From: Oryzias latipes
Taxonomy: Eukaryota; Chordata; Actinopteri; Beloniformes; Adrianichthyidae
DNA: 64,000 nt
Direction of reading: 5' to 3'
Assembly (NCBI RefSeq): GCF_002234675.1
Contig: NC_019867.2
Span: forward strand, 21,422,184-21,486,183
Positions 1 to 64,000 of the stretch are shown one piece after another. The position numbers and the translations under genes were made by a program. The notes below the pieces were generated by a model, which did no database searches, was not told the origin of the DNA, and worked only from the letters and a program-made list of their open reading frames with translations. How positions within the stretch are numbered: the first letter of the stretch is position 1; each line of letters begins with the position of its first letter.

Positions 1-2045
1 AAGTCATCAAGCTAGAGTTGTTCCTCTGAGATGTTGAGTGCTGCCCAATCGGCAGGTTGTGTTAAGTGTGTTTCCAGCTCAGACTGTGACAGGCAGCACA
101 CTCAGCCAACTGTTGCTTTGCTGGGATGTAGCTGGTTAAAAAGGATTACCCTGATTTCATAAACCCCTTTTGGAATTACCTTCAGCCTCTTCGCTGTTTC
201 TTTACCATGTTGTGCTTTTGTAAGACTTCCATCCAAACAACACATGGAAAGGATCAGTAATTTCTAGTGGCCTTATACAAGAGGAGGTTTTCACTGAGCT
301 CTTAAACTAATCGCCAGTGTTTCATATGGCATGAATTTTGTTTATCTTTGTAAAAACTTTGAACGCGAGAATATTTGTCCAACAAGATCCACTACACAAG
401 TTCCAGTTTTTGGTCACGACAAAAGAAAAATTACCTTCAATCATTTAATTTACTGATTATGCTTATATCTTATTTAGATATATATGTCTTATTTTTATTA
501 GATTTGATTTTGAAAGATTTCTAGTTGAAATGAATTCTTACAAACTTGTAAATTCTTTGTCGTCCAGTTATATAAAAATACTGGTAGGTCTGACTTTCAC
601 TGCTAAACTATTGCATCATCTCAATTCTGGTTCAACTAGATTCTAGAAGCTTTTCATTTTTTTGAATATACACCTCTAAAATGCATTTTTTTGGTTGTGA
701 AAAACTGTTTTCATGTAACTGTTGGTATACAAAGGTGAAATGCTAACTCATATTATTAAAGCTCGTATTAAAAACTAATGGAAAAGCCAATTTACTTGAT
801 AGAATAAATTGCTTCCAAAGAAATCAATGGTTTTGATACATTGACACAACATTTAGTGGAGATTGATTGCACTTTAAGCGAACATTTCTTTAAACTCATC
901 TTAAATTGGAATACTGTTATGGAAATGTGACCTTTTTGAATTCATCAGATTAAACTACATTCTAAAAGTCTTACAGAATTTAACTTTGATGTTCTTCGCG
1001 TTGAGTATAGTTAATGAACCGACACTTTATTAAGATATTTTGGGTTATATGGTTGGTTAAATTCAAATGATTGATGATGACTTTAGAAAAAGTGACCTAA
1101 AAATTCTAAAGATATGTGTGAACAACTAAACCCGGACCTATCCCTTCAAACTGACCTCGAAGAACTGGCCATCACTGCATCCAGCCGCCTCAATGAAAAC
1201 TGAAGGTCTGACAGTTTGCTGCTTAGAAGTTGTTTGTGTGTGATAACACAAGGACGCCATCAAAGGACAATAGTTGTTGCTGATATCCATCTCTCTTGCA
1301 GTGGTTGGAATATCATTTCCAAAAAGTTTGGAGCCTAATGTCTCTGTAGAGAAAAATAAAGACAAAGAAGACTCTTCCAAGAACAATGTCAAAACCTAGT
1401 GGTAGTCTTCAGAGTAGTTGCTTTTTTTTCATGATGGAGGACATATATAAGAAAAATTAAGATTAAAATTGCATTTCTGAGTATTTCTCTATTGAAATTG
1501 TTACGAATCAAGAGGAGGCTAAAAAATTGGAAAAAGCTTGTAACTTTGACGTAGAACCTACAATCGGCAGGCCACAAGCTCCCTGCTGCGCTCCATTCGG
1601 ATAGATCCACTTGTAGACGAGTAGATCCATTTATGTCTTTGTTTTCCTCGTCTGAGCTGGCTAAAAACTGTACGTTTGGATAGCTCCAATATTGCTTGCC
1701 ATATTGTTTCATCGTTTATGTTAGGTTGGGGTTGTAAGGGGATGTAAGCTAGTGGGAGAGCACGTAAACATGGATGACAGGATGACAGGATGTGGGGACG
1801 GGGTTACTCTGCTGCAACACTCCCACCCACAACTCAGAGGCAAATTTCTAATGAACTCCTGCCGCTCTGGAGAAACCATGTACAAGAAAACGACACAGGT
1901 TTTTAAAAGACCACTGCTGAGGCTTTTAATATAGATCTAAAGATAATCGGAGTCGGACTTTAAAAAAATAAATGTTGTTCAGCTCTCAGCATATTCTGGA
2001 GTAACAGCACTAGCCAGATATACTGGGAACTAAACTGTAAAGCAC

Positions 2046-2491
2046 GGCAGTGGAATTGTGGTGCCATGGGCTTATTTTGCCTCTGCAGGACTTTTGCAGT
2101 TGAGAAAAAAGCAGTACATTATAAGAGATACTTTATTAATCCTACAATGGGGAAATTCTTCTCCGCATTTGGCCCATCCCCTGGGGGGGTGGTGAGCTGC
2201 AGCCGAGCCGCGCTCGGGACGCAGCAGCGTTGAGGGTCTAGCCCAAGGGCCCCCACTGGGTGATGTGAATTGCTCGCCTTTGATATGGTAATTGCCCCCA
2301 TTACCATTGTTTATTCCCCTTCCAGAATAGAGCCCTGGATTCCTGCGTGACAGCCTTCTACCTTACCAACCGAGCTACCCAGCTGCCAAATAATTTAATA
2401 ATTTAATAATTTAAATAATTCACTGCTTTTACCTCAACTACAAAAGTCCTGCAGAGGCAAAATAAGCCAATGGCACCACAATTCCACTGCC
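2046..2491. repeat. Inverted-repeat element interrupted by a SINE
   Basis: Arms 2046-2114 and 2423-2491 are inverted copies of about 69 bp with few differences (shared core GCAGTGGAATTGTGGTGCCA). Similarity continues more weakly outward to a CTGGA(G/A)TAA motif. The loop holds the SINE below. This looks like a foldback or MITE-type transposon that received a SINE. Confidence 0.65.
2115..2400 (-). mobile_element. tRNA-derived SINE
   Basis: Reading the minus strand, the head TAGCTCGGTTGGTAAGG matches a pol III A box. The body is followed by a fish SINE tail (ATGGGCCAAATGCGGAGAAG then an ATTAATAAAGTATCT end). The B box is degenerate. The head is beside an AT-rich (AATAATTT)n patch near 2395-2418. 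Confidence 0.65.
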
Positions 2492-2658
2492 TTGTTTTAG
2501 CAGTAAATTATTTTATTCCAGAGTATGTGAAATCTAATCTGAGCCCCTCAGCCTACTAAAAAAAAACCACTTAAAGCAAAGTAGTACTGTGTAAATAGAC
2601 AATCGTTCCTTAAAATATCTGCAAATTATCAATAGAATGTCTGGAAAGCGGAGAATTG

Positions 2659-3608
2659 GGCTGCATTTACACTGTAGGTCTTGATACCCAAATCTGATTT
2701 TCTGACTATATCCGATTTTTTTGACGACCCGCTTACATCATCTTTTAAAAGTGACCCATATCCGATTTTTGCATTTACACCATACAATGTTGAAACTATC
2801 AAACGTAGACGTTCTGAGGACTACGTAGCAGTATTTCCGCCTTCCGCGGACCTGAGCACTAACTGCACGGATTAAAAAAATTAATCCGCAAGCCCTTAAT
2901 AATAATAATAAGAGTAATAAAAGCACATTTAGTAGATGCGTGTTGGTCCAAACGGCAAACGTTTAGCATGGTGAAATCTGCTAGAGCTGCTTGTTAGCAG
3001 CTTAGCTTCCCCCCCCTTTTTTTGTTGTGTTTCTTTTGTGTGACTGCGGTTGTCATGGAGGCAATGCAGCGACGGAAGGAGGCGTTCACTTGGGCGCTCC
3101 TGGAAGAGGCAGGCGCACGAAAGGGGATGCGCAGGAGAGGAAAAAGGAGGGCTGCTCTGCTGTATGTGGTCTCTCTGAGTTTTGATTGAGGAAGTGTTTG
3201 CAGACGTTGTGCTGTACTAACAGTTTGATCCAAGCGAAGAAATAAATGGCTTCTAGCCTGTTCCAGAGCAACGGTGTCCCACTTGAACAGCAAAATCAGC
3301 ACACAAAAGCACCTTAATAAGTCATGTGATCTCAGTTGGTGGTGTCCTGAGTTGACGTCACTGAGGTACGATTCGCATTTACTGGGGAATATCCGATTTG
3401 TCTGCTTACATGGCACACGCAAAGGCACGTATCCGATTCGTTTCCGATTTATTTCCACAAATGAATGAGGCGTCAATCCGATCTGAAAAAATCGGAATCC
3501 ATGCGCTTTTTTCCTGCTTTACACGTTCACCGGTCTTATCCGATCTGTGCCACATGAGAGTAAAAAATCGGAATTGGGTCACTTGAACCATGCAGTGTAA
3601 ATGGGGCC
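2659..3608. mobile_element. Non-autonomous DNA transposon (GCATTTACACTG ends)
   Basis: The left end (GCATTTACACTG at 2663) and right end (CAGTGTAAATGG near 3593) are inverted copies, with further matching to the AATCCGATTTTT type text just inside. There is no transposase. Part of its interior (2870-2970) recurs in inverted orientation at 50780-50915, so the family has other members here. Confidence 0.6.
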
Positions 3609-5576
3609 TTGGAGTGGTGCAGAGCTCAAAGTCCAGAGCTATATTGGACTCAGGAAATTAAGTAAAGAAAGAAAAACTTTTTCCACTACTTTTTCTACTA
3701 AAACTACTTCTTTTTTCTATTTGTTGTTTATCATTTTTTTTCTTTTGTATTTGCTTCCTTGAGGTATTTTGGTAGTGTATTGTCATGAGTGGTTCACCGG
3801 GGGGTATTTACCTTTTAGGATTTGGGGTCTGTACCATGAAGCTGGATTAGGGGCTTAGTGAGGTAAATTTAGGTTCAACTGTTCAAGTGTCACGGAGCTA
3901 GTTGGTTTATCACCATGGCAGCCCATGCTGGAAACATAAACTGATCCAGAGCAAGCTGGTTTTTAGATAAGAAATCAACATATGTAACAGGACTGCTTGT
4001 TGACCTACCTGGTAGTGAAATCATCAAAGCATAATGTGTGTGGATGCTAGAAGCGGATGACTCCTCTGTGTCATAAGGAAACCACTTTGTTTGTTTTTTT
4101 GTAGTCTCTTTTTTGTGTTATCATTTGTTTTTGGTTACCGGATAGCAACTTTACTTCTTAATTTGATGTTGCTTAATTAATGACCTGATACAAGCATTGT
4201 TGCACTACTTTATCCAATGTTGATTGTGAATGGTTACTCAGGGAGAGCACTTAATTCTTGGATGCATCAAACTAAAAGCAGGTTCCAATATTTCACCCCA
4301 TCTTGCTTCTACACCAAATGTTTGTTTGTAGATACACAATTTTAGGTACCGGTAAGTAAAACATGTAAGAAAGGGGAGGAGTTTTGAACTTAATCTCTTG
4401 CAGTCAACACTTGTTCGCAGGAATCAAATCCCCTTTTCATTCATGCGGCAACCTAATCTGTTTAATGTCCACACTTTACTCCACTCGGATGTGCTGTGGG
4501 CTGTCATGTGTTTGATTTATTTGTTTGTGTGTGTGTTTGTTTGTTTTTGAATGTGACAGGAGTGTTGGACATCGGGAGGGTTGGTGACCGGAGGTGACTA
4601 TCAGAGTAGTCTAGCCACCATAGAGACTAAACAGTAGACTCTGCATCTGATCCTCAAGTTTTTAGCATCTAGTTTTCTCACTCTGCTCTCTAGAACAGAA
4701 ATAATAAAAAAGAGAAGAACTTAAACTTGCGGTGATGTCAACATTGTTGCCATTATTCTGGTAAACACATGTGGTTTACCATAGAGGCTCTAGCTCTACT
4801 GTAGTTCAACTCTACCCTCTCATGGTTACAGACTAATCACAGCCCTGTACGGTCTCACTGTCTGTTAGTGTAACAGCAGTACAGTGTGGTGTAGTCTAGC
4901 TGTTCTCTAGCTCTATTAGACCAGTTTAGACTAATATAGAAGTCTTAAACTCCAATTTTACAGCCTGTTTGTGATTGCATCCTAAAGGCATGGCGTAGAT
5001 CTTAACCTTGGTGACAATCACTGGGCCAGTTTGCTGTTTTAGATTGTGTTGGTAGAGATTCAGAAGATTGAAGCTGGTAACAAAGGTGAAACTTCTTCTC
5101 TTTCCTGGGAACAAAAGCAAGCACAACGACAGGGCAGAGGACGATCCAGATCGCCTAAAGCAGGACAGAATCATATAGTCCTTTTTATCCTGTCTTTAAA
5201 AATAAATGAAGCAAGCGAACCCAAACAAAGTCGTGCTGCCATCAGTGAGCCATGATTGACGGCTTCTGTTTTCTCTGAAACCTAGTTTTTCTCTCACTCC
5301 CTCTCAGACACACTCTCAGTGCTCCTCACTGAGGACGTGAGGCGTGTATGTGATTGTGGTGCCTGTGTGAGATTCCAGGAGATCACATGTCACAGGATGG
5401 TGACAATAGAGGCTGGGGTTCACTGGACGTTCCCAGGGATCCAATCTTAATACTCACGTGCATAAACACGCACAAAGGTGTTTGTGTTTATTAGAAAATA
5501 CAATCACAAGCATAGTCACATTCAAGAATAGAATGAAGATGGTTAAAAAGACAAATTAAAGCCGCAAGTGGCGTTG

Positions 5577-6903
5577 TATGGCCCGCATACGCAACCCGCC
5601 TTCCACGCCCAACTCTACGCACCACCGCCGCCCTCTCCGCCCTCACCTTCAACAAATTAAAAGCTAGTCAAGGCTGGATTTTCTAATTATGCTAACTATG
5701 CTAATGTGGCTAAAAGTGCTAGCTTTGCAATCAGCATCATCAACTCTCTCAGAAAAACACATTGCTCAAAATGCTAATTATGCTAACTATGTTAGTTATG
5801 CTAATGTGGCTAAAACTGCTAGCATTGTGATCAGCATCATCAACTCTCTCAGAAAAACACATTACCTAAAATGCTATTTATGCTAACTATGCTAGCTATG
5901 CTAATGTGGATAAAAGTGTTAGCATTGAAGTCAAAGGTTGACGAAACTCCAGAGGTGATTGTAGACTTAGGCTAGGTACATGCAAGTCAAATTTCGTGAA
6001 AATCGCTCGAAAAAAAGTTCCTTTTTCCATATCGTGTAAAAACGCGAAAATCTCAAAATGGCAGATTTTGGCACAAAATGGCCGCCAAACCATAGGTCGT
6101 GTCGCCATCACGCAATGATTTCAAAACTTTGTTTGGATATACCCGACAAACTTATCTGGGTTTCGTTAACCGATTCCTAAAAAAAAAATCCAGATTTTTT
6201 TTTTTTTTGCCGAGTCGGCACATTTTTTTGCGACATTTTTTTGCTTACCACGCCCTCATTCCTTCATCGATCTTGTCGTGCATGACTTCGTTTTGTTCAG
6301 CGTGGGCCAGGGAATCGCATATTTCCTCTTCACGACATTCCGATAAAAGATGTGCGAGCTAGCTAAGAACGCAACGGTTGAGTATCCGCCACGCGCACGC
6401 CGTTCAAAATTTACAACTTCTAATTCCAACATTTTGTCCGCATCACCTTGCTATGGATGCCTAAGAAATTACGAGACAATGGCGAAAAATCCCTAAGACG
6501 AAGACAAAAATCGCCAATTCTCAGAGTTCGCCACAAAATGGCCGCCAGGCCGTAGGTCGTGTGGCCGTCCCGTAATGATTTCAAAACTTCTTTAGGATAT
6601 CCCCAAAACGTGTGTTTGGGTTTCGCAACTGTATTCTGAAGTACATTTTGTTCGGCCCCATACGCGATTTTCGGCCCATTCATTTTTTTGACGGGATCGC
6701 TGGCCGTGATGTCATCGTCTTCGGGGGGGTGACGTTGACTTTGTGGAAAATTCATTCGCAATTTATCCCAGGTGTGTGCACATTTTGGTGACTTTTCGAG
6801 CATGCGGCGGGGGTCACATTCTCGCTGAAAGGCGGCAAAGTCGTCGTTTCAACTGCGAAAACAATATGGTCCTTGCAGTCAGTGACTGCTGCTGCGGGCC
6901 ATA
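5577..6903. repeat. Composite repeat with 11-bp inverted ends
   Basis: TATGGCCCGCA at 5577-5587 is exactly inverted at 6893-6903. A short palindrome (GCAGTCAGTGACTGC, 6875-6889) lies just inside the right end. Inside are a tandem array (5686-5935) and two diverged direct copies of about 150 bp (6040-6190 and 6505-6655, both containing CACAAAATGGCCGCCA). No coding capacity was recognised. A Helitron-like or other non-autonomous element is possible, but the class is unknown. Confidence 0.45.
5686..5935 (+). repeat. Tandem repeat, unit about 100 bp, 2.5 copies
   Basis: Each copy contains GCTAATGTGGCTAAAA, then GCTAGC, then ATCAGCATCATCAACTCTCT. The third copy is partial. The unit itself is rich in a shorter GCTAACTAT motif. 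Confidence 0.7.
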
Positions 6904-7335
6904 ATAATAGGTTTTTAAGCTCTTTCTATCCAAATTGACATGAGGAGTTACATTAGATATTTTAAAGTCTGTAAAAGGGATTATTGGTTTCAAATATTAA
7001 GTGATCAACAGAGCTTTTTTAAATGTGCTCTTTTACATGGGGAAAATAATTTGGTTATTTGAAAAAATAAAAGTGTTCTTATATGCATAAATCACTGCTC
7101 AGTGGTGATTGTGAAAATGTTTGGATGTTCTAAGCTGTTGAAACGTTGTAGCAAAAACACTTTTTAATGAAGCAGATGTCATTTTATTTTCTGAGAAAAA
7201 CATCTTATTTTTACATTTATCCACAATATGTCAATCCTTTAATTTTTCTGCTTATAAACTGATTTTTAAAATTTTCGAGACTATTTTTTGCAACAACAAA
7301 AATGTTTCCATCACTTCTTCTCTGTAATGTTATTA

Positions 7336-7493
<158 letters not shown>

Positions 7494-7717
7494 GATTGTG
7501 CATGCATATGAGATTTGAACAAAAGACAAAATTGCACTTTTTATTTGGGAAAGACAATGTCAAAACCTGAGTGAGAAATATGTGAAGCCTACAACCGTAT
7601 GGCTTTCGTTGGACGCTCGCAGCTACAATCATTTTTGTCTTTGACAGAGGTGAAGTAGTGTTTGTGCTGATTTGGAGTGTGTGCGTTTGTCCCATCTCTT
7701 ATCTACAAGCTAATCAG

Positions 7718-7855
<138 letters not shown>

Positions 7856-8137
7856 TTTTTCTTGCATTTTTATAAAGAGAAAAAGAATTCTGGCTTTAAC
7901 ATATAACATCAAATTTCACAAAATAATTATTTTATATTTATAAGCTAGATTGAAGCTTGTGTGTGAATGTTTGTCCATCTAAAATGTTCTGAATACACCT
8001 GTAGAAATGCTCCTTGTTTATAAGCATGACATTGAGGTTAAATGTTAGACATTACAGCATAAAGAAGGAGAGCAACAGGTCTTCTATTCTGTACATACAT
8101 TTCACTAACCAGTTCTCTCTATTTCTGTATCCTCTAG

Positions 8138-11100
8138 ATTGATCCAAAAGTGGCCTTCCCTCGAAGAGCTCAACCCAAGGTGAGCTAAATTGTCTTCTGT
8201 TGTGTATTGTTTGCAGCAGGTTCGTGCATGTGGAGCATTTCAATCTCTTATCTAGGCTAATGCTATGTAATCTGATGAACACGAGCGTGGTTGACTACTC
8301 TGAAGATTTATGTGAGACCATGTTAACAAAAATCTTTACAATTTTAACTTTTATCCCTTCTTTTAGGGTGTTTGGAATTTGCTGTCTCTTTCTGTGTCAT
8401 TTTCTCTTTTTTTTACTTGTAGACATACATTTAGGTAGAAAGCAAGGTAGAAAACAAGAAATTAACCTGCCATAAAATTCGAAGTGGTCGTTTTTTACTT
8501 AACGGTAGCTGGAAGTTAAAGCTGCTTTGAAACATTGTGGTCAGCTCTGCAAACTGTTACACTTTACTCCATACTGGTTAAAACTATTTGTTTTTTTTTA
8601 AATAATAAACTTCTGGATTTTTAACTTTACACATCTTTGAGTTTTCATGGTGATAAACATTGTTTAAAAAAAATATGTGTTGGCTCTGATAGAATATGAA
8701 AAAAATAATCAAAGCTGTGCATTTTTGTGTCATTTAATATCATAACTTTGGTGGTTGCGTTACTTTGTTGCTGCATGCATTACATAGAGCTGTTTGAAAG
8801 CAACCAAAGCAGACTGAGGTCTAAATTCAGATCTTTCTAATTAGCCAAGTTGGTGAGTACATCCTCGTCTGCTTTCAGCTGGTGACTCGAACTAAGAAGA
8901 TCTTTGTGGGCGGCCTGTCAGTGAACACAACCATCGAGGACGTCAAACAATACTTTGACCAGTTTGGAAAGGTGAGTGATGTTTTGAAAAGTTTGTCAAA
9001 GCGGTCATGAAGATACCAATAAGAAAATCTCAAGTAGATTTATATTTAAAAGATGAGTCGTAGTGGGACTTCCTTTTTTAGTGGCATTAGTGCTGATAAA
9101 AGCAAACTAACAGCTCAGAAACACATATTTCCACATCCCACCATCTCGGCTAACTCTATTCACCACAAATTCTGAGAAAATTTTCACTTTGAGTATATCA
9201 GCTGCTTGGAGATTAAGGAGTTACTGCAAGTAAGATGAGGAAGGCAAGAATGGAGGGAGAAAAAGAACTGTAAAGGCCCGTACACACCGGGACGAATATT
9301 CGGCAGGCGTTATTCGCCAGCGTTTTTCGCCACATTTTTTGTGTTCACACCCAGGCGATTTTCACTGACGATGAGCCGAGCGAACATGCAATTTCATTCC
9401 CTGACATTAGATGGCGCTTAATGTAAACAGAAATACTCCTGTACACAAGGTGGCGCTGCCCAACTTTACGCTTCTTAAAGTCGCTTTTGACTCAGAAGAA
9501 GAGAGCAAGCATTTACACGCTTGTCAGAATAATACAAAGAAAACATGAATATTTCAAGCACCAGTAGCTCCAACTGATGCTTGGTTCGGGGATATTTTAG
9601 AATGTCCATCATTATTTCTTCGCGGCAGTGTAGACGCTACTTGGCGTCTATCTTCTTCGCTGGTATGTGTGCTCAGCAAGGCAGTTTTGTGTTTGAGCGC
9701 CCCCAAGTTATGTTTTACTGTAACCTCAGAAGCTCCAGACACGTGTGCAAAAGCGCCATTCTCATTGGTCGAATAGATTTCGACGCGAGGCGTCAAAAAA
9801 AAAAAACGAACCCGAGGCGTTTGTTTTTTTTTTGACGCTTTGACGCGTGGCGTTTTTTCGCGTCGGTGTGCACACTCACATTGGTGCCCTTTGTTTAGTC
9901 ACGAGGCGTTAAACGTCGGCGAAAATCGCCGGCGAAATCGGGCCTTAAGAAAGTAGGAAAAAGAATGAGGCTGTGAGGCTCCCCGAGCAGCAGGCAAACT
10001 TAGGAGAACTGGTAGAGGGTGCTGAGAAAGAAAGGGAATGGTGGGAGGTGAAGGCGGTAGGAGGGAGATTTGGAGATGGAGTGGGGGGTCACAAAAGTTT
10101 TCTACTGAGTGTGTGGTGATGGTGAGGAAAGAGGAGGGATTATCAGAATCTAAATTAATCTGATGTAACAGCTGCTATTACCCACAACCCCCTCCTAGCC
10201 CGTTACCGTGGTGACCGGGTTTGCCCATTGTCCCTGAGTAACTCTGTGGGTAAGGGGTTTTTGTTCTGAAGGAGAAGAGATGAGGTGGTGTTTGGGGGAG
10301 TTTGAATGAGGTGGGAGTGTGTGTGTATGTGTGTGTGTGTGGGGGGGGGGTAAATTTAGATTTGAAAACCAAAGAAATATGCAAGTTAAGAGCTTCTTGA
10401 ATTGTTTCTAGCAAATGTGTCCCACTGTTGCCATATTTGTTTCTAAAATCATTTTCGTTCTAGAAGTTTTTATAAGTTTCTTATTCGTAATTTAGAAGAC
10501 TGAAAGCTTTGAGTCAGAGAAAAGATGATGGGCTGACAAAGGGCCTAGCTGGTGAGGGAGGGTCCGGTGGAGGCATAGGAGAGGGAACTGGGGCAAAGAT
10601 GGAGCATTTGTGTGCTGGGGGGTGGAAACAAGTGCATTTCGTCGCTACACAAAGCTAGGCAAATATTTTGTTAGTTTGTTTAGAACCTATCAGCATACTG
10701 AACTTTCTTCGGCCAAACTTGCTTTTTAATTGACAAACGAGCACAGATTTTATTGTTTGGTAAATCTTTTAATGGAAACAGCAGAAAGAAAGTTGAAAAA
10801 AAACTTTTTTTAAGTCACTTCACCGTTACTCTGAAAACATTCACAGGTTGGAGAAGCCAATGCCGGTGTTTTGCATTCAGTGTCCGACGATGCTGTACTT
10901 TATCTTTAGTGCCGAAGCTTTAGCCTCGAGTTTCTCTGTGCTCCCTCTTCAATCATAATGTCTAGATGAATTTTTGTGAAGAGAGATATCGAGGGATGGA
11001 TGGTGAAATGTAAGCTGCAGCCATCCATGGAAGTTCCTGATTAGACTGCCTCAGTGGATCTTTTGTGTCCCGTCCTGGTGTGCACAAAGAAGTGTGGAGA

Positions 11101-14100
11101 GGGATGGGCAGCGGAAAACCAGGAAGATGAGAGTTACGATGAAAAAAAAGAATGAGGGGGAATATTGTTTGGCACAAAGTCATTAAAAATGTCCAGTGTT
11201 TGAAATGCTGACCAGCAGTTTTGTTTGTGGAGTTGAATGTAGTTATTTCACTGAAGTCTTATTGTATGATTTGAAACAGAATAAAGTCATAATTATGGTG
11301 TGTACTCTGTGCAAGCTCTATTCCCTTCTTCTTCTGGTCAGACTGTGTTTTGTGGTTTTGATTGTTCTGAGTTGAAATGATCTGTTTTGTGTGAAAGTTT
11401 GTCGTTAAAGGTAACATCTAACGTTGAATAAAAATGAACCAATGTCAAATTGAAAAGATGGAGTGGCTTGAGAGGTGGACTAAAAGGTCCTCTTTCCCGC
11501 TGACAGTCTTCCTTCACCTTTGACCTTTGAGTGGGCAAAGTGCCCCCAGGGTTCTCACACACACTTACACACTCCTGCTGTCCTATCACTGACACTCCTC
11601 TGCCTACTGTGACAGATCATTCTGTGGAGCACATCCAGTGCACTTATTATAGACTGAGAGCTCAGATTGATTTGCCAAATGTTGACGCGTTTAGACGCAA
11701 TCATGTATGCTTGTAATTTGAGAAAAGTGCAAGCAAAATAAAAGAATAAACTTTTACACAAGAAGTGAGATTGTGCATTGAATAGACACCGGTGTCCTAG
11801 CTCCATAAGGGAGGCTGGGCCAGAGTAAGAGGTCAAAGCGGGAAGAGGAGGAGGAATTATGGCTGACTGTGCCAACAAACAAAGCCTCCAGGGCTCTTTG
11901 TTCTCCCTCTCCCTTTGTTTCTTCCTTTTCTTCCCTTTCCACTTTGACCCAATCTTTCTCTCATACAGGACTCTCTGTACTCTTTCACCATATCTCCACC
12001 TGCCTCTACTCCGCAAACTATCAGCTCTCCTCTATCATCAGGTCTCCACCTGCTTGCCAGATTTACCTTTCTGCTTGTGACTACTTGTGTGTAAAAGTTT
12101 CTCTCTTTGCAGTCCTCTGTCTCCCACCATTCATAAAAACACATTTGATGTTGGAGTGAGTTTTTAAGCAGTTGCCATGGAAATACCAAACTTGAGAGAG
12201 GGTGTTTAAATTTTATGAACATTGAGAGTTTATCAACACGACTTCCAGCTTTCTCTTTCTCTGGTACATCTGTTGGTGGCACACAGTACTGGGGCTTGTC
12301 GTATGATTTTCAGCATATTTTCCCATCTTTTGCCCCCTGGGCTTCCCTTTGTAACCTGTCGCTCCTCTCCAGTCCCCTCATCCCCCCTCTCTTCCGCCTT
12401 TCTGTCCATCTGTTGCTGAGCCTCCCTGCAGAACTTGAGAAGGGCTGAGGTCAGGCAATATGCATGTGGCAGGCAAGCGTTGTGTAAAATAAAGTGTTGT
12501 TTTTTTTTCTCCTAAGGTCGACGATGCTATGCTCATGTTTGACAAGACCACAAACAGACATAGAGGTGAGATGAACCGACCCTTCTCTCCAGCCATCTTT
12601 TCCCCACCTCCCTTATTTTCTGTTCCTATGTTTTTCTTCAATCTGCAACCCTTCCTCCAGTACTTCTTGGGTGTCTATTGATCCTCCTTTACCCCCCGCA
12701 GGAGTCTCCTTCCTGTGGGTTGAGCTGGAGGAGGCAAACGAGGCTAGTCTAATTAGCCAGTCCGTTAATCAGGATCAGGATAAAGCCTCTTTAAGCACCT
12801 CCTCTTCATCCTTGGTTTGATCGATTATGACAGGCTACCAGCTTTTCCTGGTCCTGGCCAGGAAGGGAGGGTAGAAAAGATGAGTGCAGAAAAGCAGTAC
12901 TGAATAAAAGGGGGAGGGGAAAAACATGTTAAGAGGCTATTGCAACACTAATTACTGCAAACTCCTTAGCTCTATTACTGTACAGATGGGCCTACCGTCT
13001 AAGTCAAGGATGCCCACACTTTTTTGGCATGCAAGCTACTTTTGAGACAACTAGCTCCAGTGCAGGACATGTAGAACAATACTACTCATGGTCTGGAGTT
13101 ATGCGCCAAAGTCACTTTATTCCACTTCAAAATTGACAACTTCTAATACATTTTCTGTCTAAAATATTATTTTTATGTACCAATAACAAAAACTACACAG
13201 TAAGAGTACACAAATCTTTGTGAAGAAAAAGCTTTGTCGTGTGTATTCATATTATTTTGTAGTAATACCTAATTAGAACAGAAAAGGTGTTTCATTATGA
13301 AGACAGAAAGCAGTGATGATCTTGTCTTATGATTTGCTGTAAACATAATGAGGGGAGCATTACATTTCTAAAGTGCGGCTGGTTTAACCACGGCTGATCA
13401 AACAGCGGAGGGCTTGAGAACCACGTGCTTGTGGACAGTACTGCTTGAGTGGGCTCGGATCCCTCTGCCAGGAACCGTGGAACCGGCAGCAGGCCCCGTG
13501 GTAGGATGGCGGGGTCAGACGGGGCGTCTCAGACTTCCGATCGAGGATGCGGGCCGGCTCGCAGGCCTCAATAAACTGTGGGCTGGAGTGGTCTTTCGCC
13601 GGGGACCTGGCTCGCAGCGGGCCAACATAAGCGCCAATGCGTGCCGGGAGAAGAAAGAAAGGAAGAAAAAGAAAGTGCACTCAGTGTAGTTAAACACAGT
13701 GACGTATGTTTCAGATTGGCCATTCTGTATGTCACTTGGTGTCAATCAAGTGGCATATTACATGGTGACAGTGATGATTTGTCGATGGATTTAAAAAAAA
13801 AACACATTTTTTTTGTTTATTTAATCTTGGATGGCCCACGATTCACCGTCATGTCTTTCGACGTAATGAGCACCCCCGGTCTTATTCCACCATACTGTGT
13901 CAATTATTCTGAACTTTCTTTTTGCTCTTTAGGATTTGGGTTTGTGACGTTTGAGAATGAAGATGTGGTTGAAAAAGTCTGCGAAATTCACTTCCACGAG
14001 ATCAACAACAAAATGGTGAGCAGCTCAGATTAATTTCCACCAACGCTTTCCAAATGCACGGTCTGATTTTTCCCAACTCTGGAAACAGGTGGAGTGTAAA

Positions 14101-17100
14101 AAAGCCCAGCCCAAGGAGGTGATGTCTCCCACAGGCTCAGCTAGGGGACGCTCTCGGGTTATGCCATACGGTATGGACGCCTTCATGCTGGGCATTGGCA
14201 TGCTGGGTAAGTTGATATTGATCAGGACAGAAGGGACAGAACCACAAACCTGAAGCTAATAGTTTTCACTTCAACAGTAGAAGAGCTGCAGCCTCAAAAG
14301 TCACATGGACAATCCCATGGAGTTTGTTGAAAAGTGAAGTGAACTGCTGACTTTAGCTAGGTTTTTTCTCACCATACAGCTTGGATTACATCTCAAGAGA
14401 TTAAAAGTGGGGAGAAAACAGGTTTTATAAGAGATTTGTTTTGAGTTTTCTACCTGTTATTGATCATGCTCCCGTTATTAAATGTTAGCTTTTTTTGTTT
14501 TAAATTAGTTTTTTTTAAAGCCATTTGATAGCCAAGATATCGTGTTACCTTCTCAAGCATCTCATTATTAAACGTTTTGACAGGATTTCTCAAATGTTGA
14601 ATTTTTTTTTATATGCTTTATTCTGTTAACCCATGTGCTATTAGGCACTTTGACAATTGGAGTGGGGTCATCTAGAGCCCACTAGACAATGCGCTGAACC
14701 TTTTTTCTTCAATGATTTGTGATCTTCTATAGTGTCCATGGATTACATGAAATCCTCTCCACCTATATCCACCTGTGTCATAGTAGGACTAACACGTCAA
14801 TGGCCATTTGACCCCATAGGATAGCACAAGGGTTAACTCATTTTTCCAAGTTTGGTTTTGACTGTAGCTTGATCCCTGAACGCTGGTCTTGCTGCACTAA
14901 TGCCACCACCTACTGTCCAGTCTGAAAACTGCTTTCTTCTGTGTTGTAGTTCTTTAATCAGCCATTAAAGATGACGAGATGTCAACTGCACTGAGAAGAA
15001 ATAAAACGTGAATACTTGCATTCAGTTGTGCTGTAATATGGTAGTTGTCCCTTTGAGTGTTGTCACCAAATCAGTTCATAAAGTGTAGGAGTGCAACTGA
15101 AAATCTTTAGTGTGACAAACTGGTGAACTATTGAGTCATATCCTTGTAAAAGAAATCCCTTCCAGAAGTATCACCCAGCTGCATGTTAATTGTAAAGCAC
15201 TCTGGTATTAATAAAATTGGACTTAATCTTAAATTCAGAGGCTATATCTGATTTTCTTCTGCCTGCAGGTTATCCAGGCTTCCAGACTGCCACTTACACC
15301 AGCCGGAGCTATGCAGGCATCACTCCCGGATACACCTACCAGTTCCCTGGTAATCAGCTCTCACACTGACAAAGAAAGGCGCAGCCATATTTAGTCAGCA
15401 TAGGCAACTATTAAATTCATGGTGGAAAGAGCGTAGTTGGCAGTTTTTTTTGAAAAACAACGAAACAGAGACACAAAGTGAAAATAGAAATTATGACAAA
15501 AATTTTACAAAAACCAATTTTGTACAGACTTCATGTTAAAATTGTAAAAAAAAAAAAAGATCTTGTAATGTAAACTAATGTAAAATGTTCTTATTTTTAG
15601 TCAAGCAGTTGGTTTCGGCAGTAAAACTTGCAGCTCTACTCCTCTGCATCTCCCATTGTGTCCATTAAAATCTGTTTGCAGCTTTGGAGCTATATATAAG
15701 CATTCAGAAGAACTGCAGAGGTCGGAATTTCCAACTAACACAGAAAAAAGTACAGCAATGAGAAGGATTCTTAGAAGTAATGAAAAAAGTTAGAGCTAAG
15801 TACTGGTACTAGGAATTCATTTCTTTTTTAAGTTATGTTGTAAAAAGCAAAATGAAATGACGATTTATCACCTGATCTGAACTAAATGCTGGGAAATCCT
15901 AATCTGACCTGGCTATGTTATAATTTGACTAATCTAAATGACATATTTCGGACTTATACAACCTCCACAAAAGTGACATGGTTGTGCTATATCTAAATTG
16001 TTGTATTTAATTTATTTACAGATAGATTTTTTTTTATTTAATGTTACTTTTGAGTTTAATCAGAACAGTTTGAAAAATACTAAGAGCAAAGAATGAGTGG
16101 TGCTTCATTACCTTTTGAGAAAACCTTTTGCAAAATCTTTAAATGGAAAACCAACCTGTTTATGCTGAACAAATACAAACATGAAACACTGGAAATGTAA
16201 ATGGCTGCTTGTAAAAATCAGGGAGAGGAAACGCTTTGTGTGAGTGTGTGCATGCATGCTAGACTTCCACCAAAGAAAACTTTAGTCAATTGTTTTGCCT
16301 TTAAGAAAAAAACGTGAAGCTGCTAGTTAATTAAATGAAATGACATCTGCCTTATTTCTTAGTGTTATAGAATGATCACTCTGTTTGGACTGTCAAGCCT
16401 CTTTCCATCCTTTAACCCCTGTTTGCGTTCCTCCAGCCTTGTGTGCTTACCTGCTCACATGTGAGGTGTTCCCCAGGCTTTGAAGTGTGTGCGTGCTGTC
16501 CTTGCTGGTGACGGCAGTGTGAGTCTCAACAGCACTCTGATGTTTCTGTTTTAGAGTTCCACTTAGAGAGGACTCCCCTTCTGACTTCACCCCACCCCCC
16601 TGAGCTCACAGGTCAGTCAGACCCTCCTCTGGACTTTACAAGCAGCATGCTGTCAGTCTGCCACACCACACATTAGCATAATCACCTCTGGTTTGCATGT
16701 TTGTGTTTGTTGATCCTCCTTGTCTTCCATCTGAAGGCAGCACGACTCACATGATGTAGACATTGCGATTTGCTTTGAAGCGTCCCTCCACTGGATTTAC
16801 CAGAGGCCTTTTTCAGTTATTTGACTTTCTGGGGTGACTGTACTGCAATGGAATCTTGACGTTTCTGTCTTTTCAGCCATTCCTCTTACAGCATACGGAC
16901 CGATGGCTGCAGCAGCAGCGGCAGCAGCAGTTGTCAGAGGTATAATCATATGAACAGTCAGTAAACACATTGACTTCTGGGAAATGTTTTAAATCTCCCT
17001 ACAGATGTGTCCAATAGCTAATGCATTTTTGCTTAACATTTAACTAAGGTTAATTTCTTATAAAAATGGTCCTATCCACTGACTGTATATGAGACCTGGG

Positions 17101-20100
17101 CTGAGTGACCCCTCCCCCCTCGCATTAATAGGAAGTATCTGCTGGTTTCAAGAAGCCAAAACTCCATAGACTCCTATTGAAAAATAAACAGCTATTACTC
17201 AGTTATTAAAGTATGTGGTCTCACGTTCAAAACGTTTGATTGACATGTCCTCCCAAGCCTGCTTTCAAGTGGTAGGGGTGTGGCCTTCCAACAAGCTCAC
17301 TTCTGATTGGCAAGAGTGGTTGCCATATAAATGTTGACTCAGACCAACTCACACCAATCACTGTTTGTTGATTATTTCTGGTTTCAACGTGGCGGCAAAC
17401 GTATTGTGAAAAAATGTAACCAGAAGTAAGCTATTTTCTATGGGTGATGTCACACTCGGTCCAGGTGTCTTAGACAGTCAATGATCCAAGCATGCCATTT
17501 TACATCTTACATACCTTTATACCAGAATTACTTTTTCAATGGACCAAAGACCTTGTACTTTATCTGCTATTCCTAAAAATTGTCACCAGGACATTTATGG
17601 TCTTTTATGACGTTATGGTCCAAATTGAGGCCGGGTCTACCTCCACAGAAACACCAACAACAAGGGGGAGATTTGTAAAAACACAAAAAAACTAAGGCCA
17701 TCCATTTTTCTGAAGCTTCAGCTAAAACCTCTTTATTCCTTGAAAGCTCTGGAGTCCTTTTTACATAAAAATGTAGCTATAGAGATATTAGCATAAAAAA
17801 AGTCAAATGAGATAGTTCATATGGAGCTGTTGTTGTAAAGAGAAGAGTATTGAAAATAATCTGCAAAACACTAAATACTAAAAATAATACAAAAAAGTTC
17901 AGCTTTTCTGGCCAATGCCTATGGCTGAATCCAAAATGCTTCCCTACCTCTACAGCTTCTCCCTACCCTTATATTTATCCATCCAAGCGGAGAAATGTGG
18001 AAAAAAATAGCGTCTTCAAATTCGGTCATTACTACCGATCGATGACTCAATAGTAGCCGGTCATCTACTTGGTGCTACGTTAGTGTGTGGCTGTGTTTCT
18101 CTGCATGTAGCGGACAGCTACGTAAGTGTGTAGCTTGCCAGTGCTTGGAAAATACATATACATACAATCAGCACAAACACGTATTGACCAATTATGAGCG
18201 GCTTGAGGAGAAAAAGAAGTAAGAAAGAGTGAAGGACAGTGTGGCCACACACTGGCGGCTCTTGTAGTTCGCTTTAAAGAGCCAAGGGATCGGCCATGAT
18301 TGCACCAGTCGTATCCACACTCGCGCGTTGTTTGGATCTGCCTGCGACTATGATCGTCTCCAGGGTTTATAACATAAATGACATCCTGATCATTGACTTG
18401 CTGCGTCTGCGAACGCGCTGAGGATGGGGGGAGGGTGGTGTGTCCGTCCACTGAGCAGAAGCAGGGAATGCAGAGGCAAAAAAAAGAAGCGAATTGCATT
18501 TTCTATTCAAGTGCAAAATATGAGATATATTTATATGAGATAAGAGCCGTTTTGTTCTCTGGGTTAAACATGTGTAACCCCGCCCACATTGAACCACGCT
18601 TCGGTTTGCACACTGCACCCAGGTATAGTTAGCTATGGGATGGAAAGTTTTTCTAAAAAGACAGTACATGTTGAATGAGAAGTGAATAAAACCCTGAACC
18701 TGGTCATCTGTCGACCAGCTGTATTTTTGTGAGCAAGTCTGAACCAGGAGTGGGTCGGAACCAGGCGAGCTGCTTGTCCTTGGAGCAGCTCCATTGTGCC
18801 AACAACTACGTCAGCAAACAGTAAACAGGAGAAGTTCATAAAAATATTCTTAAAAAACAAAACAAAAAAACTAACGGGCTGAGTATTAGGTTTAAAACAA
18901 AATCTAAATGTTGGCATTTTTTAAGTAAAGTTTTGTGACCATTGACCTGCGTCACCGCCAGAACTCCCGCCGGCGTGTAATCCCAACAATGTTCCGACCC
19001 AGGTAGGACAACGATGGTGAATTTTTAAAACTTTGAAGTTCCTGGAGAAAACAGTACGTTTAATGGCACCTGGGCAGATTTGTTTGCTTTCAATGACTTT
19101 ACCAAGTACAGTTGATATGTAATGAGGAATAAGCAAACAACGAAAGTCTCAAATGGCAAGACAATCCATAATAAGCATGCAGCTTTGGCCCAACATCCTG
19201 ATTGAGATGAGAAAAAAAGTTGTTTGTTGACAAAAATCTATTGTAGAAGCGGATTAACTGCTAGTTAATTTAATTTAATTCAATTTTATTTGTATAGCCC
19301 AAATTCACAACAACAGTTGTTTCGATGGGCTTCGTATCGGTAATTGAAAAAGTTAAACATAAAAGCATCATAAATACATAGAATTCAAAAGGAAAATACT
19401 CAGTTGAACTAACAAACTGACTAAGCTAAACGGGGCATCCCTGCCCTTAGACCCCGCTTCTTTTAGGAAAAACCCCCAAAAAAAAACGGATTCTGGAAAA
19501 AAAGAAGAAACATCAGGGGTGCCCGCATGAAGAAGGGATCTTTCCCCAGGACAGACTGGTGATTTACCAGAACTTAGCACTGTCTAGTGGGTCTAGATGA
19601 CCCAACTCCCAACGTTAAAGTGCCTAGGATAGCACAAGGGTTATAGGCATTTTCTGTAAAGTTTGGAATTAAAAGTAAAACCTAAAGAGCAACAGAACTA
19701 TTTGGTGGAGTAACATTTTTCTCAAAATGTACTAAAGTAAAGGTAACTGAGTTTATGCAAATTGTTATGTCACATGTCTGCTAGATAATAGTTTAATTAG
19801 TTATTTTTGATAGCAAGATATTTTAGTAGAGACACAGTCGTAGGTCGTCTTTAAATATTTTCTATTTTGATTGCTCTTTTCGTTCTCTGAACTGAGTGGC
19901 CTCTCAGCCTAAAAGAGACACACATGAGCTTGGTTTAAAATTATTTGAAATCCTTACAGATTTAAAAAATTTACATATTTATGATTTTTTTGATTTAATT
20001 TAATCATAGATGTCCTAACTGTAAAACTCAATGGAAATGTGTTTTTTCCTTCCTTTTTATGAAAGAAACCATACTTTTTAAGACAAACATTTTTAAAAAT

Positions 20101-22378
20101 CTGCGTTTTCTAAATGGGATTTTATTATTGTTTTGGGCCTTGATTGTATTTAAGAAGTAACATTGTATTTTGCTTTTAGGTTCCACTCCTTCTCGTTCAG
20201 CTGGATTCTTAGGTACAAGCAGCCCAGGTCCAATGGCTGACCTTTATGGAACAGCCAGTCAGGAGTCAGCTGTTAGCAGTTACCTCAGCGCTGCCAGCCC
20301 CGCACCAAGCACTGGATTCAGCCACAGTTTGGGGGTGAGTGACTGTCTCCACTTATGAGTTTGACCTTCAACCTGCAGGTTATGTGTCCAATGTACTCCT
20401 TTTGAAATAAATAGGATTTTTTGTCATTTTTAACCTATGATATATGGACTAAATGCATAACATTTTTATTGGAAACACAAAGCATATTTTTATTTTTAAA
20501 AAAAAGCATATTTGATTATGAACAATTTGGTTCACAGTGCCTGTTTGTTGCACCCACACAAACAAGAAACAGCAATCTAAATCAGGATTTATCTTATATT
20601 TTTAGACTTTTACACGTTATTTAAACTAAAAGGTCTTCTTTAGTTTGTAGGGATTTGTGTAAAACACTCTACAAGGTCAGTTATTGTTTGGGTCACAGTC
20701 TCAGAGAAGCCAGAAATGTTGGTTTTATGGTGTAAAGGTAACAGAGATGTTTTGTAAACCAAGCCTTAAACAAGTGTTATGTCTCATAAGAAGGCATTTA
20801 ATTTCATATTTCATATTTTTTCCTTAATGTTCTCCTAAATATAATTCACTGTTAAATGTGCAGCAAACTATTTAGTTTTTTTATGCCACTGTACTTGTTC
20901 ACCTTTTGGCACATCCTGTCAGGGGTCGCCACGGCAATGATTCACACAGGTGGTTTGGCAGTGAGTTTTATGCTGGGTGCCCTTCCTGACACAACTGTGT
21001 GTTTAAGGTTCCTAGGAGACCCAGAAACAGTTAGGCCGCAGCTTGAAGGGTCTTACCTAAGGACTCACACTGGACTGTACTCATTGCATGCCCTGGAAGG
21101 TAAACCCAGGTTTCAAGCGTGCCAGTCCAACACCAACAGCCGACTGAGCCATCCAGCCACTTTTTTTATGCTACTGTACTAATGAGGAAAATCTAATCAC
21201 CATTTTCAACATAATTGGATAAGAAGAAATACAACTAGGAAGAAAGTTTTATAAGTACATTCAAAAGACACAAAATGATAATTTGAAAAAAGTATTTTTA
21301 ATTAAATCGTATTGGCTTTTTTGTGTATCTGTGTATAATGTTTAAGTTATATAGATACTTCTTATTCTTGTGTACGAAGCTGTACTCGAGCTCCTCAAAG
21401 GATTTTTCAAAGCTTTTTATACATTTTCAATCACCAGCTTTTTACTGATAACTGTATATTTACACCATTTTCATTTATATTTACTTTATCTAAAAACTGA
21501 AAAGGAAGCACAAGATTCTAGCAGCTAGAATCTAAGCTCTTAAAAACATTCACAGTTGTTTAAAGTGTAATTGAAGGAGAACATGGTGAACATGCTCACA
21601 GGGCTTTGTAGAAGGAATTAGACATTCACTTCATAAGACAACCTCAGCTTTGTTGGTGGGAATCTATGACTTTGTTTAGTATAACTTTTGTTTCATAGAC
21701 ACTAGCTTGGTTTTATCTTTTATTTATTTTTATTTTTTTAGTTCTTCCTAAAGATTCAGCGACTCTTGTAAAGAAATATTAAAATTAACCACTTTCTGGA
21801 AAAAAATGTTTTTATATATTGTGGATTTATTATTCACAATTTTAGAACATTTTAGAACAGATGGACTGTTTTCAATTTGGGTTGAAAGCATCAAACCACA
21901 TGTGTCAAACTCAAGGCCCGCGGGCCAAATGTTGCCCGCCATGTCATTTTATGTGGCCCGCGAGAGCAAAAGAAAACACAAAATTGGTTTGTATTTATTC
22001 ATATCTAGGGGGAATCAGACTTGAAATATCAGATTGGGTAACTATAAATTAGGAGTTAAACACTGTCAATATTACCCAACCTCGCAGAATGCATTTTAAA
22101 AGGATTTATGCTAGAGTAACAAGCAAACATATGTTTTTTATGCAACTGTAATTGTCACATTAAAAGGTTATAATAACTAAATATTGAGTTATTTAACATT
22201 GAGTAGTTTTCCATTACATTTAGTTACACGTATAAGTTATATCTGGCCCTTTGAGGACAGCCACGATGCTGATGTGGCCCCCGGTGAAAATGAGTTTGAC
22301 ACCCCTGAATTAAACGTTGCATGCTTGGTTCCATAGGGCCCTTTGATTGCAACAGCCTTCACTAACGGCTACCACTGA
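8138..22378 (+). CDS. msi1: Musashi-1 RNA-binding protein, C-terminal ten coding exons (5' end outside window)
   Basis: Musashi proteins bind UAG-containing 3' UTRs and control translation in neural and epithelial stem cells. Exons: 8138-8179, 8879-8971, 12517-12565, 13933-14015, 14089-14206, 15269-15349, 16555-16611, 16877-16939, 20180-20334, 22337-22378. All have GT-AG borders, keep phase and give 260 codons before TGA. The first exon encodes the RRM1-RRM2 linker ([14 protein letters not shown]). RRM2 follows, with RNP2 IFVGGL and RNP1 RGFGFVTF split across the 12565/13933 junction. The C-terminal part has an Ala run (eight Ala then VV) and ends [12 protein letters not shown]. The exon ending [16 protein letters not shown] is typical of MSI1 rather than MSI2. 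RRM1 exons (motif MFIGGLSW) are not in the first 8.1 kb, so the window opens inside an msi1 intron. A human-type exon between VVR and the STPSR block was not found; here exon 16939 joins directly to 20180. Confidence 0.95.
9274..9945. mobile_element. Harbinger-like MITE in msi1 intron (TAA target duplication)
   Basis: The element starts AGGCCCGTACACACCGGGAC and ends in an inverted but internally deleted GGGCCT, flanked by TAA on both sides (9271-9273, 9946-9948). A 3-bp TAA duplication fits PIF/Harbinger. A truncated second copy at 45134-45254 keeps the undeleted right end (GTCCCGGTGTGAACAGGCCT). Confidence 0.7.
9946..12516 (+). other. msi1 intron, low-complexity and unassigned sequence
   Basis: This stretch has GT-rich and purine-rich tracts near 10010-10350 and T/C-rich tracts at 11880-12420. 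No exon, RNA gene or recognisable transposon was found. Confidence 0.5.
14626..14836. mobile_element. piggyBac-type MITE
   Basis: TTAA duplications bound the element at 14626-14629 and 14833-14836. Ends AACCCATGTGCTAT and GGATAGCACAAGGGTT are inverted. The same family occurs at 40046-40241 and, 5'-truncated, at 19582-19643. Confidence 0.8.
17070..17490. mobile_element. MITE with inverted ends
   Basis: The left end CTGACTGTATATGAGACCTG and the right end, reversed as TTGACTGTCTAAGACACCTG, are imperfect inverted repeats. They share the downstream GAGTGAC type text. There is no coding sequence. The family class is not clear. Confidence 0.6.
17775..17870 (+). mobile_element. hAT-type transposon fragment
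   Basis: TAGAGATATTAGCAT...GATAGTTCAT...TGGAGCT recurs at 27533-27625 with about 80 percent identity. There it follows a hAT-like end (GTGTCAAACATACGTGTCCG). It is too short to carry a gene. Confidence 0.45.
19262..19643 (+). repeat. Teleost interspersed repeat joined to a truncated piggyBac MITE
   Basis: TTTTATTTGTATAGCCCAAA (19291-19310) is a motif common in fish interspersed repeats, followed by a degenerate tail. From 19582 the text TCTAGTGGGTCTAGATGACC through GGATAGCACAAGGGTT is the 3' half of the 40046-40241 MITE family, without its left TTAA. Confidence 0.55.
20880..21170 (+). repeat. Interspersed repeat (LINE/SINE tail type) in msi1 intron
   Basis: The sequence GGGTGCCCTTCCTGACACAA and the nearby GGGTCGCCACGGCAATGATT recall the 3' tails of fish LINEs and SINEs. 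The ends are not sharp. Confidence 0.4.
21897..22307. mobile_element. hAT-type non-autonomous element
   Basis: The ends CACATGTGTCAAACTCA and TGAGTTTGACACCCCTG are inverted, resembling the hAT end CAGGGGTGTCAAACTCA. Flanking octamers CATCAAAC and AATTAAAC agree at 6 of 8 positions, compatible with an old 8-bp duplication. It sits just 29 bp upstream of the last msi1 coding exon. Confidence 0.65.
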
Positions 22379-23812
22379 GAGTGTAAGTCATTGCTCTTTT
22401 ACTTGTCGTTTTCTTCAATGCAACATCTGAAAAACACCTGTTACCTGACCAGTAAGTGATCCAGCTGCTTTGTGTTTCAGTGCAGAACTGCAGACTGAGA
22501 GCTGGAAGGAGTAGAAGCTGCTCCAGAGCTGATCTGGCCCGTCTCTCTCAGTGATGACTGAACTTTCACCCCACCGGTCCTTGTATCAGCCACATCCAGC
22601 CGAATAATCTGATACTTTAAACCGACAAATAAAAAAATAAAACAAAAAAAGTAAGAAAACTTTGCAAAACTTGGGAAAAAAACATAAAAAAGCAAAAGAA
22701 ACATGTCACTTCACACAACAGCACCACATTGAAATCTTTTTTCTTTGCGCTTTTATTTTTGTCATGTTGGCTGGGTTTGTTTCTTCTGTTTTCATGATGA
22801 CTGTCTGTCAGCATTTGTTTTAACTGTTTCTTGGGTTATTCGACCTTTCCAACCTCATCTCTGAGATACACTGCATCTCTGAGGAGTCCTGCTGGAAGCC
22901 TGGGGCCTGGAGCTAGAAAATAACTGGAAAACAATATTTATCTCTAGTTCATACTTAATTTTGACATTTGGTATTAATTCTATTTCTTGAAAATATGTCA
23001 TGAATTGTATATCTTGTTAGTTTTCAACAATAACTTGCTACTCTAACACCAGTCAGACAAGATGGTCATTAGTTTCTCAACTAGTCCTGGCAAACTGTAC
23101 AAATTTTGTAAAATATTGTAAATAGGACTGGTTTTGGCGTGGCAGGGATCTGCTAAAGTTTGTGTCCGGGAGGCTGAATACTTTTTAAGTGGTATGATTA
23201 CTTAGTCATGTTTTAAAGCTTGACTGTTACATATTAAAGTCCCAGCTGGAGGTCGAGGACATTTTGATTTGTCTGTCTATGTTAGACCAGCTATACACTG
23301 TATTTCTCTTCAGGCATCTGGGAATCATGTGTTCTGAAAATCAGATGCTGTCTTTTGGGGAGTGTAAAGACGCTCCTCGTTCAGCAGAGGAGGCAGGCTT
23401 TTGACGCTGTTCTCGTTATACCGTTTTCAAATGTGCTGATGATTTGTGAAGGAACTAGAGGGGTTACCTTGCAGGGTCTGTCATGCACAGTTCATGGCTG
23501 AATCCCTCTGTAGGGTGTGTTGATCTTCGAGCAAGATTGTCATGTTTTTAAACACATTGGTTTTCAATGTGCCATGTGCAGATTTTTTGCAAATGGTTCC
23601 TCGGTTAAAAAAAATGTGAATTGTACTTTTTTTTTTGTATGTCAGAGTGTGGATAGGTAAACCTTTCTGAAACCGGCTCCTCCACACAGGTTACTCCCAC
23701 CCTTATCCATTACTGTATATCCACTGGAAGTCACAGACTGAAGCAATGTGACGTCTCTTTGTAGACCAAACCAAGAGTTACTGAGATGTGACACTGCCTA
23801 ATTACAAATAAA
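22379..23812 (+). other. msi1: msi1 3' UTR with a 3' UTR intron and poly(A) signal
   Basis: Four bases after the msi1 stop there is a donor (GTAAGT at 22383) and a polypyrimidine acceptor (TGTGTTTCAG ending 22480). This makes a 98-bp intron just inside the 3' UTR, too close to the stop to be expected to trigger nonsense-mediated decay. The remaining sequence is unique-looking and AT-rich. The best downstream poly(A) signal is AATAAA at 23807-23812. An earlier AATAAA-rich patch lies near 22626. The UTR end is inferred, not proved. Confidence 0.6.
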
Positions 23813-24164
23813 TGTATTTTTCTTAAAGACAACAGCTTAAGAACAAAAGTACCCTCAATCTGCAAACACCAGGTTTTAAATTTTGATACTATCACTGCTG
23901 CAGATGTGTCAGACTTTGATGCTGACTAATAACAACCTTGTCAACACTGTAACATTTAATGATTTTCGTTTTTCCTGTCATGGTTTTCTTATGAGGGGGA
24001 AAAACTTTTTAAAATTCCTAATAAATTATTCCAAAACATTCCAATTTTGGTGTCTGTCATTTTTTACATTTTATTATGAGATTTGGTTATTTGGTTCTTT
24101 AGTTTTTCAATCATTTAGAAAACAATTATCACAATGTTTTTTACTAAGTCTCATCAATTGCTAC

Positions 24165-25622
24165 CCTGGATGACCAAAAAGGTCAGGCTACTCCTAAAAG
24201 GCCATGCCACTGCCTTTAGGTCAGGGAACAAGGATCTGTACAGGACCTCCAGAGCTGACCGGAAGAGAGGGATCAGGAAGGCCAAATTGGATTACAAAAG
24301 ACAAATAGAGGACCACTTCTCCAACAACAACCCTCGGTGTGGCAGGAACTACAACAGCTGACCAACTTCAGGGGACAGACCAGCACCGAAACACACTCCA
24401 GCGCTGCACTAGCGGAGGAGCTGAACGCGTTCTTCTCGCGCTTCGAGACCACACCACTGCAGTCTGAAGTCCCATCACCTCATCCTCTCTCTGCTTCCAG
24501 CTCCGAACCCCTGACGCTGCAGACACAGGACGTGGCATGGATGTTCAGCAGGGTAAACCTCAGGAAAGCGGTTGGACCTGATGGAGTCCCTGGGAAGGCT
24601 TTGCGGGCCTGCGCCGACCAGCTCCCCCAGGTCTTCACAAAAATCTTTAACCTGTCGCAAGCACAGGCTTTCATCCCTGCTTGCCTGAAGTCATCCATCA
24701 TCATTCCAATACCCAAAAAGTCATCCACAGCCTACCTCACGGACTACCGTCCAGTTGCACTCACCCCTGTCATCACCAAGTGTGTGGAACGGCTGCTCCT
24801 AGGATGCATGAAAGAATGCCTTCCTCCAACCTTTAACCCCCTCCAGTTCGCTTACAAACCAAACAGATCAACGGAGGATGTCCTATCCATCACTCTCCTC
24901 ACTGCGCTGAGCCACCTGGAACACAGAGACACCTACACCAGGGTGCTCTTTGTTGACTATAGCTCAGCCTTTAATACCATCATTCCTGACATTCTGTTCA
25001 GCAAACTGCCTGACCTAGGACTCCACCCACTCACCTGTACCTGGATCAAGGACTTCCTTACAAACAGACCACAGACAGTCAAACACAGTCCCTACTTCTC
25101 CTCCACCCGGATGCTGAACACAGGCTCCCCATAGGGATGTGTGCTGAGTCCTCTGCTGTACACGCTCCACACAGCAGACTGCAGACCAGCCCACACCAGC
25201 AACACCATAGTGAAGTTTGCAGAAGACCCTACTGTGGTGGGGCTGCTCTCTGGGGGTGATGAGACAGCCTACAGAGATGAAGTCCTGAAACTGTCCAGTT
25301 GGTGTCAGGCTACTAACCTCACCCTGAACACCACCAAGACCAAGGAGATCATCTTGGACTTCAAGAAGAACAGAGCAGACCCACCCCCACTCTACATCAA
25401 CGAAAACTGTGTGGACAGGGTCCACAGCTTCACCCTCCTGGGCACCACCATCTCGGCTGACCTTGCATGGTCTATCAACACCATGGCTGTCATCAGAAAG
25501 GCACAGCAGCGTCGGTACTTCCTGAGAAGGCTCAGGAAGAACAATGTGAGCCAGGAGCTGCTGGTAACCTTCGACGCTCAACCATCGAGAGCATCCTGTC
25601 ATACTGCATCACAGCGTACAAA
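24165..25622 (+). pseudogene. L2/CR1-like LINE reverse transcriptase, broken
   Basis: This is a 5'-truncated non-LTR retrotransposon. Reverse transcriptase blocks in order: KAVGPDGVPGKALRACADQL, SSIIIPIPKK, DYRPVALTPVITKCVERLLL, LQFAYKPNRSTEDVL, FVDYSSAFNTI, GCVLSPLLYTLHT. A TAG at 25132-25134 replaces the expected Gln of the GSPQG motif. The catalytic box reads FAED instead of the F/Y-x-DD form. Another frameshift lies near 25575. It is therefore dead by at least three lesions. The family call (L2, Rex1 or Maui type) is by motif style only. Confidence 0.85.
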
Positions 25623-25629
25623 ATGGAAA

Positions 25630-25880
25630 CTTATGCCAACAAAATACTAATATGTGCACACAAAATGCTAATTTATGCTTACAAACTACTAATTTGTGTG
25701 CACAAAAGGCTAATTTGTGCCTACAAAATACTAATTTGTGTGCACAAACTGCTGAAAAAATGCTAATTGTGCCTGCAAAATGCAAATGAAATGTTCATTT
25801 ATGGCCACAAAATGCTAATAAAATGCTAAATTGTGGCCACACAATGCGAATTTGCGTACACAATAATTTGTGGGTACAAA
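25630..25880 (+). repeat. 21-bp minisatellite, about six clear copies then degenerate
   Basis: From 25641 the unit ACAAAATACTAATTTGTGTGC repeats at a strict 21-bp spacing to about 25765. It then decays to irregular copies with changes such as GGCCACAAAATGCTAAT. It directly abuts the dead LINE 3' end, so it may be the tail of that element or a later expansion. Confidence 0.75.
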
Positions 25881-26590
25881 TGATCTATTTGAGGGAACAA
25901 TAAAAAAGACAAGAAACTAATAAAAGCGTTGGATGGTTCACCCACTTAAAGGAAACATGAGCTGGGATTAGACCGTCGTGAGCAGCCAAAAGAACAAAGG
26001 TTGTTATTTTTTTTTTTTTTACCTTGTCCTGTCCAACAGCTGGGCAAACAGATGAGAGCTGAGGGCCTCTTGTGTTGGACATATTTTACTTTAACAAGAG
26101 GGGTTATTAATCTTCAGACAAACCAAAGGTATGTCTGAATAAACCCCTTTTGTAATTGAGGCCAAACTTTATTAATTTCAAACATGTTTGAAGATCTTTG
26201 GTGTTGGACCGGACGGAAAAGGAAAGAGGGGAAGAAGAGAGAGGGACGTTAGAGAGAGGGGGGGAAGGAGGGTGATAGTAGGAGGGGAAGGGGGATAAGA
26301 CCATGAAGCAGCATAAAGCAACAAGTTTACTGGTTGTTAATCACCATGGTAAGGCTCAAATGCAGTACAAAAAGGGCGGAGCCTGTCCACACACACACCC
26401 AAGTGTCAAACACACCTGCTAGCTGCAAAAATGTCCATCTGTCGACATGTACACAAAACAGATAGTGCTCACACGCATACTTATGCCTTAAAACCAACTA
26501 GTGTGAAACATTTCAGTCATTCAGTCACGCAAACCGCCAGTGCAAAGGTGAGCCAACACCCGTGCTCAGGTGAGTGCTCATGTTCTTCTA
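25881..26590 (+). other. Intergenic sequence, low-complexity
   Basis: It contains a T tract at 26009-26021 and G/A-rich stretches at 26215-26295. No gene or clear repeat family was seen. Confidence 0.4.
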
Positions 26591-27125
26591 AAATGGATGG
26601 TGGAATGTGTAAAGAAGGAGGGAGAGCGCCCAGCCATCCCCACCCCAAGACCCCCACCGCAGCAGCAGCGGCAGCCGGAATCCCCCCCACGCCACACGGA
26701 AACCGGCAGGGAACAACCGCCGCCCGGGCGACCAAGCCCGCCACCCAGGCCAGGGCCAGCAGGACCGCCGCAAGGCCCCCAGAGCCAGAGAGCAGGGAGG
26801 CACGGAGGGAAAGAGAGGGCCGCCCCAGCCCAACCAGGAGAACAGCCCCCCCGCCGCGCCGGGAGAACCCAACGCAGGGCCCCACCGGAGAGGGACGCCC
26901 ACAGCCCCAGACGAGCACCCCACCACCACCCAGGAGTTCTGGGCATCCCCCCGCCCCAACCCCAGGTACGAGCCAGGACCCCCCAAGGGAGACCCGCTCC
27001 GCACTCCAGGCAGCCATCCGCCCGGCCCACGGTTGGTCCAGGGAGGAGCAAGGCAGGGGCCCGCCGCCCCCGCCCAGGAGGGGGGAACCCCGGGGAAAAA
27101 AGAGGGCCCACAAGGGGTGTTGTAA
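26590..27125. repeat. Very GC-rich block 1
   Basis: An abrupt 530-bp island, far richer in G+C than its neighbours, with C-rich text on the plus strand. All frames are open by composition and read Pro/Arg/Gly-rich in several directions, so no protein is called. It is likely part of a repeat, because block 2 (28400-29800) has the same style with G-rich plus strand. Confidence 0.45.
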
Positions 27126-27164
27126 ATAACAACAAAGGTTGTTATTTAATATTTTTTTTAAATG

Positions 27165-27345
27165 GGCTACCAGTGGCACAGTGGTTAGTACTCTGGCTAG
27201 AAGGCCCAGTTCGAGCCCCAGCTAGGGGATCTGAAACATCAGGGGCTTCTCTGTGTGGAGTTTACATGTTCACCCCATGCATTCGTGGGTTTTTCGGGGA
27301 CTCTGGCTTCCAAAAACATGCTTCATAGGTTAATTGGTTGCTCTA
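27165..27345 (+). mobile_element. tRNA-type SINE or LINE tail
   Basis: GTGGCACAGTGGTTAGTACT is an A-box-like head and GTTCGAGCCCC a B-box-like motif. They are followed by the fish repeat text TGTGTGGAGTTTACATGTTC and AAACATGCTTCATAGGTTAA. Confidence 0.65.
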
Positions 27346-27349
27346 AATC

Positions 27350-27625
27350 TTGGGTGTCAAACATACGTGTCCGGCCCGCCAGATGGCTTAATCCGGCCCA
27401 CTCATGAAGAGTAAAAATTGTTAGTATGTTTTTAAAAAAAAAAGGAAATTTCTATCCCATTTCTGTGGCGAGTTATCTTTTTAAAGAAATAACCGAAATG
27501 TGCAATTCCACCACTAAGAAGACCAAAACAGGTAGAGATATTAGCATTAAAAAAGAAGATGAGATAGTTCATGTGGAGCTATTTTTTTGTGAAGAGATGC
27601 ATGTTATAAAATAATCCGCAAAACG
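27350..27625 (+). mobile_element. hAT transposon fragment
   Basis: The end-like GGGTGTCAAACATACGTGTC is followed by a region shared with 17775-17870. No opposite end was found. Confidence 0.45.
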
Positions 27626-27633
27626 CGGCTTTC

Positions 27634-28400
27634 TTTTTTTTTTTTACTTAAATTTTATTTATTTTTTTCAAGCAAGACATAACACAAATGTACATGATAT
27701 CAAGCAAAATAAGTTTTCAAACAAAGAGAAGAAGAGTAAAAAAATAATAATCATAAATGAAAAAGAAAAGGGGGGAAATAAGACACGACAGCAGCCGTTC
27801 CAAAAGTATAAACAGAAAAATCATGCAATGACCAGAGATTTTTTTATATTCAGACCATCTGTCCCATTTTTTCTTGAATTTTCCTTCTGTCAGTCTTAAA
27901 GCAAAACATAGTTTTCCATGATGTTGATCTCCTCCACTATTTCAGTCTGTGATGCGTGGGGGTTCTGGCTTCAGCCATTGTCTAGTTATTGCCTTCCTTG
28001 CTGCAATTAGCAATATTTTTACCAGATACTGATCTTTAACTATGACCGTTTCAGACATTTTACCCAGATGTAATACTAACTGAGTGGGATTGTATAGTGC
28101 AGAATTTGTGTTTAAACACGATGGATGCAATGCCAAAATGGCCCTATTTGCAAACAGATCCAGAAGATATGGGAATGGTTTGCATTTACTGTATCACATT
28201 TTTTCTCCAACACGTCTGTGGATTTGCTGATTGTTTGCTTTTGATTGAAGGGGTAATAAAGAAGCGCATGAGGTTTTTCCAGTTAAATTCCCTCCATTTC
28301 AGTAATGTGGTAGAAGACTGAGTTAATGCACACATTAAGTACCATTCTTTCTCTGAAATAGTGATGGACATTTCCTTCTCCCCCTTTTCTTTAACATGTA
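27634..28400 (-). pseudogene. L1-like (Swimmer-type) LINE ORF2 3' end
   Basis: The minus strand reads ISEKEWYLMCALTQSSTTLL, WREFNWKNLMRFFITPSIKS and a CWRK motif, the usual C-terminal part of fish L1 ORF2. A frameshifted WAKW-like end follows, and a T tract at 27634-27645 is a poly(A) tail on that strand. Frameshifts and stops make it inactive. Upstream (to the right) it passes straight into GC-rich block 2. Confidence 0.7.
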
Positions 28401-29800
28401 AAGTAATGGGGCGTCGGGAGTTGGGAGCGCGTGGGGCAAGGGACCCTGCTCGGATAGTTGCTGTCTCATCCCCCGGCTTTTCGGGACTGCTCAAGGTCCG
28501 GGAGGAGGGCTCGCCTGCCTCCGGGGCTGGGCCCCCGTCATCTCTGGTCCCGGGGGGTTGTTGGTGCTGTCCTGGTTGGCCTGCCTGTGCCATTGGGCGC
28601 CTCCTGTTGGCTTGGCCGGGGCTGCTGGGGGTTGGGGGTGGAACACTCGGTTGCCTGGGGGGGATGGGGATGATGTGATCGGGGGACGTCTGATGGGTCC
28701 GGGGTTCAGGCGCCAGGGAACCAGAGCTCCCATTGGGGACCCGGTTGCCTGGGGCTGGGGCTCTGTTCTAAAATTGGTGGAAGCATCAACCAATTTTAAT
28801 TGGACCCCTCCTAGAACATACACCACACACTAAGCACCAACATACACAAGACACTCATGTAGGGCCCTGTGGTGGACACACTTGGATGATCAGATTCTGC
28901 TGTTGTAGAATGGAAGAGTTTGTATCGCCCCTGTCCACCAATTTTAACTGCACCTCTTAAAACGCACACACGTATACAAACACAACGAGAGGGGGATGTT
29001 CACATTGCTCCCTGTCCCCTACCCCCCACGCTGAGTAGGATTGGCCGGCATCTGCTGCCGGGGTGTTGGTGGCGCCGTGGGGGCTCCTGCGTCCCTGATC
29101 TTGCAGCTCTTTCTCCGTGCAGGAAGGGAGTCTACAAAATCTGAGCGGGCTGGACGGCATCACCTGGGGCCGGGTGGGGCTCCTCTATTGGGCATACCGG
29201 GACACCCCAATCTTTTCCATCATTGCTTACAGCAACTAGAGCCTGGTCCTCAGGGTCACCGTCCCCTGGCCCTGTCTGGGGCCTCCGCTGGTCGCCTGCG
29301 TCCGCCTTTCCACTCGGGCGGTCGGTTTCTACCGCTTCCCCCCTCTTGACCTCGGTGGGGCTGGCGGGCAGGTTGCACGGGTGCGCAGTGTGGGCTGACC
29401 ATGGGCTGCGCTGGCCTGCCTCTGGGGTTGGGGGCGGGTGGGGGCTCAGGACTCCCGGGGGGTGGCGTGCCTCTCATCTGGGCTCCGGCGTAGGTCTCGA
29501 GCGGCTGGGGCATTGGGCAGAGGCCCGGTGCGCCTTGGGGCGGGGCGGGTCCCTGCTGGGGCCGGGGCTCCGGCTCAGCGTGTTCTCTGTTTCTCTTTCT
29601 CCTCGACCGGGGGGCTACTGGGTCATGACCTCCGTCTCCGTTTCTATCTTTCGGGGTCAGGTGCACGGGAGGGTGGTTGCTCTTGGATCTTTGTCTGACG
29701 GTGAGGCTCTTGGATGCCTGGATCGGCCGGGTTGCTGTGCTGTCTGCCTCTAGCTCTGGGGTGTGGGGTGCCCGGGCCTCCTGCCTTTGCAGGAGCATTT
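28400..29800. repeat. Very GC-rich block 2 with internal repeats
   Basis: A 1.4-kb G-rich (plus strand) segment whose open frames on both strands are compositional. Modules recur inside: ACCAATTTTAATTGGACCCC (28790-28809) and CCAATTTTAACTGCACCTCT (28936-28955), each followed by AC-rich text. The abrupt edges and position 5' of an antisense L1 end suggest it belongs to a retroelement or other repeat. Confidence 0.4.
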
Positions 29801-29861
29801 AGTGTAATCAAGGTGCACTCTAAAATGTACACATTCATTCAACCCACCCGCTTATTCACCT

Positions 29862-30486
29862 TTTAAACTGACCAACGTTTGCAAGAGGGGAAGGTTAACA
29901 AAAAAGTCCCTAAACATTACCGACGTTAAATGCATTTTTCCCCCAGATTGGTTCTGTACACTATGCAGCATTTCATGCAATTACACCAGGAATAACACTT
30001 CAAAAGTACACCTAAATGTCGCCATTTTTATTTCACACCTTACGCTATTTAAAAAGTTATTACAGCCAATATTTTATAACAATGATTTAAATGCAAACTT
30101 GCGCATTAACTTGAGCAGCTATGTTTTCCCACGCTAACTGTCTCTGTTTTGCAGATGCAGCGGTGTTGCTTTTCTTCTGGAATATGTGCTCATATTCACT
30201 GTAACTCTGCAGCAGCACGTCAAGTTCAGCTGGCGAAAAATACGCAGACCTCTTTTTTCCCACAGTTGCCATGGTGACTCGTAATATCTGCGCTCCATTG
30301 ATAATGGCTTCTTGTAGTCGCGGTGCGCACGCTTACCTCCGAATCAGTCCACTCAGAGTTGATTGACCTAACTCCAATCAGCTTCTCAGAAACAGAAAAC
30401 TCAGAGTTGTTAATATCTCGATTGACCAACTCAGAGTTCAAGTTTAACCTCAGAGTTGGTTGAACCTCCTTTCTGAAACAGGCCCC
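29862..30486 (-). mobile_element. Harbinger-type element fragment (copy A)
   Basis: It is about 95 percent identical to 31690-32308 in the same orientation. On the minus strand 30087-30272 encodes KRSAYFSPAELDVLLQSYSE, a Myb/SANT-like (naif1-type) transposon protein. The right end is GAAACAGGCCCC. Its left part is missing. Confidence 0.75.
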
Positions 30487-30487
30487 A

Positions 30488-32308
30488 GGGGCCTGTTTCT
30501 GAAAGGAGGTTAAGTGTAAACTCTGAGTGCGTTAACCCTGAAATCAGGGAAACCCTGGGTTTTCCGTTTCAGAATGGGAGGTTTGTTAAACCAGAGAAAG
30601 CAGAGTAACCCGTTTCTGAAAGAGAGGTAACTTATACTCTGAGTCAGTGTCCATGGTTACTTATGCTGTGAACCTAACCTGGTCGGGAGCAGGTTTTATC
30701 CTCTAAACTCAAGGTTTCTGCCGGTCCCCTCCCCTTTTTAAAGACGAAGCGGTATTTTTCGCTTTAACCTTCATTGCCCACATTTCTGTCACACAGAGAC
30801 GGTCTAAGTGACAAGAATGGCTTGTCCTTTTTTGGAGGACCCAATAGACGAGGAGGCTGCATTCATTCATAGAGAATTATATTTACCTCGTGCGAGGATT
30901 TTGAGAAGACTCGATTTTTTGTCATTTCCCCATACGTTTTTGTTTGAGCTTTACCGTTTTTCGTTGCAGTCAATTACATATATACAATGAAAACAACATT
31001 AGATATTGCTATGTAGATGTTTCATATGTCAAATATTGTCAACAAAGCCTACATTCATGACATGCTCACATTTGACCTGATTGAATTATGTTTTTATACT
31101 TCATTTTTAGCTGCTGCCATGTTCTTTTAATTCCTGCAGGATTGCATCTACATGAAAATGAAATCAGGGACATTGAATTAGATTAATGTAACAATTACTT
31201 TTTGGAAACACAATTTGCTAGCACTGCTTACTTTCTTAATCCCATATAAACCTATACCACTTGATCAATACAAGGGTAGTGTTGCAGCGTGTGTGTGCTG
31301 AGCGGGGTGCGATCCACGAGAGACAAGGGGAGGGGCGAGTGCAGGTGCAGATGGGGGGGGGGGGGGGTGAGCACGGAGCAGAGGTGTGTGCGTGGTATAT
31401 ATTGTGTGTTTGGAGGACGGAGCACTTAGTTAAATAAAGAGAAGGTGTCATTCCCAGAATAACTGTTTTGGAGTCATTCTTAATCCGCTCTGGAGGTTGA
31501 GGGTTTCCCACGGGAAGTGAACCCCGAAGGAGAATTCCCTTCGGCCCTGAAGGAAATCTCCCCTGCGCTTCTGACCACGGTCGGTCGGAAAGACGAGAGA
31601 AAAGAAAGGAGAAGTCTTCGCGCAGCGAAAGGTTCAACAGTAGACAAAGGTTCACTTTTAAAGACACAATTGCATGTATTAATATTAAACTGACTAACGT
31701 TTGCATGAGGGGAAGGTTAACAAAAAAGTCCTCTAAACATTACCGACTTTAAATGCATTTTCCCCCAGATTGGTTCTGTACACTATGCAGCATTTCATAA
31801 AATTACACCAGGAATAACACTTCAAAAGTACACCTAAATATCGCCATTTTTTATTTCACACCTTACGCTATTTAGAAAGTTATTACAGCCAATATTTTAC
31901 AACAATGACTAAATGCAAACTTAGGCATTAACTTGAGCAGCTATGTTTTCCCACGCTAACTGTCTCTGTTTTGCAGATGCAGCGGTGTTGCTTTTCTTCT
32001 GGAATATGTGCTCATATTCACTGTAACTCTGCAGCAGCACGTCAAGTTCAGCTGGCGAAAAATATGCAGACCTCTTTGTTTTCACGGTTGCCATGGTGAC
32101 TCGTGATATCTGCGCTCCATTGGTAATGGCTTCTTATAGTCGCAGTGCGCACGCTCACCTCCGAATCAGTCCACTCAGAATTGATTGACCTAACTCCGAT
32201 CAGCTTCTCTGAAACAGAAAACTCAGAGTTGTTAATCTCTCGATTGACCAACTCAGAGTTCAAGTTTAACCTCAGAGTTGGTTGAACCTCCTTTCTGAAA
32301 CAGGCCCC
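30488..32308. mobile_element. Harbinger-type element (copy B), interrupted
   Basis: The terminal inverted repeats GGGGCCTGTTTCTGAAAGGA (30488) and its complement ending at 32308 bound the element. The plus strand at 30823-30990 encodes the start of a HARBI1-type transposase (PFLEDPIDEEAAFIHRELYL). The minus strand 31921-32094 encodes the 57-aa Myb-like partner. The nuclease is cut off and replaced by the LTR-like segment at about 31230-31680. Confidence 0.8.
31230..31680 (+). mobile_element. LTR-like segment inside Harbinger copy B
   Basis: It carries a TATATA box near 31396 and AATAAA near 31433, followed by a U5-like stretch with GC-rich text and a 17-nt G run at 31351-31367. No partner LTR or gag-pol was found, so a solo LTR is the simplest reading. 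No target duplication was confirmed. Confidence 0.35.
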
Positions 32309-32539
32309 TGGTCTTTGATGGAGGAAGAAAGGATTCAAGTGGACATCTGCAGGGAAACCCGGCCGATGGGCTGCGGAGATCCTGCAAACCAACCATCAAT
32401 AAATAAAACTTTAATAAATTGTAAATCAAACAAATGAGCTTCCAAACATCTGGAAAGTTAAATGTAAAGTGTAAAACACCAAGTACTTATCAACAAAGAT
32501 TTATGATGTCAAGTTTAGTCTACAGCAGCATTGCCTTGC

Positions 32540-33190
32540 TGTCTTTTAGTTCTCCTTCTCAGGGTGCTGGATTTGGGATGGAACCCTCCATGTATGGGGA
32601 GAAGCTTTCGGCCATCTTATTATTCCTGCAGGGTATCTGATAACTGGCAGTGCGTAACAGTTTATTGCCCGGGTCTTGTTCTTGCCATTGAGCTGGCTTT
32701 TCAGGACTTGCCTTACTCGTTGCAGGTATTTGGCTGTCGCAGTTTTCCTTGTTGCCTGTTCTAGGTTGCCATTTGCCTGTGGAAATCCAAGATACATGTT
32801 ACTGTCCTCAATGTCTGCTATTGTTCCTTCTGGGAGTGAGACACCTCCTGTGTGGACTACCTAGCCTCTCTTTGTCACCATCCAAATGCATTTCTCTAGC
32901 CAGAATAACGTCCCAATGTCAGTACTTTAGATCCTGGTGTAGATCAGGGAGTCAATGTCACACTCACTCTTAGCATATAGCTTGATGTCATCCATGTGGA
33001 GGCGAATGATGGTGGCCCCAATTCTAAGTCGTTATCCATAGCCAGTTTTATTTGGCTGAGGGGGTTCAGACCTATGCAGAACAGCAGTGGGGACAGAGCT
33101 TCACCTTGGTACATCCCACATTTGATGGACACTTGTGCAAGTGCCTTGCCATAGGCTTCAAGGGTGGTTTTCCACAGTTTTGAGCTTCCT
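32540..33190 (-). pseudogene. R2/R4-like LINE reverse transcriptase fragment
   Basis: Minus strand frames read KCGMYQGEALSPLLFCIGLN (thumb-side of the catalytic region) and then LQRVRQVLKSQLNGKNKTRA, NCYALPVIRYPAGIIRWPK. Frames are broken between them. The catalytic part and both ends are missing. The style matches restriction-like-endonuclease LINEs, but the clade is uncertain. Confidence 0.65.
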
Positions 33191-33727
33191 ATGAAGGCTC
33201 TTAAGAGTCCTGTTGATGTTGTGAGTGTGGGTGTATGTAGGTAGATCTATAAATAAAAAGTGTGAGCAGCCCTGCACTACAAAGATAGAGACTGAAGCCT
33301 GGAGGTTTTGATGAAAACATATACAACAGCGCCCTCTACTGGAAAATATGGGGAGGTAGAAAAACGTTTTCTTACACTAATTTTTGCAGTCCTTTGGTCT
33401 AAGCTTTTTAAAAAATGTGAATACGGTATAGCATAAGGAAATAAGTCAAAGTTCCAAAAATGTTGTTTAGTTGTGAAAGTGAAGTGTTTGTGAAGAAGTT
33501 AAATCTCTGCAGCTTCTCCTCTCATGTCATTTGTGTTATTTTTTTCGTTTTTTGCTTGATGCAGTGTGCTGAGGGTTTTGCAGATGTGCAGTTCTATACT
33601 TTTATTTTGATTTTTCTTTAAACTGCACTTTGGTCACTGTTGGGGACTGAGGGAGTGGGTACAAAGTTCACAGGGCGCTTGTAAGGAGGAGGGGGTGAAG
33701 AGGAGGCAGGTTAAAAAAAAAGAAAAT
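33191..33727 (+). other. hnf1a upstream region
   Basis: No repeat with clear edges was seen. The sequence becomes G/A-rich near 33640-33710, just before the HNF4-like site. Confidence 0.4.
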
Positions 33728-33740
33728 TGACCTTTGAAAG
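33728..33740. promoter_or_regulatory. Candidate HNF4-type DR1 site upstream of hnf1a
   Basis: TGACCTTTGAAAG resembles the nuclear-receptor DR1 (TGACCTTTGACCT), with one perfect half-site and a weak second half. It lies 220 bp before the hnf1a ATG. HNF4A binding in the proximal HNF1A promoter is well established in mammals, so the placement fits. Use of this site in fish is inference. Confidence 0.4.
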
Positions 33741-33959
33741 CAAAACAGCAGGTGGAGAGCTAAAACCAGGCAGCTCAGGAAGCATTGGGAAGAAATTCAA
33801 CAGGGAAAACTAAAAGTGCATTTTTTTCCTAAACTGAGGAGGGACTGCAGGTGTGACAATGAGGCTCTGCGTTGACTGTCTGGCCTCCTTTTGACCGAGG
33901 TTGAGCACATGCGAGCAGAGTTTGCTTGTGAGGAAGTAGCAACGTAAGGCAAAGGACTA

Positions 33960-36900
33960 ATGGAGGGAGACGAGAGGGCCGGTGGAGTCAAAGTGAGGCC
34001 GGGGCGTTTGACTGCCCTGCAGGAGCAGCTGATCTGGGCCCTGCTGGAATCCGGACTTTCCAGAGACATCCTGGTCCAAGCTGTGGGGGAAATGGAAAAA
34101 AACAGAGCGAGTGTTGGTGCAGAGAGAGGAGAAAGAGGAGATGGAGAGAGTTCTGAGGAGGGGGAAACCGATTTCCCACCTCCTATATTCCGTGAGATAG
34201 AGAAGCTTCCTGCGGATGAAGTGTCAAAGCTGAGGACTGAAGTCGACCAGTTACTGCAGTGAGTAGATCCCATGCTTCTCTGTAAACTCCAGGGCAACAT
34301 CATCTTCACAACTATGACACTGAACTTATCTGATCTGTTAAAATCTAGGAAAAGTGACTGCATCATCATCAACGCTGCTTAATTATCTTGCTCCTACTTT
34401 GACTTTGCCCACAAAAACGCAGATCCCCCTGCATATTGAAGCACCAGTTTACCTGTCTGCATCCATATTTTCTAATTCTTCCAGGCTGAGCTCACCTTTC
34501 TTTTCAAAATCCTCCCTCCTTCCTTTACATGCTCCTCTGTCTCTCTCTGCATTCTGGCTCCTGAGGCGAATTTAAAGAGGGTTCCTCCTTTGCTAGTTAC
34601 TAATTACCCACTCCCATCATTATTCCTTTGCCATTTCTTAATATATACGCTACAAGCATACAGGTAGGTGAAGATTAATGGAGTTGGGCTGGTCTCGAGG
34701 ACTTGAAATCCTTCAACAATTTTTTAGCACCCAGTTTTGAAAATAAGTTAAGAAAATCCAAAAAGTTTTTACAAGTTTTAACAAGTTCATATGAAATGTT
34801 TATATGGGAAATAGAACACATTCATAAACATGTCAGATATCACATTAGTTATTTTAACTTTTATATCTATCACTAAAATTTTATAAAGTTGAAAATATTC
34901 AAATTATCATGCATTTTTCCTGATCAAAATTGTGAGTTGAACTGTCAAATGAGTCCTCATAAACCTTTCACACATTTTTCCCCTCCACTGGTCTGAAAGA
35001 GCTGGACTTTGCTCCAGTGTGCTCTCCCTTATCTCTCTCTGTCAATACTCTGGAACTTCCCCCTGAATGTTCACACTCTGAGCTTCATGTTGTTACAACC
35101 TGCAAAACTGCAGAACTAGCACAGGGGTTTAAAAAAAGAAAAATGCTCATCTTATTCTACTAAAAGTACAAAACTGATAGAATGGCAGACAGGGTCTATT
35201 TTTAATGTATATGGAGTCGTGTAACACATTATATAATGAAGCATTCAAACAAGGATACTCAACTAAAACTTCAATGATTTTGATGGTTTTGTTTTCCAGT
35301 CCATCATCAAATAATACATTTTAAAATGTGTCTCTTTACTGGGGACACCGTGAATGTACTGAAATTAATATAGACCTGAAGTCCCATCAATTCTTTCACA
35401 CCTGGATGTGTGAAATGTACCCCCCCCCCCCCCCCCCCCCCATAACACTGGATGTCAACCAGGGAAACACTGGGACCGATTTGTAGTTAAGTGTTCAGTA
35501 TTTGAGTCTTTACCATGAAATGACCCTTCAAATCTCAAGACGGACACTCTACCACTATGTCACTGTGGAGAATGTGTTTAGATTAAAATTTAAATTACAA
35601 TACAGCAATTCCATTAACAATACAAGACAAATCATGTTCAAATAGAACTTAAATGATTTTATTGGCAAAATCAAACTAAAATATGTTTTTTTTAAGTCCT
35701 TTTAAATAATTTAACATAATTTATTAAGTCATTGGTGCATCACATGTTTTTGTTGCAGTTGCTTGAAAAAGCATCTGTAACAGATTGGCCACAAGATGTA
35801 AATGGAAGATTTTTCATTTTTGAAACACAGATATGCTTTAAATCAAATTGTTGTAATAAATTTTTTGTTAAAATTAAATGGGAGAATTTTAGAATAAACA
35901 ATGATATTTAATGATGAGTAAAATAAATGCATCATGTAGTTATTCACAAAATGAGATGACACCTAGATCTCAAGAAAACATTGAAGTTTTTTTTAATTTT
36001 ATGTTGTATTGGAAAGTTGATGAGAGACATTCTTTCTTTTGCAAATAAGCAAACAAATTATCTTTGACTGAAATTTGGTGGGAACAAAAGAAGCATACTG
36101 GATCCTGGCCGAAATTGTGAAACTCATCATTCATCACAAAGGTGGCTGAGTCTAATGCATGCAAAAACGGCCCTTCTGTGTAACAGGGAGGAGCCCTGGC
36201 ACGTTGCAAAAATGGTGAAAAGCTACATGCAGCAGCACAACTTACCTCAGAGAGAAGTGGTGGAGTCGACAGGGCTCAACCAGTCCCACTTGTCCCAGCA
36301 TCTCAACAAAGGCACACCTATGAAGAACCAAAAGAGAGCTGCTCTGTACAGCTGGTATGTCAAGAAGCAGTACGAGATCAGCCAGCGTGAGTACACAACT
36401 CTCCCAGTCCGATCATTCTCCGAGACTGAGACATATGTCTTACAGAAAATGTTATCTAATTGCAGAGTTTACCAATGCCAAACATGGCCTTACAATGGTA
36501 GAGGAGCAGGGAGACGAGAGCAAGAAGGGACGGAGGAACCGGTTCAAGTGGGGTCCTGCATCTCTGCAGATCCTGTTTCAGGCTTACGAGCGACAGAAGA
36601 ACCCCAGCAAAGAGGAAAGAGAGGGGCTGGTAGAGGAGTGCAACAGGTGAGGGAGGATGCTTTCATTTTCAACTTTTCATCATCAATATATCATCTGTTA
36701 CAGATGATAAATTGTCTTGTATTTGCAGAGTTGAGCTGCAATCAAATCTTTTGGATGGCCTTTGTTTTTTTTAGGGCAGAGTGTCTCCAAAGGGGCGTGT
36801 CTCCCTCTCAGCTTGCTGGCCTGGGCTCAAACCTGGTTACCGAAGTCCGAGTCTACAATTGGTTTGCCAACCGCCGTAAAGAAGACGCTTTCAAACACAG

Positions 36901-39900
36901 GCTGTCCCTCGACACACCTTACGCCAACCAATCAGCTTCCTCTAACACCGCCCTTTCTGCAAGTCCCGAGCATGGTAACTCCTCCGTTTCCAGATCTACA
37001 GAAATACATCCTAGCTATAAAAGCTGTAAATCATGTTAACTTTTATTTCTCAGGTGTGAAGTTCACCCAACAGATGTCAGGTGACACAGTGAGTTCAGCT
37101 AGAGGCAATGGAGGGGAGAGGGCAGGGCGCCTCATGGTCAGTCCCATCCAGCTGGAGCCCAGCCACACACTCCTTGAGAGCCATAACCCCAAGCTGGTGA
37201 GAATCTGCCTGGTGATTCTTCACCACTTTAGACAAAATGTTCTGCTGCCATGACAACCGGGCTTACCTGTGACTGCAGGTGTCCAGTAGTGGCCCGCTGC
37301 CTCCAGTAAGCACCCTGACCTCTCTGCACAGCCTCTCTGCCTCTCCTGCTTCCTCCCAGAGCCTCATCATGGCTTCTGTGCCTGGCGTCATGAGCCTGGG
37401 GGAGTCCTCTCTTCTCATTGGTAATGCGGACTCTAGGAAAACTCAATTTCCTTTCTGCTGACCACAATTATGATTTTTTCTGGAATTTTTCAGGTTTGGC
37501 CTCCACACAGCCTCAAACTGTGCCCGTTATCAACAACATGGGGGGTGGGTTCACGACCTTGCAACCAATCTCCTTCCAGCAGCAGCTTCATGCATCTCAC
37601 CAACAGCCCATATCACAGCAGCTCCAGGGTCACATGGCTGCCAGTCCATTGATGGCTACCATGGCTCAGCTGCCATACCACAGTAAGGTTGAGCCCCCAC
37701 CTCCAAGCTAGCTGAGACACTGATGTATAGACTCATTCATCTGCTTCTCCTCACAGTGTACAAGTCAGACTCACCCCCATATCACTCATCCAGTTTGCTG
37801 TCACAGGCCATGGTCATTGCTGACAGCAGCGGTCTAGGGACTCTGACGAGCCTCGCCGCAGTCAGACAGGTACCTGGACAGGTTTCTTGTTCGGTTTACA
37901 ACCTAGTCAATTCTACTTTTTAACCCTGACTTGAAATTTTCCCCCTGGAAGATTCTCACGACTGACCCAGAAGAACAGACAGACCCGCCTCTACAGGAAG
38001 ACTCTATGCATCTGCAGCCGCACACACCTGTGCCAGGTAGAGTGAACAATGAAGAAAAGTGACAATACTTGAAAAACTATTATTATTTATTAGTTAAAAA
38101 ACATTTACAAAAGTAAAAAATTAAAAATGTTATTTTAATAATTCAATTTAGATGGGACACTGTGGAATTTAATGAAAAGTCTCACTTTCTTTTAACCAAG
38201 AATATTTATTTTGGCTTTTTTGCCAGCGAAAAAGATCAAAAAGTGGGTTAAAATACACTGAAGTAAAATCAACATGCATACACACTTTTATACAAACTTT
38301 ACAAATATTTGTAGGAAAAGAGGCAATAACAAAACACTCATATAGTGCTTTTGTACCTTGCTTTAAGGTCAAACGCACTTCACCCATGCACACACAAATT
38401 CACACACTGATGGTGTCTTACAATGGTGCCAAGCTCAACCATCCTAAACCTCATGGAGCAATGCGGGTTCAGTGTCTTGCCCAAGAACACTTAAACACAC
38501 GTGACCACCAGTCAGAGGTCCACTGTTCTTTCCCTGCACCACAGCCGTCCTTTAACCCTTATATGGTGTTCGGGTCTGTGGGACCCGTTTTCATTTTTTA
38601 TTAAAAGAAAAATGAAAGAAATAATTACTTTTTCAAACTCAGACTCACTGGCCTTGGCTCATTTTCTGTGAAGAACAGATATCAGAATACATTTTTAATG
38701 ACCACACACCGTACACCCCCCCAACACATTTCTATTACATTTAAGATGTTCGGGTCCACTGGACCCGGGGCTAATAGAAGTGTGGAAATTGATGTTTTGT
38801 GTACATATACTCTGTCCTCCACCTGTCTGGGCCTGCTGTGTGTGTGTGTGTGAGTCTGTGACCAGTGAGAAAGAGAGAGAGAGACTGGCAGAGAGAGAAA
38901 GATTGACTGTAAATGTCAATTCTGTGTTTCTGGACCTGCGGTTCCGCACAAGGTTATAACATTGTTGCAAAATTCAAGCATCAACTCTATTTCCTCTCGT
39001 TCTCCCGCACATTTGACCATTTGACTTTCTTGCGGGAATCTTTAATTTCTCACTCTTTATCTGCTACAAATTGGAGGCGGGACACTATAAATATAGTTTG
39101 GCCAGTGTGGTTTCTTATCAGAACTGATCAAAATGGCCAAAAGACAGTCTGCGCAGAGGGCCCTGGAATTGATTTTAGAAGAGAGAACAGTTTTTGATGA
39201 TGATGTAGAGGGAGAGGATTCAGAAGAGAAAGTTTCAGAATTAGAGGATCACATTTCTGAAAATTCAGAACAGTGTAAAACCCTGGGCCAAATGTCACCA
39301 TTGATGAACAGCTGATGCCATTTAGGGGCCGCTGCCCCTTTCGGCAGTATATACCATCTAAACCTGCAAAGTATGGTATAAAGATCTGGGCTGCCTGTGA
39401 TGCCACTTCCTCATATGCTTGGGATTTACAAGTCTACACAGGGAAACCTGATGGAGGAGCCCCTGAGAAAAACCAAGGAATGAGATTTGTCCTGGACATG
39501 TCTCAGGGCATCAGTGGACAAAATATCACATGCAACAACTATTTTACCTCGTACAAGCTGGGAAAGGAGTTCCTAAAGAGGAAGCTGACCATGGTGGGAA
39601 CAATACGGAAAAACAAGTCATTAGTTTTGAAAACTCTTGCTTCAATTGAAAATGTGTTTCCTCTCATATCTTGATTTTAATTGATTTTCTTTATCACGTT
39701 TTAAATAATGAGTTATGAATGTGATCTAACAAAGGTAAAGGGCAAATATTGACCAAATATACTGCTTGTAATTGGATGAGGTAAAGATCTGTCGAGTATT
39801 TTAACATCAAAGTGTTTGATTGTGAGGCATTTAAAACCACAACATGCAACGGGTCCACCAGACCCACGAACACTGGCTGAGTAACAACAATATGAACACC

Positions 39901-41761
39901 ACACAAGGGTTAAATAACGTTTAAAACTACCCTTTTCTTCCAAATCTGCAGAAGTGACTTTCCTCAAATGCTTCCAAATTATCCTAGGACAACTGCAAGG
40001 AAAGAAGTGAGAGCATTGAGAATACAAAGAGAAGTTGTGAGAGTATTAACCCTTGTGCTATCTTAGATGACCCCACCCTTGCATTGACGTGTTATTCCTA
40101 CCATGACAAAGGTGGGAAGATTTCACGTAATCCGTGGACACCAGTGAAGATCACAAATCATTGAAGAAGAAAGGTTCATCGCAGTGGGTCTAGATGACTC
40201 AACTCCCATTGTTAAAGTGCCTGGGATAGCACAAGGGTTAAGCAGCATCTCTCTCCCAAAACAACATTGAGATAGTTTCAGTTCAGTTCAGAGATGAAAT
40301 TCTGCTAGCCGTGATGCTCTACTATCTCTTCAGACTGGGCTGAGCAGATTAACCAGACTATCATCAGAATTTGGGCATGGATCACACCAAATGACGTCTC
40401 ATTCAACTCTTTTGACTTGCCTGAGCCAGACTGACTGCCAAAGGCACACAGATTTTATCACAAGTGTTTGGAAAATAGTCATCAATCCACAGCAGTGGAT
40501 CTCATTTTTTGTTAAATTAACTTTTAAACTCATCACTCATCTTGTTTTCTCCAATTGTTTTCAACAATCCAGTCCATCAAACAAAAACAATTCCCATTTG
40601 TGCAATTTTTACATTTACAGAACATTTCTCAGAGAAGGGTTACTTTTTGAAAAGGAAATTGCACAAGCTTTAACTTATTTAATGTTTGCTTTGTATTTAT
40701 GCCCATAGCTGCATTTAGAGATTTATGGTCTTGATATAAAAAGTGCACTTAATTCAGGTGTAAGGATTTATTCAACAAAACAATGAACAATACAGATGTA
40801 GCTTATAAAAAATGCTAAAAAATAATTCTGCTAGCTCAGGAGCGGGCAAATTTATAGACTCATGGGCCACAATGAATTCTAAAATTTGGCAAAGGGGCCG
40901 GACCAAAAGCAGATCAGATGCGTGTTTTGGTAATCCACTTCATAAGACAATACCATGGAGTCTGGACAAAAATATGCTTTCATTTTGAATAAAAATAAAT
41001 GTATATATTTTAAAACAGAACATTTTGGAGTTTTTATTTAAAAACTGTGGCTTTTGTTCTAATTTTGGTGCCGATTGCATTGATGGGTTGATGTCCCTCA
41101 GGGAAAAATGCAACTTAGAGAAATGCTGCGTTCATGTGGCGTAGGAATGATCGGAAAAATGACTGCCGGACTTGGAAAACACACATGAACATGAAAAAAA
41201 TCCCACAAATCTTCCAACATCAATGCAGAATAACTTTCTGCACCTAAACAAAGGTCAGTTACGGTAATTTTTAGTTCACCATCTATGGGGACACACTAGA
41301 AAATAAAACATTAAGTATTATCAGCGTGATTTACTCCAGTTTGGCTGGCCAGATAATAGTTTCATGGTTAGAAATGGCCATAGTTTGCCCACCCCTGTGC
41401 TAGCTTCTATGGCAAAACACTAACATTTTAAGTAGAAAAATCTTCTTAAGAACTAATAACATAAGTTATTCATTACTGTTCAAGGACTTTAAACTTGATT
41501 GTTTTCTTTCACGTATTGGTCATTTCCTAGGAGCACAGAAGAAATAAGACACTTTAAAATCTCACATGTGGTTCAAAAGATTTCCTCAGAAATTGAAGCT
41601 AACCTGTGATTTTTCTTTTGTTTTGAAAAGCGTCTTCTGAAAGTCTGGAGCTTTATTCTTCCTCTCAGACCACGGAGCGTCATCAGTCTCTCCTCCTCTC
41701 ACCATCACAGACAGACATCAGCTCCTATATGCCTACACAAATGGTGTCCACAGCACAGTAA
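33960..41761 (+). CDS. hnf1a: Hepatocyte nuclear factor 1-alpha
   Basis: HNF1A is a dimeric POU-homeodomain activator of liver, pancreas, gut and kidney genes. Exons: 33960-34258, 36187-36386, 36466-36646, 36775-36974, 37054-37196, 37279-37420, 37494-37682, 37757-37869, 37952-38036, 41631-41761. All are GT-AG and phase-consistent, giving 560 aa then TAA. The N-terminal dimerisation helix ([17 protein letters not shown]) is at about residues 17-33. The POU-specific domain spans roughly 100-167 ([17 protein letters not shown]). The homeodomain carries the basic stretch [14 protein letters not shown], the long HNF1-type loop, and recognition helix [14 protein letters not shown]. The Ser/Gln/Pro-rich transactivation region ends STAQ. 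Ten exons match the human gene. The start gives about 12 more residues before the helix than human, but no nearer ATG precedes the helix. Intron 1 is 1.9 kb. Intron 9 (3.6 kb) has been enlarged by three DNA transposons. Confidence 0.96.
34259..36186 (+). other. hnf1a intron 1
   Basis: It contains a run of 22 C at 35420-35441 and pyrimidine-rich text at 34490-34600. No other feature was recognised. Confidence 0.5.
35420..35441. repeat. Poly(C) run, 22 bases
   Basis: This is an uninterrupted C homopolymer in hnf1a intron 1, likely length-variable and error-prone in sequencing. Confidence 0.9.
38335..38548 (+). repeat. Fish interspersed repeat
   Basis: ACTTCACCCATGCACACACA and GTGTCTTGCCCAAGAACACT match the style of a common teleost repeat. 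It abuts the piggyBac element on its left side, in hnf1a intron 9. Confidence 0.5.
38552..39913 (+). mobile_element. piggyBac deletion derivative in hnf1a intron 9
   Basis: TTAA duplications at 38552-38555 and 39910-39913 and inverted ends (CCCTTATATGGTGTTCGGGT left; AACACCACACAAGGG right) define it. The frame at 39133-39315 gives an acidic transposase N-terminus ([20 protein letters not shown]). In a shifted frame comes the catalytic part [20 protein letters not shown] and [20 protein letters not shown]. Between the acidic N-terminus and NVTIDEQ several hundred residues are missing, and the C-terminus is cut. It could move only with transposase from elsewhere. Confidence 0.9.
40046..40241. 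mobile_element. piggyBac-type MITE in hnf1a intron 9
   Basis: TTAA at 40046-40049 and 40238-40241, with inverted ends CCCTTGTGCTATC and GGATAGCACAAGGG. It is related to 14626-14836 and 19582-19643, and its ends are only loosely like those of the 38552 piggyBac. Confidence 0.85.
40837..41397. mobile_element. hAT non-autonomous element with perfect 8-bp duplication
   Basis: The octamer TGCTAGCT flanks it exactly (40829-40836 and 41398-41405). The ends CAGGAGCGGGCAAA and TTTGCCCACCCCTG are inverted hAT-type ends. It carries no gene and lies in hnf1a intron 9, 233 bp before the last exon. Confidence 0.9.
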
Positions 41762-41970
41762 AACCTCGCTGCTGATGTGAGGTTTTCTTCCTTTCTGCCG
41801 GAAATTTCCAAAGAAACCTGGGGACGGGGGACGCCATAGAGATCACACCTGAGACTGACTGACTCATTCTTTATTAGAACATGCTCTAGAGGATATTCAT
41901 CTTTGAAACAACAGACAATCAAGTCATGATCAACACTGAAATGTACTTTTTTATTCAAATGTTTTGTAAT

Positions 41971-41976
41971 ATTAAA
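41971..41976 (+). terminator. hnf1a: hnf1a poly(A) signal (ATTAAA)
   Basis: ATTAAA lies 210 bp after the hnf1a stop and is followed by an A/T-rich and GT-rich stretch. It is 45 bp short of the facing custos signal, so the two tail-to-tail transcripts could end almost back to back. Confidence 0.4.
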
Positions 41977-42020
41977 ACAAAAAGTAAATTAAGTAAAACC
42001 TGACAACAATGTTTGTTTGT

Positions 42021-42026
42021 TTTATT
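42021..42026 (-). terminator. custos: custos poly(A) signal (AATAAA on the minus strand)
   Basis: TTTATT on the plus strand reads AATAAA in the custos direction, about 290 bp after the custos stop codon. It gives a compact 3' UTR that ends before hnf1a. Confidence 0.4.
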
Positions 42027-42312
42027 TTCAATCATAAAAATAACTTTACATGTAGAAAAGAACAATGTGATAAAAACAGCAGCCCATTGGATTCTAAACG
42101 TTTTCTGTATAAGACGTTATAAAGTTCAATCACCTTAAGACTACGTCTGTAACAAAAAATACATCCCAAAGCAGTGGATAGTTATTTAAAAATATAAATA
42201 CATGTTTAGCTTTGTCTTTCCGATTTTCTTTTTACCTTGACAGGAGTGAGTTCACACTGCACTCCAACTGCTTTGGAATTACAAGCGGAATTTTGTTCAG
42301 TCTCTTAATTAT

Positions 42313-43545
42313 TTAGTCTTTCCTTTTCTTCTTTTTCTTGGGATTCTCTTCTCGTTTAGCTGCATTTTTCTTTATTTTTTCCAGGCCTACAGGCTCTGTT
42401 AAGGAAGACAGGAGAGCGGATGCGGGTACAAGATCCTCCACAGACACAGCTGTCTCCCTCAACCTCATTTCCATCTCACTGTCGCTGTCACTGCTCAGGG
42501 GAAATTTTTAAGTAGAAGGATCAGAATAGAACTATACAAAGTAACTCAACATTGTAATCAAAGTAATCAAGAAGACCTTGAACTTGGGATGGGTCGCCGC
42601 CTCACAGTAGATGGAAGCTCGGTAACTTTCTGTCCTGGGATAGATGTTGAAAATAGACGAAACCCTAAAGAACATAAAAAGTCATCCTTAAAACTATAAA
42701 AGGTTAAACAAAAAGCAAAGTTTGAAGGAAGCAACAAAACTTTACCTCCGTCATCATCACCATCTTCGCAGTTTGTTAATGTCAGATAGTTTGAAGTTTT
42801 AGACCGCGTCTCTGAAAGGCAACTGAAAAAAACCACAATAGTACTGGGGTTTACAATTTTTGATAAAGCATTTTAAAAAATCCCACATCACTGTACCTGT
42901 CGAGATAATGTCCCAGTTTTTTAGCCACGTGTTTTTGAAACCCTTGGGTGACTTGGAGCTCATTTTTGGCATCATGATCATGCCCCGCGACAACAACACT
43001 GTTTTCAACAAAAAGTAAAAAAGAAATCAAACTCAAATTTTAAAAAGGCTAAGTCATCCTTAACGCACGCACGGGCACACACATTCGTTGAAATGAAAAA
43101 ATAATTTTCTTCAACCGGTACTTACCGCTTTGACTCTTTCTCATTGCTGTCCGCATCTTAAATATGCAGAAGTGCTCAATGATCAGAAACAATAAAAGTT
43201 AAATGACAAACTTGCATTTTTGTAAAACAAGTTTAGCTAAATGAATTTAAGCCTCAAAAATCCTACTACAAACCAACATTATGGTAATTTCATATCTGAA
43301 TTACGTCTTTTCCCAACATGTTTAACCTATTCACGTGAATGAATGTGCAGCAAAACATACGGAGAATTCACGGAGCTACACATTTTTGCAGGCTACACGG
43401 ACCTGCATGAATGGTTCATCTTTTTATTGACACAAAAATGAGAAAATAAATATTCACCCTTCGCTTTGTGAATATGCGTGTCCCAGACTGCTTCCCTACA
43501 TTTTTTCAGCTCTTCGTCGTCGCTACTGCTACTATCTGCCGCCAT
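42313..43545 (-). CDS. custos: Custos (C12orf43 homologue)
   Basis: Custos is a small nuclear protein reported in Xenopus to bind beta-catenin and modulate Wnt signalling; its mammalian neighbour is HNF1A, as here. Exons in reading order: 43545-43458, 43156-43126, 42998-42897, 42822-42746, 42664-42577, 42490-42313. The phases fit and give 187 aa then TAA. The N-terminus is acidic and Ser-rich (MAADSSSSDDEELKKCREAV). The conserved core reads FQKHVAKKLGHYLD and FRLFSTSIPGQ. A second SDSDSE...RLRETAVS repeat follows, and the tail is lysine-rich (NPKKKKKRKD), a likely nuclear signal. The duplicated acidic/REAV pattern matches the human protein. The exon 5 donor (AAG then GTCTTC) is weak. The gene lies tail to tail with hnf1a, and its upstream region is occupied by a transposon starting 24 bp before the ATG. 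Confidence 0.9.
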
Positions 43546-43549
43546 GTTG
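43538..43549 (-). promoter_or_regulatory. custos: TISU / YY1-type initiator overlapping the custos start codon
   Basis: On the minus strand the bases are CAACATGGCGGC, a 12/12 match to the TISU consensus SAASATGGCGGC, with ATG being the custos start. TISU genes have very short 5' UTRs and YY1-dependent core promoters. This supports the chosen start and predicts a transcription start within about 5-30 bp upstream. Confidence 0.7.
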
Positions 43550-43569
43550 AATCAGTTGCTTGTTCTGGT

Positions 43570-43735
43570 CAATGAGTTATATCACTAGAGGAGACATCAC
43601 GTGGTTCCTCATGGGAGGAGAGCACCGCTATCTTGGTGAGGTCAAGTTACTGCTGCAGTGAATGCATTTGAACACATTTCTGACTCAGTGACTGAACTTT
43701 TCTTGCAGGTATCCAAGAGGTATGATGTATGTATG

Positions 43736-43817
<82 letters not shown>

Positions 43818-43833
43818 TATTATATTTTATGTG

Positions 43834-43909
<76 letters not shown>

Positions 43910-43925
43910 CACATAAAATATAATA

Positions 43926-43971
<46 letters not shown>

Positions 43972-44033
43972 AAATATAATATATATATATATACACATAA
44001 AATATAATATATATATACACATAAAATATAATA

Positions 44034-44087
<54 letters not shown>

Positions 44088-44089
44088 AA

Positions 44090-44171
<82 letters not shown>

Positions 44172-44376
44172 AAATATAATATATTTATATATATATGTAT
44201 AAATACATTTAAATCTAAAAATATATACAGTTTATAAAAGCTACTTAGACACCACTAAAATCAATAGAAATCAATGTCATGTGGGCGTCGTCGACCTCAC
44301 CAAGATGGCGTCGCGCTCCGCCACCGTCGGCCAGGCTTCTAAAGTGGGCGTGTCTCCTCTAGTGATATAACTCATT
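43570..44376. mobile_element. MITE-like inverted-repeat element upstream of custos (last base displaced to 47477)
   Basis: The 27-bp ends (CAATGAGTTATATCACTAGA at 43570 and its complement at 44351-44376 plus G at 47477) match perfectly. A 14-bp inner block (ATCTTGGTGAGGTC at 43630-43643, inverted at 44293-44306) also matches. The octamer GTTCTGGT flanks the element at 43562-43569 and 47478-47485, once the Harbinger insertion is discounted. The loop is a (TA)n-rich array. An 8-bp duplication fits hAT-like or Mutator-like elements. Confidence 0.8.
43737..44200. repeat. (TA)n array with interspersed 20-bp units
   Basis: TA runs are broken by repeated ACACATAAAATATAATATA units (six to seven copies, at least one inverted as TATATTTTATGTGTATG). 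It forms the loop of the upstream MITE. Confidence 0.85.
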
Positions 44377-45105
44377 GGCTGTGTCCGAATTACTGCCCTA
44401 ACCCCTAACTACTAAAACCCTATATAGTGCGGCACTATATAGTTCTCTATATAGTTCTCTGAATTTTCAAAGCAATTCGGACACCCGTGCTCACTAGTTT
44501 TCTCTTTCGGGTGTTTTCAAATGGCGCTTGGCACGGAAACAAAGTGGCGCATTACCGCCACCACCTGGTCTGGAGGGGAACTACTTCTATTTAATGCGGA
44601 GAATGACACCCATTTGTCAAATTAAAAATACAATAAATATGAACATTTTATGAAGACTATTTATGAATCTGCTGTGTTCTGATCATGGAAAATGTGGCTG
44701 ATTTATAAATAATAAAATTACAAACACATTGGTGGTGATTTTATGTATTTGTTGATAAATAAACCCCCATGTTATTACTCCATGGCAATATTTATTTTTG
44801 TGCCGCTGAACGATTTACGGGCTCTTGCGAGGAGGCATTTTTTTTCTGTTGTTTTCTCTTCTACCTTACTGAAAATAGCTTTATATATGAATCTGTCCGT
44901 GTTCCTGGCAATAATTCCACCGTTTTTCATGGGATCAAACCAAAAACGAGCAGATATGCAGCATCACAGGACAGCAAGGAGAAGCAGACGTCTCAGAAGA
45001 TTTCCCCTGGATGCCCCTGACCAGACATGAACAACTTGTGAGTTAAACTTAAAGTTTTTTATTAGATCAATTTAGGCATTTGTCACTAATTGTGCTCAAG
45101 GTTAC

Positions 45106-45133
45106 ACAGTCTGCTGGGTAACCAGCAGACTGT
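45106..45133. repeat. 12-bp perfect hairpin
   Basis: ACAGTCTGCTGG, a GTAA loop, then CCAGCAGACTGT. It sits exactly at the left border of the truncated MITE, so it is probably a transposition scar or fold-back repair product. Confidence 0.8.
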
Positions 45134-45254
45134 TTGGCGCGTGGCGTTTTTTCGCGTCGGTGTGCACACTCTCATTGGTGCCCTTTGTTTAGTCACGAGG
45201 CGTTAAAGGTCGGCGAAAATCGCCGGCGAAATTCGTCCCGGTGTGAACAGGCCT
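45134..45254. mobile_element. Truncated Harbinger-like MITE end nested in the larger transposon
   Basis: It matches about 100 bp near the right end of the 9274-9945 element almost exactly (GCGTGGCGTTTTTTCGCGTC). It keeps the complete end GTCCCGGTGTGAACAGGCCT that copy lost. Its left end stops at the hairpin at 45106-45133. Confidence 0.7.
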
Positions 45255-45582
45255 TTAGAGTTTAAAATTCTTTTTCAACACTGGATTATGAGTTGTATAG
45301 TCTAACTACATGAAACACTTGTGAGATCAAAGTTTAGTATTTTTTATTCAGTCAAACCATATCACTTGTTTTAAACAAAAATACTTTAATTTTTAAATAT
45401 TTATATAAAAATCCAAAAACCCAGCCAAAAAAAACCACGAGATTTTCCAGCATTTATAAATACGTCATAAACTAAAATGTAAGACATCAGAATAAAATGA
45501 AACATTCAAAAAAATCAGATTTAATTTTCTAAATGAAATAATTATTTTTCTATTTTACAGGGTCTTCCACGTCTCTACTACT

Positions 45583-46423
45583 TTGCCAACATATAGGTGT
45601 CTGTCGTGGCCCTTCACGCTGACGCTCAGTCCGACACAAGACCAGACCGGCAGACCCGCAGATCGGTTGACCCGCAGGACCATTGAGCATCTGGTGGAGC
45701 AGCTTGTGTTTCTTTTCTGGCTGGCATGTGGCACATCTTACGGTGTGGTAGCCAGGGCCTTTGACATGACACGGTCCACTGTGAGTGACATTGTCCACAG
45801 GACGGCAGACCGCATCCTCCAGCTGATGAGCAGGGTCACCCAGCATCCAGTGGGAATGAACTGCCATTAGTCACCTCTGGTTTTTAGCAGCTTCCTTGGT
45901 CTTCCACCTTCCAAAAGGTCGTAGGGAGCATTGATGGCTGCCACCGAAGAATAAAGGCCCTAAAAGAAAATGCAGCTTTTTTATTCCATTCAACTGCAGG
46001 CTGTACATGACTAATGCCAAATTTAGAGATATTTTTGTTGGGAATCAAGGATCAGTCCACAGTTCACAGGTTCTACGTCAAAGCCCAATTTATGTAAATC
46101 AAACATTACCCACCTGAAGGATCCTTTTGGGTGATGGTGGGTATCCCTGCATTGCTCATCCCATCACGCTGCTGACACCCTACAGGGAACCCGTGAGGAA
46201 TGCGGTTCAGGCCCGTTACAACCAGCACCACGCCAAGGCACGCTCTGTGGTGGAGAGAGAGCATTTGGCAAATGAGGAGGAGAGCAATATTTCTGGGGCA
46301 CTGGAAGTAAAACCAACCTCTGCAATGAAAATCATTGCCTGCAGTTCAGTTCTGCACAATCTGTGCATCAGAGAAGGGGACTGCTGGGAGCCACAGATGT
46401 TGAGCCACAGTAGGAACCAGTAG
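45583..46423 (+). pseudogene. HARBI1-like transposase, broken
   Basis: The first part reads an HTH-like region (SYGVVARAFDMTRSTVSDIV). A stop and frameshifts follow. The first catalytic Asp block VVGSIDGCHRRIKA is at 45921-45962 in another frame. Then come GDGGYP and the last catalytic block RYNQHHAKARSVVERE. The order of D, D and E blocks is that of Harbinger DDE nucleases. Several stops make it inactive. Confidence 0.8.
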
Positions 46424-46724
46424 GACGGGTAAAGTGGCGTCCGTCTGCGAGGACAAATCTCTGCTTTCCTTTCAGCTCCAACTGTGACACACATGACTCT
46501 AGAAAACCAGGATTATTGTTAAGATGTATAAAAATAAATGTTAACATAAAACGAAAATGTAAATATGTACATTTGATATTTATATGAAAATCCTCAGATT
46601 TAAATAATACATGTAAATAATTCATTTTTGTTACTGCATTTATTAAACAAATTGCAAAAACAACGACGACGTTACATTTTGTGAACAATATTTTAAAATC
46701 AGGTAAGCTTAACAGACTCTCCTG

Positions 46725-47009
46725 TCACTCTTTGTCCCTTCTTGCTCTCTCCTCCTCTCCTCTTTCAACAACAACCTTTACCCCAACATGACAACGATTA
46801 CAGTTTAATGATAAATAAATACAAATCTGATCAAGTGTCTTACTTCCATCCGGCACGAGCTTGCCTGAAAACAAACAGGCTTTCTCCATCCACAGATGGA
46901 TCAGATTTTCCTCATCCTCGTCTGTCCCTACATATATAAACACATTTTTAAAATGTGTTAATAACTTATGACTACGGTTAGAACTCACTGCTTTTTGATG
47001 TACTATCAA
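46725..47009 (-). pseudogene. Myb/MADF-like Harbinger accessory protein fragment
   Basis: DEDEENLIHLWMEKACLFSG resembles the N-terminal helix of Myb/MADF-type DNA-binding proteins encoded by Harbinger elements. A plausible first exon start (GAAGATGGCGGA, 47221-47232, minus) leads to a stop after ten codons. The gene is therefore broken or its leader is non-coding. Confidence 0.55.
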
Positions 47010-47770
47010 CAGCGTTTGTTTTTAGCCTTCAATGCTAATTCGCGCTAGCGTTAGCTTTAGCATTACCGAAATTGATGAGCTTCAAAACAATGTAGATAGT
47101 CGATTGAGGAATAAAACATATTAAACACACCATCTTACGTATTTACAAATATATTTTACAACATATACAAGATACTTTTAAATATACTTACATTTTTAAG
47201 TCCTCTTTCTAGCGCAACCGTCCGCCATCTTCGAATAATTCAAACGCAGTGTATTGTGGGTCACGCGCAATGCATTCTGGTATGAACGCAGTGCATTCTG
47301 GGCAATATTCGCCTATCGAGTGAGCATCGATCCACACTGGTTTTTCGTAGAGAATTCTGGGAAATTTCTAGTGCACGTGATTTTTGAACTGTAGATTCGG
47401 ACAGCACTACAAAATGGCGACCGCACTATATAGTGCACTATATAGGGGTTAGGGCGGTAATTCGGACACAGCCATTGGTTCTGGTGTAGTGTTTTCAGAA
47501 GAGCACTATGGGAAATGTATATTTTCAACTACAAAAAGGGGAGGAAGCGCATTTGAAAGACGATTCTTGTGTTTTACAGTAATTGTTAAAAAATAGCACC
47601 AATATAATAAAGTTAACTTATTTCCAAATCAATAGCTACTACTTTAAAGATAAGGCAGCTGGTTAGCTAGCAAGTCAAAACAATAACAATCCCGCTAATA
47701 CATCAAAAACCTACATTAAGGATATTAGAAGTAAAAATTATAACCAGACATTCTATTTTTGTCAGGCTTA

Positions 47771-49517
47771 TTTATTAACAACAGTCATGATAATACACCA
47801 ATGTGTCACTTTGAAAATAAGCCACTATAAAAACTGGACTGCACCAGATTCACATCACAGTCTTCCTATGCAGTTTATATGCTGCTCCACAGAAAAGAGG
47901 GTTTAAAAACCCAGAAACAATGACACAATGAATGGTAAAGTAGACTCCCAGCACGTTCACACTAAGTGAGCCAGGGTAAAGAGGAAAAAGACTTGCAACA
48001 ATGCAAAAAGCTCATGTGACCACATTTCTCATGAACCCGATAGCTGGTTTGCTTTTTGTGTCATTCCCATTGATCATTACGGATCTTTTTTAACTGTAGC
48101 AATAATTTAAAAAATTGCCTACTGTATAAAAATCACATAACACAAAACATTTTACTTCATACAAAACAGTATAGCATATATACTGAGATATGATTGGTGA
48201 ACTTTCCCTCTGCTCAGTGCCATTATACCTGTAAGCAAGGTTTCTTTACCATGAATTAAGGCACATACAAGTACTAAACAGTGCTAATGAATATATGTAG
48301 ATCATGTCTGAGTTAACAAGGGATTATCACTTGACATGACGCATATTCAGACATATAGAAATGCAGCCTGCCAACTAGTTCCAAAATTATCCATATTTTT
48401 CTTTTGTCTCTTCTAAAAAGGAAGAATACAGTTCAATGGTCCCAAAGCAAAGCCCCCTTCCCACCAAGTCTGAAGTTTAATACATACAAGACATTCTATC
48501 ATATTATCTTATAAAGTTTTCTGTGAGAAGAAGAACAAAATGGTATCTAGGTTTTACATCTACGATCATTTAGATAATAACTAACAAGCTGCATCTCTCC
48601 ACACCATCAGGTTGTGTGCTGCTGCAGAAACCTTTCATCTGTAACCACTAAACCCAAGACTCCAGTAGCCGACCAGAATCACACTCCTATCACATGTACA
48701 ACCGTAAACCAGGTAGACAGCCTAAAGACTCTAGCCAAAGTAAAGTGGACAAAGGCAACAACACCAGATATGTCACAGATATAGAAAGACACAATGTTCT
48801 TTCAGATCCAGGAAGCCCAGGGGTCCCTCTCAGAAAGTTAAGATTTTACTACAACCATTGAAAAGATGGAATTGGACCACAGGAAAAGGTCTTTAACCCT
48901 GAAAATGTATCATAAAAAGTGGGAACCCTGTCTAATAGTAGAAGAATGTCACTGAATACAACTTATAATGTGTACAAGGCAAAACTTTTTAGTCCTTCTA
49001 GCAAACACAGAAAAACAAAAATCTACTTTAAAAAAGACTTACCCATGCTACACCTTCATCTGCTCCTAACAATACTGAAGGGCATACACTAGAGCTTGCT
49101 TTCCTGTAAGATACAAAGAACATCTTCTGCATTTCAGTAATGTCAAACCAAGCCAGTCTAAAGGTGGAGCTTTTAGAATTCTGTGAGTCAAAGTGTTCCC
49201 TTCCAGCAGAGACAACCTTAGCCCAAAATCAAACAAATATTACCAATAATGCTGGAATGACAAACAAAAATCAAGACAAGCAGATTTCATAAAAGAAACA
49301 TTGAAGGAAACATATTTTTGAAACCTAGAACTTGAGCTCTTTATAGTGCTGTTTGACAAATCCTCGGTTACAGTTGAAGGCAGAGCTGGCCTGTCGAACA
49401 TCGAGCAGGTCTGTTAAAAATTGTTAAAAAAGATACCTCTGTGCCCTTGAAAATTAAACTGTGGATAGATATTATCCAAGAGTCTATCCCTTGGAAGAAA
49501 AAGCAACCATTCTGCCA
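47771..49517 (-). other. unc119b: Probable unc119b 3' UTR
   Basis: This 1.7-kb stretch has no convincing coding sequence and no recognisable transposon. The first good AATAAA on the minus strand is at 47771-47776. A long 3' UTR is also known for human UNC119B. The boundary is inferred. Confidence 0.4.
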
Positions 49518-52500
49518 TCAGAGCCCACCATTATAGGCATAATCAGCCTTGTTGTGCATGATGAGTTTATTGTCCACAAAGTAGAAACTGTCTGATCTGG
49601 TCTCATACGGGTGGGCCACCATTTGGCGAACTGAACAACAAGAAAGAGAAACAAAGAATAATAAATAATAAACATTTTTATTACATATTTATTGACAGAC
49701 TGCACATGACTGAAACTGAAAAAAACTCACTGAGGTCATCTGGAAGCTGCGGAAACTCATAAATGTGTTCACATGTATTGCGGCTGTTTGGTATACAAAA
49801 ACCAAAGTCAAAATCGAAATTCTTGAGAAGGCGACCCTGAAAATAATGCCTCTCAATCATTCGAAAGCTGTTTATGGGTCGGTCGCCAACTGTGAATTCA
49901 ACACTACAATTGGAGAGAGACAACAAACAAACATTATGTTTTAAAGTCAACCATAGTGAGAACATTTAAGCTGTTTCCCCAAAAACACAGTCTGTTTACT
50001 TACGTTGCACCAACCGTGCGCAACTTTAGAAACGCCGGTGTGAATTGGTATCTGACAAAACGTCCCGCAGCGACATCCAAATCCATACTGTCCTTTTCAT
50101 TCACCACAGAACCTAATCAAAACAACAGACTCAGCAGGTCAGCTATGGAAGCATTTGTGTAGCATATTTAAATCTATAAGTCAAAACCAGAAATGCTTTT
50201 TCATTTTCAAAATGAAGCTGCATTTTTTGACTCAAAATTAAAATGAAAAAGCAATCCGCCAAAATGCTTTTTCATTTTCTTCTTCAACACTGCTTATTCT
50301 GTCACTTAATTAAAATGATAAAGAAAATGTTATTTGACATTTCATTTTCAAAAAGTTCTCTAGTAAATGTAGCAAAATTCATTTAGAAATATCTAATTTG
50401 ACAATTAAAATGGATAAACAGAAATACTTTTTCATTTTTAAAATGTAACTGTATCACATGACTCAAAAATAAAATTAAAAATCAATACTTCAAAATGCTT
50501 TTTTCATTTTCTGAGATCTGAGAAACTCTAAACTATCATATGAATTTGTGGCGTCCAGACAAAATAAAGGCTGATGTAATTCCCACATATTTACTGGATT
50601 TACTCATTGCTGGATTGACCACCCAGAGTTATGTTCCTCCACGGCTAATGTTTTTTCCACGTATTAGCCTAATGCTAACCCTTCTTCTTCTAAAAGCACA
50701 TTTAGAAGATAGTCTCCTCCAGCTTTCCACTGTTTGCTGTTTGAGGTCAACTGGAGCCCCATCAACAGCTCTAGCAGATTTGCCATGCTAAATGTTTGCA
50801 GTTTGCTGGTTGGACCAACATGTATCTTCTAAATGTGCTTTTATTACTGTTATGATTATTATTAAGGGCCTGGTCGTTCATATTTTTTTTAATCCGTGCG
50901 GTCAGTGCTTTTTTTCTTGGCTGCAAGGTCCCTTCCCGTTTGGAAATGCTAATTGGAATTGAATTATGCAACAGTTTTCGCAGGGTGGATGTGAAAATGA
51001 AAATGCAATCTCCTCTTTACACTTCTGTTTTAATTATAACACAGAATAATCCGTTTTTAAGTAAAAAGGAAAAAACATTTTGAAGTATTGATTATTACTT
51101 TTATTTTTAAGTCATTTGATGCAGTTTTGAGTCAAAAAATGCAGCTTGATTTTGAAAATGAAAAAGCATTTCTGGTGTTGACTTTTAATTATGCTACACA
51201 TGAGGATTTCTGTATGCTGATTTTAGGCACCACAAATATCCGTATATTATGCTACTTCTCATTTACAGTTATCTTGCATTTTCCATTAGCTTATTAACCT
51301 TCTGGTTAGAAATACTTGTTGAACCGTTTATGATTTTATGACAGCATATTTTGGAAGTTGTATTTGGTGTCAGTCTGCTTGAGAAGAAAAAAAAAGAACA
51401 ACTCATTTAGAATTTTAAAACTTACCACAATTTGAATTTTCAAACTTTTATTTCAATGCTTTTCGTGACTTTCTTTTAGTTAAATTATATTTTATCAATT
51501 TTTGGCTATATAAAGATCTGTAGCCACAACACTGTTTATATTTTGGAAAGTCTTAATGGATGACTTACCACTGTTCGGAGGTTTGGCTATCTCAAACAGC
51601 ACTGTTTCTGTGTCAAGATCTCTGATTTTAAAACGCGTGAAGTCAATGTTGTAGATATTGTCCTCGAGTCTGCAAAGATAATCTGAAACATAAAACAGGA
51701 TACTGAGTAAAAATTTTTTACTTGATGTATTCATTGATAATAAATTATGCATTCTACACAAGTAAAAGTTCAAACCCCTTGTAGATCACTACAGTACAGT
51801 AGTGTAGAGCTACAAATGAAAAAGTAAAACAGAGTATATGGTGTAGCTTCAATTTTAGTATTTTACTAAAACCCCGCACAACTACCTATGCATTGATTAT
51901 ATTTTTATTTTCAACCATTAAATTCATATTATATAACTCATTTTCTGTCCATTTTCCCTACAGACAAAAATAAGCCATTCATTGATTCATTTTTGCTGCT
52001 GTGTTCTTTGATGTAGGTCTCATTTGATGTTGCGACACGTTCTCACTCCCAACTCTGCATATATTGACACAGTGGTAGGGACCCCTCGGTGTCACATATG
52101 GACGCTTTGGGTGACCCCAACTCGTTTTTTAACATGCTACCTGATCCCATTAAATTACTTCAGTAAAGTTAGAATGTGTTTACATATTCTGAGTTCTGCC
52201 CCTATATTTATTTATTTTAAGTGTTTGAGAATTTTTTTTTTCAAACAGGGCTTCTAATATGTTGCTTTTGAAATAACAGAAGTCCCTAATCCCCCTATGA
52301 ACTGGCACCATAACATAGTGGAGGGGTTTGAGAGCTTGAGTGATTCCAGGAGCTAAGCCGAGGTCAGCTAAGGGTCTCCAATGGCAGACAGGACCTGGGT
52401 GATGAGCCAGACAAAGAGCAGTTCAGAACCCCCTTTATCAGAAGCACATCTAAAGATTCCACATCGCCCAGATTGGTGTCCCGGGGCCCCACTCTGGAGC

Positions 52501-54956
52501 CAGGCTTGGGGTTGGGGTTCACTGGTGAGTCCTGGCCTCTTCCCACGGGCCCCGAAAAAATGATGTGGGATCACTCTCCCATGGGCCCACCACTTGTAGG
52601 AGCGCTCCGAAGGGGCCAAATGTGCTTTGGGTGGCAGTCGAAGGTGGGTGCCTCGGCAGCCCAAACACTGGTCATGGCACTGGGCTTTTGGGACATGGAA
52701 CATCACCTCTCTGGGAGGGAAGGAACCTGAGCTTGTGTGGGAGGTTGAGAGGTACCAGCTAGATATAGTTAGGCTCACCTCCATGCACAGTCTTGGCTCT
52801 GAAAATCAGTCCCTCGAACGGGGTTGGACTCTACCAATCTGCAGTTGCTCATGGTGAGAGGCGGCAGGCTGGTGTGGGCTTACTCATGAGCCCTCAGCTC
52901 AGCCGCCAAGTGGTGGAGTTTACCCCGGAGGACGTGAGGGTCATGGTCCTTCTTAGGGTAGGGGGACAAGTCTCTGGCTGTGGTTTCAGCCTACAGGCGG
53001 AACACCAGTTTGGAGTTCCCGGCCTTCTTGTTGTCTCTCGATGGGGTACTGGGAAGTGCCGCTACAAGGGACTTCCTTGTCCTCCTGGGGGACTTCAATG
53101 CCCCGGTGGGCAATGACAGCGGCACCTGGAGCCGCATGATTGGTAGGAATGGCCTCCCTGATCTGAACCTGAACGGTGTTTTGTTGATGGACTGCTGTGC
53201 TCATCACAGTTTGTCTATAACAAACTATATGTTTGAACATGTGGCATCAGGACACTCTAGTCAGGAGGTCAATGATCAACTTTGCGAACTCCCACAAACC
53301 CACCAGAGTGTTGGTGGGTTCGTGGGAGTTCACTCATCCAGTCCAGGTGTTTTGTGGATTTGGAGAAGGCGTTCAACAGCGTCCCTCGTGGTGTCCTAAA
53401 GAGGGTGCTCTGGGAATCTGGGGTCCGGGGAGCCTTACTGAGGGCTTTCTGGTCTAGGAGAGAAGCTTGGTTCGTATAGCCGGCTGTAAGTTGAATCTGT
53501 TCCCGGTGCAGGGCTGCTCTTTATCACCGGTTCTGTTCATAGTCTTTATGGACAGAATATCTAGGCACAGCCATGGGGAGAAGAGGATCTGGTTTGAGGA
53601 CCACAGGATTTCCTCTACTTTCTTTGCAGATTATGTTATCCTGTTGGCTTTATCAAGCCAGGACCTCCAGCATGCATTGGGGCAGTTTGCGGCCAAGTGT
53701 GAAGCGACTGGGATGAGGGTCAGTCCCGCCAAATTTGAAGCCATGGTTCTTGACTGGAGATAGGTAGTTTGCCTTTTCTGGGTGGGTGGAATGCCCCTGC
53801 CCCTGGTGGAGGAGTTTATTTATCTTGGGGTCTTGTTCACGAATGAGGGAGAAAGGAGCATGAAATTGACAGGTGGATTGGAGCGGCGTCCGCCATTATG
53901 CGGTAGCTGTACTGGTCCATTGTGGAGAGAGAGCTTAGGCAGAAAGCAAAGCGGTCCATCTTAATGGTCGATCTTCGTTCCAATACTTTGGAATAATTTG
54001 GTCATGAGCTCTGGGTCATGACCGAAGGAACAACGTGTACAAGTGGCTGAAATTAGCTTCCTCCATAGGGTGGCTGGGTGCTTCAGAACCCCCTATATGA
54101 GAAGCTTGGTCACCCGCAGAGAGCTTGGAGTAGTCTCTGCTCCTCCACAGTTGAGAGGAGCCAGTTGAGATGGCTCGGGCATCTGGTCCGATGCCTACTG
54201 GACGCCTCCCTGGGGGGGGTTTCCGGGCATTTCTCACGAGGCGGAGGCCCCAAGGAAGACCCAGGACACGCTGGAGAGATTACATCTCTCGGCTGTCCTG
54301 GGAACGTCTCGGGTCCCTGCAGAGGTGGTGAAGGAAGTGGCCGGGGAGCTGTGGCTATTTCAATTTCAAATGAAATAAATACATTAAAAATATTGTTTTG
54401 TCGTTGAAATCGGATTTTTCTTTGTGTGTTGGATTCGTTTGACAGTCTGAAAATAAAAGTTTCATATTTTCACTAACTTCTGAAGCAGATATATCAGTTT
54501 TTGAGCTTCTTTTTAATCGGGCAACTAATATGTTGGTTTTTAAATAACAGGAAATGCTTCCTGATAATGAACTTTCAGAATTAAAGTTGTTGCTATTTAG
54601 AAAAAGGAAAAGAAAAGGTTTTGACTCATGTACTGTCTATTTTATTGATTTACCTTAATCTGTCTTTTTGGTTGGCATTGTTGTATTGAAATGTTTAAAA
54701 TAGTTTAAAGATTAACATTAACTTTATTTAGCCCTGCATTCTTTGTCTCAATTGAACAGAGCAACTACATGGATTTTATTTATAACAATAATAATAATAA
54801 TAAACATTCTCCAACACCAACAATACCTTTAGTGACAGTCCGAAGACCCAGCACATGGTCCGGGGAAATTTCTTTCCCCAGTGCCCGGAGTTCATCCTCC
54901 GTGACCACAGGCCACTTCTCCGTTTGGCTGCGCCTCGACTTCAGCTTTTTCAGCAT
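49518..54956 (-). CDS. unc119b: UNC119B lipid-binding trafficking chaperone
   Basis: UNC119 proteins are PDE6D-like beta-sandwich carriers that bind myristoylated N-termini and deliver cargo to cilia and membranes. Exons in reading order: 54956-54827, 51682-51569, 50112-50004, 49903-49731, 49630-49518. They total 639 nt and encode 212 aa, with all junctions GT-AG and in phase. Conserved blocks include [67 protein letters not shown] and [20 protein letters not shown]. The family-typical N-terminal [11 protein letters not shown] is present. The acidic loop after FEIAKPP is short, more like fish than human UNC119B. Intron 1 (3.1 kb) holds a LINE fragment on the opposite strand, and intron 2 holds a 1-kb inverted-repeat element. 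The start is uncertain: upstream reading is blocked by an in-frame TGA at 54972-54974 (see findings). Confidence 0.93.
50155..51200. mobile_element. Inverted-repeat DNA element in unc119b intron 2
   Basis: Arms of about 80 bp (50155-50236 and 51123-51200) are inverted, with shared text AGAAATGCTTTTTCATTTTC and GCTGCATTTTTTGACTCAAA. Its centre (50780-50915) matches, inverted, the interior of the 2659-3608 element (CTAAATGTGCTTTTATTACT). Confidence 0.7.
52310..54400 (+). pseudogene. RTE-like LINE fragment in unc119b intron 1, antisense to the gene
   Basis: In order: endonuclease-type residues ([40 protein letters not shown]), then a jump across a deletion to the reverse transcriptase ([51 protein letters not shown]), then a C-terminal part ([11 protein letters not shown]). 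Several frames are used. The catalytic box reads FADY instead of FADD. The 3' end is a short ATAAATACATTAAAA stretch near 54375. The clade assignment is by motif resemblance. Confidence 0.8.
54478..54592 (+). repeat. Dispersed repeat, copy 1
   Basis: It shares CTTCTGAAGC, TATGTTGGTTTTTAAATAAC and GAACTTTCAGAATTAAAGTT with 58254-58378. Part of it recurs at 52225-52290, just before the LINE. Confidence 0.65.
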
Positions 54957-55535
54957 GCCTCCACCACTTTTTCAATCTTCCTGCTTCGTCTCCAAACCGT
55001 CGTCTGCTTCCCTACCTCCTTTTCTGGTCACCTGTAAGGGCTTATTTCGAGAAACGTTCATATCCCAGAAACCATAAGTATAAAAACAGTTTTTCTCTTC
55101 TTAAGAAAAACGGTGAGTGTAGATTCAAGATGGCGTGAAAGATCTCACAAAAAGAGTTTGATTGGTTGAAAGCGACTGTCGTTGTCATGGTTACCAAAAG
55201 GGTCTGAATAATTTATTTTTCGAGTTTCCCCGTTTTCTTTGAGCGTGTGTTGTGAGTTAAACGGTCAAAGTTTTACTTTATTTTTAATTATAGCAGTTAA
55301 TTTTTGTCTTTTTTTCCTTGTTATTTCTTTTCTTTGTCATTTCCTACGTTTGTGAAACAACTTTATCTCCTATTAGGATTCCTAAATTGTCATTTGGTTG
55401 GGAGACGTACTTCCGTGTTGCCCCGTGTCATAAGCCAAGTGCACCTAGAATCCCAGCCATACCCACAGGGCGGTGCTAGCCGAAGGACCCGGATCTGTTG
55501 ACGGAAATACTCTGAACGGCATCGCAGAAGAAGCC
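54957..55535. promoter_or_regulatory. Divergent unc119b / pop5 promoter region
   Basis: The start codons of unc119b (-) and pop5 (+) face away from each other, 579 bp apart. Between them lies CAAGATGGCGTG at 55126-55137, a YY1-type motif, in otherwise unremarkable sequence. Head-to-head housekeeping genes commonly share such promoters. Shared regulation is inference. The unc119b 5' leader, including a 29-codon upstream reading frame from 55061, lies in the left part. Confidence 0.55.
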
Positions 55536-56906
55536 ATGGTGCGGGTGAAGTCGAGGTAAAACGTGCTCCTTTAAAGACTTTATTCCATATTTTTTGTTAT
55601 TGTAGGTTATTATTCACTAAACGTGTTCCCATTATCATCAGATATTTGCTGTGCGAGGTTAATGTTTCGGAGAGCAGGGACCTGTTGCTTCTGGATGACC
55701 GTGCTGTTGCAGGGGCAGTGAGATCAGCGGTGGCCCGCATGCACGGTGACTACGGGGCGGCACTCTGTAGTATACGATTATCTGGTGAGTATTTGCGCAA
55801 GATTTGTGCATTTTTTTTTGTTTTCTCATTTCTTGAGTAAGGAAATATTAAAGATTAAAACTACAAAAATAAGAAAAATATTTAAATACAAAATATAGCA
55901 GCAATACTGAAATAAACATTACACCAAGAAATGAATCTGTTAGACAGTGTAAACTGTTACATTAATTCATACAATGTAAAGATTTCAAATACTTTTTAAA
56001 AAAAAATACATGAAATGCGTTTTTTTAATTAAATGAGTGCTTATTAAATAAAATTTTTAACTCCTAATTTCTGACAAGTTTTTCTTTGTGTTATAGTTTC
56101 ATTTTTTTCTCTTCATGCACCTTTTTATTTAAATTTTCCTTTTTTAAATGTCTGCATCCATCTTTACTTCAGCATACACAAAAAAGATAGAAGTATGTTG
56201 TGAATCCATTTAACTATAACATTGTTTGGAACAAATGTTAAGACACTTGTTTCTTTACCTTTTCTGTATGTCCTTTTTTATAGTGAAATACCTAAATGTT
56301 CACAATGGAATGGTGTTTCTACGTTTCCCTAAAAGCTGTTACCAACTCCTCTGGTCTGCATTACCTTTCATCACCAATATTGAAAGTCGAGGGCAACAAA
56401 TCCCATGTTTTCTGAACTGTTTGCATGTAGGAGGTAGGACATGCATGCTCTGCTTAGAAGGAACCTTACTTGCATGTGTTACCATGAGTTGTAAATAAAA
56501 GCCTTTCTAATTCACTTTTGTTTTTCTGATCTTTTTCAGGAACAATTAGAACATGTCAGAAATTTTTAATCCGCTACAACACCCAGCAGCTCCAACGAAT
56601 TCTCCCTAAATGTAAAAATGCAGGTAACAATTAAGCTGAATAAAGACCTTCATGCTGAATCCTTTTTCACATTTTTCAGCATTACTAACTAAAATTCTTA
56701 GTAATTAATTTGGAATCAAATTTTGGAATTGGTTTAGTATTGATTTAGTTAAGTAAAAAGAAAACTATTCAAATGTTTCTTAATGTATTTTTTATTTCGC
56801 AGCAGAAAAAGATCAAGTTTGTCAAGAAATTCTTAATTGCCTTCCAACACGTGGAAGCAAACCAACATACGAGGGTGGATCTGAGTTTGAAGATGAAAGA
56901 GAGTGA
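55536..56906 (+). CDS. pop5: Ribonuclease P/MRP protein subunit POP5
   Basis: POP5 is a core protein of RNase P and RNase MRP, which process pre-tRNA 5' ends and pre-rRNA in the nucleus and nucleolus. Exons: 55536-55555, 55642-55784, 56284-56433, 56540-56623, 56803-56906. They give 166 aa ending FEDERE. The start MVRVKSRYLLCEV matches MVRFKHRYLLCEL of human. The family blocks FYQLVWSALPFIT and GGTIRTCQKFLI are present here as CYQLLWSALPFIT and GGTIRTCQKFLI. Length matches the human protein (163 aa). The last acceptor is a tandem CAGCAG (56800-56805). The poly(A) signal AATAAA is at 57196-57201. rnf10 follows on the same strand, with its ATG 966 bp after the pop5 stop. Confidence 0.95.
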
Positions 56907-57195
56907 TCAAAGTGGATACCTGGTGGATAGTGCCCCCTCTTCACCAATTGGCTTACACACTCCTATTTTGAAAAACAGCAGAAATGTTGAATTAGCAGAT
57001 AATAATTTGGATTTAATGTTTTGTTGCATGTGGTATTATTCATATTTTAGGGTCAAACCAAAAGGCTCGCATTTCTATATACTTTGTTTCAAAATAGTTT
57101 TTGTTTGGGCAACGGAATAATGTAAATATTCCTTTGTTTTGTTTTTAACAAAGTTGTACTTACGGAAGGGTATTGCAGTACTTGTAATAAGGACA

Positions 57196-57201
57196 AATAA
57201 A
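57196..57201 (+). terminator. pop5: pop5 poly(A) signal
   Basis: AATAAA lies 290 bp after the pop5 stop and is followed by a GT-rich stretch (TTTGACTGTGTTGATGTGTC), a good downstream element. Confidence 0.6.
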
Positions 57202-57374
57202 AGTTTGATAACATTTTGATGAGTTTGACTGTGTTGATGTGTCTTTTATCTTTAATGAAAAACCAAATGTTTCAAACGTCTTGTCAATGTCATTTTTGTG
57301 TTTTAAAGATTAATATTGTCTATTATATTTATAATATTTGACCTAAAGTTAAGTTGTGCTAAATTAATAATTTT

Positions 57375-57430
57375 ACTACATCTCCCATACTGCCCTGCTG
57401 TTTGGGACACGGTACAAGAAACATCCGGGG
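57375..57430 (+). promoter_or_regulatory. rnf10: rnf10 promoter with ZNF143-like and ETS-like motifs
   Basis: ACTACATCTCCCATACTGCC at 57375-57394 resembles the ZNF143/SBS motif ACTACAnnTCCCAGnATGC. It is followed by ACATCCGGGG at 57421-57430, an ETS-type core. Both sit about 450-500 bp before the rnf10 ATG, in the spacer after the pop5 poly(A) signal. Both assignments rest on motif similarity only. Confidence 0.45.
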
Positions 57431-57872
57431 CTCTCGGGTTCTTGTCTGGCGACCCGTCGCCATTACAGCACGCCTTGGATTTTCGATACAGATTTCTGGC
57501 TAAATCTTTCAAATAGCGCGTTTTCCACTTTGTGGAAGACACTTAACGCTCTGTTAAGGCCAACTATTATTCCTTTACAAGCGAACTCTGTTAGGTTCGG
57601 GAGGGGTTGGCCTCGCGTGGCGAACTTTCGTTCTTTCCTTTGACAGCGCGTAACTTGAGACGCCAAAATCGTGTCTCTATTTTTTCCCCTCTGGTTTGTT
57701 TATAGTCAAGATGTCGCCGTGATGGGGTCTCCGCGTTTGACAGAAATGAACCAGGGCCGTCGTCGCCTTACTTACGCTCACTGCAACCCATTTTCCGTTT
57801 TTGATGCTAGAGAGCTCAGCGGCTCTCTTCACGGAGCTCTGCCTCAACACAGCTCACTGCACGGAGAAAAAC

Positions 57873-60800
57873 ATGGAGAAAAACCCCAACAGTACCAAGG
57901 TTCCGCCCCGTTGGACTTCTGCGGGTCCCACACCGGGCGAATCTAAACCCAAAACCGGTAAAGTCTTTATTCTGAACACTTCGCTACATGCACGAGGCGC
58001 TGTGAGCGTATAAGCTCCGCATTGTGGCCTTTTGGGGCCTAGCTGTACTGCACAAGTTGTTTATCAGCAAGTGACGTCACTCCCAAACCATTTGACCTAT
58101 CAGCTCTTGGAGCTGCAGCTGGCATCTGCTCTTTCAAGCAATTGACTTCCATGATCTTTATCCAATTTTAGATGCGTCACCCATAAGTGACTTGCTCTGG
58201 AAATAGTTACAATTAAAAGTTAGTTACATTACATTAATAGTTACATTTAATAAACTTCTGAAGCCGATAAAAGTTTTAGAACTTATTTTCAATCAGAACT
58301 TCTATTAAGTTGGTTTTTAAAATAACAGAAATTCTTACTGATTATGAACTTTCAGAATTAAAGTTACTGAGATTAATTTGTAATGCTTATTAACGTTTCT
58401 TTGTCAAGTGACAAATTACAAGGACAATAACGATCTCTAATATACAGTCTTGAGATAATGAGTTTCAGATTAAACTATATATATCAAAGGCATTCTTTCT
58501 TTACTTTCAAGTTTATTTATGATTAGGGAAAATAACAGAACTTTTAAGAACATTACTTATTGCCATGATTCTAATCAGAAGCTCTTTGTTTAATCAAATA
58601 AAGCACACGATTAGATTTTAATTTTAACTATTCAACTCCTATAATAATTTGTGCTTGACGATGGGATTCATAGTCGTTATTTGCTCATTTTGAACTCATA
58701 TTTAATACAGTCCGATTCTCTGACCTAAAATTGAATCATAGAAATATAATGGTTGATTTAGTTGATTATGCGTTATACCCCTGTTTATAAAAACAAAACT
58801 TTTTAAAAAGCATATTGAAGCTTTTATTAAACAATTTTTTTATCTTTTAATCTAAATTTCAGATGGTAAAAATAATGGAGGGTCGAAACGTTTCAGTCGT
58901 AAGCGTGAGCCCCCCTTTCCTAAAGCAGAAAGTTTTCCTGGTCCTCGTCGCACCAATACACAGAAAAGCAAAAATTTTGACAAGAGACCCCCTCAGAGAG
59001 GTGGAGGACGACAGTATGGAGCTGCAGGTGGAGGACGACGCGAAGAGGTTGGTTATATAAAGAACAAATGCTCCTTGAATGTACAGAGAAAGCAACATTT
59101 TTTGTAACTCATCAATTTCTGGCTTCCCAGGTAGCAGAGACACGCCGGGCTGAGTTTAGCCCGGCTCAGTTTGCTGGACCGAAGAAGATAAGCTTGAACC
59201 ACCTGCTTAACTTCACTTTTGAACCTCGTGGAGGTAATGGTGGCATCGGAGATGGGGGACCCTCTTGTTGGGGTCGCCGTAACAAATGGGGCCACAAGAA
59301 CAAGCCTTTCAACAAGGAGCTTTTTCTGCAGGCCAAGTAAGCAGGTTTTGAGGCTATCAAACTTTTATCTGTGAATGTTAAGCATGTGTATGTCATCCTG
59401 TCTTTGTGGTTCAGTTGCCAGTTTGTGGTGTCTGATGACCAGGACTACAAGGCTCACTTCACTGATCCAGACACTCTTGTCAACTGGGACTGTGTGCAGC
59501 AAGTTGTAAGTATCTGTTGCTTTTGATTGAAGAAATCAATCATTCTTAGAACAGAAAAATAACAAATATTCTAGAAAGTTAGTTTTAAGTTCTTTATTCT
59601 TGTACCGAAGCACCTCAAAATCCAACGTTTATGATGACAAACCATTATTGAACAATTATAGCGCATCCATAGCCATGAGGTGCCCTCTTGCCCCATCTGC
59701 CTGTACCCTCCTGTGGCAGCTCGCATCACCCGGTGTGGGCACATATTCTGCTGGCCGTGCATGTTGCACTACTTGTCTCTCAGTGACAAGAGCTGGTCCA
59801 AGTGTCCCATCTGCTATGAAGCCGTGCACACTGCAGATCTGAAGAGGTAAGGAAGACAGAAATAACTAACAAAACAAAATCCTGAAGTAAAATACTAAAA
59901 TAATGAGTCAAAAAACAATAAATCTGCTATCATTTAATCTTCAAATTCCAATTAAAACCCCCCAGAAAATAACAGTTTGTATTTTAAGATTTGCATGTTT
60001 AAAATAAACAAATTAAGCATAAAAAGCTTGCAGACAGAGGCTCCTGTGACAAAATGAGAAAATGTTAAGTATACTACAAGGAAATTTCTTTTTCTGCTAA
60101 AACAAGAAGTAACTTGTTAAAATCATGTTGACTACTTTTCCTTTTTATTTTCATTATTTTTATATAATTCATTTGTATTGTAAACTCGAAGACTTATTGT
60201 TTTTTATTATTGGAATTTTTTTCCTTTTTTAATGCCAAAATGAGCGTGGTAAACACAAAGATCAGTTACAATTGAGTTTTTAACTACTACTTTGGTTTTA
60301 GTGTGGTTGCGATGGAGACACGGCAATATGTGGTTGGAGATGTCATCACCATGCGCCTGATGAGAAGAGAAAAGGGGGCTCTGGTGGCCATGCCGAGCTC
60401 CCAGTGGGTGAAGGTTGAGGAGCCTGTTCGCTTTGAAGGTATGGATCTTTAATTTATAGATCTTTAATTTAATTTGCCTTTTAACCATTTAAATTGGGTA
60501 AAAGAGCAGTAAAAGAAAAAAAGTCAAGTTTAATGCATTCAAAGTTGTGGATTGTGTGTTTTGTAGATGCTTGTTTGAGCCCATATTCCAAGCTGCTTCT
60601 CACATCCCCGGTGCAAGTTTTGAGCCTTGTCACAGAGGAGAAGGCGATCCTGCAGGCTCAGCTGACCCAGGAAGAGGAAGCTCAAGGCTGCTTCATTCAG
60701 AATGCTCTTTGTCTTTTGCAGGTAGACAAACACAACCCACCAAACTGTTCAGATGTTGGGATATTACATAATCTTAATAAATGTTATACGGAAGCCAAAA

Positions 60801-63800
60801 ACCCTACTTTTTTTGTTTTTCTCAAGTGTTTTATCATTATTAAAACCCAAGTCCCGACTGACACACAGTCATTCTTTCCTCCCCCTACATGCATCAGTAG
60901 CCGCGGTTACATGGACAAAAGTAATTGGAATGAACGCCTGTTCAGAAGAAAAATGCGTCATGCAAGCATGCCGTTCGGAATACTCTGCCCCGATCAGACT
61001 AATTCATGTTAAAATATCTTTCTGAATGAGATAGGTGGGTTATGCCGATTGTTGATCCGATCGTGGTGCATGTAAACAGTTCATTCCGATCGTGGGTCGT
61101 TACTGCTCTGGCTTTGCATCATGCATAGACGGTGTGGTGTTCCAGAGGAGGCTTTTGAGCGCAAACAGGACCGGCCGGCTGCTCTGCGCGTAAAAACCAT
61201 GTCTCTGAGCATTGCAGCGTAAACGTTTGTTATAATCGGAAATAGTTTTTCTGGGAGCACGTGCGAAGTTCAATTCTAATCCGATCTGTGATCCGATCGA
61301 AGACATTTTGCACATGTAACAGCAGCAGCTATTCTGTAACCGTTTAGATCAGTGGTCCCCAACCACTGGGCCGCGGGACACTTGGCACCAGGACGAACAG
61401 AAAGAAAAAATAATTTCCATTTTATTGTTTTTCTCGAAAAAAACGTTTTATTTTGAAAAGTGACCGAATTCTCTCTGTTACATCCGTCACACTTAACGCA
61501 CATCAAAGTCGCGACACACCAAACATCATGTGATACACCCCGCTAAAATTAAACCCAAACAACCAAAATGTGCAAAAAACAAGGGGAAATGGTCCAATGA
61601 AGGGACAGAAGAGGAACCTGCACCCGCTAAAAAACCTGGAAAATCTGGAAATCTGCCTTTAACAGGCAACGGTAAACGTGCTTTGCGCTGCACCTCAACC
61701 CCCCACCCCCACCCCCACCCCACCCCCACCGGTCCGCGGTAAACGTGTGTTGCGTTGTACCGGTCCGCGGTGACAAAAAGGTTGGGGACCACTGGTTTAG
61801 ATGGCCTGATCCCTTCATCTGATCATTGATGAAATTGACAGCAACCGCAGGGTCACTGAACAGCAGCCGCCTGCCCAGCTGTAGCCGCACTAAACTTTTC
61901 CTTAAGTGACAATGACTGATTTGGACTCTGTTTATATGACCAACATCAGCAAAAACTCTGCCGACCTTAATTAAAGTGATCAATTAGAAATCAATCGGTT
62001 CCTCTGGTGTTCAAAAATTTCTCTGACAAAATGGTTTGTTTTGCAGCGGATTGTAGAAAAAAAGGATTGTATTTGGCTGCGTTGGGCTGGGTGGCTGTTT
62101 GGGTACTGCTAATGTCCAGAGCTCAGTGAACGCACCAGGCAGAGACGTTTGTGGGCCCTGGGTTCTGTCATTCAACTTGTTGTCTGTGGTTTTAGGATAA
62201 TAAAGGGAAGGGTGCCTGGTCCATGAAACAGCATTCAGGAATCAGAGGAGCGCAGCTCAATTTATAAATAAATAAAATAACCAGCATAAAAAACTTTTGA
62301 AGAGCGTTTCTTTTGCTGTTGTTGAGAGTTGTTGGCGAAAGCTGTACAGTGTTGGTTACAGCCTACAGTAACCATAAAATAAAGGGACATAAAACAGAAA
62401 CGTCTCTGCGTCTCAGTGTGAGGAGACACGGACACTATACTTTATTCTTCTTTATCACAAGAAAATGAATTTTGTTTAACGAGATAGATGTTGTTTTTAC
62501 GAGAAAACTCTCCCAAAAAAAGTAGGGTTGGCCGTTTTTGGCTTCTGTAATGTTAAACAAAGCTGAAGTGATTCAGTTAAATTTTTTACATTCACAATTT
62601 TAGTAGAAAAAACTTTGCGCTAATTAATATCAAAATAAAAAGTGTGTATTTTTGCATTATAGGAGGAGGAAGAAAAGCTTCTGAAACAGCAAATGGATTG
62701 CGTCAACACCCCTGTCTTGTCCTCTCTGACTCTGAAAGAACCTCCTTTCCTTGTTGAGGAAGTGGTTACTATCATTGGCAGTGCTAAGGTATACACATTT
62801 TATCGTTTCACTTTTACACAATATTAACATATTTTTCAGTCTTCATGCACGTTTATCCGAAAAATATCTTGATTTATATGGAGCAATTTGTTCCCTGCAG
62901 CCTGTACTGCAGTACTCTTCAGCATTTGATGATGAAGTGGAAGAGCTTACAGAAGAACTGCCAAACTGTCCAGAACCCAATCTGGAGAACGAGCTGGAAA
63001 ACCCTCCTGAGAGTGGGCTGGGTGCTGCCTGTGAGCCTCAGCTTGATGTGGTGATCCCAGCCAATCAGGGAGAGTCTGTTCACCCTTCAACCGGTGTGGT
63101 GCATGGACCTTACTACTACTTCTACCAGGGTAATTTTTTTCTTGCCCCCTTTTTTCTTTTTTAAACTTTTGTGCTTTCATTTTGACCACAATAATGATTA
63201 TGATGATAATTTCAGATTACACGCATAATCTCGTTTTTTTATGGGGAAGCTAAAGTATATCCTTGTGTAGCTACAAACTTGATCTACAAAACAGTTCAGC
63301 TGGCTCCTGTTTACATAACATGGTACTGATTTTAGGTTAAACTAGGTTGAACTCCTGGATTACTAGACTGTTTTTAGGTTATGGTGTCATTTAGAGTAGC
63401 AGTTTTATGTCTTGTATTAATAATTCTAAATGTCCTGCAAGTTTTTTAAACTTTTCTAAAATAGATTTTCCCTTTCTGTGTTTTTTCCTTCAGCTGAGGA
63501 CTGCCAGCAGATGTTCCTTCATCCTCTGAATGTTCGCTGTCTTTTGCGTGAATATGGCAGCTTGGAGGCCTGTCCTGACTCCATCACTGCCACTGTAGTG
63601 GAGATAGTTGGACACACAGTCACTGAGGCATGAAAAAAATAAAGAAAAAAAGACCTCAGTCCATGTATCTTTGTGCTGTTAGTCTTTGTTTATTCATTTG
63701 TCCACTATTTGTTGCAGGATATTCGTCGTCGGCATCGCTATCTGGCTCATCTGCCTCTCACATGTGAATTCAGCATTTGTGAGTTAGTTCTTGAGCCGCC

Positions 63801-64000
63801 AGTTGTTTCCAAAGAGACTCTGGATACATTTGCAGGTTGGAACATGCCAAATTCAGTTTCAGAGATGATTTTTGTTGTTTTTTTTTCTCTCTCTCGAAAG
63901 TCACTATTTAAAATTAACAACTTTTAGATGACTTGGAGAAAAGAAGGCGCATGAGGCAGAAGAAAGTAAGAGATGAGAAACGCAGGGAGAAAAGAATTGA
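57873..64000 (+). CDS. rnf10: RING finger protein 10, N-terminal twelve exons (3' end outside window)
   Basis: RNF10 is an E3 ubiquitin ligase, also described as a synapse-to-nucleus messenger and as acting on stalled 40S ribosomes. Exons: 57873-57957, 58863-59047, 59131-59336, 59415-59505, 59662-59846, 60302-60438, 60567-60721, 62663-62788, 62901-63129, 63494-63627, 63718-63835, 63928 to the window end. All phases agree. Landmarks are [34 protein letters not shown] and FNKELFLQA. The C3HC4 RING is at about residues 199-240 ([19 protein letters not shown]). Then come [31 protein letters not shown] (block split by an exon junction), [21 protein letters not shown] and a basic coiled tail. The 57873 ATG has a strong context (A at -3, G at +4). 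An in-frame ATG at 57804 has a weak context. The exon 10 donor reads GC rather than GT. A 445-bp hAT element sits in intron 7. Confidence 0.94.
58072..58079. promoter_or_regulatory. Consensus CRE palindrome in rnf10 intron 1
   Basis: TGACGTCA is a perfect CREB/ATF site 115 bp after the first coding exon of rnf10, close to the promoter. Function is not shown by sequence alone. Confidence 0.35.
58254..58378 (+). repeat. Dispersed repeat, copy 2, in rnf10 intron 1
   Basis: It matches 54478-54592 over its whole length in the same orientation with moderate divergence. The family is unknown and has no coding capacity. Confidence 0.65.
61350..61794. mobile_element. hAT element with perfect 8-bp duplication in rnf10 intron 7
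   Basis: GTTTAGAT flanks both sides (61342-61349, 61795-61802). The inverted ends are CAGTGGTCCCCAACC and GGTTGGGGACCACTG. A short frame inside ([16 protein letters not shown]) is a remnant of a transposase start. A CCCCAC minisatellite lies at 61699-61730. Confidence 0.9.

Follow-up and report, generated by a model that had tools for sequence, protein, structure and literature searches.

A TISU start codon and two nested transposon insertions upstream of custos in Oryzias latipes

The custos gene of Oryzias latipes is best read, with roughly even confidence, as an ordinary TISU-type gene whose promoter has been split by two recent DNA-transposon insertions. The native TISU/YY1 element on the start codon most likely drives the gene, and the neighbouring MITE is most likely neutral, or mildly helpful via an E-box. 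What is new is that the MITE comes from a large hAT-like family with GCCATCTTG in both arm consensuses, and that the YY1-like site which the initial annotation picked out in the MITE is the family site broken at its ATG. The MITE may be less harmful for the loss of this gene-facing YY1 start. The window is the whole 64-kb stretch of DNA that was analysed (C9:21422184-21486183), and genome searches covered 734,051,031 bases in 25 contigs. The features of the start region and of the insertions are as follows, in window coordinates.

43538 to 43549, minus strand: TISU/YY1-type start element of custos, CAACATGGCGGC (GCCGCCATGTTG on the plus strand), in a Pfam-supported gene
43546 to 43569, minus strand: remaining host leader, the 24 nt upstream of the custos ATG
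43562 to 43569, unstranded: left copy of the 8-bp target duplication, GTTCTGGT
43570 to 44376, unstranded: hAT-like MITE minus its last base (G at 47477), from the left tip at 43570 to the inverted tip ending at 44376
44377 to 47473, plus strand: nested PIF-Harbinger-type element with tips GGCTGTGTCCGAATTAC and a 3-bp ATT duplication
47478 to 47485, unstranded: right copy of the MITE target duplication, GTTCTGGT

custos is encoded on the minus strand, with its ATG at 43545-43543. Its six exons are present in the window in order with an intact reading frame, and the protein, assembled by hand, matches the Pfam CUSTOS family over residues 4-177 (E 8.3e-28). An HNF-1_N frame (E 8.4e-33) is found near custos at 36155-37036, and a retroelement's RVT_1 frame (E 4.5e-10) at 53467-53760. 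The initial annotation placed the custos ATG in a 12/12 TISU match, and this is borne out by CAACATGGCGGC on the minus strand, which encloses the start codon and is the sole 12/12 match within the window. Scoring was done against SAASATGGCGGC, which we take to be the TISU consensus; position 4 of this consensus is S.

The 12-mer pattern was found 1,570 times in the genome (787 + 783), against 54 times (32 + 22) for the reversed control. Origins were tallied for the first 30 of the 1,570 matches as listed, all on C1: 24 lay in an old dispersed repeat, one in a MITE-family copy (L010), and five stood alone. A 12/12 match was therefore rejected as proof in itself, and is weak evidence here because the sampled strings are mostly dispersed by repeats; the custos TISU counts because a Pfam-supported gene has its start codon there. 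Nor does it look like a member of the old repeat, the best matches listed being exact runs of 14 bases. The repeat may be a wide spreader of TISU/YY1 strings. It carries CAACATGGCGGC, centred at about 1501-1512, in copies L009, L011, L013-L019, L022-L033, L035, L036 and L038 (L020 and L021 are outside the set); its conserved stretch GTCTGGYTCCAACATGGCGGC reaches 9 bases past the searched 12-mer, and longer alignments are mostly 65-80% alike.

It had been proposed that the MITE begins 24 bp upstream of the ATG, eight of these bases being target duplication. The sequence agrees on both counts: the MITE edge, with left tip CAATGAGTTATATCACTAGAGGAGACA, is at 43570, and GTTCTGGT recurs exactly on the far side of the insertions. 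The custos copy measures 807 bp as far as the nested insertion and includes a long TA-rich microsatellite (43734-44200) with recurring CACATAAAATATAATATAT units. The Harbinger element (3,097 bp, with GGCTGTG tips) lies inside the right tip of the MITE, and is assigned to PIF-Harbinger by its 3-bp duplication, inverted tips and DDE_Tnp_4 transposase stretch (46127-46420, E 6.9e-6). On its minus strand, which is the custos strand, there is an 11/12 TISU match, GAAGATGGCGGA, at 47221-47232, followed by the donor-like sequence GTAAGT. The MITE, the Harbinger and their duplications together put 3,916 bp of insertion DNA above the 24-nt leader. The further proposal, that any upstream promoter sequence must be transposon DNA, holds nearby, so that the choice between TISU and transposon DNA is valid for sequence close to the custos start; beyond 47,486, however, there is putative host flank, a candidate ancestral promoter. 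That the old upstream sequence was the promoter is a third possibility, missed by the initial annotation.

The MITE tip pattern, with up to two mismatches, was matched 916 times genome-wide (448 + 468) and its control 0 times, which implies some 450 or more copies of the family. Target duplications of 8 bp were seen at 19 other tip pairs, 17 of them perfect and two with one mismatch (only pairs whose duplication had 0 or 1 mismatch were counted, pairs without a duplication being outside the count), which fits a hAT element. The custos copy has its duplication in 8/8 positions, and this, together with the 27-bp shared tips, the 916 tips and a short element without transposase, identifies a hAT MITE. 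It is unlikely that the MITE text is an ordinary promoter conserved in distant fish, the case that had been named as contrary evidence, because the text is that of a family of hundreds of copies.

The arms were compared in 81 distinct ends of the family, 39 left and 37 right (custos in both) and five other, drawn from the best-scoring matches and from perfect-tip matches in genome order, a choice that leans to young copies. Exactly two blocks of 8 or more bases are common to the two arm consensuses: the initial 27 bases and, subterminally, a block of 18 bp, CGCCATCTTGGTGAGGTC, which begins at 57 in the left arm and 68 in the right, behind unlike spacers. The 18-bp block contains the 9-mer GCCATCTTG, which when read outward is the YY1/TISU-like sequence CAAGATGGCG. 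The 9-mer is intact in 35 of the 39 left arms, 35 of the 37 right arms and 3 of the 5 other ends.

Some further observations concern the family at large. A 3.9-kb stretch between two family tips (L099, 1-3901) has a frame that by eye resembles a reverse-transcriptase fragment, and no hAT transposase was recognised in this one wide tip pair. Four tip-bearing ends (L052, L053, L063 and L096) have GGGGTCCTTC as their common flank and are missing some of the usual arm; they are perhaps a captured copy dispersed within a larger repeat. The mean CpG observed/expected ratio of 72 MITE flanks was 0.76, compared with 0.49 for the window and 0.64 for C1 stretches, where some flanks hold neighbouring MITE copies and the C1 background comes from loci picked by TISU. 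An insertion bias towards promoter-like DNA is not relied on: against C1, the CpG count gave p 0.14, and GC likewise did not differ significantly.

Within the arms of the custos copy, three features are relevant to the gene.

43598 to 43603, unstranded: E-box CACGTG of the left MITE arm, at -58 to -53 relative to the custos ATG
43625 to 43635, minus strand: broken family YY1/TISU-like site, CAAGATAGCGG (family form CAAGATGGCGG), with ATA at -86
44301 to 44311, plus strand: intact right-arm YY1/TISU-like site, CAAGATGGCGT, directed away from custos; in the family right arm GCCATCTTG is 69 bases from the tip

The custos copy thus has GCCATCTTG intact in its right arm only. Its left arm shows a single difference from the consensus of 27 other left arms and shares it with none of them, the 27 being those of the 38 others with up to 12 ungapped mismatches (11 were above this cut-off). 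L043 has the same right arm, base for base. From a consensus of 35 that leaves out both custos and L043, this arm has two differences, common to 2 and 11 of the others. Over the two 110-bp arms compared there is therefore one private change in 220 bp, and it turns ATG into ATA in the gene-facing site. The 31-mer with ATA occurs once in the genome, at custos; for the intact 31-mer there are 333 perfect matches, and 556 when one mismatch is allowed, the 223 single-mismatch copies being distributed over 31 positions and including the custos change.

The YY1-like CAAGATAGCGG that had been noticed on the custos strand is thus present, but as the broken form of the family's CAAGATGGCGG. Its suggested role as a promoter part supplied by the MITE is not supported: the substitution is inside the ATGGCGG block (positions 5-11), and the site is implausible as a helper because these positions are reported, in the accessible text of PMC2518114, to be necessary for TISU transcription. 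In the family form, the ATG at -86 would open a frame of 20 codons that ends at -23 and is not in frame with custos. The MITE keeps four more upstream ATGs, at -132, -122, -67 and -52, each with a stop ahead of the custos ATG.

The chance that one private change would hit the 7-bp custos-facing core is about 0.03 (7/220), which was counted post hoc and so does not establish selection. Of the 189 core sites that the 27 other left arms offer, 1 was mutated, which is near the general arm rate of 0.77 per 100 bp, and the core therefore has no visible protection. It could be supposed that the family carries an outward YY1/TISU start element in each arm as ProtoRAG-like YY1 docking sites, that its insertions seed potential short-leader starts into their flanks, and that at custos, where a copy landed beside a native TISU, the gene-facing site was removed by selection as two tandem YY1 starts interfere; we consider this quite improbable. 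Given hundreds of family copies, such a juxtaposition is not very surprising; more telling are the presence of a YY1-type motif in each arm and the loss of a single site. A different suggestion is that the insertions merely damage the promoter, custos being weakly expressed in this strain or the insertion being a segregating allele, with nothing co-opted. The custos copy looks very young, with its one private change, and among some 450 or more copies a few landings near starts are unsurprising; the intact six-exon reading frame and the Pfam match may speak against damage, and we regard this explanation as rather unlikely.

Two features describe the DNA that the insertions displaced.

47486 to 47900, unstranded: inferred ancestral upstream sequence of custos, whose sole genome match is itself
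47503 to 47523, minus strand: M4-like match (THAP11/ZNF143 type), AATATACATTTCCCATAGTGC, agreeing at 14 of 17 fixed positions

Since 47486-47900 has no genome match other than itself, it is taken as host sequence. With the flanks rejoined into the empty site, the M4-like match would lie at -62 to -42, and it is now at -3978 to -3958. The accessible text of PMC5006282 gives the M4 motif as RRACTACANNTCCCRRNRNRC, with sites peaking near -89 from start sites. A match of this quality, with its three mismatches, is expected 0.004 times in the 2 x 150 bases scanned, M4 being among three overlapping motif forms that were tried. The combined form in the empty site has an expectation of 0.008. The SBS (ZNF143) motif was set aside, its expectation of 0.37 in 2 x 150 bases being not above chance; the SBS form scores 14 on the present MITE side and 13 in the empty site. 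The M4-like match suggests that a functional element may have been displaced to about -3,970 by the insertions.

CACGTG had also been claimed for the left MITE arm. It is there, at 43598-43603 rather than in the region of 43605-43616. This permits a reading in which the MITE left arm is now the custos promoter, with the E-box at -58 replacing the displaced element at about -62: the two are almost equidistant from the ATG, and the DNA proximal to the custos start is MITE. However, the E-box is part of the family arm consensus and not specific to the custos locus, and the custos-facing YY1-like site is broken in this copy. We consider such a takeover unlikely.

Under the preferred explanation, a native TISU start, the transcription start before the insertions would have been no more than about 30 nt from the ATG, with the TISU bound by YY1 and the position at -62 perhaps by an M4-type factor. 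At present, YY1 at the start codon would still direct initiation to the MITE edge or to the 24-nt leader, largely without upstream host elements. Loss of the ATG in the custos-facing arm site would spare custos a competing upstream YY1 start, one that would have opened the 20-codon frame closing just before the custos ATG. According to the accessible text of PMC2518114, TISU is located at +5 to +30 relative to the start site, the median 5' UTR of genes that start in TISU is 12 nt long, and in PSMD8 mutation of the first four bases of TISU, or of the sequence upstream of it, had no significant effect; the transcription work cited is on human genes. A longer custos leader would contain the ATGs at -132, -122, -67 and -52, which counts against a native TISU start as the explanation. 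Transcription could instead start beyond 47.5 kb or inside the Harbinger and be spliced to a site near the ATG. The upstream flank survives beyond the insertions, and the Harbinger's GAAGATGGCGGA with its donor-like sequence is on the custos strand. However, the acceptor-like CCAG at the duplication has, by eye, no clear pyrimidine tract, and TISU genes with translation starting elsewhere and long leaders are a minority (36%) in the accessible text of PMC2518114. We think such a distant start very improbable.

In comparison with the TISU genes described in the accessible text of PMC2518114, the likeness of custos lies in a 12-mer on the start codon with ATGGCGGC intact; custos has C at position 4, while the core stated in that text is AAGATGGC. 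Whether a TISU/YY1 start works when it has essentially no upstream host sequence, and with a nearby second YY1 site present or absent, is a question for which the locus offers a natural test. The 5' UTR of human L1 has a YY1 site at its start, as given in the accessible text of PMC11602158, and the MITE family resembles L1 as a mobile element family with a YY1 site that possibly sets initiation. They differ in that L1 has a retrotransposon promoter, whereas the MITE has an outward pair of YY1-like sites, one per arm. The accessible text on medaka hAT elements (PMC4746887) does not name the family, and no transposase is linked to it here. Literature on TISU together with transposons, judged by title and the start of the abstract, yielded nothing related, and no fish hAT element with YY1 sites was seen by title or abstract start among the matches listed. 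ProtoRAG, the lancelet DNA transposon, has a 5-bp target duplication and the MITE family one of 8 bp, and the family is therefore not classed as a ProtoRAG member; it is also hAT-like and non-autonomous, and has the 9-mer 58 and 69 bases from its tips. In the accessible text of PMC7481187, GCCATCTTG is the YY1-bound TR5 element of the ProtoRAG TIRs, and YY1 acts there as a repressor of transcription and also affects cleavage and transposition; the 9-mer occurs in PMC8289069 as well. The MITE family and ProtoRAG (PMC7481187), both of them DNA transposons, thus carry the identical 9-mer in each terminal arm. If the MITE 9-mer binds YY1, its hundreds of dispersed copies would bear on how transposons use YY1 and on the spread of start sites, and the YY1-type 9-mer in both hAT MITE arms parallels ProtoRAG in a different kind of transposon.
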